This document shows, piece by piece, positions 1 to 55,657 of a DNA stretch of 55,657 nt (within the stretch, counting starts at the first letter, position 1; every line of letters starts with the position of its first letter). Source of the DNA: Prevotella sp. (GTDB taxonomy: Bacteria > Bacteroidota > Bacteroidia > Bacteroidales > Bacteroidaceae). The notes under the pieces were generated by a model that was given only the letters and a program-made list of their open reading frames with translations, was not told the DNA's origin and did no database searches. Location: contig JAFUAY010000022.1 in NCBI GenBank assembly GCA_017460515.1, forward strand, positions 78,945-134,601, given 5' to 3'. The position numbers and the translations under genes are program-made.

Positions 1-172
1 AATCTATTCGAGCAAAAGGTGACGGTATTGATGTTATCTCGTTTTTTGCACTGGCACCATCTGGATCTTCAATAGTATCTCGTGCATTTGAATTGTAAGG
101 AAATGCAGGGCTTTCATTCCACCCCTGATAGGTTGTGGTTCCTTCTTTATATAATCTGAATACTTTTGACAT
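1..172 (-). CDS. Unknown protein, N-terminal part (cut by window edge)
   Basis: An open frame runs from ATG at 170-172 to the left edge with no stop, giving about 57 residues beginning MSKVFRLYKEGTTTYQGW. It starts a few bases after the stop of the tubulin-like gene and is on the same strand, so it is probably the next gene of that operon. No domain is recognisable in the visible part, which is rich in Asp, Ser and Pro (an RDTIEDPDGAS segment). Function unknown; the tight spacing suggests it works with the tubulin-like and VWA proteins. Confidence 0.75.
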   Translation of the reverse strand, partial: MSKVFRLYKEGTTTYQGWNESPAFPYNSNARDTIEDPDGASAKNEITSIPSPFARID

Positions 173-177
173 AGTGG

Positions 178-1575
178 TTACGCATTAAATTTCTCATTAA
201 ACAGTTTTGACATGCCAAGATAGAACATTTCCAGGAATTTGTCATTGTTGTCGTTACTTTGGCATTTTTTTACAGCAGAATTCAGTCTATCTGTAACTAG
301 GTCGTAATCCGACTTCAGACTTACAATTTTCTTTGGCTTACATCCTGTTACAATATCGAAAGGTTTATCCTTTGAATTGAGGTTAAACAAATCCAAAGAA
401 CGTTTGTTCCTTTTCATTTCGTCTAACCATTCAATGAAGAGCCTAGTAATATTCTGAAGATCTGACATGAAAGACGAGCCATATACCCTCTCAAAGTTGT
501 CGTAGTTGGCAGCAAAGGATTTGGAAGAATAGTAATCCATCTTAAAATTTAAGCAGTTTGCCATCATCAAAAATTCTGTGAGTGGGGCAAAGAGCATCTT
601 TTTCTGCTTGTCATAGAAGGAATCGAATGTAATGGCTCCACCTGTTACGTCTTTTAGGCCAAGCTCTTTGTTCGCTGTGTTCGGGTGGGTTTTGTTACTA
701 AAATCCACTATAGCAGTAGCGGCAAGAAATTCAATGAGATGCGCATCATTTTGTTGGGCAGAGCCACCTTCATGGTTCTCATATGTATTAGTCATATTAT
801 CTGCCAAAAAATAGAGGGCATCGATAGAACCATTTTCACTAATGTTGTTTTCATAGTAAGCTAAAGCAGATTTTGTTTTGGAAATAAATGTCGAAGAGTC
901 TATTTCGCTCCCATCATCATTCTTTAGCTTAAAGTAAGGCAGAATAGTAATGGCTCCGATTTCTGCTTTGTTTATCAGATCATTATTAGGGAACGATGTA
1001 CCCGTTCTGAGAGTCTTTAACAGCAATGGGAATCCACTTGCGCCCGTTCCACCAAAGATTGAACTAATGATAAATATCTTATCGCCTGATTCAAAGTTGT
1101 TAGCAAAATCCTGGAAGTCATCTGAATCGACAATTTGGTTAAGCACAATACTACCGATATTGGGATTCCCCTTAAAACCAACATCCATAGATGAAGCCAA
1201 GTTCTTTTCTGAATACAGCATTCTCATCATTGCTTGTGAAGATTTATCCATGGATGGTAGGTCGATAAACTGCTGAAAAGTTTTGTTGTTAGTATTGTTA
1301 ATGCGCAATGTGTAATTAACTAGAATCTGAGAAAGTTCTTTTCTAAAGAATTGGGATTCATTCTTTTTTGTAAAAGTCAGTTCTGAGTGTACGGCTCTGT
1401 AGTTGTTCATCAGGGCAACTGTTCGTGTCAAATCAGCGTTGGAAGCATCTGGGTCAATAATAATTGGTACAATCTCATCAGAACCAATGTTTACGCCAGA
1501 AGCCATCATCATTGTAAAAGAACGGAGAACACGAGCGCCTGTACCGCCTATACCAAATATATATAATTTAGCCAT
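178..1575 (-). CDS. FtsZ/tubulin-like GTPase
   Basis: A 465-residue protein with two glycine motifs. GIGGTG at residues 8-13 sits after the first beta strand, and FGGTGASG at 174-181 matches the tubulin/FtsZ signature loop that binds GTP phosphates. DPDASN at 41-46 follows another strand, as in a Rossmann-like GTPase domain. The C-terminal half has no motif I recognise. It resembles the tubulin-like families found outside cell division, some of which are encoded beside VWA-domain proteins and have been proposed to remodel membranes. Here it lies 18 nt after a three-pass membrane protein and a membrane-anchored VWA-like protein, consistent with that theme. GTP binding and polymerisation are inferred from the motifs. 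Confidence 0.8.
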   Translation of the reverse strand: MAKLYIFGIGGTGARVLRSFTMMMASGVNIGSDEIVPIIIDPDASNADLTRTVALMNNYRAVHSELTFTKKNESQFFRKELSQILVNYTLRINNTNNKTFQQFIDLPSMDKSSQAMMRMLYSEKNLASSMDVGFKGNPNIGSIVLNQIVDSDDFQDFANNFESGDKIFIISSIFGGTGASGFPLLLKTLRTGTSFPNNDLINKAEIGAITILPYFKLKNDDGSEIDSSTFISKTKSALAYYENNISENGSIDALYFLADNMTNTYENHEGGSAQQNDAHLIEFLAATAIVDFSNKTHPNTANKELGLKDVTGGAITFDSFYDKQKKMLFAPLTEFLMMANCLNFKMDYYSSKSFAANYDNFERVYGSSFMSDLQNITRLFIEWLDEMKRNKRSLDLFNLNSKDKPFDIVTGCKPKKIVSLKSDYDLVTDRLNSAVKKCQSNDNNDKFLEMFYLGMSKLFNEKFNA

Positions 1576-1593
1576 AATTGAGGTTATTTGAAG

Positions 1594-2052
1594 TTAGAAT
1601 GGTGCATTAGGGCAATTCCTACTCCACCATTTGAGGATAAAAGATAAAAATATGAAAGCAAGAATAGCATCTATCATGTTTGTAACGCCAAAGGCCAGAA
1701 TGTCTGATTCGTAAATATGCAAATCTTCCATTTTGCCGGTAGTTGCACTTTTAGCAACCATTAGTCCATCATAATAGTCTTTCAGAACCCACTGCCAGCC
1801 AACTACAAAGTTAATCGCTGCGTTTACACCAGCAAAAATTAACCACCCCCACCAGTTGTTTAGTCGAGGATGATTAACTACATAGTAGTAGGTTACTACC
1901 ATAAGGAATGAAATACCTAACATCGATAATCCAATACCAATGTACATGTTACTTTGTTGCTCTGGAGAAGATAGTCCCCAAAGATAGTCAGCTAATTCGA
2001 GTCCAAAGAAGTCCTCAAGCCAACAATAAATGCTTCCGAAAAATTCTCCCAT
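1594..2052 (-). CDS. Three-pass inner-membrane protein of the tubulin/VWA cluster
   Basis: A 152-residue protein with three hydrophobic segments at about 36-59, 68-90 and 117-141. Aromatic residues cluster at the membrane edges (YYYVV, NWWGW, KWW). The N-terminal 30 residues look amphipathic and aromatic. No known domain is recognised. It lies 14 nt downstream of the VWA gene and 18 nt upstream of the tubulin-like gene, so the three are almost certainly co-transcribed. It could be the membrane partner of either neighbour; that role is inferred only from position. Confidence 0.75.
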   Translation of the reverse strand: MGEFFGSIYCWLEDFFGLELADYLWGLSSPEQQSNMYIGIGLSMLGISFLMVVTYYYVVNHPRLNNWWGWLIFAGVNAAINFVVGWQWVLKDYYDGLMVAKSATTGKMEDLHIYESDILAFGVTNMIDAILAFIFLSFILKWWSRNCPNAPF

Positions 2053-2066
2053 ATTATAATCGTTTT

Positions 2067-3266
2067 TTATTTATTTTTCAATTTGAATGATATCGTCCCA
2101 TAGTTGGTATGGTCTTTGTAAGCTTCTGCCACGCCTTTAACCAAAGAAAGAATTCCTGTCGTTTTATTAATGTTGTTGTCAATGTTTGTACCCGTGGAAT
2201 CATTGGCAGCTTCAACCCAAGTAGCCAGATATGGATAAGCAAATGATATATTCTCTTCTCTTAAGGTCTCAGGATTTGTGACCTCAAATTCTATGACATG
2301 AGAGTATGAACTATTGGGGTCGTCTATGTCTTGAACAGATAAGATTGTCATTTGAGAGGGATTAGAAACCTTATAGTTTCCAAGATTTTTGGTTACTAAA
2401 CCATTTTGCAAGGATGCAGACAAGTCCGTTACAAGTTCAACTTTGATTTTCTTTGTATGATTGACTTTGAACGTAGACTTAGACTTCTCAAAGGTGAACG
2501 GGATAGGCTGAGAGGATGCGTACGCACTATAATTCTTGATACCTCCAATAATATCGTTTACATTTACCTTTTTATTAATTGCTGCCAAGTATTGTTGATT
2601 TCCTATTACCCATATATAATAGGGACGTTTTACATCGGATAGTTTTTTACTGTTTTTCCCGCAAAACCAAAAACCTTCGAACTTTGACTCTAATTGAATA
2701 ATCATTACACCCAAGTTTGGTGTCTTTTCCAATGCCTCATTAAAGGTGTTTTTAATGGACACCTGACATTGTCCAAAGTAATTCGTAGCACTCTCTGGAA
2801 TATCCAAAATGCAATCAGATACAAGTATTGAAACAGTATTATCGTCTTGAGAATCCAAAATATCTGAGAAAATTTTCATCAAATCCGTGTTACTATGGCT
2901 ACCACCTGCTTTAGCAAAAGCTGCTGGAGTCAAATCTTTAATATATGAATTCAAGTCACCCTTATACGGAATAACTTTCGAATTGATATAGTATAAAGAT
3001 GTGCTTGATGTCAGTTTTTTCAATTCACTGACATAGTCAAATACAGCATCTTTCAGATTTGAGCCAGGACACATATATGCATTCATACTACCAGAATTTT
3101 CCACATAGACTTTCAATTCAATTGAATCATTTTTTAGAGTTGGTACTGCCACCTTTTCCCAATCAATTGTTATCTTATTTTTGGGGCCAATACACGTCAT
3201 AATGACAGCCACAACTATTACGGAGCATAGACCAATTGGAATAATAAGCTTTTTATTCATATTCAT
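2067..3266 (-). CDS. Membrane-anchored VWA-like protein
   Basis: A 399-residue protein with an N-terminal signal anchor at about residues 8-26, followed by an extracytoplasmic domain. ENSGSM at 56-61 corresponds to the DxSGS metal-ion-dependent adhesion site of VWA domains, with Asn in place of the first Asp. GGSHSNTDL near 121-129 fits the second MIDAS loop and VSD at 149-151 the third. The C-terminal half is beta-rich and unassigned. The first ATG (MNMNKK) is used; the second, two codons later, is equally possible. It heads the minus-strand group. VWA domains usually hold protein partners through a divalent metal; the changed first Asp may weaken this. Confidence 0.75.
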   Translation of the reverse strand: MNMNKKLIIPIGLCSVIVVAVIMTCIGPKNKITIDWEKVAVPTLKNDSIELKVYVENSGSMNAYMCPGSNLKDAVFDYVSELKKLTSSTSLYYINSKVIPYKGDLNSYIKDLTPAAFAKAGGSHSNTDLMKIFSDILDSQDDNTVSILVSDCILDIPESATNYFGQCQVSIKNTFNEALEKTPNLGVMIIQLESKFEGFWFCGKNSKKLSDVKRPYYIWVIGNQQYLAAINKKVNVNDIIGGIKNYSAYASSQPIPFTFEKSKSTFKVNHTKKIKVELVTDLSASLQNGLVTKNLGNYKVSNPSQMTILSVQDIDDPNSSYSHVIEFEVTNPETLREENISFAYPYLATWVEAANDSTGTNIDNNINKTTGILSLVKGVAEAYKDHTNYGTISFKLKNK

Positions 3267-3373
3267 TTGTTATTCGTAGGTTACCTTTATATAGCCTTTC
3301 CACGTAAATTATTAATGCCGATACATGCTCCTTTCTCAGCAATTATTTGTTTTAGGTTCAATAGCATACACAC

Positions 3374-3407
3374 AAAAAACGTGGAGCCAGTTCTGTGCCC
3401 GGTCCAC
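3374..3407 (-). terminator. Terminator of the structured RNA
   Basis: On the minus strand GTGGA and TCCAC arms (3381-3385/3403-3407) close a hairpin that is followed at once by a run of six T (3374-3379). Confidence 0.45.
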
Positions 3408-3672
3408 GATGTAAAGGCTCTCGCATTGCCCTGATAGTCGAACCGAGCAACGCTGAAAGCCCCACGCGATGTATATACTAGGTGCCACCACGAACGGTGG
3501 ACATAACGTAATACACCTCCAAGGGGCGTTCTCGTTGCTTTGGTTTTGACTATCAGTTTGAATTTGCGAGATTCTTACATCGTCAAACCCAAAGCGTTCA
3601 GAAAACGCCTTTAGTATGTATGTGCCCCACCCTCATGCGATTGCCCTAGGGCTTTCAGCATTTTGGTAGAAC
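3374..3672 (-). ncRNA. Candidate ~300-nt structured RNA with a long rod-like hairpin
   Basis: No coding frame is visible here, but strong complementarity is. Arms at 3406-3414/3575-3583 (ACGATGTAA/TTACATCGT), 3420-3425/3565-3570, 3431-3439/3548-3556 (CTGATAGTC/GACTATCAG), 3445-3452/3533-3539 and 3459-3463/3523-3527 nest into one rod. A capping hairpin near 3486-3501 (CCACC/GGTGG) and a separate hairpin near 3592-3609 are also present. On the minus strand a TACTTTTG box (3678-3685) lies just upstream, and a GTGGA/TCCAC hairpin followed by six T lies at the other end. The rod recalls 6S RNA, but I do not recognise the sequence. The other strand cannot be excluded. Confidence 0.55.
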
Positions 3673-3677
3673 ATTTG

Positions 3678-3685
3678 CAAAAGTA
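3678..3685 (-). promoter_or_regulatory. -7 promoter box for the structured RNA
   Basis: Minus-strand TACTTTTG matches the Bacteroidota TAnnTTTG element and is followed by GC. It lies just upstream of the structured region and away from any gene start. Confidence 0.5.
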
Positions 3686-3744
3686 AAAAGAATTTTTGAG
3701 CACTCCAAATTTTTGGGGATAGAATTTTCAAAAAATGTTTTTCA

Positions 3745-3958
3745 CAAGGCTTGTGGAATGTGGTGTGAGCGCACACCGAGGGAGTGGAGATCAGATGAAA
3801 TGAAAAGAAAAGCCAGCACCTTGTTGGGATGCTGGCAACTATATCATTTATCAAAACTGACTTTACAGTTCCTCGATATCAGCAATATTCAATCCTGTGA
3901 CCTCCGCAATGTCTTCAACAGAGAATCCTTTGGACTTCATCTTACGGGCCGTTTCTAT
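3745..3958. repeat. 214-bp repeat, copy A (3' end of an Rpn-type gene plus flank)
   Basis: Nearly identical to 19762-19975, with no length difference. It covers the last ~30 codons of an Rpn-like gene, its terminator and about 65 bp of conserved 3' flank starting CAAGGCTTGTGGAATGTGG. Conservation past the terminator suggests that the copied unit includes non-coding flank. Confidence 0.85.
3812..3836 (-). terminator. Terminator of the Rpn remnant (copy A)
   Basis: Inverted arms GCCAGCA and TGCTGGC with an 11-nt loop. On the minus strand the hairpin is followed by TTTTCTTTTC. It lies downstream of the Rpn remnant stop at 3863-3865. Confidence 0.75.
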
Positions 3959-3979
3959 CTTCTCCTGCTGAATACCTTG
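3863..3979 (-). pseudogene. Rpn/PD-(D/E)XK transposase-nuclease, C-terminal remnant
   Basis: About 38 codons remain, ending in a tail (ETARKMKSKGFSVEDIAEV..., then ...DIEEL) that is residue-for-residue the C-terminus of the protein at 19880-20167. That tail is typical of the Rpn family (recombination-promoting nuclease, PDDEXK_2). The frame is closed upstream by TGA at 3980-3982. The sequence beyond belongs to an IS3-type OrfB start in another frame, so the nuclease domain is absent and the piece has no start of its own. Confidence 0.8.
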
Positions 3980-4092
3980 TCATCTCGCTTGTTATATGCT
4001 TGTCTGCTGTAACCAAACAGCCCGCAAAGCGTACTCAGGGAAGCCCCTGAGCCGTCTTTGCGAAGCAGACTTACTGTTTGGTGCCAGATTTT
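3955..4092 (-). pseudogene. IS3-type transposase OrfB, N-terminal fragment
   Basis: In the -1 frame relative to OrfA, translation gives QTVSLLRKDGSGASLSTLCG followed by LFGYSRQAYNKRD. This is the usual start of an IS3-family OrfB in Bacteroidota. It then runs into the Rpn tail and stops at TAG (3955-3957). The DDE catalytic domain is missing. The frame is reached through the A7 slippery site at 4089-4095, as expected for an OrfA-OrfB programmed frameshift. The element is therefore a dead 3'-truncated IS. Confidence 0.7.
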
Positions 4093-4508
4093 TTTCTTAC
4101 AGGGATGTTGAAGGTCTGCTCTGCAAGATCAATCATCGTGGAATAGGCTTGGGAACGGAGCTTCTCCAGTTCCAGCGCCTTGCGAAGACGCTTTATCTCT
4201 GCATCTTTCTCCTTTAAGCGTTCATCCTTCGTCTTTGCCATTTCTTCTTCTGAAATTGATTCCTGCTGCAAAGGTAACAAATCTTTTTCATTCAGGAACT
4301 TGTCCATCCAAGAAAACAGCACCGAACGACTGCTGATGTGATACTTCTTGATGATTCTCTCTGCGGAAACACCGCTTTCAAGGTATTCACGCACGATTAA
4401 AATACGGTCATCATCCGTGAATGTGTAACTCTTTAACTCAACCTCGCGTGTCTCATACCAACCTGTGGCCTCGTTATACACGCGTTCTGTTCTTGTCTTG
4501 TGCTTCAT
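4071..4508 (-). CDS. IS3-type transposase OrfA (orphan)
   Basis: A 145-residue protein with a helix-turn-helix region (DDRILIVREYLESGVSAERI, then IKKYHISSRSVLFSWMDKF) followed by a charged leucine-zipper-like coiled coil (about 90-130), the layout of IS3-family OrfA. I chose ATG at 4506-4508; a TTG 33 nt upstream is less likely. Near the 3' end the minus strand reads A AAA AAA (4089-4095), a classic -1 slippery heptamer that leads into the OrfB frame. OrfB is cut after about 35 codons, so OrfA alone cannot transpose the element. The upstream IS end appears to lie near 4551-4560, touching the stop of the next gene. Confidence 0.8.
   Translation of the reverse strand: MKHKTRTERVYNEATGWYETREVELKSYTFTDDDRILIVREYLESGVSAERIIKKYHISSRSVLFSWMDKFLNEKDLLPLQQESISEEEMAKTKDERLKEKDAEIKRLRKALELEKLRSQAYSTMIDLAEQTFNIPVRKKSGTKQ
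4089..4095 (-). promoter_or_regulatory. Programmed -1 frameshift site of the IS3 remnant
   Basis: Seven consecutive A on the minus strand fall as A AAA AAA in the OrfA frame. Slipping back one base continues through ATC TGG CAC CAA ACA into the OrfB frame. Now probably without function because OrfB is truncated. Confidence 0.6.
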
Positions 4509-4557
4509 TCTCACTTTCTTTTTTGCCTCCGAAAGTGACAACTTTTTCTAGTCTAAG

Positions 4558-5244
4558 TCAACTGTCAATGAGATCATGTGTATACAGAAGGGTCCACAAG
4601 CTCGGATTGTCATTTAGCATTTCTTTAATGATCTTATTACGATCCTCTTCTGTTAATACATCTTCTTCTGTTCTCCTGCATTTATGAAAAAATGGATTAA
4701 TATCAGCAAGATTTACGTGTGGGATATTGTCTATGCTGACTAAATTCATTTGAACCTCACAACCATATCTTGTTCGTTTTTGTGGTTGTAGCATAACCCT
4801 CCACCGCCTGTTTAACCACGTTTTAGTCTGATAAGTTTCATAATCTAGCATATAGTGGTATTTGGCAGGAAAGGAGTCAATTATTGTAGACAGGAATACG
4901 TTGCCTGTCACATCTTGGCTCGATGGTATAAGTGCCCCAACAATATCTGAGAATTTTGCTTTGACACTATCACACCAAGCACAGAAATCCTTAACTGTAT
5001 TCTGTAATCCCATCAGACATAGGTAGACCAGAACCTCTTTGAAATTGTCATTCTTGTATATCAAGAGCTCAGGGCATCTGAACCAATAAGACATCGTCAT
5101 GTTATGTCCATGCTCGTCAACCTTAATCTCGCCCCATTTAGTCTCCATTTTTTCATTATTGGCCAAATGAGCATAAATCGCGACACTGACCATCCGATAC
5201 AGCAGTTCGTTTGCTTCTTCTTCAGCGATTGGATGACGTGTCAT
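4558..5244 (-). CDS. Unknown protein, 228 aa
   Basis: No family recognised. The protein is soluble, Cys- and Trp-rich in the middle (YWFRCPELL, KDFCAWCDSVK) with a charged C-terminal third. The stop TGA (4558-4560) lies at the apparent end of the IS3 remnant, so the native C-terminus may have been replaced by a few insertion-derived residues. It is the last gene of the minus series that descends from about 10,487 and lies 45 nt after its upstream neighbour (5290-5766). A role in the same system is inferred only from co-orientation. Confidence 0.65.
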   Translation of the reverse strand: MTRHPIAEEEANELLYRMVSVAIYAHLANNEKMETKWGEIKVDEHGHNMTMSYWFRCPELLIYKNDNFKEVLVYLCLMGLQNTVKDFCAWCDSVKAKFSDIVGALIPSSQDVTGNVFLSTIIDSFPAKYHYMLDYETYQTKTWLNRRWRVMLQPQKRTRYGCEVQMNLVSIDNIPHVNLADINPFFHKCRRTEEDVLTEEDRNKIIKEMLNDNPSLWTLLYTHDLIDS

Positions 5245-5289
5245 AGAAATAGCCTCCAGATACTGTACGATGGTAATAGTGGGATTAAA

Positions 5290-5766
5290 CTACTCTTTGA
5301 CAGGTACAAACCATTCCTCTTGCCCCAGACGTTTACAAAGGAAATAATAATTGTATGGAGTAGAAAGTGCCTCAAGATTCTCTTTAAGAAACTCTTTTGG
5401 AAAGAAACGGGTTATCAACCATCCACATTCTTCATCATGGAATTCATTCCATGCTTGTTTCGCAATATCTACAAATGAGTCGTCCCAAAGGCCAGATAGC
5501 CTCTTATAGGCAAATCTACGATCTCCCAAACACATGAACAAGAATGCCTTGACAATCTTCACTTGCTGTGAATAGGAATAGTAATTGAATCCGTCAGTCA
5601 GGATTCGCTTTGCATAGCTCACCTTCCCACGCTTCTTATCAACGACCCATTTAAGAAGAGTTTCAAAACTCTCCTGTTTTTTTAATTCTGTCCTAGTATA
5701 TTCCGGCCCATAAGGTTTTTGGTATTCTCTACCATCCTCCATGAATTGCTCTATATAATTATCCAT
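5290..5766 (-). CDS. Unknown protein, 158 aa
   Basis: No family recognised. A soluble, helix-rich protein with many aromatic residues (FNYYSYSQQ, YNYYFLCKRLGQEEWF). Its ATG overlaps the end of the upstream gene by 8 nt, so the two are translationally coupled and their products probably act together. Confidence 0.7.
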   Translation of the reverse strand: MDNYIEQFMEDGREYQKPYGPEYTRTELKKQESFETLLKWVVDKKRGKVSYAKRILTDGFNYYSYSQQVKIVKAFLFMCLGDRRFAYKRLSGLWDDSFVDIAKQAWNEFHDEECGWLITRFFPKEFLKENLEALSTPYNYYFLCKRLGQEEWFVPVKE

Positions 5767-6208
5767 ATGTGGACTCTCCTTTTTCCCCTTCTTTATTCAT
5801 CTTTTTCTTTTTCCCTTCGGCCCACCTTTGGTTGGCTTTGGTAGTTACTGACAAGGTGTCGATAATCTTCACCTTGTCTTTATCCTCCAATGAGTCGAAG
5901 CGATCTTTCATTTCAAGTACGATAAACTTGCCATATCCGTTCTCATCATGTAGATTCTCTATCAGTTCATCTACAGACAGCGCCTTTATTTTCCTGTCTC
6001 TTTCCCCAATTCGCTCTTTGAATAGCTGATTAAAAATGGCTTCTTTAAGAGCCTTCTCATGCTCGATCCACTTGCTCCGATATAATGCCAACTGCTCCTC
6101 TCTGCTGAGCGTTGGCAACATATCTACACACTTCCTCAATTCTTCATCGTTCCACCCAGAATAGTGGAATTTCTTCACTTGCTGAATAATGAACTCAAAA
6201 TCACTCAT
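5759..6208 (-). CDS. Unknown charged helical protein, 149 aa
   Basis: No family recognised. A strongly charged, predominantly helical protein with a basic and acidic tail (KKKKMNKEGEKGE). It begins 3 nt after the stop of the VWA-fusion gene and overlaps the next gene by 8 nt, placing it in the middle of a tightly packed operon. It has no membrane segment or signal peptide. Confidence 0.7.
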   Translation of the reverse strand: MSDFEFIIQQVKKFHYSGWNDEELRKCVDMLPTLSREEQLALYRSKWIEHEKALKEAIFNQLFKERIGERDRKIKALSVDELIENLHDENGYGKFIVLEMKDRFDSLEDKDKVKIIDTLSVTTKANQRWAEGKKKKMNKEGEKGESTYG

Positions 6209-6211
6209 AGT

Positions 6212-7504
6212 CTAACCTTTTAATATATTCATAACTCTTTTCCAGAATCCCTTTGGTTCTTCGGGTTCTTCAGTGGTTTCAACTGATTGCGTATCCTCTT
6301 GCTGCTGGCTAACCGCTTCTTCATTCTGCTTATCATCATTGCTGTTATCTACAATTTGGGAAGAAGAACTATCATCGTTTACATCCCATGAAATATCTGG
6401 CTCTTTTTCAGGCTCATCCTCATCTTGATTGTTTGATTCGAAATAGTCATAGCATTCTTCCTTCATAAAGTTTCTCCCTTCTCGATGTAGTCTGGCATAA
6501 AATTCTCTTTTACTGCGACTCTCAGTACGGAACATTTCTGAAGCGCCTAAATCTGAATATTCATAGTGCATTCTGCTACGAATACCCATGTCGTCAGCGA
6601 CAGCATCGACATCCTGATTGGTACCGATATATGCGAACACCCAGCCTTTGGCCTTTAGTTCAGCCACAAGAGTCTTAATGTCACGGCCACAATATTCTCG
6701 CGAAGCGTTTTCATATCCGTCAGTAATAATGGTGACCAGCACAACATCCTCGTCAGATACGTGGTTTTTGAGCTCATTCAATGACCGACCCATTGCGTCA
6801 AACAAGGGAGTGCAATCATCTGGCTTATAGTCCGTCCACTTCAGTTTCTTGTCGCTTTCAACCTTTTGACGATTCATCACGCTCTTGATTCTGGCACTAT
6901 TGAACGTTACAAACGAAATGAAATGTTGCTGCTCTTGGTGTTCCTTTTGGGCATTTCTAATGGTCTGAAAAGTCTCGTTGAGTCCACTGACTGCCTGTTT
7001 TGCAATGGTAGCCATTGACCCACTCTCATCGAGAATAATGAGATTGAAAACTCTCTGCTTCGAATCGTCCTTTTTGACAGTCTCACTTCTCTTCAGAATC
7101 TCCACAAAAGACTTAGGCAGACTTACATTGTCCATCATCATGGCCTCTTTGAAGAAAGGAGCTACGAATTCCTCATCAAAGCCAGCGTTGCCACATCCAA
7201 CCCGGATGACCAAGAAGAATAGCTCGGGATGTGCCTTGGCGTATGCCAGAAACTTGTCTATATGCCGCTTCATATAGGCAGAGATATTCTCAACAGCCTC
7301 TCCTCTGATATCTACAGGGATGGCATAGCAATGTCCTTGCGGCCCCTCTGCCTGTCCCCATACAGCTCCGAAACGTTGTATGGCCACTAACGAAGCCCCT
7401 CCAGAGTGATTTCCAATGAGGTTACTTCCAAATACAAACACTTGCCCGTCTTTCAGGCTCTCTACAAACTCTGGCGTATACACCATTTTACCATTCTGTT
7501 TCAT
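6212..7504 (-). CDS. A1S_2505-like domain fused to a VWA domain
   Basis: A 430-residue cytoplasmic protein in three parts. Residues 20-65 (VFVFGSNLIGNHSGGASL, RFGAVWG, then CYAIPVD) match the A1S_2505 family of phage-associated proteins. Residues 150-330 form a VWA domain with an intact MIDAS: DESGSM at 159-164, Thr232 and TDGYEN at 261-266. An acidic, Gln/Ser-rich linker (about 345-415) ends in a short amphipathic helix (GFWKRVMNIL) that might touch membrane or a partner. The longer frame would start at a TTG inside the promoter box at 7526-7533, so I use ATG 7502-7504. Metal-dependent partner binding is expected for the VWA part; the role of the first domain is unknown. Confidence 0.8.
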   Translation of the reverse strand: MKQNGKMVYTPEFVESLKDGQVFVFGSNLIGNHSGGASLVAIQRFGAVWGQAEGPQGHCYAIPVDIRGEAVENISAYMKRHIDKFLAYAKAHPELFFLVIRVGCGNAGFDEEFVAPFFKEAMMMDNVSLPKSFVEILKRSETVKKDDSKQRVFNLIILDESGSMATIAKQAVSGLNETFQTIRNAQKEHQEQQHFISFVTFNSARIKSVMNRQKVESDKKLKWTDYKPDDCTPLFDAMGRSLNELKNHVSDEDVVLVTIITDGYENASREYCGRDIKTLVAELKAKGWVFAYIGTNQDVDAVADDMGIRSRMHYEYSDLGASEMFRTESRSKREFYARLHREGRNFMKEECYDYFESNNQDEDEPEKEPDISWDVNDDSSSSQIVDNSNDDKQNEEAVSQQQEDTQSVETTEEPEEPKGFWKRVMNILKG

Positions 7505-7525
7505 AACCAAATACTGTTTTGTTTG

Positions 7526-7533
7526 CAAAATTA
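7526..7533 (-). promoter_or_regulatory. -7 promoter box for the VWA-fusion operon
   Basis: Minus-strand TAATTTTG fits TAnnTTTG. It lies 21 nt upstream of ATG 7502-7504 and rules out the longer TTG start. Confidence 0.6.
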
Positions 7534-7567
7534 AAACAAATTCTTTTCTTTATCTCATCATTTTCAT

Positions 7568-8140
7568 TCACAAGCCTTGTGGACTTGGCAATTTACATTT
7601 CCAGACCACATTGGCACGTATCAGATCTATCTTCTTCACCTCTCCACGCTTACCAGAAATGGAGTAGTATCTTGAGACGCCCTTAGGAAGAATCTCTGAG
7701 AACACCTTACGAATTCTTGCACACTTCTCATTAATGGAGTTCAGTGTTGGGTTCGTCACATCCTCTATGCTTTGTAGCACTCTGTCAGTTAGCCCTGCTG
7801 GTCGTAACAGCAGATATAGTTGTGTCAGTTCTCTCCTGTAGTCAGAAAGGCATTTCAGCACAATCCCTTCAGGATGTGACAGGAACAGCAGATACACAGC
7901 TTTTACCAAAGGTTCCATCTTTACCTCAGTATCAACTCCATCAGCTAACACAACCTTGTAGTCTTCCGTAACCACCAACTGCGGAAACAGTTCATCATCA
8001 TTCATTGCTGCCACAATCTCAGCTTCATCTATACCATACGCTTTCAGTTTGCGTACTTTTTCCTTCACTTCGTCCAAAAGAATGGAGCAATGGAACTGCT
8101 CCAGTTCTTTTGAAATCAGTAATTTTCCTTGTCTGTCCAT
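7568..8140 (-). CDS. Unknown soluble protein, 190 aa
   Basis: I do not recognise the family. It is alpha/beta with a central segment AVYLLFLSHPEGIVLKCLSD then YRREL, resembling a winged-helix or helical-bundle core, and a C-terminal part with an SISGKRGEVKKIDL strand-turn. No transmembrane segment. It starts 11 nt after the small acidic protein gene and ends 34 nt before the promoter of the VWA-fusion gene, so it is probably the last gene of the DUF4407 transcript. Confidence 0.7.
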   Translation of the reverse strand: MDRQGKLLISKELEQFHCSILLDEVKEKVRKLKAYGIDEAEIVAAMNDDELFPQLVVTEDYKVVLADGVDTEVKMEPLVKAVYLLFLSHPEGIVLKCLSDYRRELTQLYLLLRPAGLTDRVLQSIEDVTNPTLNSINEKCARIRKVFSEILPKGVSRYYSISGKRGEVKKIDLIRANVVWKCKLPSPQGL

Positions 8141-8151
8141 AACGATCCGTT

Positions 8152-8337
8152 TTAGAATCCCATAGCATCCATCATCGCATCATACATTCGAGGGTCACTG
8201 GGCATATCGCCATATATACCGTCAGTCAGAGCATCCCAGGAATCTTCTTCCGTCCATTCATAGCCACCATCATCGTAGCTTTCACACTCATAATCTTCGT
8301 ACTCCTCGTAAGAGTCATCATAATAATCTCTTGCCAT
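8152..8337 (-). CDS. Small very acidic protein, 61 aa
   Basis: More than a third of its 61 residues are Asp or Glu, with repeated DYYDD / YEEYEDYE motifs rich in Tyr, followed by a short C-terminal stretch (DPRMYDAMMDAMGF) that could be a helix. It lies between the DUF4407 gene and the 190-residue gene with gaps of 31 and 11 nt. No family recognised. Such acidic tyrosine-rich peptides may mimic nucleic acid or bind cations, but nothing here decides this. Confidence 0.65.
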   Translation of the reverse strand: MARDYYDDSYEEYEDYECESYDDGGYEWTEEDSWDALTDGIYGDMPSDPRMYDAMMDAMGF

Positions 8338-8368
8338 AATCTGAAATTTTAAAAAGTTATTACTACTA

Positions 8369-9349
8369 TTATTTCACCAAGACACTTTGTGCCGTCTGCT
8401 CCATTAGATTCTTCTTCAGGCTAAGTTGGTTCTCTACAATCAGTTCGTAGTCACATTTATTTTCGCCCATCTTAATCGTCAACACAAACAACTCAAGGAA
8501 AGTCAAAAAGCAGAACAAAATGATGTAGAATGCCAGTGAAGCCTTGCTTTGCGATACGACTTTTAATGTTGCTTCAAGCTCTTCGATAAATCCAGGAGTA
8601 CGTCGGTTCATTTCTGCTCTTACTGTCTCAGCCACTTCTTTTTTGTCCTGTCGAAGCTGCTCTAATTGGGTGGAATAAATCTGAATCTGGTCATTGTTGG
8701 CTTTCAGTTGCTCTGCCAATGGATTCGCCATTGTTACAGTATTCACAATCTGAGTTTTGACCTTCTGAGGATTACCATTTTCGTCAACACCGATGACCTG
8801 CTCTTGAGTTGAAACATTTGTCCCCTTTATTACTGGACGCTTCTGTAGCTCTTCATTGAGTACTATTGTCGCCTTACTCAAGGAGTCCATATCATTTGTG
8901 ATACGTTGTATATCACCATCATAGATGGCTAAACGCTTTGTAATAGTAGCACTGATTACATCTTCTCTGTGTTCCTGAATAGCCTGCTGAATATCATTGC
9001 GGAAGATAATCTGGTCGAAGATACACGAACCCAGGACAGCCATACATAGCGCAAGCAGGACTCTCATCACGCTCATCAGTCTGGCCTTGCCCACTGTCAA
9101 TATAATGACTCGTTCAACGCAAAGAACAATGAACATAAAGGCAAGAGACACGCATATCTTCAGCGCACATGACTCGATGTTGATATATCGGTCTGCAAAA
9201 CAGTAACCAATTGTGCCCCATAACACCATCATAATGCAGATAGCTGAAAGGAGTTTCCGATACTGGCGGTAGCTGGCCTCGCCACACTCATTCAAAATGT
9301 TCTTGTCCCAACCGATAAGGAAACAACCTATATTTCTTAAAGTCTTCAT
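8369..9349 (-). CDS. DUF4407 membrane coiled-coil protein
   Basis: A 326-residue protein of the DUF4407 layout. Three N-terminal membrane segments (about 33-51, 62-85 and 92-113) are followed by a long coiled coil (about 120-255, with DIQRITNDMDSLSKA and QIQIYSTQLEQLRQDKKE) and a final membrane helix (about 271-293). The N-terminus begins with the characteristic FLIGWDKNILNECG. The loop between the last two segments is probably periplasmic. Family function is not known. It lies 11 nt after the 187-residue gene and is likely a membrane platform for the soluble products of the operon. Confidence 0.85.
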   Translation of the reverse strand: MKTLRNIGCFLIGWDKNILNECGEASYRQYRKLLSAICIMMVLWGTIGYCFADRYINIESCALKICVSLAFMFIVLCVERVIILTVGKARLMSVMRVLLALCMAVLGSCIFDQIIFRNDIQQAIQEHREDVISATITKRLAIYDGDIQRITNDMDSLSKATIVLNEELQKRPVIKGTNVSTQEQVIGVDENGNPQKVKTQIVNTVTMANPLAEQLKANNDQIQIYSTQLEQLRQDKKEVAETVRAEMNRRTPGFIEELEATLKVVSQSKASLAFYIILFCFLTFLELFVLTIKMGENKCDYELIVENQLSLKKNLMEQTAQSVLVK

Positions 9350-9360
9350 AATGTTCTGTA

Positions 9361-9924
9361 TTACTTATTGTTGATGAAATTAACTGCGTTTGCAGCAATC
9401 CCCTTAAGGAATCCTCTACGATACGACTCAATCATTGTTGTCATCTTTGGATCGTTGGCTTCTAACTGCGACTGCATTTCTTGTATCTCAGTCAAATGCT
9501 CCTCGTAACTGATACGTAAAGCCTCCATTTCTGCAGCTGCCGCAAGAGCCAAGGCCTTTTTAGCATTTTCTATCTTCACGTTTACTATTCTAATATCACT
9601 TCTGTACTTAAGAATAATTCTCTTAAACAGCATCTCAAAGTCGTTACGAATAATCTTCTCTTTCGTGTCACGATAGGTAATGTCGCTGTTCGATAATGCA
9701 TCTTTGAATCCTTCTTCCTCGAAGTTCTTGTGGATGAAGTTGAAAATAACATCAATGGGCATTCCAGTTCCCCATGTAATGGTTATTAGCTTCTCGTCAT
9801 CTTTTTTTTCTTCTTCAGGTGACATAACAACCTCGTTGTTTTCTTCCTGATGGTTCTCTGTTATAACAGGAATCATCTCTGCATTTTCTTCTGGCTTTGC
9901 GCCAAATAATCCAAATAATGTCAT
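9361..9924 (-). CDS. Unknown protein with coiled-coil region, 187 aa
   Basis: No family recognised. The N-terminal third is acidic and low-complexity, the middle (WGTGMPIDVIFNFIHKNFEE) looks globular, and residues about 105-160 form an Ala/Glu-rich coiled coil. It lies 23 nt after the one-pass membrane protein and 11 nt before the DUF4407 gene. It may pair with the DUF4407 coiled coil, but that is inference. Confidence 0.7.
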   Translation of the reverse strand: MTLFGLFGAKPEENAEMIPVITENHQEENNEVVMSPEEEKKDDEKLITITWGTGMPIDVIFNFIHKNFEEEGFKDALSNSDITYRDTKEKIIRNDFEMLFKRIILKYRSDIRIVNVKIENAKKALALAAAAEMEALRISYEEHLTEIQEMQSQLEANDPKMTTMIESYRRGFLKGIAANAVNFINNK

Positions 9925-9947
9925 AGTTGTATTTTTTTAAATGGTTA

Positions 9948-10487
9948 TTAACTCTTCAATTCGTCTATTGACAGGACAACATCTTCAATTGTTCCCTCTT
10001 GTCGGTTCCAATAGCGGAATATCATATTTCTGTTTGTTGCGATGATATGCTGCACCTTATATCCTTCTTTATCTATTTGAGCAAGGATATTACTCTTTAC
10101 AACATTCATGTCAATTTCTCCATATCTGTGCCATCTGTCATTTATTTCATAGTTACAGATAAAAGAATCCTTTGTAACCTCAGAGCTTGTCCAAGTTGTA
10201 ATCTTGTCTACTTTTACAGGACATTCGAATGTCTGATACTTTGCAAGCAATGAAAGATACTCTTCGTCATCAACTTCTTCGCCCGTCTGGATTTTCCTAA
10301 GTTCTTCTTCCGTAAAGAAATCATCTGGATTTTTGGGCTCGACGTAGTCATCAAACAGCGCAATCGAGATAATCGTTGCAACGAATAATACTATTAGAAA
10401 AATAACTGGAGAGATAGTAAAGGTCATTAACAATAAGAACCAAAACTTTCTAAACAGCCTGATGATGTGGAATAATACTTTTTTCAT
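9948..10487 (-). CDS. One-pass membrane protein, first gene of the DUF4407 operon
   Basis: A 179-residue protein with a basic N-terminus and one long hydrophobic segment (about 18-46, FWFLLLMTFTISPVIFLIVL onwards), followed by an acidic, soluble, probably periplasmic domain with no recognised fold. I chose ATG 10485-10487; a TTG 57 nt upstream lies beside a possible promoter (TATTTTTTG) and is unlikely. It is divergent from the metacaspase gene, with 121 bp between the two start codons. Confidence 0.7.
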   Translation of the reverse strand: MKKVLFHIIRLFRKFWFLLLMTFTISPVIFLIVLFVATIISIALFDDYVEPKNPDDFFTEEELRKIQTGEEVDDEEYLSLLAKYQTFECPVKVDKITTWTSSEVTKDSFICNYEINDRWHRYGEIDMNVVKSNILAQIDKEGYKVQHIIATNRNMIFRYWNRQEGTIEDVVLSIDELKS

Positions 10488-10582
10488 TTTCTTTTTGATT
10501 TTAATAGTTTCACAATCTTGTTTTCTTTGCCCTTTTATACTCAAAAAATAAGAAAGGTAACTACGTAATTAAAAAAAAGTTG

Positions 10583-10590
10583 TATTTTTG
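10583..10590 (+). promoter_or_regulatory. -7 promoter box of the metacaspase operon
   Basis: TATTTTTG followed by C fits TAnnTTTG. It ends 18 nt before the ATG at 10609, so the mRNA leader is only about 12-15 nt and a longer TTG start inside the box is excluded. Confidence 0.7.
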
Positions 10591-10608
10591 CAGAAAATTT
10601 GTTTGTGT

Positions 10609-11478
10609 ATGAGATTTAGACTATGCCTAATAGTGGTAGCTTTGCTCCTCTCCTCCGCTGCAAATGCCCAGCGGAAACGGGCTTTCTTGGTTGGAATCTC
10701 ACACTACGATACTGCATTGACAGGCTATCAATGGAACAACATCAACGGTGTTGAAGATGTGAACCTTCTTAATCCTGTCTTAAAGAAACAAGGCTTCATC
10801 ACCACGACATCGTTAGATGAGCAGGCCACCTTTGATAACATCGTCAGTCAAATAGCCCTATTCTCAAACAAAACAAAGAAGGGCGACATTGTTTATCTGC
10901 ATTTTTCTACTCATGGCCAACCTGTAGAAGATCTCAACGGTGACGAAGAAGACGGATGGGATGAGTCTATTGTGCCTATTGATGCCTATAAGACATATAA
11001 GAAAGGTGTATATGAAGGGCAAAAGCACTTGACAGACGACTTGCTCAACAAGTATATCAAGAAACTCCGTGAGAAAATCGGGCCGACAGGATTTCTGTAT
11101 ATTGTCATCGATGCCTGTCATGCAGGTACATCGTCAAGAGCCAACGATGAAACAGTTCGTGGGACCCGCGTGGGGTTTACTTATAATAATAAGGTATTCA
11201 AGCCTTCCGCAAGTAAGAAATCGCATTATCGAATAGAGTCATCTGCCAAACTGTCCAACGTCCTATTTATAGAGGCCTGTCGTCCTGATCAGGTAAATAC
11301 TGAAATCAAAGTTGACGGTAAACGCTTTGGTCCTCTTTCTTATAACATTGCGCAGACTTTATCTGGTTTTACACTCACCACTAATGCCAACGACTTTGTT
11401 GAGAGCATCAAACGTTCTCTTATTAAAACGGGAAGATGGCCGAACAACCAGAATCTTGTCACAGAAACAAGCTATTGA
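10609..11478 (+). CDS. Exported metacaspase-like protease (peptidase C14)
   Basis: A 289-residue protein. Residues 1-20 are a signal peptide with an ANA/Q cleavage site. The caspase fold follows: FLVGISHYD at 26-34, catalytic His102 in FSTHGQ, a DLNGDEEDGWDE acidic loop (108-119) typical of bacterial metacaspases, and catalytic Cys170 in IDACHAG. Both catalytic residues are intact, so a cysteine peptidase cutting after a basic residue (the metacaspase norm) is expected, acting outside the cytoplasm. The stop is followed after one base by the ATG of a sigma factor, and then an anti-sigma-like gene. A link between proteolysis and sigma release is a natural hypothesis. Confidence 0.9.
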   Translation: MRFRLCLIVVALLLSSAANAQRKRAFLVGISHYDTALTGYQWNNINGVEDVNLLNPVLKKQGFITTTSLDEQATFDNIVSQIALFSNKTKKGDIVYLHFSTHGQPVEDLNGDEEDGWDESIVPIDAYKTYKKGVYEGQKHLTDDLLNKYIKKLREKIGPTGFLYIVIDACHAGTSSRANDETVRGTRVGFTYNNKVFKPSASKKSHYRIESSAKLSNVLFIEACRPDQVNTEIKVDGKRFGPLSYNIAQTLSGFTLTTNANDFVESIKRSLIKTGRWPNNQNLVTETSY

Positions 11479-11479
11479 A

Positions 11480-12064
11480 ATGGCAAAGGAGATAACACTA
11501 CAAAATACGGAGCTTAACCGCTTTATTGCTGACGAAAGGAATAAGGTGCTGGCATATCTGAGGAAGACGTTCTCTGTCTCAGATGATGATCTAAGTGATA
11601 TTTATCAAGAGGCATCCGTAGCCCTGTTCACGAATATTCGTGACGGCAAACTGTCTAATCTCACAAGTACACTCTCCACTTACTTCCTTCGTATCTGTAT
11701 CAACCAGACGTTGAAATTCATGGAAAAACAGAAGAAAGTAATCCCCCTGTTTGATGATAGCAGACTTACTAATAAGGATTCTTTCCGTCCTGATAAGATA
11801 GACGAGCTATACCAACTTTGTACAGAGGATGAGGAGGCAGAGAAGGTGTCACAATCTGAAAAGATGGTCCAGAGTATCATCGAGTCTATGCCGGACACCT
11901 GTAAGAACGTTTTTCAAGGATACTATTGGGATAATCTCACAACCACAACTATTGCTGATATGTTTGGTTTTGCCAATGCTAACTCTGTTAAGACTCAGAA
12001 ATATAAGTGTCTACAGAAATTCCGTAACAAGTATAACGAGCTAATGAGTAAGATATATGGATAA
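11480..12064 (+). CDS. ECF-like RNA polymerase sigma factor
   Basis: A 194-residue protein with a sigma region 2 (DDLSDIYQEASVALFTNIRD, then LSTYFLRICINQTLKFMEK) and a region 4 helix-turn-helix (IIESMPDTCKNVFQGYY, IADMFGFANANSVKTQKYKC). I chose ATG 11480, one base after the metacaspase stop; longer starts would lie inside the protease gene. It overlaps the anti-sigma-like gene by 8 nt. It would direct RNA polymerase to a small regulon, probably including this operon. Region 2 is divergent, so its promoter preference cannot be guessed. Confidence 0.85.
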   Translation: MAKEITLQNTELNRFIADERNKVLAYLRKTFSVSDDDLSDIYQEASVALFTNIRDGKLSNLTSTLSTYFLRICINQTLKFMEKQKKVIPLFDDSRLTNKDSFRPDKIDELYQLCTEDEEAEKVSQSEKMVQSIIESMPDTCKNVFQGYYWDNLTTTTIADMFGFANANSVKTQKYKCLQKFRNKYNELMSKIYG

Positions 12065-12731
12065 AGACAACGATATAATGATGAATGGTATTGACGAGCG
12101 TATTGAGGCATTTCTTCGTGGCTCTATGAGTGCTGAGGAAGAAGCCATTTTTAAACAGGAGATAAAAAGTAATCCTGAACTACGCAATCGTGTGGTGGCT
12201 ACGACATCGCTCATCAAAGGAATACAGGCAAAAGAGGCTGAAAGAGAAAAAGAGATTATTCACTCTACAACTAATGCCAGTAAGTCAAAAATCCGTCCTC
12301 TTATGATGTGGGCCTGCTCTACTGCTGCTGTATTTGTTATTATCTTTGGTGTCTATAAAGAACACAGATATCGGACACTTGAAGGAGCGGTTTCACCTTA
12401 TTATATACAATATGATGCTGAAGACATATCTCGTGGTGAGGCGGACTCTGCAGCAATCGTTCATCTCTATAACTTGTTCACACAGATTCAAGACAAAAGG
12501 AACGTATCAGACATTATCGAGGAGTTGGAGCCAATCTACAACTCTCTTGAGAACGATATTACTTATTACACCTTTGCTAACGACATTGCTTGGAACCTCG
12601 CATTAGCCTATGTTAAGGATGACCAAACAGATAAGGCTGTCACTATTCTACAGAAACTCAAGGACGATAATCCCGATACACCTATCTGTAAAAAAGCTGA
12701 AGAGCTGTTGGAAAAGATTAGCGAAATGTGA
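12057..12731 (+). CDS. One-pass anti-sigma-like protein with periplasmic helical domain
   Basis: A 224-residue protein. Residues 1-60 form a cytoplasmic helical domain of the anti-sigma N-terminal type (IEAFLRGSMSAEEEAIFKQE, followed by NPELRNRV). A membrane helix spans 81-100. The periplasmic part (about 101-224) has TPR-like helices (NDIAWNLALAYVKDDQTDKA). The start overlaps the sigma gene by 8 nt, which favours stoichiometric synthesis. It probably holds the sigma factor at the membrane. Release by cutting the periplasmic part, for example by the upstream metacaspase, is inference. Confidence 0.75.
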   Translation: MDKDNDIMMNGIDERIEAFLRGSMSAEEEAIFKQEIKSNPELRNRVVATTSLIKGIQAKEAEREKEIIHSTTNASKSKIRPLMMWACSTAAVFVIIFGVYKEHRYRTLEGAVSPYYIQYDAEDISRGEADSAAIVHLYNLFTQIQDKRNVSDIIEELEPIYNSLENDITYYTFANDIAWNLALAYVKDDQTDKAVTILQKLKDDNPDTPICKKAEELLEKISEM

Positions 12732-12771
12732 GAAATACGTCGAAATATTTGGAAGTTTCAATTAAAAAGCT

Positions 12772-12779
12772 TATCTTTG
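12772..12779 (+). promoter_or_regulatory. Promoter of the small-protein/GNAT pair
   Basis: TATCTTTG at 12772-12779 with TTTG at 12748-12751, 20 nt upstream, matches both Bacteroidota promoter elements. The start codon follows at 12809. Confidence 0.65.
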
Positions 12780-12808
12780 CATCGTCATAAAAGTGTTATT
12801 ATACCATT

Positions 12809-12976
12809 ATGTTAGGAATTAAGACAAGGCGCACCCCTATAACGGGAGACATTGCGAATAAGATTCGCAATGCTGTTGTCCGTGTCGCCAATGGTCAACT
12901 TAATGCGCAAGAGAAGGCGAGTGTGGAACGTGCTAAAGAGGCATTGAACCGCTACGAGATTAATTGGGAACTATGA
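12809..12976 (+). CDS. Small protein upstream of GNAT (possible antitoxin), 55 aa
   Basis: A 55-residue frame, MLGIKTRRTPITGDIANKIR onwards, ending EALNRYEINWEL. It is basic at the start and helical and amphipathic after. Its stop overlaps the GNAT start as ATGA (12973-12976), so translation is coupled. Small gene first, acetyltransferase second, with a promoter in front of the pair, is the layout of GNAT-type toxin-antitoxin modules. The protein lacks a recognisable ribbon-helix-helix DNA-binding pattern, so the antitoxin reading rests on arrangement only. Confidence 0.6.
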   Translation: MLGIKTRRTPITGDIANKIRNAVVRVANGQLNAQEKASVERAKEALNRYEINWEL

Positions 12977-13584
12977 AACCTGTATTAGACATAAGGAGGG
13001 CTGATGACGTATCAGCCCTTTTTGATTTTAAATGTGGAGTGAAGTCGATGGACGATTTCATCCATGACCATGAAAATGGGCTTGATAAGTTTATCAAACT
13101 ACATCTTTCTAAGCTTTGGATAGTGTATGAGAATGAGAAGGCTGTGGCATTTTTTGCCCTCAGTAAGGATGCACTGATGCTAAACAGTGATGATAGGCGA
13201 ACTATAGAACGCGATAAGGAAAAATCTGCCGCATTTGTTGCGCCTGAAGATGCAGATAAATTGTGGGAGAAAGAAAAATACCCCGCCATTGAAATTGACT
13301 ACCTCGCCGTCTGCAAAGAGAAGCGTGAAGAGCCAGGGGAACATCTGGGTACTGCAATTATACAGAAGATTGCTCAATTTGCTGCTGCCGACAAACTCTC
13401 TGCCACCATGTTCCTAACTGTTGAAGCTTTAGATACCAAGGAATACAGTGCTGTGAAGTTTTATCGTAATTGTGACTTTGAGTTTAGTGAAGTTGCGCAA
13501 AACAAGTACAATTACGAAGTCATGTATGGCAACCAGCCAACTACGCGAAGGATGTATAAACTCATCATCCCGATAGACGACTGA
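12973..13584 (+). CDS. GNAT-family N-acetyltransferase
   Basis: A 203-residue protein. DYLAVCKEKREEPGEHLGTA is the beta4 strand and the acetyl-CoA pyrophosphate loop of GNAT enzymes, and AVKFYRNCDF is the usual motif B end (YxxxGF-like). The N-terminal third carries an insertion (KSMDDFIHDHENG) seen in GNATs of the toxin-like group. I chose ATG 12973, which overlaps the stop of the 55-residue gene; a TTG three codons upstream is less likely. The substrate cannot be told from sequence: aminoacyl-tRNA if a toxin, otherwise a small molecule or protein. Confidence 0.8.
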   Translation: MKPVLDIRRADDVSALFDFKCGVKSMDDFIHDHENGLDKFIKLHLSKLWIVYENEKAVAFFALSKDALMLNSDDRRTIERDKEKSAAFVAPEDADKLWEKEKYPAIEIDYLAVCKEKREEPGEHLGTAIIQKIAQFAAADKLSATMFLTVEALDTKEYSAVKFYRNCDFEFSEVAQNKYNYEVMYGNQPTTRRMYKLIIPIDD

Positions 13585-13604
13585 ACACTAATCAACAGTA
13601 ACAA

Positions 13605-13637
13605 AGAAGGCAATCTCAAGATTGTCTTCTTCTTTTT
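13605..13637 (+). terminator. Terminator after the GNAT gene
   Basis: GAAGGCAATCT pairs with AGATTGTCTTC around a two-base loop and is followed by TTCTTTTTC. Confidence 0.75.
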
Positions 13638-13687
13638 CTGATTACCTTTTCCCAGCATGGTGTATCAAGGGCAAAAAGAGATACGAC

Positions 13688-13843
13688 ATGGAGGATTATG
13701 TTGAACAGATAGAGAGGTTCCTCAGGGGACAGATGAACCAGGAGGAAGAGAGCGTGTTCAAAACATCTTTGTCAACAGATGCCTATTTGCGGTCATACGT
13801 TGTCATAATGGCATTTATATTGAAAGCACAAAAAACAGGATAA
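13688..13843 (+). CDS. Stand-alone anti-sigma-like N-terminal domain, 51 aa
   Basis: The 51 residues begin MEDYVEQIERFLRGQMNQEE and align with the cytoplasmic domain of the anti-sigma-like protein at 12057-12731: IERFLRGQM against IEAFLRGSM, EEESVFK against EEAIFK, and YLRSYVV against ELRNRVV. It ends just before where the paralogue becomes linker and membrane helix. It is either a remnant of a duplicated gene or a soluble sigma-binding peptide. No good promoter is visible upstream, which favours a remnant. ATG 13688 was chosen on this alignment. Confidence 0.5.
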   Translation: MEDYVEQIERFLRGQMNQEEESVFKTSLSTDAYLRSYVVIMAFILKAQKTG

Positions 13844-13870
13844 AGATTTTGTACTTCCAATTTTTGTTTG

Positions 13871-13878
13871 TACCTTTG
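13871..13878 (+). promoter_or_regulatory. -7 promoter box of a small transcript
   Basis: TACCTTTG followed by CA, with TTTG upstream. The leader (about 13885-13965) contains a small CTCAATTGAG palindrome and precedes the 51-codon ORF at 13966. Confidence 0.65.
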
Positions 13879-13965
13879 CATCGGCTCAATTGAGCGGAGG
13901 TGCTTTCATGCCATTCCTAACTTAGTCAAGTGTCTGAGTACCGTAACCTTTTAAACTTTATTCTT

Positions 13966-14121
13966 ATGAAAAAAAGTTTCAGGGTTTCATGGAAGGCTCA
14001 GATCGAATTTTCTTGGTCTACCACTCCCCAAAAGGAGAACGAACAGTCAAATTGTTCTATGTGGTTGTCTATTATAGATTCGATAATGAGTATTGCCACC
14101 TCAATTAAAAGTCTATTTTAG
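13966..14121 (+). CDS. Small ORF of unknown function, 51 aa
   Basis: Begins MKKSFRVSWKAQIEFSWSTT and ends SIIDSIMSIATSIKSLF. The last third is amphipathic and Ser/Ile-rich, which could be a membrane-active or secreted peptide. It has a clear promoter and long leader (box 13871-13878) and a hairpin after the stop. No family recognised. It may be a small protein or merely part of a non-coding transcript. Confidence 0.4.
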   Translation: MKKSFRVSWKAQIEFSWSTTPQKENEQSNCSMWLSIIDSIMSIATSIKSLF

Positions 14122-14129
14122 ACTTTTTA

Positions 14130-14155
14130 CCCCAGAGATATCTTTGGGGCTTTTA
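14130..14155. terminator. Terminator between convergent transcripts
   Basis: CCCCA and TGGGG arms enclose GAGATATCTT and are followed on the plus strand by CTTTTATTT. It lies between the small ORF and the CHAT gene stop and may serve both. Confidence 0.55.
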
Positions 14156-14156
14156 T

Positions 14157-17100
14157 TTAGTTCAATCCATCCAACATGATAAACGATGCCCAGTACTTTG
14201 GATCATCATACTTCCCATTATCAACTTTTCGCAGATATTGCTGAGCTTCTTGAAGTGACTGTCGTTTTGTCTTACCGTTGATCAGATTCCGGTAGAACTC
14301 AACCATTAATATCCTAGTTGCCTCATCATCGACCTTGTCAAGACTCATAATAATTGTATTGGCACCAGCTTTTTTGAAGCCACGTTGGAGTCCGTAAACA
14401 CCACCATAACTAACATCACCTAATGCTGATTCACATGCTGAAAGAACGACAAGGTCTAACCCTTGTAGGTTAAGCTGCGATATTTCTTTAGAAGTTAATA
14501 TTCCATCGTTGTTCTTATCTGAGACACTTTCTCGTGCAATTACCCTATTTCCTCCTGTCATTACTAAAAAAGAATGTGTTAGAGTGACATCCTCCTTAAC
14601 AGGGTCATTTATATTAGCTAAAGATTCAAGGAAATCAAAGTTGTTTTCATTTTTCTTTTTGTCAATACCGTCAGGATTAATATACATACCATGGGTTGCC
14701 ATATGAATAATACCATAGTTTTGCCCTGATAAGCTACGGAAACTAGCCTCTGTACCATTTTCTCCACTATATAGAGCCGTTGATATATTTTTGTTCGTCA
14801 AAAGTTCTTTGATTTTCTGAGTTTCTAATGCCGTGTTAAATAGAGGGTCGAAACCGCCACGATTAGCTATTCCCCTCCACAGGCTGGACTTTTCGCTTGT
14901 GTTGGTTTCTGAAACATTCTCTTTTAATTGGTTATAATCAAGACCGCCATATAGCACAGCACTATTGGGTAGATGGGTTTCACACTCCTGTATTAGTTCC
15001 TTTGTAGAAGAAAGTCTGTACATGTTATAATGTTCAAACATGCTATTCGTGCCATCTGCACTATAATACTCGATAGGAAGCATGTGCAGGATACCATCGG
15101 GCGAAAAATAAATGTCTTTAACTGTAGTGTATTGATCCAAAACCGGTTTCCATATCAGCTCGCCAACTATATCACGAATATTGCGCGTCTCAGTTCCCTT
15201 TATTTCTTCCAACTCTGATTCACTATATAACGTTATCATCTTTGGACTTGAGCAATTCTTGCCGATGACCAAGGCATGATAGGTATTGTAGCCCCCTTCG
15301 TCTTCCAAGGTAGATATGAACTCTATTGCGATAGCATCGTTGGAGAGATGTTTTTGGATATCTTTCCATTTGATGTTTAGTCTTGATATGCTATTGTTTT
15401 TTTGTTGAATCTGAGAATCAAGCAAGAGGCTTTTTGAGAAGAGAATGTAATCGTATAACTTGGCCAAAAGGCCAGCATTCCTGTCGGATTTCTCAACAAT
15501 GTTCCTATAAAGCAGGAAATTGTGTTCATATTTGTCCCATAATCGCTGCTTTTGTTCAGTTGTCATTCCCGAAAGTTCATTGATAATGAATTTCCTTAAA
15601 TAGTCCAATTCTTCAGACAAACAATTCTCAGCTTTACCAATCTGACTATCTTTCCAATAAAAATAAGATAATATCGATAGGGCGGAAATTTTACTTTCAA
15701 TGTCATTATTTGAGTTTGAAGTCGAAAGTGATTGTTCCGCATAACGGATAGCTTTTGGAATATCACCAGCTTGAAAGCAGATAATAGATAATTGTAGCTT
15801 AGGTAATGCTAAACTTATCCTATTATCGTTACTAAGAAGTTGAATACTTTGTTCGGAGCATTCTATGGCATCTTGGGGTTGATTATTTCTTAGGTAGTAC
15901 TCTGACAGCGTCATAAGATGAACTGCATACATTTGGGAATCTCCCTGCGCCAATATTTTTTTACCGTTTTCCAGTTCAGTATTTATAGCAGCTGCATAAT
16001 TACCTTGTTTCTGGTAGATTCGAGCCAGTGTCTGAAGAAAATTTGATTTATTCGTATCAATCCTTAATGTAATGGATGCCAAGGCATAGGGATTATTCAT
16101 CATATTATTCCCAGTCTGCTCCACTGCATCCACAATGTATTGTTCTGCGTTGTCATGTTCGTTAAGAACATCAATCGCTTTCTTTATGTATTGCTCTGCA
16201 TTGTCGAGCCTCTCGGCACTTTGGTAGTAATGACTGATACTATTATAAACCTCTGCTAAGGAGATCCAGTCTTTTGCATTTTTGTATATTTCTGCAGCTG
16301 ATGACTGTAATTGAACTGATTTCTCGAAATTTAGAGCCAGACCATAAGCCCAAGCTAAATCTCCCAGGAGTTCAGCGTACTTTAATGTTTTGATACCTAA
16401 TGATTCGTAGAGTTTTTTGGCAGTTTCTCCAGAGGCTATTGCTTCATCTCTTAGTCCACTTCTTTGCTGATATTTGCATTTTAGTCCCAGTAGTTCAGCA
16501 TAGTTTTCGTCATTATTGTATCCCGTACTATTCATAATGGAGATTGCTTTGTCGCAATACTCAATCGCTTTGTTGTTATCGTCCAGAAGTGAATATTTAC
16601 CTGCAACTATCTTGTATAACCCAGCTATTGGCAATGAGACTGGTTCAATGAAGTGAGGTAAAGATTCCATTTCCTTATTGGCAATGGCAATCCTTTTAAC
16701 GATACCATCATTATCATGTCCTGTTAATAATAGGTTAAGGAGTTCGTTTAAATACCCCTTTTCATTTTCTAAGTTTCTTCTTATTCTGATACATTTCAGA
16801 ATACATTGCAACGACTCATCATCTTTACCTGCATTTATATAAAACTGTGATAGGCTTCCAAGGGTATTGGCATATACAGGATATTCTTTATTTTCAACTC
16901 CAAGTTGTATGGAGTCACATTCTAAAGCCTGTTGTCCCAATTCTATAGCTTTATCATAAATTCCTGTTTCATTATAATAATGAGCAAGTTGAATATAACA
17001 AGCATCTGCCGCAAAAGAACGTTTCCCGTATATATATTGTGCTGCAGATAGTTCCTTTTCTTCAAATTCTGCAAACTTATTAACGTCACCAGATGACTTA

Positions 17101-17579
17101 TAAAAATCTGACATGTTCTTGAAGCGTTTATATTCGCTTTCTTCAAATGCCTGTGGGTAGCATTTTGATATGTCAATTCCGTATATGTTGAAAAACCTGT
17201 CTTTTGAAGGATCCTCTATCATATTGAATTTCTGAAGCCCATCTATATGTGGGAAACAGAATATGAACTGGAAAGTACCACCATAATTAAAGACTCTTTC
17301 CTCTGGTTCAAAAGGTAAGCCTATGCACTTTTTTATCTGATACTTCTTGTGAGTTTTCAGATCTTCTATAAACATCGTCTTTAGGACATTATAACTCCAA
17401 CTTTCTTGGTAATTAATAGAGCAAAATACTTTTGTCGTATCTTTTTTTAGCTCAATCTTATCTACATGTGGATGCAAAACCTCAAAACTTGTCCTATCAT
17501 ATTCAGGATTGACAATGACTTGTGCAAAACACAATAAGTTGCACATCAGTAATAAAAGTGTAGCAAAATGTCGCCTCAT
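14157..17579 (-). CDS. Exported TPR-CHAT protease
   Basis: A 1,140-residue protein. Residues 1-19 are a signal peptide (LLLLMCNLLCFAQ). From about residue 170 to 640 come many TPR units (AEVYNSISHYYQSAERLDNA, ALASITLRIDTNKSNFLQTL). The C-terminal third is a CHAT domain, caspase clan: catalytic His963 in HMATHGMY and Cys1049 in LSACESALG, with SLQEAQQYL near the end. Both catalytic residues are present. CHAT proteases are known as effectors in several immune and regulatory pairs, where TPRs sense the trigger. Here the protein is exported, lies near a metacaspase/sigma operon and is divergent from a secreted repeat protein. Confidence 0.9.
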   Translation of the reverse strand: MRRHFATLLLLMCNLLCFAQVIVNPEYDRTSFEVLHPHVDKIELKKDTTKVFCSINYQESWSYNVLKTMFIEDLKTHKKYQIKKCIGLPFEPEERVFNYGGTFQFIFCFPHIDGLQKFNMIEDPSKDRFFNIYGIDISKCYPQAFEESEYKRFKNMSDFYKSSGDVNKFAEFEEKELSAAQYIYGKRSFAADACYIQLAHYYNETGIYDKAIELGQQALECDSIQLGVENKEYPVYANTLGSLSQFYINAGKDDESLQCILKCIRIRRNLENEKGYLNELLNLLLTGHDNDGIVKRIAIANKEMESLPHFIEPVSLPIAGLYKIVAGKYSLLDDNNKAIEYCDKAISIMNSTGYNNDENYAELLGLKCKYQQRSGLRDEAIASGETAKKLYESLGIKTLKYAELLGDLAWAYGLALNFEKSVQLQSSAAEIYKNAKDWISLAEVYNSISHYYQSAERLDNAEQYIKKAIDVLNEHDNAEQYIVDAVEQTGNNMMNNPYALASITLRIDTNKSNFLQTLARIYQKQGNYAAAINTELENGKKILAQGDSQMYAVHLMTLSEYYLRNNQPQDAIECSEQSIQLLSNDNRISLALPKLQLSIICFQAGDIPKAIRYAEQSLSTSNSNNDIESKISALSILSYFYWKDSQIGKAENCLSEELDYLRKFIINELSGMTTEQKQRLWDKYEHNFLLYRNIVEKSDRNAGLLAKLYDYILFSKSLLLDSQIQQKNNSISRLNIKWKDIQKHLSNDAIAIEFISTLEDEGGYNTYHALVIGKNCSSPKMITLYSESELEEIKGTETRNIRDIVGELIWKPVLDQYTTVKDIYFSPDGILHMLPIEYYSADGTNSMFEHYNMYRLSSTKELIQECETHLPNSAVLYGGLDYNQLKENVSETNTSEKSSLWRGIANRGGFDPLFNTALETQKIKELLTNKNISTALYSGENGTEASFRSLSGQNYGIIHMATHGMYINPDGIDKKKNENNFDFLESLANINDPVKEDVTLTHSFLVMTGGNRVIARESVSDKNNDGILTSKEISQLNLQGLDLVVLSACESALGDVSYGGVYGLQRGFKKAGANTIIMSLDKVDDEATRILMVEFYRNLINGKTKRQSLQEAQQYLRKVDNGKYDDPKYWASFIMLDGLN

Positions 17580-17595
17580 AACAGATAATTTTCTG

Positions 17596-17603
17596 CAAAT
17601 TTA
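17596..17603 (-). promoter_or_regulatory. -7 promoter box of the TPR-CHAT gene
   Basis: Minus-strand TAAATTTG followed by C fits TAnnTTTG and ends 17 nt before the ATG at 17577-17579. Confidence 0.65.
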
Positions 17604-17729
17604 CAATTTTTCTTCAAAAGTTGGTTACCTTTTCTGTCTTTTTGGTATAAAAGGATGAAGAAAGCCCGAAAAAGAGTCAAAAACAAGGTTGTGAAAGTGA
17701 TTCTGCTTGGGCAAGTAAACAATAAAAAG

Positions 17730-17737
17730 TAATTTTG
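17730..17737 (+). promoter_or_regulatory. -7 promoter box of the repeat-protein gene
   Basis: TAATTTTG followed by CA fits TAnnTTTG. It lies 36 nt upstream of ATG 17773. Confidence 0.65.
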
Positions 17738-17772
17738 CAAACAACAAGTATAATTTAAAAAACAAAACGATT

Positions 17773-18267
17773 ATGAAAAAGTTAATGATGACCTTGATGG
17801 CAGTCGCATTCGCCATCGCAGCAAACGCTCAGTACGCCACCAACTACTACAACCAGTATGGTAGCAGTATCGGTTCGTCAACCACACGCTCTAACTATGG
17901 AGGTGGCTATACCACAAACTACTACAACCAGTACGGAGGCAGCACGGGTAGTGCCACGACACGATCTGACTACGGTGGCGGGACAACAACCAACTATTAT
18001 AACCAATATGGTGGTAGTACGGGTTCTGCAACAACGCGTTCTAACTATGGCGGTGGTTACACCACAAACTACTACGATCAGTATGGAGGTAGCACAGGAA
18101 GCGCAACGACCCGTTCTAACTATGGTGGCGGCACGACCACGAACTATTATGACCAGTATGGAGGTAGCATCGGTTCGTCAACGACACGTTCCAATTATGG
18201 CGGTGGAACTACCACAACCTATTACGACTCTTACGGAAATAATCTCGGCTCAAGTTACGACTGGTAA
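17773..18267 (+). CDS. Secreted Tyr/Gly-rich tandem-repeat protein
   Basis: A 164-residue protein with a signal peptide (1-20, ending AANA/Q) followed by five complete 25-residue repeats and a sixth partial one. The consensus is TNYYNQYGGSTGSATTRSNY then GGGTT, starting at residue 23. Each unit has one Arg in a field of Tyr, Gly, Asn, Ser and Thr, so the protein is likely disordered, fibre-forming or phase-separating. A single regularly spaced Arg per unit would also be a ready-made series of cut sites for an Arg-specific protease. It is divergent from the TPR-CHAT protease gene. No family recognised; it may be a matrix or surface protein. Confidence 0.8.
   Translation: MKKLMMTLMAVAFAIAANAQYATNYYNQYGSSIGSSTTRSNYGGGYTTNYYNQYGGSTGSATTRSDYGGGTTTNYYNQYGGSTGSATTRSNYGGGYTTNYYDQYGGSTGSATTRSNYGGGTTTNYYDQYGGSIGSSTTRSNYGGGTTTTYYDSYGNNLGSSYDW
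17839..18213 (+). repeat. Five 75-bp coding tandem repeats
   Basis: Period 75 bp (25 codons) in frame with the secreted protein. The third-position differences between units show that the protein pattern, not only the DNA, has been kept. Confidence 0.85.
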
Positions 18268-18287
18268 TAGGTTGAAATGGGCAGGAT

Positions 18288-18329
18288 AATAGCATAGTAA
18301 CAGAGTCACATCTGCTACTATGCTATTTT
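18288..18329. terminator. Terminator after the repeat-protein gene
   Basis: AATAGCATAGTA pairs perfectly with TACTATGCTATT and is followed by TTG. It can also serve the broken frame that ends at 18334 on the minus strand. Confidence 0.65.
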
Positions 18330-18333
18330 GCTA

Positions 18334-18447
18334 TTAGCCAGAGTCCATGTTCTTCAAGTTCTCATTATGCTCCTTAATGAAAGCGAGAACGATAGCATTC
18401 ACTAACTGCCGGATCTTCAGTTTGGAGTTTGACTCAAACTTAACTTT
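18334..18447 (-). pseudogene. Possible C-terminal remnant of an unknown gene
   Basis: A 37-codon minus-strand frame without a start reads KVKFESNSKLKIRQLVNAIV, then LAFIKEHNENLKNMDSG and a stop, directly before a terminator-like hairpin. The composition is protein-like (amphipathic helix). It is closed upstream by TAA at 18448-18450. No family recognised. Confidence 0.3.
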
Positions 18448-18604
18448 TTAGCCTTTTACTTACCCAAAAGTAAACTCAACAACTCTTCTTTTGTCATAGT
18501 TTCTTTTACCAATGATTCAAGTTTCTGAAGTTATCGCTTCGCTCGAAGTTATCGAAGTTAACGACGATACTTGCATTGGAACTAAGATGCAAAAGCATTG
18601 AAAC

Positions 18605-18704
18605 TACGATGCAATTGCTTAGTGATTACGACCCAATTACTAAGGAATTGAGACGTAATCACTAAGTAATTGCAGTCTAATAACTAAGTAATTACAGTCT
18701 AAGG
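18605..18704. repeat. Imperfect 22-bp tandem array
   Basis: Four units of exactly 22 bp (18605, 18627, 18649 and 18671) and a partial fifth share AATnnCTnAGnnATT cores with variable ends. Each core is nearly palindromic. The lack of unique spacers shows it is not a CRISPR array. Confidence 0.65.
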
Positions 18705-18732
18705 TGTGACAGGTACCAGTCCCCTTGTCACA
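18705..18732. repeat. REP-like hairpin
   Basis: TGTGACA and TGTCACA arms enclose GGTACCAGTCCCCT. The perfect 7-bp stem is followed by no T run, so a repeat-type palindrome is more likely than a terminator. Confidence 0.5.
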
Positions 18733-18884
18733 TCTCGAACCATCCAGCTTCCTTCCCCCTTGCTATTCCCTTCCTATTCCCTTGCTACGCCTACGCTCTG
18801 TCTACGCTAGGCCTATGCTAGCTATTTAAAAGATTATTGCACTATAAATCCCTGAAAACATTACTGTTTCTCTCAAATATTTTG

Positions 18885-18892
18885 TACCTTTG
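18885..18892 (+). promoter_or_regulatory. -7 promoter box for the 145-residue gene
   Basis: TACCTTTG followed by C, 20 nt before ATG 18913. Confidence 0.65.
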
Positions 18893-18912
18893 CCCGAAAA
18901 AGTGACAAATAG

Positions 18913-19350
18913 ATGGCTAAACGAACCCAAGAAGATTACTATAAGGAGAGCAAACGCATCAGAGAAGAAGTCTTGCAACAAGCAGAACTCCTGAAAGGTA
19001 GTCCTATACGCTTCATCATTACCAACGAGATTACCATGCGGGTAGAAATAACCAAGACTGACCTCAAAACCATTGTCAGCAAAAACGTTGGCGATGATAA
19101 ATTCAATGCTATCAAGAATGCGTTGGCAAAGGATATTCCTGGCTACCTTGCAAAAGCCACATATTTGGGCTGGAGACCAGTAGCTGAGGGAAAACATTTC
19201 GAAAGTGCTTACTTTGCATACTTTAGCAGAGAACTGGGATGTAGAACAATCCTTTGTATGCGGCGACTTGCTGATGGAAACATCTACAAGCCTTATGCCA
19301 TCATCAATGATCATACGTTTGCTGCAGCAGAAACAGAACTTAGAAAATAA
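18913..19350 (+). CDS. Unknown protein resembling phage polyvalent-protein domains, 145 aa
   Basis: An N-terminal charged helix (MAKRTQEDYYKESKRIREEV) is followed by an alpha/beta domain ending in TILCMRRLADGNIYKPYAII. The last part (an ESAYFAYFSREL strand pair and the KPYAIIND end) is reminiscent of small domains found in large phage polyvalent proteins, but I cannot name it with certainty. It is a stand-alone gene with its own promoter, in a region full of mobile remnants, and is followed by two tandem hairpins. Function unknown. Confidence 0.65.
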   Translation: MAKRTQEDYYKESKRIREEVLQQAELLKGSPIRFIITNEITMRVEITKTDLKTIVSKNVGDDKFNAIKNALAKDIPGYLAKATYLGWRPVAEGKHFESAYFAYFSRELGCRTILCMRRLADGNIYKPYAIINDHTFAAAETELRK

Positions 19351-19356
19351 TAATAA

Positions 19357-19411
19357 CTCCGTCTTAACAAGTCGCTTGCCAATACAAACGGGGCTCTTGT
19401 CCTAGACGGAG
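19357..19411. repeat. Tandem hairpin, copy 1
   Basis: Outer stem CTCCGTCT/AGACGGAG (19357-19364/19404-19411) and inner stem ACAAG/CTTGT enclose a loop TCGCTTGCCAATACAAACGG plus GGCT. The loop is almost the same as in copy 2. Confidence 0.6.
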
Positions 19412-19418
19412 CTTGAAG

Positions 19419-19485
19419 AGTGTCAACATCTTGCAAGTCGCTTGCCGATACCAACGGGGCTCTTGCCCTATGCGATACACTTTTT
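19419..19485 (+). repeat. Tandem hairpin, copy 2 (terminator-like)
   Basis: Outer stem AGTGT/ACACT and inner stem GCAAG/CTTGC enclose TCGCTTGCCGATACCAACGG plus GGCT. A run of T (19481-19485) directly follows, so this copy could end the transcript of the 145-residue gene. Confidence 0.55.
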
Positions 19486-19761
19486 AACAAAATCCCGTAC
19501 AACCTACACGAGTGAGCTACGTCAACGTAACCTTTCAGTTGCAAAGGACTTATTTCTGATGCAAAGTTACAACAATTTTTGGAATCTCCAAAGAATTTCT
19601 CAGAAAAATTGTTATCTCTCTACCATATATAGTTCCATCTGCTTCATAACAATCTCTGCAAGATTACTGATATGTTTCATGTGATGAATAGTTTTTGGAC
19701 ATTGCAAAGATATAAAAACTATTCCGATTAGGAGTTTAATCGGAAGTAATAATTATTTCCG

Positions 19762-19975
19762 CAAGGCTTGTGGAATGTGGTATGAGCGCACATCAGAGGA
19801 GCGGAAATCAGATAATCTGAAAAGAAAAGCCAGCACCTTATTGGGATGCTGGCAACTATATCATTTATCAAAACTGACTTTACAGTTCCTCGATATCAGC
19901 AATATTCAATCCTGTGACCTCCGCAATATCTTCAACGGAGAAGCCCTTGGACTTCATCTTACGGGCCGTTTCTAT
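19762..19975. repeat. 214-bp repeat, copy B
   Basis: Matches 3745-3958 without length change. It includes 65 bp past the Rpn terminator, the terminator itself and the last ~30 codons of the gene at 19880-20167. Confidence 0.85.
19829..19853 (-). terminator. Terminator of the Rpn-like gene (copy B)
   Basis: GCCAGCA/TGCTGGC stem with an 11-nt loop. On the minus strand it is followed by TTTTCTTTTC. Confidence 0.75.
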
Positions 19976-20167
19976 GTTTGCTTCTGCCTTAGCTTCTTTC
20001 TTTGCCATATTGATGGCATTGTTTATGTCACGATATGCCTTCACACTATCCTCATAACCGCGTCGCTCCTCTGGTGAGAATCGAGCAATCTCTGCCTGCT
20101 CGAAGAGCTTCTTGAAGCCGAAGTCGGTGTACGGATTGATGTATCTCTCTTTCGTATCGTCTGACAT
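19880..20167 (-). pseudogene. Rpn-type nuclease/transposase, internally deleted
   Basis: The 95-residue frame joins the usual N-terminus of this family (RYINPYTDFGFKKLF at 9-23) directly to its usual C-terminus (FSPEERRGYEDSVKAYRDIN, then KSKGFSVEDIAEV and ending DIEEL). Full-length members are about 290-300 residues; the missing middle holds the PD-(D/E)XK catalytic core. The frame is open and the promoter (20193-20200) and terminator are intact, so a small non-catalytic protein may still be made. That recalls the short C-terminal Rpn products described in enterobacteria, but here it arises by deletion. Confidence 0.8.
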
Positions 20168-20192
20168 AATCGTTCTTTTTATCTTTCTGTTG

Positions 20193-20200
20193 CAAATTTA
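20193..20200 (-). promoter_or_regulatory. -7 promoter box of the deleted Rpn gene
   Basis: Minus-strand TAAATTTG followed by C, 25 nt before the ATG at 20165-20167. Confidence 0.6.
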
Positions 20201-20422
20201 CTAATAATAATTGAAAGTAAGTCCTTTATTCATTAAAAACTTGAAAAAATTAACAGAAAAGGGATATTTCCATATCAACTACCATCAGGTCACTGCGACC
20301 GATAAGGCTGAAGATGATTAGTTCATTGTTCTAGACCGATTGAACCCATAGATTGAGCGAAAGCATTCATACTATTTGTTTAATACAGGGGTTTACAGAT
20401 GAACATGGAAATAAGATATAAA

Positions 20423-20503
20423 GGTTGTCAGGTTGTCAGAATGTCATATATTAAGGAAGATGGCAACCTATTTAGTGGTTGACAAGTTGACAGAAGGTTG
20501 ACA
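20423..20503. repeat. Upstream octamer array (GGTTGTCA/GGTTGACA)
   Basis: Six direct octamers start at 20423, 20431, 20439, 20477, 20485 and 20496; the first three are contiguous. The opposite-orientation array follows the gene at 22810-22890. Confidence 0.7.
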
Positions 20504-20545
20504 TAAGGCTGGTTGTTGAGAAGAAGGGAAGGCATAGTTATAGGC

Positions 20546-20563
20546 AAATTCTCTAGAGAATTT
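20546..20563. promoter_or_regulatory. 18-bp palindrome, copy 1
   Basis: AAATTCTCTAGAGAATTT is a perfect palindrome, operator-like in size and position. An identical copy lies 65 bp downstream. Confidence 0.6.
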
Positions 20564-20610
20564 ATCAGAAAAGACCATGTTTAGGAGTGGAAAAGGTATG
20601 GATTGCGAAC

Positions 20611-20628
20611 AAATTCTCTAGAGAATTT
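20611..20628. promoter_or_regulatory. 18-bp palindrome, copy 2
   Basis: Identical AAATTCTCTAGAGAATTT, 58 bp before the ATG at 20686. The pair suggests binding by a dimeric regulator. Confidence 0.6.
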
Positions 20629-20685
20629 TATATCAATGGCACGATTTTTGCAGGATAAAAGTATAGATAACGGAGTTAAGAATTA

Positions 20686-22812
20686 ATGTTATTGCCTAAA
20701 ACAAATATGTACGATCAGACGAAAATCAAGATGAGGTATCTTTTCCATAGTGATTGGAAAGAAAAGTTTGTAACCCTTAGCGACATCTGGAAATGGACTC
20801 AAAATGGGAAGTTCAAGAAACGCGTGAATGCCGTGAGGGGAATAGATGCGATTAGCAGCCCGACGGGAATGGATATCGGCTTTGCGGCTGCCGAGGAGTT
20901 ACCCCTGATAATGCCTGCTTTGGGAATAACGTCCAATCATGAGGCAGACGCAGAGGACTATGCAAAGCAGCAGCCTGCCTATACCGGACTGGTACTGCTC
21001 TCCTTCCGCAGCGATAAAGGACAGGCTGTACTGGAACAGGTGCGACGGAAAGTGAACTTGTGGGAACAGACGCTCCTATCGTTTCTGGGGTCGAGTGGTC
21101 AGTCGCTGAAGGTACTACTACCCTACCAGCTGACAGGTGGCAGTCTGCCCTCAGAAGCCTCACAGACAGACCTCTTCCAGCAATATGCCTATAAAAGGGC
21201 GGCAGAATATGCACTCGCCTCCATCGGTATCAAAGCAGAAGAGGTCAAGCACGACGGCACGGAGGCCTTCCGCCTGTCGTACGACCCTGATGCCTACCTG
21301 AACCTGCAGGCGCATCCTATCGAGATGGAACAACCCACGCAACCGCTGACTGACGAGACATCGGCTATGGTGGAAGTGCCTACAGAGGCCACTCTCGATG
21401 CTGAGGTGCTGCCTGGCTACACGCGCAGAGAGATGGATGCAGTAAAGTTCAACTTCATCTGTCGTGACCTGTCCTTCGACAGAGAGCTGGACAGAGAGCA
21501 ACACCTGATGCGTCTGGCCACAGCCTGCTGCAATGCAGGCATCGACCAGGAACTGGCTGTCAAGCAGACCATCGAGATGAAGCCTTTCCGTCAGAAAGAC
21601 ATCCTGGTTCGCACCACCTTCAACGCAGCCTACGAACAGCATCCTTTAGGTCGCAAGAATCCTGTCGACAAGAGTCTCATGAACCAACAGTTGCTTGATT
21701 CCTTCCTCAAGCGCCGCTATATGTTCCGTAGGAACCAGGTGACGGGCGAGGTGGAATACCAAGAGAAGCATCGCTATCAACTATGGTGGAAGCCCCTTAC
21801 CGAGGAGGCTCGCAACGACATGAACAATGCAGCCATCCAAGAAGGCATCAAGGTGTGGCCAAAAGATCTGGACAGGGTGCTGATATCTGAACGCATCACG
21901 AAGTACGACCCTGTGAGAGAATGGCTCGAGGGGCTGCCACAATGGGATGGACGCGACCGACTGGGCGAACTGGCAGCTCGCGTCAAGACCAAGACGGCTG
22001 GTTGGCGCGACAACTTCAAGGTATGGATGCGCTCGATGGTCAACCAATGGCGCGGAGGCAGCAACCTGATGTATGGCGCACAGATGGTACTAATGTTTGT
22101 TGGCAACCAAGGCACTCGTAAGTCGACCTTCATGCGCATGCTGCTGCCACGTGAGCTAATGCCTTTCTATATAGACCGCATCGACTTTGCCAATAAGAAA
22201 GAAGCCCTCAGGGCGCTGAGCCGATTCCTCTTAATCAATATCGATGAGTACGACCAGATCTCGAAGGCTCAGACGGCTTTCCTGAAACACCTGATTCAAC
22301 GCACCGACGTAAAAGAGCGAAAACTATACTCCACCATCTTCGAGCAGAGCCAGCGATATGCAGCCTTCTGCGCCACCACCAACTCGCTTGTGCCGCTGAA
22401 GGATGACAGCGGTTCGCGCCGCTATATGGTGGTTGAGGTCAACGATGTCATCGATACTGACACCACAGGACAGAAAGCCATCGACTACCGCCAACTCTAT
22501 GCACAAATCATCCAGGAGATAGAACAAGGTGAGGAATATGCCTTTACTGGTCAGCGCGAACAGCAGATTATCACCCAGAATGCCGATTACTACGAGGTTC
22601 CTAACGTCGTGGCAATCTTCGAGGATCATTTCCATCGCCCAGCCAATAACGACGAGGTGATATGGCTCAGTCCTACGCAGCTATTAAAACAGCTGAAACT
22701 CGATCCAGAGAACCGCTCAAACAGCACCATACTGGGCACCTATCTGCGACGCAACGGCTTCGAAAGAGGAAAGGGCGAGAGGCGACGCTGCTATGCTGTC
22801 GCTGTGATCTGA
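20686..22812 (+). CDS. BT4734/VapE-type primase-helicase
   Basis: A 708-residue protein. The N-terminal part (about 60-230) resembles the BT4734-like primase-polymerase-type domain, and the middle (about 250-330) is helical. The C-terminal part is a VapE/VirE superfamily-3-like helicase: Walker A GNQGTRKST at 474-481, Walker B INIDEYDQ around Asp520-Glu521, and sensor CATTNS. It should unwind and perhaps prime DNA for a mobile element or prophage-derived replication unit. It is followed 103 bp later by an HU-like gene, a pairing common in Bacteroidota. Octamer arrays in opposite orientation bracket it. ATG 20686 is used; ATG 20707 is also possible. Confidence 0.85.
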   Translation: MLLPKTNMYDQTKIKMRYLFHSDWKEKFVTLSDIWKWTQNGKFKKRVNAVRGIDAISSPTGMDIGFAAAEELPLIMPALGITSNHEADAEDYAKQQPAYTGLVLLSFRSDKGQAVLEQVRRKVNLWEQTLLSFLGSSGQSLKVLLPYQLTGGSLPSEASQTDLFQQYAYKRAAEYALASIGIKAEEVKHDGTEAFRLSYDPDAYLNLQAHPIEMEQPTQPLTDETSAMVEVPTEATLDAEVLPGYTRREMDAVKFNFICRDLSFDRELDREQHLMRLATACCNAGIDQELAVKQTIEMKPFRQKDILVRTTFNAAYEQHPLGRKNPVDKSLMNQQLLDSFLKRRYMFRRNQVTGEVEYQEKHRYQLWWKPLTEEARNDMNNAAIQEGIKVWPKDLDRVLISERITKYDPVREWLEGLPQWDGRDRLGELAARVKTKTAGWRDNFKVWMRSMVNQWRGGSNLMYGAQMVLMFVGNQGTRKSTFMRMLLPRELMPFYIDRIDFANKKEALRALSRFLLINIDEYDQISKAQTAFLKHLIQRTDVKERKLYSTIFEQSQRYAAFCATTNSLVPLKDDSGSRRYMVVEVNDVIDTDTTGQKAIDYRQLYAQIIQEIEQGEEYAFTGQREQQIITQNADYYEVPNVVAIFEDHFHRPANNDEVIWLSPTQLLKQLKLDPENRSNSTILGTYLRRNGFERGKGERRRCYAVAVI

Positions 22813-22890
22813 CAACCTTCTGACAACGTGTCAACTTCAGAAAAGGTTGTCAAACATGCTATTATAAAGCATTCCGACAACCTGACAACC
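22810..22890. repeat. Downstream octamer array, mostly inverted
   Basis: TGACAACC-type octamers at 22810, 22821, 22829, 22875 and 22883, and one GGTTGTCA at 22845. The last 21 bp (22870-22890) are the reverse complement of 20423-20443 with one mismatch. Confidence 0.7.
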
Positions 22891-22915
22891 TATTTCACTT
22901 AAAACCGAAGAGATA

Positions 22916-23299
22916 ATGAAATATCACATCAAGAAAGAAACCAAACCGAAACTGAGCACCTTTGGAAAGTACAAGGCCGTAGCCATTCACCACCACACAA
23001 TTGACACCAACCAGATTTTGCGTGAAGTGGCTGAGCGCGATGGCATTGGTGAGGGGGAAGTGCTGACCGTCATGATGGGACTTTCACACGTCATCAACCA
23101 GCACCTGCGCCAAGGTGACAAGGTGCGGCTCGATACCTGGGGCCTGCTGAAACTCGAGATTGAGAGCGACAAAGTGGATCGCGAGGAGGACTTCCGAGCC
23201 CAGAAACACATCCGGGGCGTGCGTCTCCATTTCTTGCCAGAAAGCAAGCACGGCAGCCAGGAACTCTACAAGAATATAAAGTTCGAACGAGAGAAATAA
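22916..23299 (+). CDS. HU-like DNA-binding protein (HU-HIG type)
   Basis: A 127-residue protein with an HU/IHF-like core, including AVAIHHHTIDTNQILREVAE and LRQGDKVRLDTWGLLKLEIE. The long beta-arm region is shortened (KHIRGVRLHFLPES) as in the Bacteroidota HU-HIG family, which often sits next to BT4734/VapE genes and an amidase. Here no amidase follows; the next gene is convergent plsC. It probably bends or packages DNA, perhaps at the octamer arrays next to it. That last point is inference. Confidence 0.85.
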   Translation: MKYHIKKETKPKLSTFGKYKAVAIHHHTIDTNQILREVAERDGIGEGEVLTVMMGLSHVINQHLRQGDKVRLDTWGLLKLEIESDKVDREEDFRAQKHIRGVRLHFLPESKHGSQELYKNIKFEREK

Positions 23300-23336
23300 T
23301 GGGGGCTTGTGAAAAGGTGAAAAGGTGAAAAGCGCC
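23300..23336. terminator. Stem-loop between convergent genes
   Basis: GGGGGC and GCGCCCC arms enclose a loop with repeated GTGAAAAG units. It lies between the HU-like gene and convergent plsC. No clear T run, so a weak or bidirectional terminator. Confidence 0.4.
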
Positions 23337-23337
23337 C

Positions 23338-24099
23338 CTACTGATCGGGATTCTCCACAAAGCCTTGGTATTCGGGGACGAGGGCGGACATGACGCTGTC
23401 GTAGGCCTGATTCATCGTGGCCTGGATGTTCTCGTCGCCCTTGCCAACGGGATAGATGGGCTGATGGATGGTGAGCGAGAGGGGATGCCAGATGACGAAA
23501 CGTCCGTCACGCATGCGGGGCATCACGTTGAAGGAGCCGTTGATGGTGAGCGGAACCACGGGCAGCTGGAGCTCGTCGGCCAGGGCAAAGGCACCCCGAC
23601 GGAAGATGCCCATGTGGCCTGTAAACGAGCGGGCGCCCTCAGGGAATACCGTCAGGCTCGTGCCGCCCTGAAGGGTGTCACGCGCTTTGTCGTAGGTGGC
23701 CTTGATAGCCTTCGGACCACGCTTGTCGACGAAAATCTGATGCGACTTCTCACAGGCATAGCCAATAAAAGGCATCTGTCGCAGTTGGCGCTTCATCATC
23801 CACTTGAAATTACGGTTCAGGAAGCCATAGATCAAGAAGATGTCAAAGGCGCCCTGGTGATTGGCGACAAAGACATACGACTGATCTTTCTCCAGATGTT
23901 CACGCCCGGTGACCTTCACGGGCAGGAGCAGAATCCTTATGAGGGCGCGCCCCCACAGATGACCGGGCATATATCCCCAGTAATGACCATTGCCTATAGT
24001 GCATCCTAACGCTACCGATACAACAACCAGCAGCGTTGCCACGATACCTAATGGCAAGGCGATAAAGATTTGATAAATGCGATAAAGCAGTGTCAACAT
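23338..24099 (-). CDS. plsC: 1-acyl-sn-glycerol-3-phosphate acyltransferase (PlsC-type)
   Basis: A 253-residue protein with an N-terminal membrane helix (about 8-35). Motif I NHQGAFD holds the catalytic His and Asp of the HX4D box, and FPEGARSFTG is the phosphate-binding motif III. It transfers an acyl chain to lysophosphatidic acid to make phosphatidic acid at the inner membrane. It starts 1 nt after the stop of the metallophosphoesterase gene, so the two are co-transcribed. Ornithine-lipid or other lyso-lipid acceptors are possible for this family. Confidence 0.85.
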   Translation of the reverse strand: MLTLLYRIYQIFIALPLGIVATLLVVVSVALGCTIGNGHYWGYMPGHLWGRALIRILLLPVKVTGREHLEKDQSYVFVANHQGAFDIFLIYGFLNRNFKWMMKRQLRQMPFIGYACEKSHQIFVDKRGPKAIKATYDKARDTLQGGTSLTVFPEGARSFTGHMGIFRRGAFALADELQLPVVPLTINGSFNVMPRMRDGRFVIWHPLSLTIHQPIYPVGKGDENIQATMNQAYDSVMSALVPEYQGFVENPDQ

Positions 24100-24100
24100 A

Positions 24101-25216
24101 TTATTTCTTTCTTAACGTAAATACAACGATTTCGGGGGTGGCGCCAAAGCGGAAGGGAACTACGCCGCTGACGCCTTTCGACACGTAGAGATAGCGGCCT
24201 GCACGCTCGTAGAGGCCGTCGACCTCCCTACCCAGCAGGGCCAGGGGCGATAGGCCGAAGAGTTCGAACTGCATGCCGTGGGTGTGGCCGCTGAGCGTCA
24301 GCTGGGCATGACACTGGCGGAGAATCTTACGGCGCCAGGCGGAGGGATCGTGCTCAAGCATGAGGATGAACTCGCTGCGACCCACTTTCCACAGTGCCTG
24401 ACTGACCTCGCCACGCTGAGGGAAACGGCCCTCGCCGTCGTTCTCCATACCTGCCACGACAATGGAGTCCTGACCTCGGCAGACGTAACGGCGACTATTC
24501 ATGAGCATGGTCCACCCCATCTGCTGCTGCAGGCCTACGGTGGAGTCCTCGCGTTCGTATTTCACGAAGTAGGGCACGTCGGTATAGTCGGCATAGTCAT
24601 GATTGCCCAGCACGGTGAACACCCCGTCGACAGCCTTCAGCGAGGACAGTTTCTTGGTGAAGGGAAGGATCTCGGAGGGCTGCTTGTTCTGGATATCGCC
24701 TGTGAAGGCGATGAGATCGGCTTTCTGGGCATTGATGCTGTCGACCATCTCATTGAGCAGCGCGTGGGTCATGCTGCCCAGATGGATATCGGAGAACTGG
24801 ACGATGCGGTAGCCATCGAACGAGGCGGGCAGGTCCTGGAAAGAGAGTTCCACCCGGCGCACCTCAAAGCGCCTGTTGCCTACGAAAGAGCCGTAGAGCA
24901 GCACTACCCAGAGCACGGCGACGAGCGCCTGCCCTACCCTATGCCCCCGCCTGCCAAACAGCGTGCAGAGGGCGTAGACGAGCTTCGGAACGGCTATCAG
25001 ACCCAGGGCGAGGAGGAACAGGTTGACCCACGTCATATCATCGGGAACGAAATCGGGCTCGCGCGACAGCAGCACCGCAGCAACGAGCAGTGCCACACTG
25101 GGCAGGAACCAGAGCAGCTGCTGCCACCACCGCTTCAGCCGCAGATAGCGCACCCAGAGGTACACATCAGGGAGAAGGATGAGCAGGATGAACCAGACGA
25201 GTGAATGAGCAATCAT
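24101..25216 (-). CDS. Membrane metallophosphoesterase
   Basis: A 371-residue protein with about four N-terminal membrane segments (5-130), followed by a calcineurin-like phosphoesterase domain: FSDIHLGS (metal site I), FTGDIQNKQPSE (II), VLGNHDYADY (III) and LSGHTHGMQ (V). This is the YkuE/LpxG-like group of membrane phosphoesterases, whose members act on lipid or nucleotide phosphates; the substrate here is unknown. Co-transcribed with plsC (1-nt gap), suggesting a lipid-related role. Confidence 0.85.
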   Translation of the reverse strand: MIAHSLVWFILLILLPDVYLWVRYLRLKRWWQQLLWFLPSVALLVAAVLLSREPDFVPDDMTWVNLFLLALGLIAVPKLVYALCTLFGRRGHRVGQALVAVLWVVLLYGSFVGNRRFEVRRVELSFQDLPASFDGYRIVQFSDIHLGSMTHALLNEMVDSINAQKADLIAFTGDIQNKQPSEILPFTKKLSSLKAVDGVFTVLGNHDYADYTDVPYFVKYEREDSTVGLQQQMGWTMLMNSRRYVCRGQDSIVVAGMENDGEGRFPQRGEVSQALWKVGRSEFILMLEHDPSAWRRKILRQCHAQLTLSGHTHGMQFELFGLSPLALLGREVDGLYERAGRYLYVSKGVSGVVPFRFGATPEIVVFTLRKK

Positions 25217-25247
25217 ATTTTATTTCGCTTCTTATTAAGATTATGGT

Positions 25248-26054
25248 TTATAAATTGGCTGCCAGGAACTTACGGACCATTTCGAGGGGCACCGAACGAC
25301 GACGGGCATAGTCGCGCAACTGGTCGGCACCAATCTTCCCGACGGAAAAGTAACGGGCCTTCGGATGGGAGAGCATCAGCCCCGACACACTGGCATGAGG
25401 ACGCATGGCTCCGTTCTCAGTGAGACGGATGCCAATCTGTTTCATGTCGATCACCTGGTCGATGACGAAGTTCAGGCTGGTATCTGGCAAGGAGGGATAG
25501 CCCACGGCAGGACGGATGCCCTGGAAGTGTTCCTGATGGAGCTCGTTCATGGAGAGCTGTTCACTGCGGGCATAGCCCCAATAGCGCTTCCGCACCTCTT
25601 CGTGCATACGCTCGGCAGTGGCCTCAGCGAGTCGGTCGGCCAGCAGCTGTGACATCATCTTGGCGTAAGGATCGGCATCGAAGTCGCTCTCTAATCCGGA
25701 ATCAACCGTCGTGGCGAAGATGCCTATCTGCGACTCATAGCCAAACGACTGGTTCTCAGCGCTGCGAGGGGCAATGAAATCGGAGAGGCAGAGATATTCC
25801 GACCCCGCCTGCTGCTGGCGCAACAAGGGGATGCGGGCACCACCCGACAGCACGATATCATCGCCTTCGCTATAGGCGTCGAAGATGGTGAACACGGCAT
25901 GCGAGCGGTACTTCCCCTGGAAGGATGCCAGCAACTGCTCGGCCTCGTGGCGCATGCGCTGCTGTTCGGCCTGGTTCTTCAGTTGCCAGGCAAAGTAGAA
26001 ATAGACCCAGTTGATGTAAGGCGCAACGTCGGATATGTCGTAGTGGAGTAACAT
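25248..26054 (-). CDS. Stand-alone methionine synthase reactivation domain
   Basis: A 268-residue protein consisting of the C-terminal activation domain of cobalamin-dependent methionine synthase. Recognisable blocks are ADRLAEATAERMHEEVRKRY, then the signature GIRPAVGYPSLPD and a terminal ARYFSVGKIGADQL. In MetH of enterobacteria this is the last ~330 residues of one chain, where it binds S-adenosylmethionine to remethylate oxidised cob(II)alamin. Here it is a separate protein, as in some other bacteria with split MetH; the catalytic part must be elsewhere. It lies 26 nt after pyrC on the same strand. Confidence 0.9.
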   Translation of the reverse strand: MLLHYDISDVAPYINWVYFYFAWQLKNQAEQQRMRHEAEQLLASFQGKYRSHAVFTIFDAYSEGDDIVLSGGARIPLLRQQQAGSEYLCLSDFIAPRSAENQSFGYESQIGIFATTVDSGLESDFDADPYAKMMSQLLADRLAEATAERMHEEVRKRYWGYARSEQLSMNELHQEHFQGIRPAVGYPSLPDTSLNFVIDQVIDMKQIGIRLTENGAMRPHASVSGLMLSHPKARYFSVGKIGADQLRDYARRRSVPLEMVRKFLAANL

Positions 26055-26080
26055 CGGGGCAAGGGGAAGGGAAAGAGAGA

Positions 26081-27415
26081 TTACCTGAACGTGATGGGCT
26101 GACCGATATAATGGGTATCTACCTTGCCGTTGTCATAGACCAGATGGCCATTGCAGAAGGTGTGCTCCACGCGCCAGTAGAGTTTGCGGCCTTCCAACGG
26201 GCTCCATCCGCACTTGCTCTCGATGACGTCTTTCGTCACAATCCAGGGGGTGTCATGACGTCGGACGATTGCGATATCGGCCTGATAGCCGGGACGGAGG
26301 AAGCCTCGATTACGCACGTCGAAGATGATGGCAGGATTATGGGCCATCTTCTCTGACAAACGCGTGATTTTGAACACGCCCTCATCGAACAGCTCAAGCA
26401 TCAGGGGCAGGAGGAACTGAATCATCGGCATGCCACTGACAGCACGGGCTGCCCCACCCTCTTTCTGTGACAGCAGATGGGGAGCATGGTCGGTGCTTAT
26501 GACGCTGATACGCCCGTCTCTCACTCCGTCGCGCAGTGCCCGCCTGTCGCGTACGTTCTTGATGGCGGGATTCACCTTGATGCGGGTGCCCAGCGCGCCA
26601 TAGTCGGCCCACGTGAAGTACAGATGGCCTATGGTGACCTCGGCAGTGATGCCATGCAGGTCGTTGGCAGGAATCAGGCTCAACTCACGTTCCGAAGAGA
26701 CATGGGCGATGTGCAGACGGGCCGAATGTTTGCGGGCCAGGGCGATGGCTTTCTGCACAGACACAAAGCAGGCTATCTCGCTGCGGATGAGCGGATGATA
26801 CCATACGTCAGGATCGTCGCCATAGCGCTGCTTGAACTCTGCCATCTTCTGATTGATGATGGCGGTGTCTTCGCAATGGGCCATGATGGGCAACTTGGCT
26901 TCGCTGAAAATACGCTCAAGCACCTCGTCACGGTCAACGAGCATATTGCCCGTACTGGAACCCATGAAGAGCTTGATGCCAGGGATGCGGTGAGGGTCGA
27001 GCTGCGAGAAAAGGTCGGTATTATCGTTGGTGGCTCCGAAGAAGAACGAGTAGTTGACGTGGCTCTTCGTGGCTGCCAGACGGAACTTTTCTTCGAGTGC
27101 TTCGAGGGTTGTGGTCTGCGGAACGCAGTTGGGCATATCGAAGAAGCTGGTCACTCCGCCTGCAGCGGCAGCGCGGCTCTCGCTTTCGATATCGGCCTTG
27201 TCAGTAAGTCCGGGCTCGCGGAAGTGAACATGTTCATCGATGATGCCAGGCAGCACATAGCACCCCGTGGCATCAATCACGCGATCAGCGTCGGTAGTGG
27301 CGGATGAAGAAGCGGCAGTAGTGATACTGGCAATCTTCTCGTCTTCAATCAAGATGTCGCCCTCGAAGACCTCTCCCTCGTTGACAATCTGTCCTCCTTT
27401 GATAAGTGTTTTCAT
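26081..27415 (-). CDS. pyrC: Dihydroorotase
   Basis: A 444-residue amidohydrolase. DEHVHFREPGLTDKADIESE carries the His-x-His metal pair and substrate Arg of type I dihydroorotases, GIKLFMGSS the carboxylated Lys, and STDHAPH the catalytic Asp. It closes carbamoyl aspartate to dihydroorotate in pyrimidine synthesis. Close relatives include allantoinase, but the FREPGLT signature favours dihydroorotase. The start codon overlaps the stop of the DUF4369 gene by 4 nt, so it is translationally coupled to that lipoprotein. Confidence 0.85.
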   Translation of the reverse strand: MKTLIKGGQIVNEGEVFEGDILIEDEKIASITTAASSSATTDADRVIDATGCYVLPGIIDEHVHFREPGLTDKADIESESRAAAAGGVTSFFDMPNCVPQTTTLEALEEKFRLAATKSHVNYSFFFGATNDNTDLFSQLDPHRIPGIKLFMGSSTGNMLVDRDEVLERIFSEAKLPIMAHCEDTAIINQKMAEFKQRYGDDPDVWYHPLIRSEIACFVSVQKAIALARKHSARLHIAHVSSERELSLIPANDLHGITAEVTIGHLYFTWADYGALGTRIKVNPAIKNVRDRRALRDGVRDGRISVISTDHAPHLLSQKEGGAARAVSGMPMIQFLLPLMLELFDEGVFKITRLSEKMAHNPAIIFDVRNRGFLRPGYQADIAIVRRHDTPWIVTKDVIESKCGWSPLEGRKLYWRVEHTFCNGHLVYDNGKVDTHYIGQPITFR

Positions 27416-28191
27416 TCCTTTCCGTTTAGAATATTCTGGATTACGGAATCAGAGGGCTCGCCCTGCTCGGCAGCAGGCGCACTGCTGTCTAATCCCTGCA
27501 TCTTTGCCTGTATCTCGCTGGCTGTCTTATAATATTCGCTCACGTAGGGGTCGTTCTTAAAGGCCTCGGTAGCCAAGGTCATGATATGCTCTATCTGCGG
27601 TGTCAGCATCGGATACTCCATGCCTGCCGTCATCATCATGAACACGCCAGGGCCAAGCACGTTGTCGGAATTCTTCACAATGAAATTGGTCACCAGCGTA
27701 TCCTCCTCCATGGAGATCTGTTCTGCCTCGGCAGACAGTTGGGCGACAATCTCGCGCTCATCGATACCGTCAAGGAGCATCTGACTCTCACGATGACCCA
27801 GCTCTATCATACGATTACTCAGCTGGTTGTGCTGGTCGATGAAGGCATAGAGCAACTCGTTCAGGGGCGTACCGCTCACCTTTCGCGAAGAGTCGTCGAT
27901 GCGGATGATGATATTGCCCGTTTCGAGCACGATAGGCATCATCAGCGAACGGTCGTCCATAAAGAGGTTGACCATCATCACCGTGTCAAGAAGGCCTGCA
28001 AACTTGAACGTTCCGTGAACGACCTCGCATGAATCAATACTCTCCAGCTTCTTATCCTTGACAGCCTTCAGATATAGTTTACTGCCGTCAAGTGATGATA
28101 CCGACGAGGTGCCCTGTATGTTGTAAGAGTCAGCACACGAGGTGAGTCCCGTCAGGACAGCAAGCATATATAGGAGCTTTTTCATAAACAA
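27412..28191 (-). CDS. DUF4369 lipoprotein
   Basis: A 259-residue protein with a lipoprotein signal (LLYMLAVLTGLTSC, lipid-bearing Cys in LTSC). The DUF4369 beta-sandwich follows (YLKAVKDKKLESIDSCEV, GTFKFAGLLDTVMMVNLFMD), then a helical region. In this family the domain often precedes a thioredoxin-like domain; here none is present, so it is a short member. It should sit in the envelope. It heads the pyrC/MetH-activation operon with a promoter at 28220-28227. The start may be M1 or M3 (MFMKK). Confidence 0.8.
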   Translation of the reverse strand: MFMKKLLYMLAVLTGLTSCADSYNIQGTSSVSSLDGSKLYLKAVKDKKLESIDSCEVVHGTFKFAGLLDTVMMVNLFMDDRSLMMPIVLETGNIIIRIDDSSRKVSGTPLNELLYAFIDQHNQLSNRMIELGHRESQMLLDGIDEREIVAQLSAEAEQISMEEDTLVTNFIVKNSDNVLGPGVFMMMTAGMEYPMLTPQIEHIMTLATEAFKNDPYVSEYYKTASEIQAKMQGLDSSAPAAEQGEPSDSVIQNILNGKE

Positions 28192-28219
28192 ACGCGAATA
28201 AACATATTTTCTGATTTTG

Positions 28220-28227
28220 CAAAAATA
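28220..28227 (-). promoter_or_regulatory. -7 promoter box of the DUF4369-pyrC operon
   Basis: Minus-strand TATTTTTG followed by C, 28 nt before the start codon. Confidence 0.65.
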
Positions 28228-28300
28228 CGATGATATATTGAGGTACGAAAAAAAATTTGCTCAATTTAAAACAACTGAGCAAACTTTTAGCGTTTTTTTA

Positions 28301-28687
28301 TCACTTTCGCAACTCATAGTCTATTCTATGGGACACATAGATTTGCAGGATGGCAGCCAAAAGGAGGGTGCCCACCCACTTGTTGTAGACGTACTGCAGG
28401 TAGGTGATCTGCGACAATCCGAAGCTGTTGGCCTGGGATGCAAGCATCAGGACGGCGGTGGCCAGGAAGAGCAGGTCACTCAGAATCATGATGCGACGAA
28501 GGCGACGCAGGGTGACGTTAGGTCCGTCATAGCGCTGACTGAGCTGCATGGAGGTGAAGGCAAGTGCTCCGACAGCATACACATAGGGGGCTACCGTCAT
28601 GCTGAACAGGCTGATACCGGCTCCCGCCACCATCAGCAGTCCGCCCAACATGAGGGTCAGGCTCTGCCACTTACTCAGTTCTTTCAT
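28301..28687 (-). CDS. Four-pass membrane protein of unknown function
   Basis: A 128-residue protein with four predicted membrane segments (about 9-28, 32-46, 66-86 and 100-118), separated by short loops, one with QRYDGPNVTLRRLRRI. I chose ATG at 28685-28687, which overlaps the FtsB-like gene by 17 nt; a longer frame would add a polar, unlikely N-terminus. Not recognised. Coupling to an FtsB/DivIC-like gene is common in Bacteroidota. Confidence 0.7.
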   Translation of the reverse strand: MKELSKWQSLTLMLGGLLMVAGAGISLFSMTVAPYVYAVGALAFTSMQLSQRYDGPNVTLRRLRRIMILSDLLFLATAVLMLASQANSFGLSQITYLQYVYNKWVGTLLLAAILQIYVSHRIDYELRK

Positions 28688-29042
28688 TGGCTGGTTGGAT
28701 GGCTGATGCGGGTGGATTATCGTCACTGAGCACGAAGATGTCTTCATCATCAGCTTTCATGAAGTAACGCTCACGTGCTATTTTCTCCATAGCCTTCGGA
28801 TTCTCTTGCAACTGCTTGATCTTATCCTTATTGCTCTGGTTCAGGTCTTCATAGACCTTGATCTCTTCCTTCAGCGCTTCCTTGCGCTGCATATAATAGA
28901 AATGGCTCATGATGCTGTTCTCGTCGAGGAAACCTACGATAAGGATTCCGATGACACACACCAGCAGGTACTTCATGTACCACAGGTGCCAGACGTCTGA
29001 GACGCGGGTCTTGACCTTTTCAACGAATTTGAATTTTCTCAT
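28671..29042 (-). CDS. FtsB/DivIC-type septum formation protein
   Basis: A 123-residue protein with a short cytoplasmic start, one membrane helix (about 23-42, YLLVCVIGILIVGFL) and a periplasmic coiled coil (EALKEEIKVYEDLNQSNKDK onward), ending in the family motif KIARERYFMKADDEDIFV. It is part of the FtsL/FtsB/FtsQ-type divisome complex that activates septal wall synthesis. The C-terminal tail (PPASAIQPANERTE) overlaps the next gene. Confidence 0.85.
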   Translation of the reverse strand: MRKFKFVEKVKTRVSDVWHLWYMKYLLVCVIGILIVGFLDENSIMSHFYYMQRKEALKEEIKVYEDLNQSNKDKIKQLQENPKAMEKIARERYFMKADDEDIFVLSDDNPPASAIQPANERTE

Positions 29043-29132
29043 GCTAATACTATACCTATTATTATATAATCGCGTGTAGGACCTAAAGCCTGCATATTCA
29101 CTCGCTGCGTATGGCTAAGCCGACATTGTTCA

Positions 29133-30875
29133 CTAAGCCAATTCCAGATCGAAGGCGACACGCAGTTTTTCGACAGAAGGGTTCTTGGCCACCATCTCCT
29201 CGAACTGCTCCTTGCGGGTCAGCACCTTGATCTGCTGCTGGCGCTCAGCCACCCGGATCGTCATGCTGATGTCGCTGTTGTGCAAGTACAGGCGCAACGT
29301 GCTGAGAATGCTGCCCAGGATATTCTCTACTTCAGTCTTGATGATCTCGTTGGGAACGATAAGGCTGACCTGAGGCAGTTCGGTGATCTGCGGATTCATA
29401 TTCTTCATGCGCGTGGCAATACCGCTCAGCTTCTGCGGCATACGGTTGCACATCGACATCCATTGCAGCTCCAGTTCATCCTGAGTGAAGGGCTCCGACT
29501 CCTTCCTGTTCTTCGAGTCCTGGTTCTGCATGCTGGGCAGTATCTGCATCTTGGAACGGTCCTGCTGACGCAGGTTGTTCCAGCTCATGCCTAACTGCGA
29601 AGCCTTCAGCGCAGGACGACTTGCGGGCTGCTTCACTTCACTCTCTACTTTTTTCACTTCACGCACTCCGACAGCCGCGGCCACCTGCGGAGCCGCTTTC
29701 ACTTGGACTGTGGACTGCTGAATAAGATTCTTAAACAGGGATTTCAGTCTTCTGGGCTTACGCCCACTGCCAGCTGCATCGTCGGGCTGCGTGAGCTGTG
29801 CCATCTCAATGAGGGTCAGCTCAACCAGCAGTCGCTTGTTGGATGACTGACGATAATTGATGTCACACTGGTTCATCACCCGCAGCGCACTGTAGAGGAA
29901 CGGCAGCGGTGCCTGCTGGGCCTGCTGCTGATAGCGCTGACGGGCTTGCTCGCTCACCTCCAGCAGTGGCAGTGTCTCAGCATCCTTTGCCATCATCACG
30001 TTGCGCACGTGCTTGGCCAGACCCTGAATCATCAGTCCACCGTCAAAGCCCTTGTTGATAATGTCGTTGAGCAGCACCATCACCTCGCTCACCTTATTCT
30101 TCAGCGCGAGGTCTACTATCTGGAAGTAATACTCCGAATCAAGCACGTTCAGGTCTTCTATCACCTTCTGATAGGTGATATTGCCCTGACAGAACGAAGC
30201 TGCCTGGTCAAAGATGGAGAGGGCATCACGCATACCGCCATCGGCTTTCTCGGCAATCACAGCCAGCGCTTTCTCTTCATACTGGATGCCTTCCTTCTCA
30301 GCCACCGACTTCAAGTGTGCAATGGTGTTCTGAACTGTCATGCGCTCGAAGTCATAAATCTGACAGCGGCTCAGGATGGTAGGCAGAATCTTGTGCTTCT
30401 CAGTCGTAGCCAGGATGAAAATCACGTGTGCGGGTGGCTCCTCCAGCGTCTTCAGGAAAGCGTTGAAGGCTGAGGTTGACAGCATGTGAACCTCGTCGAT
30501 GATAAACACCTTGTACTTGCCCAACTGCGGCGGGATGCGCGTCTGCTCCATCAGCGTCTTGATGTGCTCTACGGAGTTGTTGGAAGCGGCATCCAACTCA
30601 AAGATATTCAGCGAGCGCTGTTCGTTGAACGACTGACAGCTCTCACATTCGTTGCAGGCCTCGCCATCGGCTGTAGGATTCTGACAGTTGATGGCTTTGG
30701 CAAAGATACGCGCACAAGTAGTCTTTCCCACGCCACGCGGACCGCAGAACAGGTAGGCATGAGCCAGCTTTCCGCTCTTCACCGCATTCTTCAGCGTAGT
30801 GGTCAGCGCTGCCTGTCCCACCACTGTGTCGAACGACATCGGCCTGTATTTTCGTGCTGAAACAATATATTCCAT
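29133..30875 (-). CDS. dnaX: DNA polymerase III subunits gamma/tau
   Basis: A 580-residue clamp-loader ATPase. It starts MEYIVSARKYRPMSFDTVVG, with Walker A GPRGVGKTT, a Cys4 zinc module (CQNPTADGEACNECESC), Walker B DEVHMLS and an SRC sensor segment (ILSRCQIYDF). The C-terminal third is a tau-like tail. It loads the sliding clamp in replication. I chose ATG 30873-30875, 26 nt downstream of a TACCTTTG box (30901-30908); a longer frame would run through the promoter and repeats. Confidence 0.95.
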   Translation of the reverse strand: MEYIVSARKYRPMSFDTVVGQAALTTTLKNAVKSGKLAHAYLFCGPRGVGKTTCARIFAKAINCQNPTADGEACNECESCQSFNEQRSLNIFELDAASNNSVEHIKTLMEQTRIPPQLGKYKVFIIDEVHMLSTSAFNAFLKTLEEPPAHVIFILATTEKHKILPTILSRCQIYDFERMTVQNTIAHLKSVAEKEGIQYEEKALAVIAEKADGGMRDALSIFDQAASFCQGNITYQKVIEDLNVLDSEYYFQIVDLALKNKVSEVMVLLNDIINKGFDGGLMIQGLAKHVRNVMMAKDAETLPLLEVSEQARQRYQQQAQQAPLPFLYSALRVMNQCDINYRQSSNKRLLVELTLIEMAQLTQPDDAAGSGRKPRRLKSLFKNLIQQSTVQVKAAPQVAAAVGVREVKKVESEVKQPASRPALKASQLGMSWNNLRQQDRSKMQILPSMQNQDSKNRKESEPFTQDELELQWMSMCNRMPQKLSGIATRMKNMNPQITELPQVSLIVPNEIIKTEVENILGSILSTLRLYLHNSDISMTIRVAERQQQIKVLTRKEQFEEMVAKNPSVEKLRVAFDLELA

Positions 30876-30900
30876 TTCCTCGTTGATTGATTGTTGCTTG

Positions 30901-30908
30901 CAAAGGTA
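30901..30908 (-). promoter_or_regulatory. -7 promoter box of dnaX
   Basis: Minus-strand TACCTTTG followed by C. The same box lies in a repeat unit at 30987-30994, and a one-base variant lies in the third copy near 31063-31070. Confidence 0.7.
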
Positions 30909-31100
30909 CGAATAAACGAGAACAATACAAAATAAAATACATTTTTTTATTTTTATTGTCGAGTGAAAGTACCTTCGAACGGAGTTCAAAGGTACGAATA
31001 AGCGAATGAAAAACCAAATTTATTTGAGTTTTTCTGAGCGGAAGTACCTTCGAGCGAAGCTCAAGGGTACGAATAAACGAGAACAATACAAAATAAAATA
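30905..31100. repeat. Promoter-bearing repeat cluster upstream of dnaX
   Basis: A 35-bp sequence starting GGTACGAATAAACGAGAACA occurs twice exactly (30905-30939 and 31066-31100). Between are two hairpins, GTACCTTCGAAC/GTTCAAAGGTAC (about 30969-30994) and GTACCTTCGAGC/GCTCAAGGGTAC (about 31044-31070), whose inner stems differ by paired changes. Confidence 0.7.
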
Positions 31101-31155
31101 AAACACGGATATAGTTAAAAAGGATTAATTCACATCATAAATTCCAAAAATAAAC

Positions 31156-31163
31156 TATTTTTG
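31156..31163 (+). promoter_or_regulatory. -7 promoter box of the receptor-like gene
   Basis: TATTTTTG followed by CA; the ATG at 31170 lies only 6 nt after the box, so the mRNA may be leaderless. Confidence 0.6.
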
Positions 31164-31169
31164 CAAAAG

Positions 31170-32780
31170 ATGTTTCAACGTATTCTCATATTGTTCAGCT
31201 TCTTGCTCTGCAGCGCCATTTCGATTGCAGACAGCAGTTTGCCCATCATAGAGATGAAGGCAGACAGAACGGTCATTTATCCCCAGCGAATGGAACTGAC
31301 GGGTGAAGAAACGCTGATGGACGTGCTGCAGATGGTGCCGGAACTGCTGATGGCTGGCTACGAGGACGTCATATCGGGCTATAACCTCCGCATAGACAAC
31401 TGTCCGATGAATGGCGACACCAGGCTGATTCTCAGTCAGATGAAAGCCAAGGACATCAGCAAGATTCAGGTCTGCGACAATACGGCAGTGGCAAAGGGAA
31501 CCATCGGGATGGGACGCGTGCTGGACATCAACATGAAGATGTCCGACACGCCGAAAGGCTTCGTGGAAGGTCAGGGCGACTTTGGGAAAGACGCTGCAGG
31601 CATCGGCTCAGCTAACGCATTATTCGGCAGCCAGCATACCGACCTCTATGCCAACGCTTCCTATCGTCATCAGAACGGGAATGAGGAGTATTTGACCCTT
31701 CACATGACGAATCGCTTTGATGACAGAAACAAGCTGTTGACTTATTTCACCCAGCAGGTACTTGACCACCCTTCAGCGACATCACGCAAGGTTATGGGCA
31801 GAGCGAGATATTTCCATACCTTCAACGATATGGGTACGGAACTGCTTCTGGTGGGCGGGTATCAGTACGACAGTGATCTGGCGTTATCCAACAAGCTTCC
31901 ATTGTTTCTCGCTGAACTGAATACGCCTTTGTTCACTAAACGACTGTCTATGATGCTGGGTATTGAGGGCGATTTCCAGATGACCAGGCAAAAGGGTACG
32001 GACAGGAGCTGGGACGTCTTCAACTATGATGCCTACCTGCAGTTCACCTATGCCCTGCCCCAATGGAAACTGACGGTTGGCAATCGCGTGATATCCTATC
32101 ACTACAAGCTGAAGGAAGGCGGAGTCAGTCAGAACCATGCTGACGTCCGCAACAATTCAAATGCCTGCATCATCTTTGTGCCAGACAGCCGCCATCAGTT
32201 CCAGCTGGGCTATTACCGCAAATACTATAATCCCACCCACACGTCGCTCTTCAAGAATGCCAACACCATTTCTGATGAGGAATGGACCATCATGAAAGGA
32301 CAGCTGGAGGAACGGACCATCAATCAGATGAAACTTGCTTATGCCTTTAGCCAGCTGGCGTTGACAGTGAAGACGGAGGCAAGTCACTATGTCATTGAGA
32401 ATGGTGAGAATTTCACAGAACTCGGTGCATCGGCCTATTGGAAGACGATGGTGAGTACCAATCGTCCGAAAGGGATGACACTGGCTGGCGGAGCAAACCT
32501 TTATGCAGCCAAGAGCAGCACCTATGCATCGTTCAGGCTGGCTCCAACGGCTTATCTTCCACACGATTGGCAGATTGGCATGCAGATGGTCTATTACACC
32601 AAGCGTTCACCTAAGCGCGAGGCGACGGGGGTGCCTGTGTATGGTTGTGTATCAGCAAATAAGCAGCTGGGCAGCAACTGGAGTCTGGGCATTGACTGGC
32701 ATGATATGTTTGATGCATTCTGCAGTGATGCGACAATAAACAGACATGCTGTCAATATAAGAATGCAGTATCGATTCTGA
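31170..32780 (+). CDS. Small TonB-dependent-receptor-like outer-membrane protein
   Basis: A 536-residue protein with a signal peptide (about 1-22). It has a short plug-like domain (EETLMDVLQMVPELLMAGYE, VAKGTIGMGRVLDINMKM) and a beta-barrel with alternating aromatic strands ending RMQYRF, the C-terminal Phe typical of outer-membrane barrels. It lacks the carboxypeptidase-like domain and is shorter than most TonB-dependent receptors (700-1,100 residues), so it may be a reduced receptor or a barrel-only relative. Ligand unknown. No SusD-like partner is adjacent. Confidence 0.75.
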   Translation: MFQRILILFSFLLCSAISIADSSLPIIEMKADRTVIYPQRMELTGEETLMDVLQMVPELLMAGYEDVISGYNLRIDNCPMNGDTRLILSQMKAKDISKIQVCDNTAVAKGTIGMGRVLDINMKMSDTPKGFVEGQGDFGKDAAGIGSANALFGSQHTDLYANASYRHQNGNEEYLTLHMTNRFDDRNKLLTYFTQQVLDHPSATSRKVMGRARYFHTFNDMGTELLLVGGYQYDSDLALSNKLPLFLAELNTPLFTKRLSMMLGIEGDFQMTRQKGTDRSWDVFNYDAYLQFTYALPQWKLTVGNRVISYHYKLKEGGVSQNHADVRNNSNACIIFVPDSRHQFQLGYYRKYYNPTHTSLFKNANTISDEEWTIMKGQLEERTINQMKLAYAFSQLALTVKTEASHYVIENGENFTELGASAYWKTMVSTNRPKGMTLAGGANLYAAKSSTYASFRLAPTAYLPHDWQIGMQMVYYTKRSPKREATGVPVYGCVSANKQLGSNWSLGIDWHDMFDAFCSDATINRHAVNIRMQYRF

Positions 32781-32832
32781 CGATAACACATGAAATGGCA
32801 GTATCGAATTCTAACGACAAACGGAAGAGCGT

Positions 32833-34122
32833 ATGACAAGTATTGAACTGGATATGATACAAACTGCCGGCATTGGCGCCTTAGCACTCCTCGTCGGTAT
32901 GGTGTTAACGCGAAAGGTGGCTTTCCTACAGAAATTCTGCGTGCCCTCGCCAGTGAGCGGAGGAATCATCTTTTCACTGTTGACACTGGCACTATACGGA
33001 TGGGCCAATGTTGAGGTATCGTTCGATGGTACACTGAAAGACGTCTTTATGCTGGCATTCTTCACCAGCGTTGGATTCCAGAGTGACCTGAAGGTCATCA
33101 AGCAAGGTGGAAAACTGCTGGTTATCATGCTGACCTTATTGGTTGTCGTCATTGCAATGCAAAACCTGATGCCAATGGGAATCACCCGACTCATGGGTGT
33201 CGATCCACTGATTGGCATGGCTGCAGGAAGTATCTCCATGACAGGCGGACACGGAACGGCAGGCGGATTTGCAAGTGTTCTCGAAGGAATGGGACTGCAT
33301 GGCGCTGGAACCATCGGCATGGCTGCCGCAACATTCGGACTAATAGCAGGCTCGATGATTGGCGGTCCGTTGGCAGAAAGGATTATCCGCAAGAAACTGA
33401 CCCACGAACAGATGCAGCCACAAGATGACGAGATTGATCCTGCAATGGCTGGTATCGAGAGCGACGAGGCATCGCCAGCAGGTCGTGAAAAGCGTGTCAG
33501 CACAAACGAGCAGGAGTTCCAACAGTACGCCAAAGCCAGCTACTGCATCCTCCTGGTCATGGGTGGCGGCACCCTCATGAGCTGGTTGCTGGCAAAGACT
33601 GGCATCACCTTTCCCACCTATTTCGGCGCCTTGATCTTAGCTGCCATTGTGCGTAACACCATCGGATTCATCAGTTACAAGGCTGACGATGATGAGGACC
33701 AATCGTCTGCTAAATGGGTGAATGCAGAAAAGCTCCTTGATATGGAACGCATTATCAGCGTAGGCAACATCTGCCTGTCTTTATTCCTTGGCATGGCCAT
33801 GATATCCCTGAAGCTTTGGGAACTGCAAAGTCTGGCCCTTCCACTGATTGTCATCTTGACGTCTCAGGTCCTTTTGATGGCACTCTTTGCATACAAAGTG
33901 GCATTCCCGTTGTTAGGGCGCAATTATGATGCGGCAGTGCTGTGTGCAGGCATGTGTGGCTTCGGACTTGGTGCAACCCCCAATGCGATGGCAAACATGA
34001 GTGCCGTATGTTACAAATACCGCTATACGGTCAAGCCGTTCCTCATCGTCCCCATCATTGGTGCCATGTTTGCCGACCTGATTAACACAGGAATGATCAC
34101 CTTCTTCCTGAATATAATATAA
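32833..34122 (+). CDS. gltS: Sodium/glutamate symporter
   Basis: A 429-residue protein of the GltS family with about ten to twelve membrane segments in two inverted halves. Signatures are FCVPSPVSGGIIFSLLTLAL and GGHGTAGGFASVLEGMG in the first half, and a GFGLGATPNAMANM loop in the second. It imports glutamate with Na+. A long hydrophilic loop (about 190-235) carries many acidic residues. It has its own start after a 52-bp gap and a strong terminator at 34122-34151. Confidence 0.9.
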   Translation: MTSIELDMIQTAGIGALALLVGMVLTRKVAFLQKFCVPSPVSGGIIFSLLTLALYGWANVEVSFDGTLKDVFMLAFFTSVGFQSDLKVIKQGGKLLVIMLTLLVVVIAMQNLMPMGITRLMGVDPLIGMAAGSISMTGGHGTAGGFASVLEGMGLHGAGTIGMAAATFGLIAGSMIGGPLAERIIRKKLTHEQMQPQDDEIDPAMAGIESDEASPAGREKRVSTNEQEFQQYAKASYCILLVMGGGTLMSWLLAKTGITFPTYFGALILAAIVRNTIGFISYKADDDEDQSSAKWVNAEKLLDMERIISVGNICLSLFLGMAMISLKLWELQSLALPLIVILTSQVLLMALFAYKVAFPLLGRNYDAAVLCAGMCGFGLGATPNAMANMSAVCYKYRYTVKPFLIVPIIGAMFADLINTGMITFFLNII

Positions 34123-34123
34123 A

Positions 34124-34152
34124 ATCGTGCAGGCCACCATTGGTCTGCACGA
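34124..34152 (+). terminator. Terminator after gltS
   Basis: ATCGTGCAG and CTGCACGAT arms around GCCACCATTGGT, followed by TCTTAT. Confidence 0.7.
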
Positions 34153-34176
34153 TTCTTATCTGCTCATATCCGCGAC

Positions 34177-34338
34177 TTACTTCACCTCCTCGAATGAGAC
34201 ATTCATTGAGTTACAACTACTTGCGTGAGCCTGGTGTTTCAATGTCGCAAGATGCTTATAAGCATCCGTGTAGCAAACATCTAATCGCTCGAGCTTTGCT
34301 CGCTTGCCTAAGCAAGAACCATCGGCAAAGGTACACAT
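34177..34338 (-). other. Unconfirmed short ORF overlapping a promoter-like box
   Basis: The minus strand between gltS and the ATPase operon has a 53-codon open frame, MCTFADGSCLGKRAKLERLD onward, ending NVSFEEVK. It also contains TACCTTTG (34326-34333), a GATGCTTATAAGCATC palindrome and a CGAGCAAAGCTCG hairpin like those upstream of dnaX. It may be a remnant, a small gene, or only repeat DNA that happens to be open. Confidence 0.25.
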
Positions 34339-34403
34339 TTCTTCTCAAACTGAGATAAGAAAAACGATAATACTGATAAAATGCGAGTGGTCGTTTTTAT
34401 TCT

Positions 34404-34673
34404 TTATAGAAAGCTATCAAGTTTCTTCTTCAGAGTATTAACTCCAAAATAATCTAGGATATAAATAGGAAATGCACTTAATACAGCAACCATAGGGCAT
34501 TTGTGGTTAAGATCCTCTTTTTCTAAGGATTTATATAACTGATAGATTTCTGCATCATAGACACACTTCACAGAAATCCTTTCTCCAAGGAAATTCTGTT
34601 CAAGCTTCTCTACATATTTAGATTCAGCCCTACTGCCTTCAAATACAAATAGTTGTAGCTCGTTATTCGACAT
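34404..34673 (-). pseudogene. RloB/TOPRIM-like partner, probably internally deleted
   Basis: The 89-residue frame starts MSNNELQLFVFEGSRAESKY, where the FEGSRAESKY segment recalls the EGExTExxY start of RloB/TOPRIM-type partners of AAA ATPases. It then jumps after SLEKEDLN to a probable C-terminus (MVAVLSAFPIYILDYFG). Partners of this kind are usually about 200 residues or more, so the central acidic catalytic part seems missing. It overlaps the ATPase gene by 11 nt, the usual coupling of the pair. The start at 34671-34673 follows this overlap; a longer frame begins inside the ATPase gene. Confidence 0.55.
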
Positions 34674-35766
34674 AGAACGCACCTGCTCTATATATTTTCT
34701 CGATGTTATGACCAAATCTCAATTCCTTTTCAGTACAAGCCTGCAGAGGCTTGATTTTGTTATTCTGCAAAATGAAGTTGCAATCAGGACGAAGCAAGTC
34801 GTTTGTCATCAGATAGGTATTATGTGATGACGTAAATACCTGACAATTAAGATTAAACAATTGTTTGCATACCTCAAATGATAGTTTGAAATGATAGAAT
34901 GCATCGAACTCGTCAATAAAGACAAATGAAGCAGCTGTCATTCGTTTAATCCATACATATAATAATTCCAGCGCCTGTGTTCCTGTAGAAGCTATTGATA
35001 GGAATGGAACCGTATTCTCTTCAATTACACAATACAAATTCTTGTCGCCCTCTTTTGGTGTGACAAATTTGAAATTTTGTTCACTAACTTTAGCCAGGAA
35101 ATTGGAAAAATCTTCAGTATAATGATTCTGAATGATAAAATCCTCTAGACTAAAACTTGCTGTTTCAAGTCCAATAAACTCACGGCTATCCAGATTCTTA
35201 AACCAAAGCATGGAATTGACAAACATGATTAACTTAACAATGTAGTGATCCTGAGGAAAAGGGTATGAAGCGGTCAGAAAGTTAATAACAGAAACGCTAT
35301 TCACATTCTGCTTAAAATTTTCTTTAACTGTTGCGTCAACCTTGAATTGCTCGCTGTCAATTTCAAAGACGGTAGAATCTCTTTTGAAAACCTGCTTGTG
35401 ATTGACAGTCAGTGACTCTTCAACAAGCAATCCCATGGAATTCTTGGAATAGTTATACTCCAAAAAGTCATTATCAAACTTGAATACATATTCAAATTCG
35501 ACAGGTGAGTTAGGATTACCTGTATATGCAAAGTTTGCATAGTAATCAGTCTTTTTCCATTTAGCTGAAAGATGATTTTCTATATCGAATATTGCTAATG
35601 CAAAATTCGACTTACCAGAACCATTTGGACCATATACGATACCATTCTTAATAACACCATCTTTGATGGCATACTTGTTGAATTCGTAATTACTTGGTTG
35701 AGACAAATCCCACTCGATTCTATCTGCAAAACCTCGGAAGTTTTTTACGGCAAATTTGATTAGCAT
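34663..35766 (-). CDS. AAA15/21-type ATPase (defence-associated family)
   Basis: A 367-residue ABC-like ATPase: Walker A GPNGSGKS (45-52), a signature-like STGTQALELL, Walker B FVFIDEFD and the switch His in SSHN. A helical insertion lies between the halves. The family pairs with RloB/TOPRIM-like proteins in abortive-infection and PARIS-type systems, where the ATPase senses the trigger and the partner harms the cell. Here the partner appears shortened, so the system may be silent. A promoter box is at 35792-35799. Confidence 0.8.
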   Translation of the reverse strand: MLIKFAVKNFRGFADRIEWDLSQPSNYEFNKYAIKDGVIKNGIVYGPNGSGKSNFALAIFDIENHLSAKWKKTDYYANFAYTGNPNSPVEFEYVFKFDNDFLEYNYSKNSMGLLVEESLTVNHKQVFKRDSTVFEIDSEQFKVDATVKENFKQNVNSVSVINFLTASYPFPQDHYIVKLIMFVNSMLWFKNLDSREFIGLETASFSLEDFIIQNHYTEDFSNFLAKVSEQNFKFVTPKEGDKNLYCVIEENTVPFLSIASTGTQALELLYVWIKRMTAASFVFIDEFDAFYHFKLSFEVCKQLFNLNCQVFTSSHNTYLMTNDLLRPDCNFILQNNKIKPLQACTEKELRFGHNIEKIYRAGAFYVE

Positions 35767-35791
35767 AGCTATAATCTTTAGAATTTCGCTG

Positions 35792-35799
35792 CAAATATA
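35792..35799 (-). promoter_or_regulatory. -7 promoter box of the ATPase pair
   Basis: Minus-strand TATATTTG followed by C, 25 nt before the ATG. Confidence 0.65.
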
Positions 35800-35872
35800 C
35801 TAACAATTATTGAAATGCCGTAACTTTTTTACGAAAAAAAAATAACATTTCGTTGTCTTTTCTGACGATTTG

Positions 35873-36115
35873 CTATATTTCCCATGTATATGTTTCTACA
35901 AAATCTCCACAAGTTTCACAAGGCTCGTTGTCACACTCGTAATCGCCAAACATTTCTATCAGGTCTTGAAGTACGTTGTTCAGGTCTTGCGGTTTCAATT
36001 GATCAAAGATCTTCCTCAAAACTTCTATACGTTCTTCGTCCGTCAAGTCAATCTCTTCTTTGCCGTCTACACATAGCGAGTCGTGTATACAGCCTCTAAC
36101 CATTCTAAGAATCAT
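35873..36115 (-). CDS. Small Cys-rich protein, 80 aa
   Basis: An acidic 80-residue protein. The middle (LTDEERIEVLRKIFDQLKPQ) is helical, and the C-terminus carries three Cys in CDNEPCETCG, which with an earlier Cys may bind metal. No family recognised. It is the last gene of a three-gene minus group. Confidence 0.55.
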   Translation of the reverse strand: MILRMVRGCIHDSLCVDGKEEIDLTDEERIEVLRKIFDQLKPQDLNNVLQDLIEMFGDYECDNEPCETCGDFVETYTWEI

Positions 36116-36141
36116 ATTGCTTTAAAATCTTATTTTTGTTT

Positions 36142-36615
36142 TTAACAGAAGTCGACATCCCACCATCTAGAACCGTCTTGGGCGATTTCTTGCTGTGGAC
36201 CATAGGTCGACCAACGTTTTTCTTCTGGGTGTTTTTTGTAATAATCAGCAATGGTGATGCCTCCAAGAGATTTCTCCACGATTTGTTCAAAATCTTTTAT
36301 TGATACAGTCTCTCCATACTCGTCACAAATTCTCCATAGCCCACTTTCTAAGCTACGAGTGAGAAAAGCCAGACAAGAATAGATGCTTTTCTCATAAAAA
36401 TTCTGATTTGTACGAAAGAGGAAACGCCAACCACCTGAATATTTGCCTATATGTATTTTCTCTGTTATTGTGGACAAGACGTTTTCAAGACAGAGTGCTC
36501 CTAAACCTTCGTTGTAAAGGTCATCAGTATCGATCTTGCGTTTGTCTAGTAATTGATGACATTGGTCAATTTCCTCTTTGGTGGGGATACGCTTGAGATA
36601 GTAATTTGTGCTCAT
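36142..36615 (-). CDS. Unknown protein with IHIGKYSGGW motif, 157 aa
   Basis: A 157-residue soluble protein starting MSTNYYLKRIP. The block IHIGKYSGGWRFLFRTN recalls a family of phage and host proteins of the form TNYY...HIGKSSGGW, whose function is not known to me. It ends in DGSRWWDVDFC. It lies 26 nt before the Cys-rich gene and 19 nt after the 287-residue gene, so the three are probably one transcript. Confidence 0.65.
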   Translation of the reverse strand: MSTNYYLKRIPTKEEIDQCHQLLDKRKIDTDDLYNEGLGALCLENVLSTITEKIHIGKYSGGWRFLFRTNQNFYEKSIYSCLAFLTRSLESGLWRICDEYGETVSIKDFEQIVEKSLGGITIADYYKKHPEEKRWSTYGPQQEIAQDGSRWWDVDFC

Positions 36616-36634
36616 ATATCAGTGATGAAAGTGA

Positions 36635-37498
36635 TTAGATGTTATCTTCAATGATGAATTCCTCGCGGAGCGAGATGTCGTGATGGGGGGCTCTCTCGTA
36701 GCTGTCAATAGGACGCTTTATCTTTCGATATGAGAGTTCTGTAGTAGAGTGGTTTGTTGGTGTCCAGGAGTCGAAGTATTCAATAATCTCTTCTTTCCCA
36801 TTATATCGCGTTCTGCAATGTTTATGTGACTTGGGGTCAAAGTATGATGCTAAATCAGTCCATCCAAGTAAATCCCAAAAGCTGCAAGAGGAGAATACAT
36901 CCATACGGTATATTTTTTCATCAGTTGCCTTTTCTGTAAAGAAAGAGATTACACCATCCTGGTTTTCCGCTACTTCTATCTCTTTATATTCTTTCAGTTG
37001 CTCGTTCGTGAATATATCGTTTTGTTGCAGAAAAGTCATCAAATAGTCTATGGGATTGTGATGGTCTCTTAAATTGTAGGGTATTTGGAAGTTCAGTCCT
37101 ATTTGCAGTTTGTTTGCCAACTCTCGCCTTATGTCACAAGCCATAAACTCCTTCTGGCTTGGCGATAAGACATCCTTGCTATATTGTATGATGTCATGGC
37201 AATGCGATGCAGCAGAACTATGTCTGTTGATGCCATAATGGGCGGAATACCATATTAAGTCGCTTTCCTGAAGATTATTACGCAGGTCAACCACATCTTT
37301 GATTTTCTTTCTTTTCAGGTAGTTGGAAATCTCTGTTGCCAAAGCATGAAACTCAGGGGTATCATATTCTATATCCCTGAATAGTTTGTACTGCTTGATG
37401 GCATCGCTCGACTCTGTCAGTCCGATTGCATAGCGGTATCCCATCCAAATCAGCGCCTCTTGATAGAGGTCGCTGTCTTTCTTAACTCTTTCTGCCAT
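36635..37498 (-). CDS. Unknown protein, 287 aa
   Basis: No family recognised. The N-terminal half is helical (IWMGYRYAIGLTESSDAIKQ). The middle has a His-rich stretch (HYGINRHSSAASHCHDII) that could bind metal, and the end is polar. No signal peptide or membrane segment. It is first of the small minus group. Confidence 0.65.
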   Translation of the reverse strand: MAERVKKDSDLYQEALIWMGYRYAIGLTESSDAIKQYKLFRDIEYDTPEFHALATEISNYLKRKKIKDVVDLRNNLQESDLIWYSAHYGINRHSSAASHCHDIIQYSKDVLSPSQKEFMACDIRRELANKLQIGLNFQIPYNLRDHHNPIDYLMTFLQQNDIFTNEQLKEYKEIEVAENQDGVISFFTEKATDEKIYRMDVFSSCSFWDLLGWTDLASYFDPKSHKHCRTRYNGKEEIIEYFDSWTPTNHSTTELSYRKIKRPIDSYERAPHHDISLREEFIIEDNI

Positions 37499-37537
37499 AA
37501 TCCTAATAGTTTTTTGAATACTTTTCTACCTATAAGT

Positions 37538-37606
37538 ATGAAAATAATAAAAATGTTACGTCGTATAGGTGTTAAATATTGTAAATTAATTCGCTTGTAT
37601 ATGTAA
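37538..37606 (+). other. Possible leader peptide
   Basis: A 22-codon frame, MKIIKMLRRIGVKYCKLIRL then YM, rich in Lys, Arg and Ile, lies 50 nt before the 118-residue gene. It could be a leader or a short basic peptide; no independent support. Confidence 0.2.
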
Positions 37607-37656
37607 CATCTCAACGAGTTTCATACTTTATAAGCAGAACTGCAAAAAATATAAAT

Positions 37657-38013
37657 ATGGCAGAAATAATAAAGAAGAAAGACTGCTTCTTTCAGAAGCG
37701 AAGAGTGAGAGGCCGTTGGCTATCGCCTATTTTACTCGAAGTAATAGGTGTTATTGAGAATCGTGAAGGATATCGAGGTATATACAAAGTTCGCTGGCAT
37801 GTGCTGTCACGAGACAAAGTTTATACTTCTGTATTTCCTATGGCAACAATTAAGGATGGTGAGTTCGCTGACTTTGTACCAATGCCGCGTAAGATGTTTC
37901 TTGAGTGCGTTGAGATATTGAGAAAAGGGAAATTCTATAGCAATACAAGAAGGCTGGTAATGTATAGGATGAATAAGATGTTAGCAAATAATAATAATGC
38001 AGAGAAGGTGTAG
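37657..38013 (+). CDS. Unknown basic protein, 118 aa
   Basis: No family recognised. A basic 118-residue protein (KKKDCFFQKRRVRGRW at the start, KGKFYSNTRRLVMYRMNKM near the end) with a beta-rich middle, suggesting nucleic-acid contact. No promoter box is clear. Its TAG stop lies inside the following stem-loop. Confidence 0.6.
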   Translation: MAEIIKKKDCFFQKRRVRGRWLSPILLEVIGVIENREGYRGIYKVRWHVLSRDKVYTSVFPMATIKDGEFADFVPMPRKMFLECVEILRKGKFYSNTRRLVMYRMNKMLANNNNAEKV

Positions 38014-38032
38014 CCAACAACTACACCTTCTC
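38002..38032. terminator. Stem-loop between convergent genes
   Basis: GAGAAGGTGTAG and CTACACCTTCTC are a perfect 12-bp inverted repeat. No long T run on the plus strand; on the minus strand AT-rich sequence follows, so it may end dnaK transcripts too. Confidence 0.6.
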
Positions 38033-38061
38033 CAATTATCTTCTAACAATAATCCTTAATC

Positions 38062-39972
38062 CTATTTCACCTCCTCAAAATCAGCATCCTGGATGTTGTC
38101 GTTGGGGTTCGACTGAGCCTGCTGTCCGCCCTGGTACTGCTGCTGATCGGCACCAGGCTGAGGACCTGCCTGCTGACCCTGTTGGTACATCTTGGCAGAT
38201 GCTGCCTGCATAACGGTGTTCAGGTTGTTGATAGCATTGTCGATGGCAGCGATGTCACCACTCTTGTGGGCGTCCTTCAGCTGCTGAACGGCAGCCTCAA
38301 CGTTGGCCTTATCGGCTCCCAGCTTATCACCGTTCTCGTTGAGGAAGGTCTCCGTCTGGAAGATCATAGAGTCAGCCTGATTCATCTTGTCGATGCGCTC
38401 ACGCTCCTTCTTATCGTTCTCGGCATTCTGCTCTGCCTCAGCCTTCATGCGGTTGATCTCATCCTGTGACAGACCTGATGAAGCCTCGATGCGGATAGCC
38501 TGCTCCTTGCCGGTAGCCTTATCCTTGGCACTCACCTTCAGAATACCGTTGGCATCGATATCGAAGGTAACCTCAATCTGAGGAACACCACGACGTGCAG
38601 GAGCGATACCAGTGAGGTTGAACTGTCCGATAGACTTGTTCTGTGCAGCCATAGGACGCTCACCCTGCAGCACATGGATAGTCACCTCTGTCTGATTGTC
38701 AGCTGCTGTTGAGAAGGTCTCGCTCTTCTTGCAAGGAATGGTTGTGTTGGCCTCGATGAGCTTGGTCATCACACCGCCCAGTGTCTCAATACCGAGGGTA
38801 AGCGGAGTAACATCGAGCAGAACGATGTCCTGACCAGTCTCTTGGTTGAGGATAGCACCCTGGATAGCTGCACCAACAGCTACCACCTCATCAGGGTTCA
38901 CGCCCTTTGAAGGCTCCTTACCGAAGTAGTTCTTCACGAGGGTCTGCACAGCGGGAATACGGCTTGAACCACCTACGAGGATTACCTCGTCGATATCGTT
39001 AACAGAGATACCTGCATCGCGAACGGCATTCTGACAAGGCACTAGACAGGCCTGAATCAGGTTATGAGCCAGCTGCTCGAACTTGGCACGTGTCAGCGTC
39101 TTAATCAAGTGCTTAGGACCAGCTGCCGTAGCTGTGATATAAGGCAGGTTGATCTCTGTAGAGGTAGAGCTTGACAGCTCGATCTTAGCCTTCTCGGCAG
39201 CCTCCTTCAGACGCTGCATAGCCATTGGGTCGCTCTTCAAGTCAGCACCCTCGTCATGACGGAACTCATCAACGAGCCAATCGATGATTACCTGATCGAA
39301 GTCATCACCACCCAGGTGGGTATCACCATTGGTAGAAAGCACTTCGAATACGCCGCCACCGAAGTCAAGGATAGAAATATCGAAGGTACCACCACCAAGG
39401 TCGAATACAGCAATCTTCATATCCTTATTGGTCTTGTCGACACCGTATGCCAATGCAGCAGCCGTAGGCTCGTTGACAATACGACGAACATTCAGACCAG
39501 CAATCTGACCAGCTTCCTTGGTAGCCTGACGCTGAGAGTCAGAGAAGTAAGCAGGTACTGTGATCACAGCCTCGGTAACCTCCTGTCCCAGATAATCCTC
39601 AGCGGTCTTCTTCATCTTCTGAAGCACCATTGCAGAAATCTCCTGCGGTGTGTACTTGCGGCCATCGATATCCACACGGGGGAAGCCACCCTCGTTGACT
39701 ACTTTAAAAGGTACGCGTGAGATTTCCTTCTCAGTCTGTGCCCAAGTCTCACCCATGAAGCGCTTGATAGAGTAGATGGTCTTCTGAGGATTCGTGATAG
39801 CCTGACGCTTGGCAGGATCGCCAATCTTACGCTCGCCACCCTCAACGAAACCTACTACAGAAGGTGTAGTACGCTTACCTTCACTGTTTGCAATCACAAC
39901 GGGCTCGTTGCCTTCGAACACGGCAACACAACTGTTAGTTGTACCCAAGTCAATTCCAATAATCTTTCCCAT
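38062..39972 (-). CDS. dnaK: Hsp70 chaperone DnaK
   Basis: A 636-residue chaperone: ATPase domain starting [17 protein letters not shown], with FDLGGGTFD and the [10 protein letters not shown] loop, a substrate-binding domain with [10 protein letters not shown], and a helical lid ending in the Gln/Gly-rich linker and DADFEEVK, which carries the co-chaperone contact motif. It folds and protects proteins in the cytoplasm with DnaJ and GrpE. No neighbour of that pathway is present. Length and motifs are normal. Confidence 0.98.
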
Positions 39973-40158
39973 AATTGTATTATTTTTATTTGTTAATAAT
40001 CAAAATCTGTCATTTTCCGAATAGCAAAGCGTATGCCAAAAACAAACGAACAACGGCTTTGACATCATAATTCATGCCATTTTGTCACACATTGACACAT
40101 TTTTTCGACTTTCGAAAGAAAAAAAGGTCATGATGACATGAGTATTAAAAGTTTTTCG

Positions 40159-40166
40159 TAACTTTG
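40159..40166 (+). promoter_or_regulatory. -7 promoter box of the secreted protein gene
   Basis: TAACTTTG, 30 nt upstream of ATG 40197. Confidence 0.6.
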
Positions 40167-40196
40167 TCGGCAAAATCATCAATCGAACTGTATAGC

Positions 40197-41525
40197 ATGA
40201 AGAGATTAGTGTTTTTCCTTGCCGCTATGGCCTTTTCATCCATGATGGCTAATGCCCAGACACGTGACCCGAACAACAAATATCTTGTTTGGACTAATAA
40301 TATCATGTTCAAGGAGGAAGTTGAAGCTGAGTCTGAAGAGACGAAAGAAGAGGTGCCTGACGAGGAGCAATCGAAGAGTTTTATTGAGAAATATTTCCGT
40401 TATGAAAGCATGTGCGACTGGAAAGAGGGCATGCGCTTCATGGTGATTCCCAGCAAGAAGGACATGGTGATTCGCACCTTCTGTGACAGCACAGACCACA
40501 TGGTGAGCAGTATGTCGCTACGTCATAAGATTATGACCTACAAAGGTCATGAACGCGGTAACGGTCTCCATGAACGCGTCGTCTTCGAATGCGAGGATGG
40601 CAAAACCTACTATTTCGAAGTACCCACTGCCACGTTTGATGACTATTGCTACACGAAGTTCGGTGTGCCAACCCTGGCTTACCTGGGCGACGTAGACATT
40701 GCCATCGAACAATTGGTCGGTAAAAGGCTGCTGACCACCAATACTGTCTATAATGTTGACGTGAGCACTACCAGTTATGGTTACCAGAAGATTGAAGTAC
40801 CCATTGGAACGGAGGTCACCGTTGTGGCAGCAGGCGTTGGCACACGCAGCTACCCTGTCAAGTTGATTGTGGTAGACCAAACCGGACGTGAGTTTTTCCA
40901 GAACGTAGCTATCAGTCGTACCAATAGTGGCATGCGCGATGAGGAGTTCAAGGAGCCTGATGAATACAAGCACACCTTCGAAGGTTCTTTCGAAATAGCT
41001 GGCGAGAAGGCCAGTGGCGATGAACAATATGACAAGTTTGTGGGTGGTAAGGTGTTTACCCTCTATGCCACCAAGATGACCAACTCGGCAGGTGCTGAAG
41101 AAGCAATACCACGTCTGACAACCTTTACTATCAAAGCCATGCACGTGCTTCGTGGCACAAAGTATGTCAGAATGACACTCGACAGAGCTGGCCTGGAATA
41201 CACCAAGCAAGTGACCTTTACTCGCGAGAACGTTGCTGGCGATGTTGGAGGAATGCATGAGGACTACTACTACAGTCTTTTTGCCAGCGCCAACGTAGGT
41301 AATGTCAAAGAGGTCAGGGAGAAGAACCTGCCAGACATTCAGAAGTCCATCATCCGCGTAGGTTTCAACGAGGCTGAGGTCCGTCTGGCATTAGGCGAGC
41401 CCAATGCAGTGAGCAAGGTGAAGAACAATACCTATACCTGGCTCTATCGTTCACGTATGGACAAGAACGACTGCACCATCTACTTCAATGCCCAGACCAA
41501 GGAAGTGAAGTACGTCAAGCGCTAA
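40197..41525 (+). CDS. Secreted protein with C-terminal BamE/SmpA-like domain
   Basis: A 442-residue protein with a signal peptide (about 1-21, ANA/Q). A Glu-rich stretch (40-55) is followed by beta-rich domains of no recognised family. The last ~60 residues (IIRVGFNEAEVRLALGEPNA then TYTWLYRS) match the fold of BamE/SmpA: the G-x-xxxEVxxxLGxP hallmark followed by a strand with W and Y. It should be periplasmic or surface-exposed. I chose ATG 40197, directly before the hydrophobic core; a longer frame adds 11 unlikely residues. Confidence 0.7.
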   Translation: MKRLVFFLAAMAFSSMMANAQTRDPNNKYLVWTNNIMFKEEVEAESEETKEEVPDEEQSKSFIEKYFRYESMCDWKEGMRFMVIPSKKDMVIRTFCDSTDHMVSSMSLRHKIMTYKGHERGNGLHERVVFECEDGKTYYFEVPTATFDDYCYTKFGVPTLAYLGDVDIAIEQLVGKRLLTTNTVYNVDVSTTSYGYQKIEVPIGTEVTVVAAGVGTRSYPVKLIVVDQTGREFFQNVAISRTNSGMRDEEFKEPDEYKHTFEGSFEIAGEKASGDEQYDKFVGGKVFTLYATKMTNSAGAEEAIPRLTTFTIKAMHVLRGTKYVRMTLDRAGLEYTKQVTFTRENVAGDVGGMHEDYYYSLFASANVGNVKEVREKNLPDIQKSIIRVGFNEAEVRLALGEPNAVSKVKNNTYTWLYRSRMDKNDCTIYFNAQTKEVKYVKR

Positions 41526-41562
41526 GACTGATTCTAATCTACATCATTATATAACATTTCAT

Positions 41563-41598
41563 GATGATGGCCACACCCTCGCGGATGTGGCCATCATC
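41563..41598. terminator. Bidirectional terminator
   Basis: GATGATGGCCACA and TGTGGCCATCATC, a perfect 13-bp inverted repeat between convergent genes. Confidence 0.75.
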
Positions 41599-41640
41599 TA
41601 TTCTTGTAGCGTCACTTAGACTGCTTCACGGAATGGGGAA

Positions 41641-42678
41641 TCATGCCTCACCAGCCTGATCAGCCAGTTTCTCCATAATCTGTGCCTCCAGCTCATCACA
41701 CAGTTCAGGATTGTCTTTCAGGATTGCAATAGTGGCCTCACGACCCTGTGCCAGCTTTGAATCCTTATAGCTGAACCATGATCCGCTCTTCTTGACAAGC
41801 TCGTAGTCAACAGCCAGGTCGAGGAGCTCAGCCACCTTCGAGATGCCCTCTCCAAAGGTGATCTCGAACTCAGCCTTGCGGAAGGGAGGAGCCACCTTGT
41901 TCTTCACCACCTTCACGCGTACCTTGTTGCCAACCACGTTGTCACCATCCTTAACTGGGCTCACCTTACGGATATCCAGACGTACGGAAGCATAGAACTT
42001 CAGTGCATTACCACCCGTGGTAGTCTCAGGATTGCCAAACATAACTCCAATCTTCTCACGCAACTGGTTGATAAAGATGCAAGTGGTATTGGTCTTAGCG
42101 ATCGTACCCGTCAGCTTACGGAGAGCCTGGCTCATCAAGCGAGCATGCAGTCCCACTGCTGAATCGCCCATGTCACCTTCAATCTCCTTCTTCGGGGTCA
42201 AGGCAGCCACTGAGTCAACGATCAGGATATCCACAGCACTGGAACGGATCAGTTGGTCAGCAATCTCAAGTGCCTGTTCACCATTATCGGGCTGAGAGAT
42301 ATAGAGTTCGTTAATATCAACGCCCAACTTCTCAGCATAGAAACGGTCGAACGCGTGCTCAGCATCAATGAATGCAGCGATACCACCTGCCTTCTGACAT
42401 TCTGCAATAGCATGGATGGCCAATGTGGTCTTACCAGATGACTCCGGACCATAAATCTCGATAATACGTCCCTTGGGATATCCGCCAACACCGAGTGCAG
42501 CGTTCAATCCGATAGAGCCAGTAGGAATCACTTCCACATTCTGCACCTGCTCATCGCCCATACGCATGATACTACCCTTACCAAAGTCCTTTTCTATTTT
42601 CTGCAGGGCGGCCTGAAGCGCCTTCAGTTTCTCTTGTTGAGGGGTCAACTCTTCGCCCTCTGCTTGTTTTTTTGCCAT
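41641..42678 (-). CDS. recA: Recombinase RecA
   Basis: A 345-residue recombinase: Walker [17 protein letters not shown], Walker [12 protein letters not shown], loop L1 [18 protein letters not shown], and loop L2 [20 protein letters not shown]. It coats single-stranded DNA, pairs homologues and triggers SOS cleavage. Length and motifs are normal. Confidence 0.98.
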
Positions 42679-42714
42679 AAATAATTCTGATTGCTAAGTT
42701 TTAAACAGTTTGTG

Positions 42715-42722
42715 CAAAGGTA
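42715..42722 (-). promoter_or_regulatory. -7 promoter box of recA
   Basis: Minus-strand TACCTTTG followed by C, 36 nt before the ATG. Confidence 0.7.
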
Positions 42723-42785
42723 CTACTTTTTCTTTGACTATCTAAAAAAAATATCCTAAAATAGTTCTAAAATTATTTTTTTTCG

Positions 42786-42793
42786 TATATTTG
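42786..42793 (+). promoter_or_regulatory. -7 promoter box of the acyl-CoA synthetase gene
   Basis: TATATTTG followed by CC. The ATG at 42798 starts 5 nt after the box, at the expected transcription start, so the mRNA may be leaderless. Confidence 0.65.
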
Positions 42794-42797
42794 CCAC

Positions 42798-44876
42798 ATG
42801 ATTAACCGAGAACTACTACAACCGAAGAGCATCGTCGTCATTGGCGGCTCTAACAATGTGCACAAACCAGGCGGAGCCATTGTGCGCAATCTGATAGCTG
42901 GCGGTTACGATGGCACCTTGCGCATCGTGAACCCCAAGGAAGACAAAGTGCAGGGCATCAAGGTGTTTCATGACATCAGTGAACTACCGCCTACGGAGAT
43001 GGCCATCTTAGTGATTCCAGCAAGGATGTGTCCTGATAGCGTTGAGCAGTTGGCTTCTGTGAAGAACACCCGTGCCTTTATCATCATTTCTGCAGGATTT
43101 GGTGAAGAGACCCATGAGGGTGCCGAATGGGAACAGCGCATCCTGGATATCTGTGAGCGTTATGAGGCAGCTCTGATTGGTCCGAACTGCATTGGTCTGC
43201 TCACCCGACATCATCACTCTGTGTTTACCAAGCCCGTTCCCACCCTTCACGCCAAAGGAGCCGATTTCATCAGCGGCTCTGGTGCCACAGCAGTGTTCAT
43301 CCTGGAGAGTGCCGTCATCAAGGGATTGCCCTTCAACAGTGTCTGGTCAATAGGCAATGGCAAGCAGATTGGTATTGAAGACGTGCTGCAATACATGGAC
43401 GAACATTTCGATCCTGAGAACGACTCACCCATCAAACTACTGTATATCGAGAACATTGCCAATCCTGACAAGCTTCTCTTTCATGCCAGCAACTTGATCC
43501 GCAAGGGCTGTAGAATAGCAGCCATCAAGTCCGGCAGCAGTGAGAGTGGCAGCAGGGCAGCATCCAGTCATACAGGTGCCATTGCCTCCAGCGACTTGGC
43601 TGTAGAGGCATTGTTCCGCAAGGCTGGTATCGTACGTTGTTTCTCTCGTGAGGAACTCACTACCGTTGGCTGCATCTTTACCCTCCCCCGTCTGAACGGC
43701 ACCAACTTTGCCATTGTCACCCATGCCGGAGGCCCTGGCGTGATGCTGACGGATGCATTATCAAAAGGCGGCATGCAAGTTCCCCGTCTTGAAGGCCCTG
43801 TAGCAGACGAACTGAAATCGAAGCTGTTGCCAGGTTCGTCAGTTGCCAATCCGATTGACATCTTAGCCACAGGAACAGGCGAGCTGTTAGGCGTTGCCAT
43901 CGATTACTGCGAACATCGGTTTGACAACATCGATGCCATCATGGTCATCTTCGGCACACCAGGCCTGGTAAAGGTCTACGAGACATACGATGTGTTACAC
44001 CAGAAGATACAGGAATGCAAGAAACCCATCTTCCCCATTCTTCCGAGCTTGCATACGGCAGGTCCGGAGGTGGAGGAGTTCCTCAAGAAAGGCCATGTCA
44101 ACTTCAGTGATGAGGTGACGTTGGCAACAGCTCTCACACAGATCATGCAGACTCCTCCCCCTGCCCCACCAGAGATTGAGCTCTTTGGTGTTGATGTCCC
44201 ACGTATCCGCGAGATTATCAGCAGCGCCATCTCTCAGAACGATGAAGGCAGTGGCTACCTCCCCCCTGAAACAGTCAGACAACTGTTGGAGTGTGCAGGC
44301 ATTCCGATGGTTCCAGAGTTAGTGTCGACTTCAAAAGACGAGCTGGCACAGTTCGCAGAGAAGGTTGGCTATCCCGTTGTGGCGAAGGTAGTAGGCCCCA
44401 TCCATAAGAGCGATGTGGGCGGTGTTGCCCTCAACATCCGTACAGCCGAGCACCTGGCGCTGGAATACAATCGCATGATGAAGATTCCCCAAGCCACTGC
44501 AGTGATGGTTCAGAAGATGATCAGCGGAACGGAGATGTTTATCGGCGCCAAATATGAAGAACGCTTTGGCCACGTAGTGCTCTGCGGCTTGGGCGGCATC
44601 TTTGTTGAAGTGCTGAAGGACGTATCGAGCGGCTTGGCACCACTCAGTTACAACGAAGCCTACTCGATGATTCATTCATTACGAGGCTATAAAATAATAA
44701 AAGGTACGCGAGGGCAGAAAGGCGTCAACGAGCAGAAATATGCCGAGATTATCGTCCGTCTGTCCACCTTGCTGCGTTTTGCCCGTGAAATCAAGGAGAT
44801 GGATATCAATCCCTTACTGGCAGACGAGCATTCGGTAACAGCTGTCGATGCGCGTATTCGTATTGAAAAAGATTAA
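42798..44876 (+). CDS. ADP-forming acyl-CoA synthetase (fused alpha-beta)
   Basis: A 692-residue protein. The alpha part comes first: CoA-binding Rossmann domain with SIVVIGGSNNVHKPGG, then the ligase domain with the catalytic His in ASSHTGAIA. The beta ATP-grasp domain follows (YPVVAKVVGPIHKSDVGGVA, FIGAKYEERFGHVVLCGLGG). It interconverts acetyl-CoA or a related acyl-CoA with the acid while making ATP from ADP. There is no GNAT domain, unlike PatZ/Pka. The substrate chain is unknown. Confidence 0.9.
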   Translation: MINRELLQPKSIVVIGGSNNVHKPGGAIVRNLIAGGYDGTLRIVNPKEDKVQGIKVFHDISELPPTEMAILVIPARMCPDSVEQLASVKNTRAFIIISAGFGEETHEGAEWEQRILDICERYEAALIGPNCIGLLTRHHHSVFTKPVPTLHAKGADFISGSGATAVFILESAVIKGLPFNSVWSIGNGKQIGIEDVLQYMDEHFDPENDSPIKLLYIENIANPDKLLFHASNLIRKGCRIAAIKSGSSESGSRAASSHTGAIASSDLAVEALFRKAGIVRCFSREELTTVGCIFTLPRLNGTNFAIVTHAGGPGVMLTDALSKGGMQVPRLEGPVADELKSKLLPGSSVANPIDILATGTGELLGVAIDYCEHRFDNIDAIMVIFGTPGLVKVYETYDVLHQKIQECKKPIFPILPSLHTAGPEVEEFLKKGHVNFSDEVTLATALTQIMQTPPPAPPEIELFGVDVPRIREIISSAISQNDEGSGYLPPETVRQLLECAGIPMVPELVSTSKDELAQFAEKVGYPVVAKVVGPIHKSDVGGVALNIRTAEHLALEYNRMMKIPQATAVMVQKMISGTEMFIGAKYEERFGHVVLCGLGGIFVEVLKDVSSGLAPLSYNEAYSMIHSLRGYKIIKGTRGQKGVNEQKYAEIIVRLSTLLRFAREIKEMDINPLLADEHSVTAVDARIRIEKD

Positions 44877-44884
44877 AAAAAACA

Positions 44885-44924
44885 AAAAGTGCAGGCTCTT
44901 TTCTTGAAGAGTGCCCACACTTTT
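44885..44924 (+). terminator. Terminator after the acyl-CoA synthetase gene
   Basis: AAAGTG...GGCTCTT pairs with AAGAGTGCC...CACTTT around TTCTTG and is followed by T residues. It abuts the next promoter. Confidence 0.7.
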
Positions 44925-44925
44925 A

Positions 44926-44933
44926 TACCTTTG
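44926..44933 (+). promoter_or_regulatory. -7 promoter box of the T9SS cargo gene
   Basis: TACCTTTG followed by CA, 32 nt before ATG 44966. Confidence 0.65.
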
Positions 44934-44965
44934 CAGCAGTATTCATCAAAAAAATCAATGAAACA

Positions 44966-45436
44966 ATGAAGAACCTTCGTCATTTCCTCATGCTCCTGTT
45001 ACTCACTGTGAGCTCAACAATGATGGCTGACAACTATGCCTATCTGACAGTTGTACAGACTGGTAGCCAGACCGATGTATCGCTTAGCGATATCAAGAAG
45101 ATTACGTTCGATGAGAGCAATATGCTGATTGTTCTCGCTGATGGTAATGAACAGAAACTGCCTCTCAGCGGACTGTCAAAGATGTTCTTCTCGTCGAAGG
45201 ACCCAAATGCCATTGAGAGTGTCAATGCAGGCAAGAGCCAGTTTGCTATCAAGGACGGCAAGCTCACTATCCTGGGTGCCGAAGGCAAGCAGGTTACCAT
45301 CTACGACACGAACGGACGTGCCGTTCGCACTGTCACGCTGAGCGAAGGACAGACAGAAATCAACATTAGCGGACTTACTAAGGGCGTGTACATCGTTCGT
45401 GCCGGTAAGGAGGCTAAGAAGATTATGAACAAATAA
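44966..45436 (+). CDS. Small protein with type IX secretion sorting domain
   Basis: A 156-residue protein with a signal peptide (about 1-21, MMAD). A short DVSLSDIKKITFDESNMLIV/SGLSKMFF stretch is typical of small Bacteroidota proteins, followed by a Por-type C-terminal sorting domain (QVTIYDTNGRAVRT, ISGLTKGVYIVRA, KKIMNK). It should be exported through the type IX system and fixed at or released from the surface. The passenger part is very small, so it could be a scaffold or minor surface component. Confidence 0.8.
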   Translation: MKNLRHFLMLLLLTVSSTMMADNYAYLTVVQTGSQTDVSLSDIKKITFDESNMLIVLADGNEQKLPLSGLSKMFFSSKDPNAIESVNAGKSQFAIKDGKLTILGAEGKQVTIYDTNGRAVRTVTLSEGQTEINISGLTKGVYIVRAGKEAKKIMNK

Positions 45437-45458
45437 TAACGCTCGTTTTTAATTTATC

Positions 45459-46052
45459 ATGATATCAACTTGGACAGAGAATGTCATCCTTGTTGATGCC
45501 GACCATCTGGACCGTGTGGCGTTCAATCTCATTGTAAACTTTGAACGCATGCTGGGGCGCCGAATCCCACAGGCAGACATGGCCAGATGGATTGACTGTG
45601 TGGCACTCGACGGTGGGCTACGCGAAGGCAATCATCAGACCCTCGTTACCCTTATACACGACAAGGACAAGCAGCAGTTAGACAATTTCCTGCCATCACA
45701 CTATGAGAAAGAACTGAACGGACAGGCCTTCAGCGACCATCTGGGTGAGTTTACGATCAGCGCGCTGCCTGTGGAACAGCTGACCACGAAAGACGACTTC
45801 TTTCTGGAGACACTCCAATTGGTGTGCGCTCAGAAAGAGGTGAAGCGTATCATGGTCGTAGGCAGCGACCACTGTTTTGCTGCCATTCGCGAAGCACTCC
45901 GCAAGGTTGACGATGACGACAAGCGCATCACCGTGTTTAGCATGGAGCCTCAACAGGGGGGCAATTTCCGTCAGGAGATACTAGGCTACTCCCTCATGGC
46001 AGCCCTTGGTATTCGAGGCGAGGAGATCAATCCTCCGCAGGATGTATATTAA
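45459..46052 (+). CDS. DUF6621-like protein
   Basis: A 197-residue cytoplasmic protein of a Bacteroidota-restricted family (DUF6621 as I recall it). Marks are VDADHLDRVAFNLIVNFERM and GRRIPQADMARWIDCVALDG. The first strand ending in DAD, and acidic residues later (VVGSDHCF), resemble a NYN/PIN-like arrangement, but nuclease activity is not established. It starts 22 nt after the T9SS cargo gene and precedes nhaD. Confidence 0.65.
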   Translation: MISTWTENVILVDADHLDRVAFNLIVNFERMLGRRIPQADMARWIDCVALDGGLREGNHQTLVTLIHDKDKQQLDNFLPSHYEKELNGQAFSDHLGEFTISALPVEQLTTKDDFFLETLQLVCAQKEVKRIMVVGSDHCFAAIREALRKVDDDDKRITVFSMEPQQGGNFRQEILGYSLMAALGIRGEEINPPQDVY

Positions 46053-46101
46053 CAACTACTTATAAAATTAATTCCTAAAAAACAAAAAAAGACAAAACAT
46101 C

Positions 46102-47454
46102 ATGTCAACACTAACCCTCTGTATTGTCATCGCTTTCTGTATCGGCTATTTCTGCATAGCCATTGAGAGTGTGACAAAAATCAACAAAGCAGCCATCGCA
46201 CTGCTCATGTTCGTCATCACATGGACCCTGTTCATGATTGATCCGGCAGCCTATATTCCTGGAGCCATTGGCGACTTGAAAGCATCTGCTGTCAGCAGCG
46301 TCATTGAGCATCACCTGGGCTCTACTGCCACCACCCTATTCTTCTTGATGGGTGCTATGACCATCGTAGAGCTCGTCGACCAAAACGGTGGTTTCAATTT
46401 CGTGCGCGATACGTTGAAGACGCAGAGCAAGCGCGCCCTTCTCTGGCGTATTGCTTTCATGACCTTCATCTTGTCAGCCATTCTCGACAACCTGACTACC
46501 TCGATTGTGATGATTATGATTCTGCGTAAGCTCGTCAGCGACCAGAAAGACCGCCTCATCTATGCCGCCCTCGTGGTCATTGCAGCCAATAGCGGTGGTG
46601 CTTTCTCACCGATTGGCGATGTCACCACGATCATGCTATGGAACAAGGGTGTGATTACCGCAGCAGGTGTAATCACTGAGATATTCATCCCGTCGCTCAT
46701 CTCGATGGTAATCCCTGCCTACATACTCTCGCTCTCGCTGAAAGGCAACTTGCAGCAGACTGAGGAGATTATTGTAGCAGATGAAACGGATGGCCTCTCA
46801 GCCAAGCAGCGCAAGGCCATTTTCTTCCTGGGTGTAGGCGGACTTATCTTCGTACCCATCTTCAAGACCATCACCCACCTGCCTCCATTCGTAGGCATCC
46901 TGCTCGTCCTGGGTGTGCTATGGACAGTCACAGAGATTTTCTATACCCGCATCCATCAGGAGAACGAGGACACTGCCGACAACACCAACACCCAGAAACG
47001 TGTTTCGAAGATGTTGTCACGCATTGACATGGACACAATCCTTTTCTTCTTAGGTATCCTCATGGCAGTGGGCTGTCTGGAGACCATTGGTGTGCTGACC
47101 ATGCTCGGACAGGGACTCGACGTTGCCTTTGAGGGCAACCATTATCTGGTAACGGGTATCATTGGTGTTCTTTCATCAATCGTTGACAATGTGCCTCTCG
47201 TGGCTGGATGTATGGGTATGTATCCTGTTGCAGCCACAGGCGATATGGCAGTCGACGGCATCTTCTGGCAACTTCTGGCCTACTGTGCTGGCGTAGGCGG
47301 TTCGATGCTGATCATCGGTTCTGCCGCAGGTGTTGTTGTCATGGGCCTGGAGAAGATTACCTTCGGATGGTATATGAAACGTATCACGTGGATTGCCTTC
47401 GTAGGCTATCTGGCTGGTATCCTCTGTTATTGGGTGGAGAAAGCTATTTTCTAA
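46102..47454 (+). CDS. nhaD: Na+/H+ antiporter NhaD
   Basis: A 450-residue protein with about 12 membrane segments, of the ion-transporter superfamily: NLTTSIVMIMILRKLVSDQ, then NSGGAFSPIGDVTTIMLW, and the mirrored SIVDNVPLVAGCMGM. It exports Na+ in exchange for protons, important for salt and alkali tolerance. The long leader AAAAAACAAAAAAAG before the start is A-rich, as common upstream of Bacteroidota genes. Confidence 0.9.
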   Translation: MSTLTLCIVIAFCIGYFCIAIESVTKINKAAIALLMFVITWTLFMIDPAAYIPGAIGDLKASAVSSVIEHHLGSTATTLFFLMGAMTIVELVDQNGGFNFVRDTLKTQSKRALLWRIAFMTFILSAILDNLTTSIVMIMILRKLVSDQKDRLIYAALVVIAANSGGAFSPIGDVTTIMLWNKGVITAAGVITEIFIPSLISMVIPAYILSLSLKGNLQQTEEIIVADETDGLSAKQRKAIFFLGVGGLIFVPIFKTITHLPPFVGILLVLGVLWTVTEIFYTRIHQENEDTADNTNTQKRVSKMLSRIDMDTILFFLGILMAVGCLETIGVLTMLGQGLDVAFEGNHYLVTGIIGVLSSIVDNVPLVAGCMGMYPVAATGDMAVDGIFWQLLAYCAGVGGSMLIIGSAAGVVVMGLEKITFGWYMKRITWIAFVGYLAGILCYWVEKAIF

Positions 47455-47504
47455 TAAGACAAGAGCAATTTTCCGATAAGAGAAAAAGCAATTTTCCGAT
47501 AAGA
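47440..47504 (+). repeat. Three short direct repeats at the nhaD stop
   Basis: GCAATTTTCCGATAAGA occurs exactly at 47465-47481 and 47488-47504. A diverged copy, GCTATTTTCTAATAAGA, overlaps the end of nhaD (about 47442-47458). Confidence 0.65.
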
Positions 47505-47505
47505 T

Positions 47506-47544
47506 GACTGAAGGGAGCTCGATTGGAACTCCCTTCAGTCTTTT
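47506..47544. terminator. Terminator between nhaD and the AraC gene
   Basis: GACTGAAGGGAG and CTCCCTTCAGTC arms, followed by TTTTA; perfect 12-bp stem between convergent genes. Confidence 0.8.
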
Positions 47545-47560
47545 AATATCTCCTTTCAGG

Positions 47561-48430
47561 TTATAGATTCCTCAATTCACTGGGGCGTCTGCCTGTCTTC
47601 ACCTTGAACTTCGCTGAGAAATAGTCAGGCGATTCAAAGTTCAGCTGGTAGGCTATTTCCTTGATACTCATATCTGTCGTAGACAGGAGCTCCTTGGCTC
47701 GCTGCAGTCGCAGGTCTTGCTGATAGACAGCAGGCGAGAAGCCCGTATGTTCCTTAAACAGTTTTCTGAAGTTGCTGTAGCTGACACCCAGTTCCTCTGC
47801 CACCTGCTGAATGGTCAGCGGACTCTCCAACGATTCACGTATACGCAGCCGAGCACGATTAATCATTTCCACATGAACCTGGCTACGCGTCTTCAGTTCG
47901 ATGTTACGTTCCAGCGAATACATCATGCCTATCAGGTGGTTGACGATACCCGCCATGAGCTGCTGTGAATAGGCAGCCTCTTCGAGTGCCGCATCGTAGG
48001 CCTGCTTATACAGGCTGACTATATTGTCTGAGAATCCGATGTGATAGACAGGCTTCGATGGTGAGAGGAAGCCCGCCTTCACGCGTTCATCCATATTGCG
48101 CCCCTTAAAGCCAATCCAGTAGCTTTTCCATCCGCCATTGATGGGATGATAGCTGTGCCACTCGCCAGGGAACAGCAGGAACATATCACCCTCTCTGAGG
48201 TGAACATTCTTGACGCTGGCACTGTTGAAGATGCCCTCCCCTTCAGGATTATAGAGCAGTTGGTACTCATTGAGCACGCGCCCTCTTTCCAGCTCAAAAT
48301 AGTAGCCGTCAGCATGACCTTTCGTAGGGTATGAATCATGAGGTCCGATGTCCTCATAGCCAATGGTAGTAACAGTAAGTCCCCATTCTGAGTCTCGCTC
48401 ATTGGCAAGCATGTATTTACTGATCTGCAT
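47561..48430 (-). CDS. AraC-family regulator
   Basis: A 289-residue regulator. An N-terminal cupin-like sensor domain (VHLREGDMFLLFPGEWHSYH) is followed by a linker and a double helix-turn-helix: TIQQVAEELGVSYSNFRKLF, then MSIKEIAYQLNFESPDYFSA. It probably binds a sugar. It is the last gene of the operon with two sensor kinases and has no receiver domain, so it is not their direct phospho-target. The nearby rhaD hints at rhamnose use, since AraC-type RhaR proteins control rhamnose genes in Bacteroides, but the genes are not adjacent. Confidence 0.85.
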   Translation of the reverse strand: MQISKYMLANERDSEWGLTVTTIGYEDIGPHDSYPTKGHADGYYFELERGRVLNEYQLLYNPEGEGIFNSASVKNVHLREGDMFLLFPGEWHSYHPINGGWKSYWIGFKGRNMDERVKAGFLSPSKPVYHIGFSDNIVSLYKQAYDAALEEAAYSQQLMAGIVNHLIGMMYSLERNIELKTRSQVHVEMINRARLRIRESLESPLTIQQVAEELGVSYSNFRKLFKEHTGFSPAVYQQDLRLQRAKELLSTTDMSIKEIAYQLNFESPDYFSAKFKVKTGRRPSELRNL

Positions 48431-48466
48431 GGTATATATTATTATTTATGGAGATACATTTCATTG

Positions 48467-51379
48467 TTATGATGTACGGAGCACCTCGCTTCGTTTCTCA
48501 CAGGGAATCCAAATCCAGAAGGTAGAGCCCTTGCCCTCTCCTTCGCTCATCACGCCTATTCTGCCAGCGCAACGCTCGGCTATGCTCTTACAGATACTCA
48601 GTCCCAAGCCAGTGCCCTGCACGTAATCGTTCAGTTTCACAAAGCGTTCGAACACTGATGCCTGTTTTTCCTTGGGAATACCAGCGCCCGTATCTTCGCA
48701 GTAGAGGTAGATACCTGAGAACGGCATCTGCTGGTCAGTCAGCTGCAAATCCTTGGTAACGTCTTTCAGTTCTTCAAACGACAGATAGCGCATGCCCACC
48801 TTGATATGTCCCTCGTGGGTGTACTTCACAGCGTTGGTCGTAAAGTTGGTAATGACCTGTTGAAGTCTTCCCTTGTCAACAGTTGTCACGAAGCTCTCAT
48901 ACGGATTGTCTACGAGGAACTCCACGCCTGGTTCCTGCACGCGCTGCGCCAGCGTCTGACACACATCGTTGAAGGCAACAGCGAAGTCCACCTTGTCTGC
49001 CTCGATGGTCAGCGGCGACTGGTTCATGTTTGATGCTTCAATGATATCGTTGATGAGTCGCATCAGCATGTCGCAGTTATTACGGATGATACGCATGAAC
49101 TCGCGCCGTTCTTCCTTGTTGTCGATGACCTGAAGCAGGTCACTGAAGCCCACGATGGCATTCAGCGGCGTACGTATCTCATGGGTCATATTGGCAAGGA
49201 ATACGCTCTTCAGTTTGCCTGAGTCTTCAGCCCTTGCCGTTTCACGTCGCAGCTGTTCCTGCACCTCCATCAGTGTGGTCACGTCGCGCACGATGCCGAA
49301 ATGACCTGTCACCCTACCCTGCTCATCGTAGACGGGAACGCCGTTGATAGCTTCCCATTGTGCTGTTGTGTGAACGGGCGATTTCTTGAAATGGAGTGTC
49401 ACATTCAGGTTGCGGTCTTCACCATTCATATTGCCCAACTCCTTCATAGCCAGCTCCGTCTGATCGGGATAGAGCAGGCTTCTGAATTCATCAAACGTCA
49501 TCGAGAACTCATGCACATGGAGCGAACGCGAGAAGCTGATGAGTTTCTTTTCCATATCCGAACGCCATACCCATATATTGCTATTCTCCAACAGATAGCG
49601 CAGTTCTTCGCTGTATCGGTTACGCTTCTGAACAGTCTTTTGCAGTTCCAGATCCTGTCGATAGATCTCCATATACATGATGCGTTCAGCAGTCACGTCG
49701 CGCACTGTCACCACATAGTATTGCAGCTCGTCATTTTCATAGGTAGGCAGGATGCGGTACTCCAGATACTTGTCCAGTCCTGCATCAGGGTAGTACATGT
49801 GCTGACAGGCATGCACATGTTTGGGATGATAAGGATCCAGGTCGCCCTTGAACATCGGAGCCTCAAAGAGACTTGTCTTACGGAAGAAGTCCTCTCCAGC
49901 CTCATCAAATCCGCATATCTTGCGCATATTGTCGTTCAGTCCCACTAGTTTGCCCTGCTTGTCATAGAACGACATGCCTACGAGCGTGGTCTGGAACAGT
50001 TTCTCGAAGCGGGCCGACAACTCTTCGATATTCCTTTCGTCCTGATAGTCCTTCGTGACGTTCTTCACCGTTCCCACCAGCATGTTCACCCTGCCGTTAA
50101 CGTCTTTTTCAGCTATGACATGTCCTCTGAGGGCCACCCATCCTTGCTCATCTACATCCTTCGGATCGTCAAAGGGTTTCCATCGTTGGTCAAGCACTAG
50201 CGACCCCATTCCCGTCTCAATCAATTGACGGATCTCATGCTGGAAGACAGCACGCTCATCAGGATGGATATGGTCATAGAATTCCTCTCTGCCGATGCCT
50301 CCCTCTGGCAGTTTATTGCCGTAGAGGTTCATGATTCGCTGTGCGTGCAAGTCATAGCCCCAAACGGCATAATCGCCTAGTTTCAGAGCCTGAAGCATCA
50401 TGGTGCGCAAGTCTTCGGCCCTCCGTCGCGCCAGTTCCTTACGGTTATGGATGCGCTTGTTGTACCATCCCAACAGCACGATGAACACCAGGATACCGAA
50501 TCCCACGCCAATGATGGATAACAGTTTGTTGCTGCGCACGCGCTCCGGATGAAACCACTTGTCGTGCAGTTTCTGCAGATTGCCATTCTGGTCCATGCGT
50601 GCATACTGGTCATCGATCATGTCCATCAGTTCCTTGTCGTGTCCCACGAAATGCAGTTCACCCGACAGAACCGTCATGGAGCCGAGCGTCACCTCGTCAG
50701 TCAGTCCCAGGCTGCGTATCGTATAGATCAGCGGTGCCTCGCCCCATACCAGGTATTTCTGCTTGCCCGCTGCGATCTCTTTCATGGCCTCCCTTAATGG
50801 CTTTTTCTCAAATGCCACGTCAGGAATCATCGCCTTCACCATGTCCTGTGTGGCCTGGTCGTCCTTTCGCAGCATCACGCCCCTGGTCTCTTTCAACTGC
50901 TCTATCGTTGAGATAGGCGTCCATTTCTTGTGAGCAGCCACTCTCAACTTATAATACTCTATCACACTTCGTGAGATGACGTAATAATCTGCACCAGGAT
51001 ATTGCGAATGGGCAGTAAAACGCTGGGAATGGTCAACCATCAGGTCTGCTTCGTTATGCTCAAACATGTACATGCCCTGATAACGGCGTTTCATGACGAA
51101 GCGATAGGGTACATTATTTTTCTCCAGTATCTCCTTCAGCACGTCAACGACATATCCCTCAGGTTCTCCTTCGTTGCTGAACTCGTATGGCGGAAAGTCC
51201 TGGTTGATTACAATGACAAGCGGCATCTTCTCCGTATACCGCTCTGACAGGTCGGCCCTGATGCCTTGGGACAATAGCGTCACAAGCGTCAACAAGAACA
51301 GACGTACCAGCCTTGTGCCGAGTCTGCGTGCCCTTGGGGGTTGATAATGTTCTGTATGTGTAGCAACTGATATGCTCAT
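48467..51379 (-). CDS. Sensor histidine kinase with periplasmic solute-binding domain
   Basis: A 970-residue kinase. A signal-type helix (about 24-43) is followed by a periplasmic SBP_bac_3 domain (VINQDFPPYEFSNEGEPEGY, then DLMVDHSQRF), a membrane helix (about 288-308) and two or three PAS-like domains. The HisKA box has His733 in NMTHEIRTPLNAIVGFSDLL. The ATPase domain has TNAVKYT (N box), DTGAGIP and GTGLGLSI. No receiver domain is attached. All catalytic parts are intact. It starts 52 nt after the stop of its paralogue. Confidence 0.9.
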   Translation of the reverse strand: MSISVATHTEHYQPPRARRLGTRLVRLFLLTLVTLLSQGIRADLSERYTEKMPLVIVINQDFPPYEFSNEGEPEGYVVDVLKEILEKNNVPYRFVMKRRYQGMYMFEHNEADLMVDHSQRFTAHSQYPGADYYVISRSVIEYYKLRVAAHKKWTPISTIEQLKETRGVMLRKDDQATQDMVKAMIPDVAFEKKPLREAMKEIAAGKQKYLVWGEAPLIYTIRSLGLTDEVTLGSMTVLSGELHFVGHDKELMDMIDDQYARMDQNGNLQKLHDKWFHPERVRSNKLLSIIGVGFGILVFIVLLGWYNKRIHNRKELARRRAEDLRTMMLQALKLGDYAVWGYDLHAQRIMNLYGNKLPEGGIGREEFYDHIHPDERAVFQHEIRQLIETGMGSLVLDQRWKPFDDPKDVDEQGWVALRGHVIAEKDVNGRVNMLVGTVKNVTKDYQDERNIEELSARFEKLFQTTLVGMSFYDKQGKLVGLNDNMRKICGFDEAGEDFFRKTSLFEAPMFKGDLDPYHPKHVHACQHMYYPDAGLDKYLEYRILPTYENDELQYYVVTVRDVTAERIMYMEIYRQDLELQKTVQKRNRYSEELRYLLENSNIWVWRSDMEKKLISFSRSLHVHEFSMTFDEFRSLLYPDQTELAMKELGNMNGEDRNLNVTLHFKKSPVHTTAQWEAINGVPVYDEQGRVTGHFGIVRDVTTLMEVQEQLRRETARAEDSGKLKSVFLANMTHEIRTPLNAIVGFSDLLQVIDNKEERREFMRIIRNNCDMLMRLINDIIEASNMNQSPLTIEADKVDFAVAFNDVCQTLAQRVQEPGVEFLVDNPYESFVTTVDKGRLQQVITNFTTNAVKYTHEGHIKVGMRYLSFEELKDVTKDLQLTDQQMPFSGIYLYCEDTGAGIPKEKQASVFERFVKLNDYVQGTGLGLSICKSIAERCAGRIGVMSEGEGKGSTFWIWIPCEKRSEVLRTS

Positions 51380-51431
51380 ATCGCGTAATCTTCTGTTTTC
51401 GTTTAGGTTTGTTCGTCTTCTGATGGTGTCG

Positions 51432-54257
51432 TCAGATCTCCTGTCGTCGGTCTACCGACATTGCCTCACAGGGCAGGGTGATCCAGACGGTCGTTCCCTT
51501 GCCCACTTTCGATGTGATTTCAATCTTGCCCCCCATCTGTTCCAGCAGTTCCTTGCAGATAGGCAGTCCCAATCCCGTACCGTGATGGTCGCCTGAAGCG
51601 AATCGCTCATAGACCTTTGCCAATGTCTCTGCCGACATGCCACATCCGGTATCCTCAACGGCAATCATCAGTTTGTCATTGATATAGTCGTAACGCGTTC
51701 TGACCGTACCCTTTGTGGTATATTTGGCAGCATTCGCCACAACCTGCTCAATGATGCGTCCCATATTGGTATCGTCAATATCCAGCACCAGTTGGTCGTA
51801 GTGGTTCTCTACCACATAGTTGACGCCCTCGCGCTGATACTGTGCCCATCCCATGTGACAATAGCCGTCGAAGGTCTTTGAGAAGTCCAGTGTCTGCTTC
51901 TTCATCTCAATCATGTGGGCATCCAGTCTCGACAGGAAGAGGATATCATTGATCAGTGTGAGCAGGTGTGACGAGTTGTTCTTGATTTCGCTGACGAACA
52001 AGTCCTCGTCGCCAGGCGAATGGTCCTGTTCGAACAGCTCAGCGAATCCCACCACCGTAGCCAGTGGCGTACGTATCTCGTAGCTCATGTTGCGCAAGAA
52101 GGAGTTTTTCAGGTCTTCCACCTCCTTGGCACGAGCCGTCTGTCGCTCCAGCAGGGTCTCTGTAATCTTGATATCACTCTGATCACGGCACATTCCGAAA
52201 TAGTTGACTACATTTCCCTTGCCGTCGAATGTCGGCACGAAACGGAAGTACAGGTAGAGGGGATGTCCCTTGATTCTCAGATGGGTGGTAATCTCAGCAT
52301 CCACCACCTTGTTCGACATGCTGTCCATGGTGTTCAGTGCACGCATAGCCGTCTTGCGGAAATGATCGTCGACGAGGCTCATACAGCGCGACTGGGTGAG
52401 CGTGTGCTGTACGGTGTCCAGACTGCTGAAGATGGTCAGTGTATGGTCGCGCGGGGAGTACTGCACCAGGCGAACGCCTCCCACGTCCATCACGTAGTTG
52501 ATGTTCTGTACATAGTCGGTCACCTCCTTGTTGGCATGCTGTACGCGCTGCAGGCTCGCCTGAACCTTACGGTAGGTATTCACCACCTCCGTCACATCGC
52601 GTCCTGACCCGTAGAGTGCTCTCAGCTTGCCGTTGGCACTACGCACAGGTACCAGCTGCAACTCATAGACCATGTTTGAATGAACCGTAGACGTTTTTTG
52701 TCCACGATTGATATCTTCGCGATCCATGAATATGCTGGCATATAAGTAATCATCGCTATTGCTGTCGAATTCGTCCTTTCCTATGATATTGAAGATGTTC
52801 ACCTTCCGCTCTTTTGCCTCATTCAAGGTCATGCCGAACGTGCGCTGGGCACGCTCGTTCATTTCTATCAGATTGCCATTGGCATCATAACAGAACATGT
52901 CGACCATAGCGATATCGAACACCGACTTGTAATGCATCAGTCTTTCGCGCATGCTCGTCTTTGTGACGATTTCGTCTGTCACGTCGGCACAGACGCCTAT
53001 GGCAGTCTTCACTCTGCCATGATGTTGACGCAACACGCTGATTGTCACCCTGTACGAACGATTACCTACTGATGGGCGGTCTTCTGGATGCGAGATCAGT
53101 TCAACCGTCTCTGTGGGCACCTTTTTCTCAATCACCTTGGCCATTCCCGCTATCAACGTCTTGTAGGAGTCACGACCCAGTCGTTTGATAAACTCCTCCA
53201 CATTATAGTTACTGCCTATACTGCCCGTCTTGTCTACCCACATGAAACGTTTCTCCTCCGTATCATAGAGCCAGATGCTCAACAGACACGAGTTCATGAT
53301 CAGCGACAGGCGATTGGTGCGCTGACGGGCACTCTCTATGGCATTCTTTTCACTCCTACGCAACAGCAGCACTGCCACGAGCAGCAAGGCTACGAGCAAG
53401 ACACCCGCATTCACTATATTCCAGAACCAGGAGGGCACGTGGGTCAACAGCTGATCGGGGTAGAACCACTTTGTGCGCAGCGAACTCATACGTCCGTCGG
53501 CTGCCAGCACATTGACGATGCTGTCCACTCGTGCCAGCAGATGTTCGTCGTTCGACATGAACTTGTAGGTTCCGTCCTCCATATCCACAGGTGCTATCTG
53601 CAGATCGTCAATATGATAGATGCGAAGCAGCCAGCGCAGCGAACCCGTATTCCACACCATTTGTCCGTTCTGGCGCTGCGACAGCTGCATGATAGTTTCC
53701 TTCATGTCGCCACAGGGAATGGCATTCTCGCCCCACCCCCGGTCTTGCATCAGATGATGGCTGAAACTTCCGTCATGTACCATCACCTTCTGTTCGCTCA
53801 GGTCGTCGAGCGTGAAAATGGTCTGTGGCTTGCCTTTTGGCCATACCACGCTGTGAGTGAACAGCTGTATCACCGTCTTGCCAAACTTGCCATACGGGTT
53901 ATGGAAGCCTGCCTCCATACCCAGCGACAAGTCCGCACGACCTGTCCGCAGATCCTCCAGCACCTCACTTCTCCCTTTCAACCGGATGACGTATGGTATA
54001 TCCAGCTTCTCCAACACCATCTTCACCAGGTCAATGTTGAAGCCCATCTCCTCATGGTTCTCACTCAGAAACGAGTAGGGCCATAAGTCCTCATCATCCT
54101 CAAAGATCAAGGGATTCTCTTTCGTATACACCTTAGCCGTATCGCCACTGGGAATCATCTCCAGTGACAATTCGTCTGTCAAGTTCTGAGCCAGTACCAA
54201 CAGCGGCATCAGCAGCACCGCTATTGCCAGAAGCCCCGTTCTGTATAGTTGTCGCAT
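51432..54257 (-). CDS. Paralogous sensor kinase lacking the phosphoacceptor His
   Basis: A 941-residue protein with the same layout: signal peptide (about 1-22), SBP_bac_3 domain (MGFNIDLVKMVLEKLDIPYV), membrane helix (WFWNIVNAGVLLVALLLVAV), PAS domains, a HisKA-like helix pair and an ATPase domain (NAAKYT, EDTGCGM, GTGLGLPI). The HisKA box reads NMSYEIRTPLATVVGFAELF: Tyr726 (codon 52080-52082) replaces the His that takes the phosphate. The rest of the box and the ATP site are intact. It may regulate the partner kinase as a pseudokinase or heterodimer subunit. ATG 54255-54257 lies 24 nt after the promoter box. Confidence 0.9.
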   Translation of the reverse strand: MRQLYRTGLLAIAVLLMPLLVLAQNLTDELSLEMIPSGDTAKVYTKENPLIFEDDEDLWPYSFLSENHEEMGFNIDLVKMVLEKLDIPYVIRLKGRSEVLEDLRTGRADLSLGMEAGFHNPYGKFGKTVIQLFTHSVVWPKGKPQTIFTLDDLSEQKVMVHDGSFSHHLMQDRGWGENAIPCGDMKETIMQLSQRQNGQMVWNTGSLRWLLRIYHIDDLQIAPVDMEDGTYKFMSNDEHLLARVDSIVNVLAADGRMSSLRTKWFYPDQLLTHVPSWFWNIVNAGVLLVALLLVAVLLLRRSEKNAIESARQRTNRLSLIMNSCLLSIWLYDTEEKRFMWVDKTGSIGSNYNVEEFIKRLGRDSYKTLIAGMAKVIEKKVPTETVELISHPEDRPSVGNRSYRVTISVLRQHHGRVKTAIGVCADVTDEIVTKTSMRERLMHYKSVFDIAMVDMFCYDANGNLIEMNERAQRTFGMTLNEAKERKVNIFNIIGKDEFDSNSDDYLYASIFMDREDINRGQKTSTVHSNMVYELQLVPVRSANGKLRALYGSGRDVTEVVNTYRKVQASLQRVQHANKEVTDYVQNINYVMDVGGVRLVQYSPRDHTLTIFSSLDTVQHTLTQSRCMSLVDDHFRKTAMRALNTMDSMSNKVVDAEITTHLRIKGHPLYLYFRFVPTFDGKGNVVNYFGMCRDQSDIKITETLLERQTARAKEVEDLKNSFLRNMSYEIRTPLATVVGFAELFEQDHSPGDEDLFVSEIKNNSSHLLTLINDILFLSRLDAHMIEMKKQTLDFSKTFDGYCHMGWAQYQREGVNYVVENHYDQLVLDIDDTNMGRIIEQVVANAAKYTTKGTVRTRYDYINDKLMIAVEDTGCGMSAETLAKVYERFASGDHHGTGLGLPICKELLEQMGGKIEITSKVGKGTTVWITLPCEAMSVDRRQEI

Positions 54258-54281
54258 GATTGTTCTGACGTTAGTTGCACG

Positions 54282-54289
54282 CAAAATTA
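54282..54289 (-). promoter_or_regulatory. -7 promoter box of the kinase-AraC operon
   Basis: Minus-strand TAATTTTG followed by C; it excludes a longer start at 54311. Confidence 0.65.
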
Positions 54290-54425
54290 CGCAAAACTTC
54301 AGAAATAACAAAATATTTTACCGAAAATCATCCATCTTCGCCCTCAATTGACATAAATCAATCAAAAAATCATATTTTCGGGACAAAAAATCAAAAAAAG
54401 CAAGTGTTCCATCGAAAAAAACGCA

Positions 54426-54433
54426 TACCTTTG
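54426..54433 (+). promoter_or_regulatory. -7 promoter box of rhaD
   Basis: TACCTTTG followed by CA, 24 nt before ATG 54458. Confidence 0.7.
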
Positions 54434-54457
54434 CAACCAAATTAACACTACTCTACG

Positions 54458-55267
54458 ATGAAAAGTATTTTAGAAGGACGTCCCGCCCTGAAAGCGGAGA
54501 TTGAGAAGATTGCAGAAGTTGCCGGTTACCTCTGGCAGAATGGATGGGCTGAACGCAACGGTGGAAATATCACTGTCAACATCAGCGAGTATGTCGATGA
54601 CGAAATTCGTCAGATGGCTCCTATCAGCGATGTCAAGCAGATTGGCGTTACCCTTCCCGCCCTGAAAGGCTGTTATTTCTATTGTAAAGGTACGGGCAAG
54701 CGCATGCGCGATTTGGCTCGCTGGCCGATGGACAACGGTTCAGTGATTCGCATCCTCGACGACTGCGCCAGCTATGTCATCATTGCCGACAATGCTGTTA
54801 TGCCCACCAGCGAACTGCCTAGTCATCTCACCGTCCATGCTCATCAGATAGAGACGGGATCAGGCTATAAAGCCACCGTACACACCCACCCCATCGAGCT
54901 CGTAGCCATGAGCCATAACCGCGCCTTCCTGGGCAAGGACGTGCTCACCAAGATTCTCTGGTCCATGATCCCAGAGACCAAGGCTTTCTGTCCACTGGGT
55001 CTGGGTATCGTCCCCTACACCCTGCCTGGCTCTAACGCCCTGGCTGATGCCACGCTGAAAGAGCTGGAGGAATACGATGTGGTGATGTGGGAGAAGCACG
55101 GTGTCTTTGCCAAGGGCACAGATGTCATGGACGCCTTCGATCAGATTGACGTACTCTCCAAGAGTGCCAAGATATACATCAACGCCCGCTGCATGGGCTT
55201 CGAGCCCGAGGGCATGAGTGATGCGCAGATGAAGGAGATGACCAAGGCCTTCAACCTGCCCCGATAA
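54458..55267 (+). CDS. rhaD: Rhamnulose-1-phosphate aldolase
   Basis: A 269-residue class II aldolase: NGWAERNGGNITVNISEYV near the start, zinc ligands in VHTHPIEL and a later WEKHGVF, and YKATVHTHP before the active Glu region. It splits L-rhamnulose 1-phosphate into dihydroxyacetone phosphate and L-lactaldehyde. No other rhamnose gene is adjacent in the window. It has its own promoter (54426-54433) and terminator. Confidence 0.92.
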   Translation: MKSILEGRPALKAEIEKIAEVAGYLWQNGWAERNGGNITVNISEYVDDEIRQMAPISDVKQIGVTLPALKGCYFYCKGTGKRMRDLARWPMDNGSVIRILDDCASYVIIADNAVMPTSELPSHLTVHAHQIETGSGYKATVHTHPIELVAMSHNRAFLGKDVLTKILWSMIPETKAFCPLGLGIVPYTLPGSNALADATLKELEEYDVVMWEKHGVFAKGTDVMDAFDQIDVLSKSAKIYINARCMGFEPEGMSDAQMKEMTKAFNLPR

Positions 55268-55351
55268 AAAGCATGTTAGTAAATAAAGATAAATAGATTT
55301 TACATTCGGATAACAAAAAAACAACTACTGACTACATATATTTCAACCAAA

Positions 55352-55388
55352 CATCCCCCGTCGCTGTGAAGCGCTGGGGGATGTTTTT
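55352..55388 (+). terminator. Terminator after rhaD
   Basis: CATCCCCC and GGGGGATG arms around GTCGCTGTGAAGCGCT, followed by TTTTT. Confidence 0.85.
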
Positions 55389-55389
55389 G

Positions 55390-55657
55390 TACGGGCATCA
55401 ATATTGTGGATGGGCGTAAGGCAGTTCAAAAAGATAGTGACCGTTTTTCCACGATTTTCCAAAGAATTCCCAAAATTCGTTGCTCTTTACAACCTTTTTT
55501 TGTATCTTTGCAGGCAGAAACTAAGGATTTTATGGCTTTTTAGGAGAATTGCGGTAAAATAGTTGCAGTACAAGGGGTTTCGAGATGTTCTGGAAAAGGA
55601 TAAGAACAGTGGATGACAGATTGAATACGGTATGAAGGAAAGATTTGCATCCCTAAT
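55390..55657. other. Right-edge intergenic region with one promoter
   Basis: A TATCTTTG box at 55503-55510 indicates a plus-strand transcript. No long frame follows before the edge. The last bases could begin a gene at ATG 55632 (MKERFASL), which cannot be judged. Confidence 0.4.

Follow-up and report, generated by a model that had tools for sequence, protein, structure and literature searches.

In the PrsW-RsiW-RasP and DegS-RseA-RseP pathways, an ECF sigma factor is bound by a one-pass anti-sigma factor that undergoes an extracytoplasmic cut, and the site-1 proteases named in the available portions of the two sources are PrsW, which cuts the anti-sigma factor RsiW in B. subtilis (PMC10202637), signal peptidases, and DegS (PMC10202637, PMC10028731); the word caspase is absent from the review PMC10202637. 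A TPR-CHAT protease cuts a sigma-binding inhibitor in Craspase, the CRISPR type III-E system of Csx29, Csx30, and CASP-sigma, which the accessible part of its description presents as RNA-activated through Cas7-11 (PMC10028731). Moreover, sigma-70 genes were noted in 2012 in the metacaspase operons of Myxococcus and its relatives, so that a metacaspase and a sigma factor share one operon, as they do here; the portion of text dealing with them mentions neither an anti-sigma factor nor export, a cleavage site, or a CHAT protease, and by this description they are set apart from the present locus (PMC3501461). Caspase-ECF gene neighbourhoods have also been described, including the Caspase-EACC2 systems, in which a caspase domain, an ECF sigma factor, and a TPR (DUF1822) protein are neighbours, again as here, although the other partner proteins differ, activation of an autopeptidase is proposed, and a membrane anti-sigma factor is not mentioned in the passages available (PMC8195603).

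The locus analysed here lies in a stretch of 55,657 nucleotides from a Prevotella sp. (the window) and encodes an exported metacaspase (CASP), an ECF sigma factor (SIG), a membrane anti-sigma-like protein (ASIG), and a second exported caspase-like protease (TPR-CHAT), so that its candidate site-1 proteases, in contrast with those of the known pathways, are caspase-like. These exported proteases probably cut the membrane-anchored inhibitor at a conserved arginine and thereby activate a gene-control protein; specifically, the reading that we favour and hold to be fairly likely is that clan-CD proteases would make the site-1 cut in ASIG and thereby release SIG. The resemblance to Craspase is one of parts, namely a TPR-CHAT protease with its dyad and a sigma/inhibitor pair, and not of whole homology: Craspase is cytoplasmic, whereas in the window the proteases bear export signals, the inhibitor is anchored in the membrane, and a metacaspase is added; no CRISPR/Cas protein is found among the nine window proteins scanned, and the locus is not assigned to that system. 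The CalpL-CalpT-CalpS system of type III CRISPR is likewise reported to employ a protease that cuts a sigma inhibitor, as proposed here, but CalpL is said to be a cytoplasmic, Lon-type protease activated by cyclic oligoadenylate. To our knowledge, the function of bacterial metacaspases is largely unknown. The sequence-only reading of this DNA, which knew of no described system with this exact trio, stands insofar as the available text of the open-licence literature searched contains neither the exact exported trio nor an exported caspase acting on an anti-sigma factor; the locus is not categorically new, given the operons, neighbourhoods, and Craspase system presented in the accessible parts of PMC3501461, PMC8195603, and PMC10028731.

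CASP (10609..11478, forward strand) is a Peptidase_C14 protein (E=8.6e-18) with the hydrophobic export signal MRFRLCLIVVALLLSSAANAQ at its N-terminus and a catalytic dyad, His102 (codon 10912-10914) and Cys170 (codon 11116-11118), that is invariant in 83/83 loci of the nonredundant set. A hydropathy test that is crude and permissive recognises an export signal in 81 of these 83 homologues, and a cytoplasmic protease is rejected; the exported metacaspase with an intact dyad that the sequence-only reading had proposed is upheld. D50 and D168, invariant in all 83 loci, correspond to Asp95 and Asp211 of TbMCA2, as read off alignments to other metacaspases and not from a superposition. According to the available text of PMC4357240 and PMC6426788, these two TbMCA2 residues accommodate basic P1 residues, and metacaspases and orthocaspases cleave after Arg or Lys. 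The acidic residues D118, D143, and D144 are likewise invariant (83/83), and the fold matches of the CASP model are metacaspases and MALT1. By its predicted caspase fold, His-Cys dyad, and putative acidic S1 pocket, CASP has the features of the metacaspases/orthocaspases (C14B), while no NCBIfam model matches it. Its closest named relative, at 92% identity, is found in a Prevotella metagenome assembly from water buffalo reticulum, and a pattern scan of viral contigs yielded no confirmed relative.

The coupling of the three genes is confirmed to the base: the CASP stop codon ends at 11478 and the SIG start codon lies at 11480, leaving 1 nt between them, and the SIG stop codon ends at 12064, 8 nt into ASIG, whose ATG is at 12057. 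SIG (11480..12064, forward strand) exceeds the NCBIfam sigma70-ECF cut-off (TIGR02937; 53.7 versus 42.9 bits), its family profile aligns with SigW over its length (E=1.6e-9), and Pfam regions 2 and 4 are seen in it at sub-threshold level only; these matches bear out the ECF-like sigma factor of the sequence-only reading and class SIG, by sequence, as an ECF sigma factor. ASIG (12057..12731, forward strand) comprises an N-terminal anti-sigma-like domain, through which the ASIG profile matches one FecR protein (E=6e-8), one transmembrane helix at residues about 83-99, and a C-terminal, periplasmic half that is TPR-like (TPR_6 E=1e-4, under the Pfam cut-off). Its predicted structure is helical (mean pLDDT 86), with TPR proteins as the best fold matches at a weak E of 0.18, and the one-pass topology with a TPR-like periplasmic part is as had been supposed. 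ASIG is described as an anti-sigma-like membrane protein on the basis of position, topology, and profile match and not of a curated anti-sigma family, which counts against the site-1 reading; no NCBIfam model matches it above its cut-off, and PADLOC has no model for it.

Other genes flank the operon. A short ORF downstream (mini-ASIG, 13688..13843, forward strand) encodes the anti-sigma-like domain alone, with no transmembrane helix; it has homologues in relatives, with a pN/pS of 0.27-0.45 (five sequences) and an internal stop in one copy (G241). A GNAT gene with a sub-threshold Pfam match lies in the window behind a 55-residue ORF. Upstream, the divergent genes on the reverse strand (8369..10544) are a DUF4407 gene (8369-9349; E=6e-35) followed by 9361-9924 and 9948-10544; of the 83 nonredundant CASP loci, 14 have a divergent upstream DUF4407 homologue and 74 extend 3.5 kb or more upstream, and these genes are a possible associated unit.

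Of the 349 family genomes searched, 49 contain CASP relatives at E<=1e-10, and the family set consists of the stretches fetched around CASP matches plus two ASIG matches (53 CASP sequences including the window; L087 excluded as a duplicate, L086 fetched for its ASIG). SIG and ASIG are found within the fetched stretch at 51 of these 53 loci, some of them reordered or several kb off, and the pair is not found at L048 and L070. A pattern scan of one genome per species across 84,980 species returned 496 CASP relatives, and at 71 of the best 80 of these 496, a set that overlaps with the family set, SIG and ASIG lie close by. The trio, whose lack of conservation would have refuted the sequence-only reading, is conserved, and rumen Prevotella-like bacteria carry an exported-caspase/sigma/inhibitor gene set. 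Loci L303-L306, which lie outside the family, also carry the full set, with no SIG detected in L303, while the 19 phylum-level loci beyond the order (L160-L178) contain no trio, their CASP-like proteins being mostly larger or their neighbourhoods different; one of them, L171, has a sigma/anti-sigma-like pair near other caspases, with Arg-Asp. It could be argued that CASP is an unrelated exported protease that happens to sit beside an ordinary ECF sigma/anti-sigma pair, in line with the 9 of the best 80 CASPs whose fetched stretch is missing SIG and/or ASIG: L180 and L253, where the contig ends, L211, L213, L214, and L218, a subfamily beside apparent exopolysaccharide genes, and L245, L249, and L255. 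CASP loci without SIG or ASIG, such as L211, L213, L214, L218, and L255, also count against the site-1 reading. Nevertheless, the order is conserved, the median CASP-SIG gap over 82 loci is 1 nt and the median SIG-ASIG gap -4 nt (large outliers stem from variant gene orders and doubtful start codons), and SIG and ASIG are retained beside CASPs only about 30% identical to that of the window, so that a chance neighbourhood is highly improbable and is rejected.

The linker that follows the ASIG transmembrane helix contains Arg126-Gly127 (codons 12432..12437, forward strand), the predicted cleavage site (P1-P1'). Arg126 is the sole invariant residue among 51 distinct ASIGs from CASP loci, a set chosen mostly by position and transmembrane helix and in about 10 cases by profile; the next best column reaches 48/51, and the residue that follows is Gly in 36, Ser in 10, and Ala in 5. 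In the nonredundant set (119 of 183 ASIGs at 70%), which was found by a profile containing the Arg column, the arginine is kept in 97 of the 100 ASIGs within 6.5 kb of CASP and/or TPR-CHAT, namely 66/68 linked to both, 15/15 linked to CASP only, and 16/17 linked to CHAT only, and is followed by Gly (68), Ser (20), Ala (7), or Asp (2; L224 and L306). The two Arg-Asp ASIGs and the three exceptions, L241 (Lys), L302 (Met), and L303 (Pro by alignment, His-Gly by eye), count against the site-1 reading. Among the named loci that are not in the first set, Arg-Asp is present in L224-L226 and Lys-Gly in L241. Where neither protease is present and more than 4 kb is available on each side, the arginine is found in 4 of 9 ASIGs (L148, L149, L293, L307), which differs from 97/100 with a Fisher p=5.5e-5 that ignores relatedness; with neither protease and short flanks it is found in 9/10, an uninformative figure. 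Moreover, an arginine followed by a small residue occurs within the 60 residues after the helix in 42/43 ASIGs versus a shuffled mean of 18.6/43, a count that used another ORF for L075, whose true ASIG has Arg-Ser, and the distance from the predicted helix to the site is 13 to 42 residues in the linked ASIGs.

Arg126 and its small neighbour are predicted to be the P1-Arg site expected for metacaspases. Alternatively, the dipeptide may serve structure or recognition, such as docking of the TPR part of CHAT, in a protein that functions with no proteolysis; cleavage is indeed only predicted, and the arginine is retained in some ASIGs with neither CASP nor CHAT nearby, which is also a point against the site-1 reading. 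This explanation is quite unlikely, since the arginine survives the loss of the folded periplasmic domain (at nine loci the ASIGs are about 164-180 residues long, with a short tail and no TPR domain, yet keep Arg-Gly), lies in the ASIG model in a low-confidence stretch (mean pLDDT 64 for residues 121-130) between helices 79-115 and 131-146, and has P1 and P1' residues that fit metacaspase specificity. PrsW adjoins two sister SIG-ASIG pairs (E=3.7e-36 and 9e-37), which also favours the site-1 reading; the ASIGs of these pairs have Arg-Gly (L148) and Lys-Gly (L150). The same comparison took in eleven other homologues with no CASP nearby. Arg-Gly is kept in L147, which lies beside CHAT, and in L149; Gln-Arg-Ala is present in L155, which Pfam identifies as a FecR protein, and in L157 and L158, which look similar; the single Arg-Ala of L151 is not aligned with the site; and the remaining five have no dipeptide of arginine and a small residue.

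TPR-CHAT (14157..17579, reverse strand; CHAT E=1.4e-51) is 1140 residues long, carries an export signal as well as His963 and Cys1049, and is encoded 1.4 kb downstream of ASIG on the opposite strand, convergent with it. The catalytic His and Cys are kept in 89/89 CHAT proteins of at least 600 residues, and 82 of these 89 score for an export signal in the crude, permissive hydropathy test, some of their starts being doubtful or cut. In 68 of the 83 CASP-linked nonredundant cases, ASIG has a CHAT gene no more than 6.5 kb away, and among the 100 linked nonredundant ASIGs CHAT is downstream and convergent in 38, downstream and codirectional in 36, and absent within seven genes downstream in 26; in other families of the order, SIG-ASIG is often followed by a convergent TPR-CHAT with no CASP nearby and the arginine kept. 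This second exported caspase-like protease belongs to the system, as argued by the promoter-like element that it shares with CASP and by the SIG-ASIG-CHAT loci elsewhere that keep the arginine. The sequence-only reading had overlooked the convergent TPR-CHAT gene, along with the invariant Arg126 and the shared element.

The circuit that it had sketched, in which the periplasmic metacaspase cuts the anti-sigma factor and releases the sigma factor, is consequently supported only in part: the invariant Arg126 with its small neighbour and the conserved pocket Asp residues speak for such a cut, but CHAT may be the cutter or an upstream partner, as loci with CHAT alone keep the arginine. TPR-CHAT could even be the only site-1 protease of ASIG, with CASP a later addition, produced under the sigma regulon as an effector or amplifier, that has no part in cutting ASIG. 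The retention of the arginine in 16/17 CHAT-only nonredundant ASIGs in other families of the order favours this explanation, as does Csx29 of Craspase, a TPR-CHAT protease that cuts a sigma inhibitor in the part of the work available (PMC10028731); conversely, all 15 CASP-linked ASIGs with no CHAT detected within 6.5 kb keep the arginine, with the caveat that three of them (L187, L207, L258) are near contig ends, and it is CASP, not CHAT, that shares the operon with SIG and ASIG here. We regard a role for TPR-CHAT alone as possible but doubtful.

A further arginine concerns the relation between the two proteases. Caspases are processed near the position equivalent to Arg184 in the CASP linker, where Arg184-Gly185 (codons 11158-11163, forward strand) lies 14 residues past the catalytic Cys and is invariant in 83/83 nonredundant loci. 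The dipeptide is identical to that of the window ASIG and would suit a two-step cascade in which TPR-CHAT, as sensor and initiator, activates CASP at Arg184-Gly185 and CASP, as executioner, in turn cleaves the Arg126-Gly127 bond of ASIG; the export signals of the two proteases and the promoter-like element common to their genes also fit it. Such a cascade is rather unlikely, since autoprocessing explains Arg184 equally well, Arg-Gly is present also in CASPs with no SIG/ASIG neighbours, and the CHAT-only loci need no CASP. Arg184 is best read as a probable maturation site, owing to its place near the caspase processing position and its presence in CASPs without SIG and ASIG.

The promoters of CASP and TPR-CHAT both carry the bipartite promoter-like element TTTATAC-N15-GGTAAC, at 10534..10561 (forward strand) 5' of the CASP operon and at 17624..17651 (reverse strand) 5' of TPR-CHAT. 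With spacings of N14-22 allowed, there are 2 matches in the window versus 0.01 expected, and TTATAC-N14-22-GGTAAC has 2 matches in the 2.27-Mb assembly, both at this locus, versus 4 for the reversed pattern. A looser form is found 5' of CASP in 38/39 close loci, some of them duplicates, and 5' of CHAT in 13/36 close relatives, many of whose CHAT starts are uncertain; its 55 matches in 33 sources have CASP as the nearest gene in 34 cases, CHAT in 12, another gene in 4, and none in 5. The element is clade-specific, being present 5' of CASP in only 20 of the 83 nonredundant loci and absent in 63, which is a further point against the site-1 reading. In wider relatives, promoter words common to the locus give no clear signal (11/35 versus 8/35 mismatched pairs), and co-regulation is accordingly claimed only for the clade of the window. 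The element is taken as a putative SIG promoter. It is followed by TATTTTTG (10583..10590, forward strand), which is kept across 27 aligned upstream regions and resembles TAnnTTTG, which we take to be the Bacteroidetes -7 consensus; as this separate element follows, a protein other than SIG may bind TTTATAC-N15-GGTAAC.

In the site-1 reading that we favour, the N-terminal domain of ASIG would hold SIG at the inner membrane until a stimulus outside that membrane activates the exported TPR-CHAT and/or CASP, one of which would then cut ASIG after Arg126, in the linker between the transmembrane helix and the TPR domain. The ASIG stump would be removed by general proteases in an assumed site-2 step; no M50 site-2 protease is found in the organism's own assembly, which is 65% complete, while one is present in all 14 control genomes. 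The freed SIG would transcribe its targets, likely to be the CASP-SIG-ASIG operon and the TPR-CHAT gene in this genome, and, given the shared element, the circuit would feed back on itself. The sequence itself shows the order and coupling of the genes, the catalytic and pocket residues, the conserved arginine, and the shared element, while the cleavage, the protease responsible for it, the recognition of the element by SIG, and the feedback are inferred.

Hints of defence or toxin cargo come from the interval between ASIG and CHAT, although most loci have none: ORFs of at least 90 residues, a few of them on the opposite strand, occur in 25 of the 74 loci with CHAT downstream, and 49 of the 74 contain no such ORF. 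A scan of ten of these proteins from eight loci recognised seven, in seven loci, as AbiH, SIR2_2, DUF2971 (two), DUF3990, RhuM, and Peptidase_U49, and PADLOC was run on four of them. At the window locus, PADLOC gives a weak match of CASP to its 'caspase' model only (E=2e-8), marginal matches of SIG to Csx21 (E=1.4e-4) and HamB (E=0.0096), none for ASIG, GNAT, or CHAT, and no match to a catalogued anti-phage defence system. A caspase cascade in which, outside the inner membrane, TPR-CHAT and then CASP act on the Arg-Gly of the CASP linker and of ASIG could, speculatively and with low confidence, release a self-amplifying SIG that in some lineages drives swappable defence-like cargo (AbiH, SIR2-like, DUF2971, DUF3990, Peptidase_U49); with such cargo under SIG, the module may work as an immune or cell-fate switch that senses the envelope.

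For a large clade of exported metacaspases, the locus supplies a probable natural substrate, one predicted scissile bond, and a transcriptional read-out, so that a question of long standing about metacaspases can be tested directly. If the favoured reading is true, caspase-type proteases would have to be counted among the site-1 proteases by which sigma factors are released, and the gut and rumen Bacteroidales would possess a membrane-based counterpart of the protease-inhibitor-sigma logic of Craspase.

Next to the exported metacaspase CASP lies a divergent gene set with DUF4407 (window 8369-10544), and a DUF4407 homologue is found upstream of CASP in 14 of the 83 nonredundant loci that carry the protease, including the distant loci L054 and L055. 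One CASP subfamily (L211, L213, L214, and L218) occurs without the ECF sigma factor SIG and the one-pass anti-sigma-like protein ASIG, in a conserved setting next to putative exopolysaccharide genes. Sister SIG-ASIG pairs that lack a caspase are adjoined by a PrsW protease gene at L148 (9203-9955) and L150 (1940-2686). A segment of about 9.8 kb that carries SIG, ASIG, AbiH, CHAT, and CASP (L044 5722-15515) is 99.8% identical to L087 between genomes of two species, with no match over most of the fetched flanks, and this near-identity reflects either recent transfer or misbinning.

Between ASIG and the exported caspase-like protease TPR-CHAT, a GNAT acetyltransferase-like gene is overlapped by a 55-residue ORF (window 12809-13584) in a layout resembling a toxin-antitoxin pair; L038 and L040 carry related GNATs, about 70% identical, in the equivalent position. 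A further short ORF (window 13688-13843) encodes the anti-sigma-like domain alone. Its pN/pS of 0.27-0.45 across the five sequences compared points to apparent purifying selection, and its product is perhaps a second, soluble anti-sigma factor.
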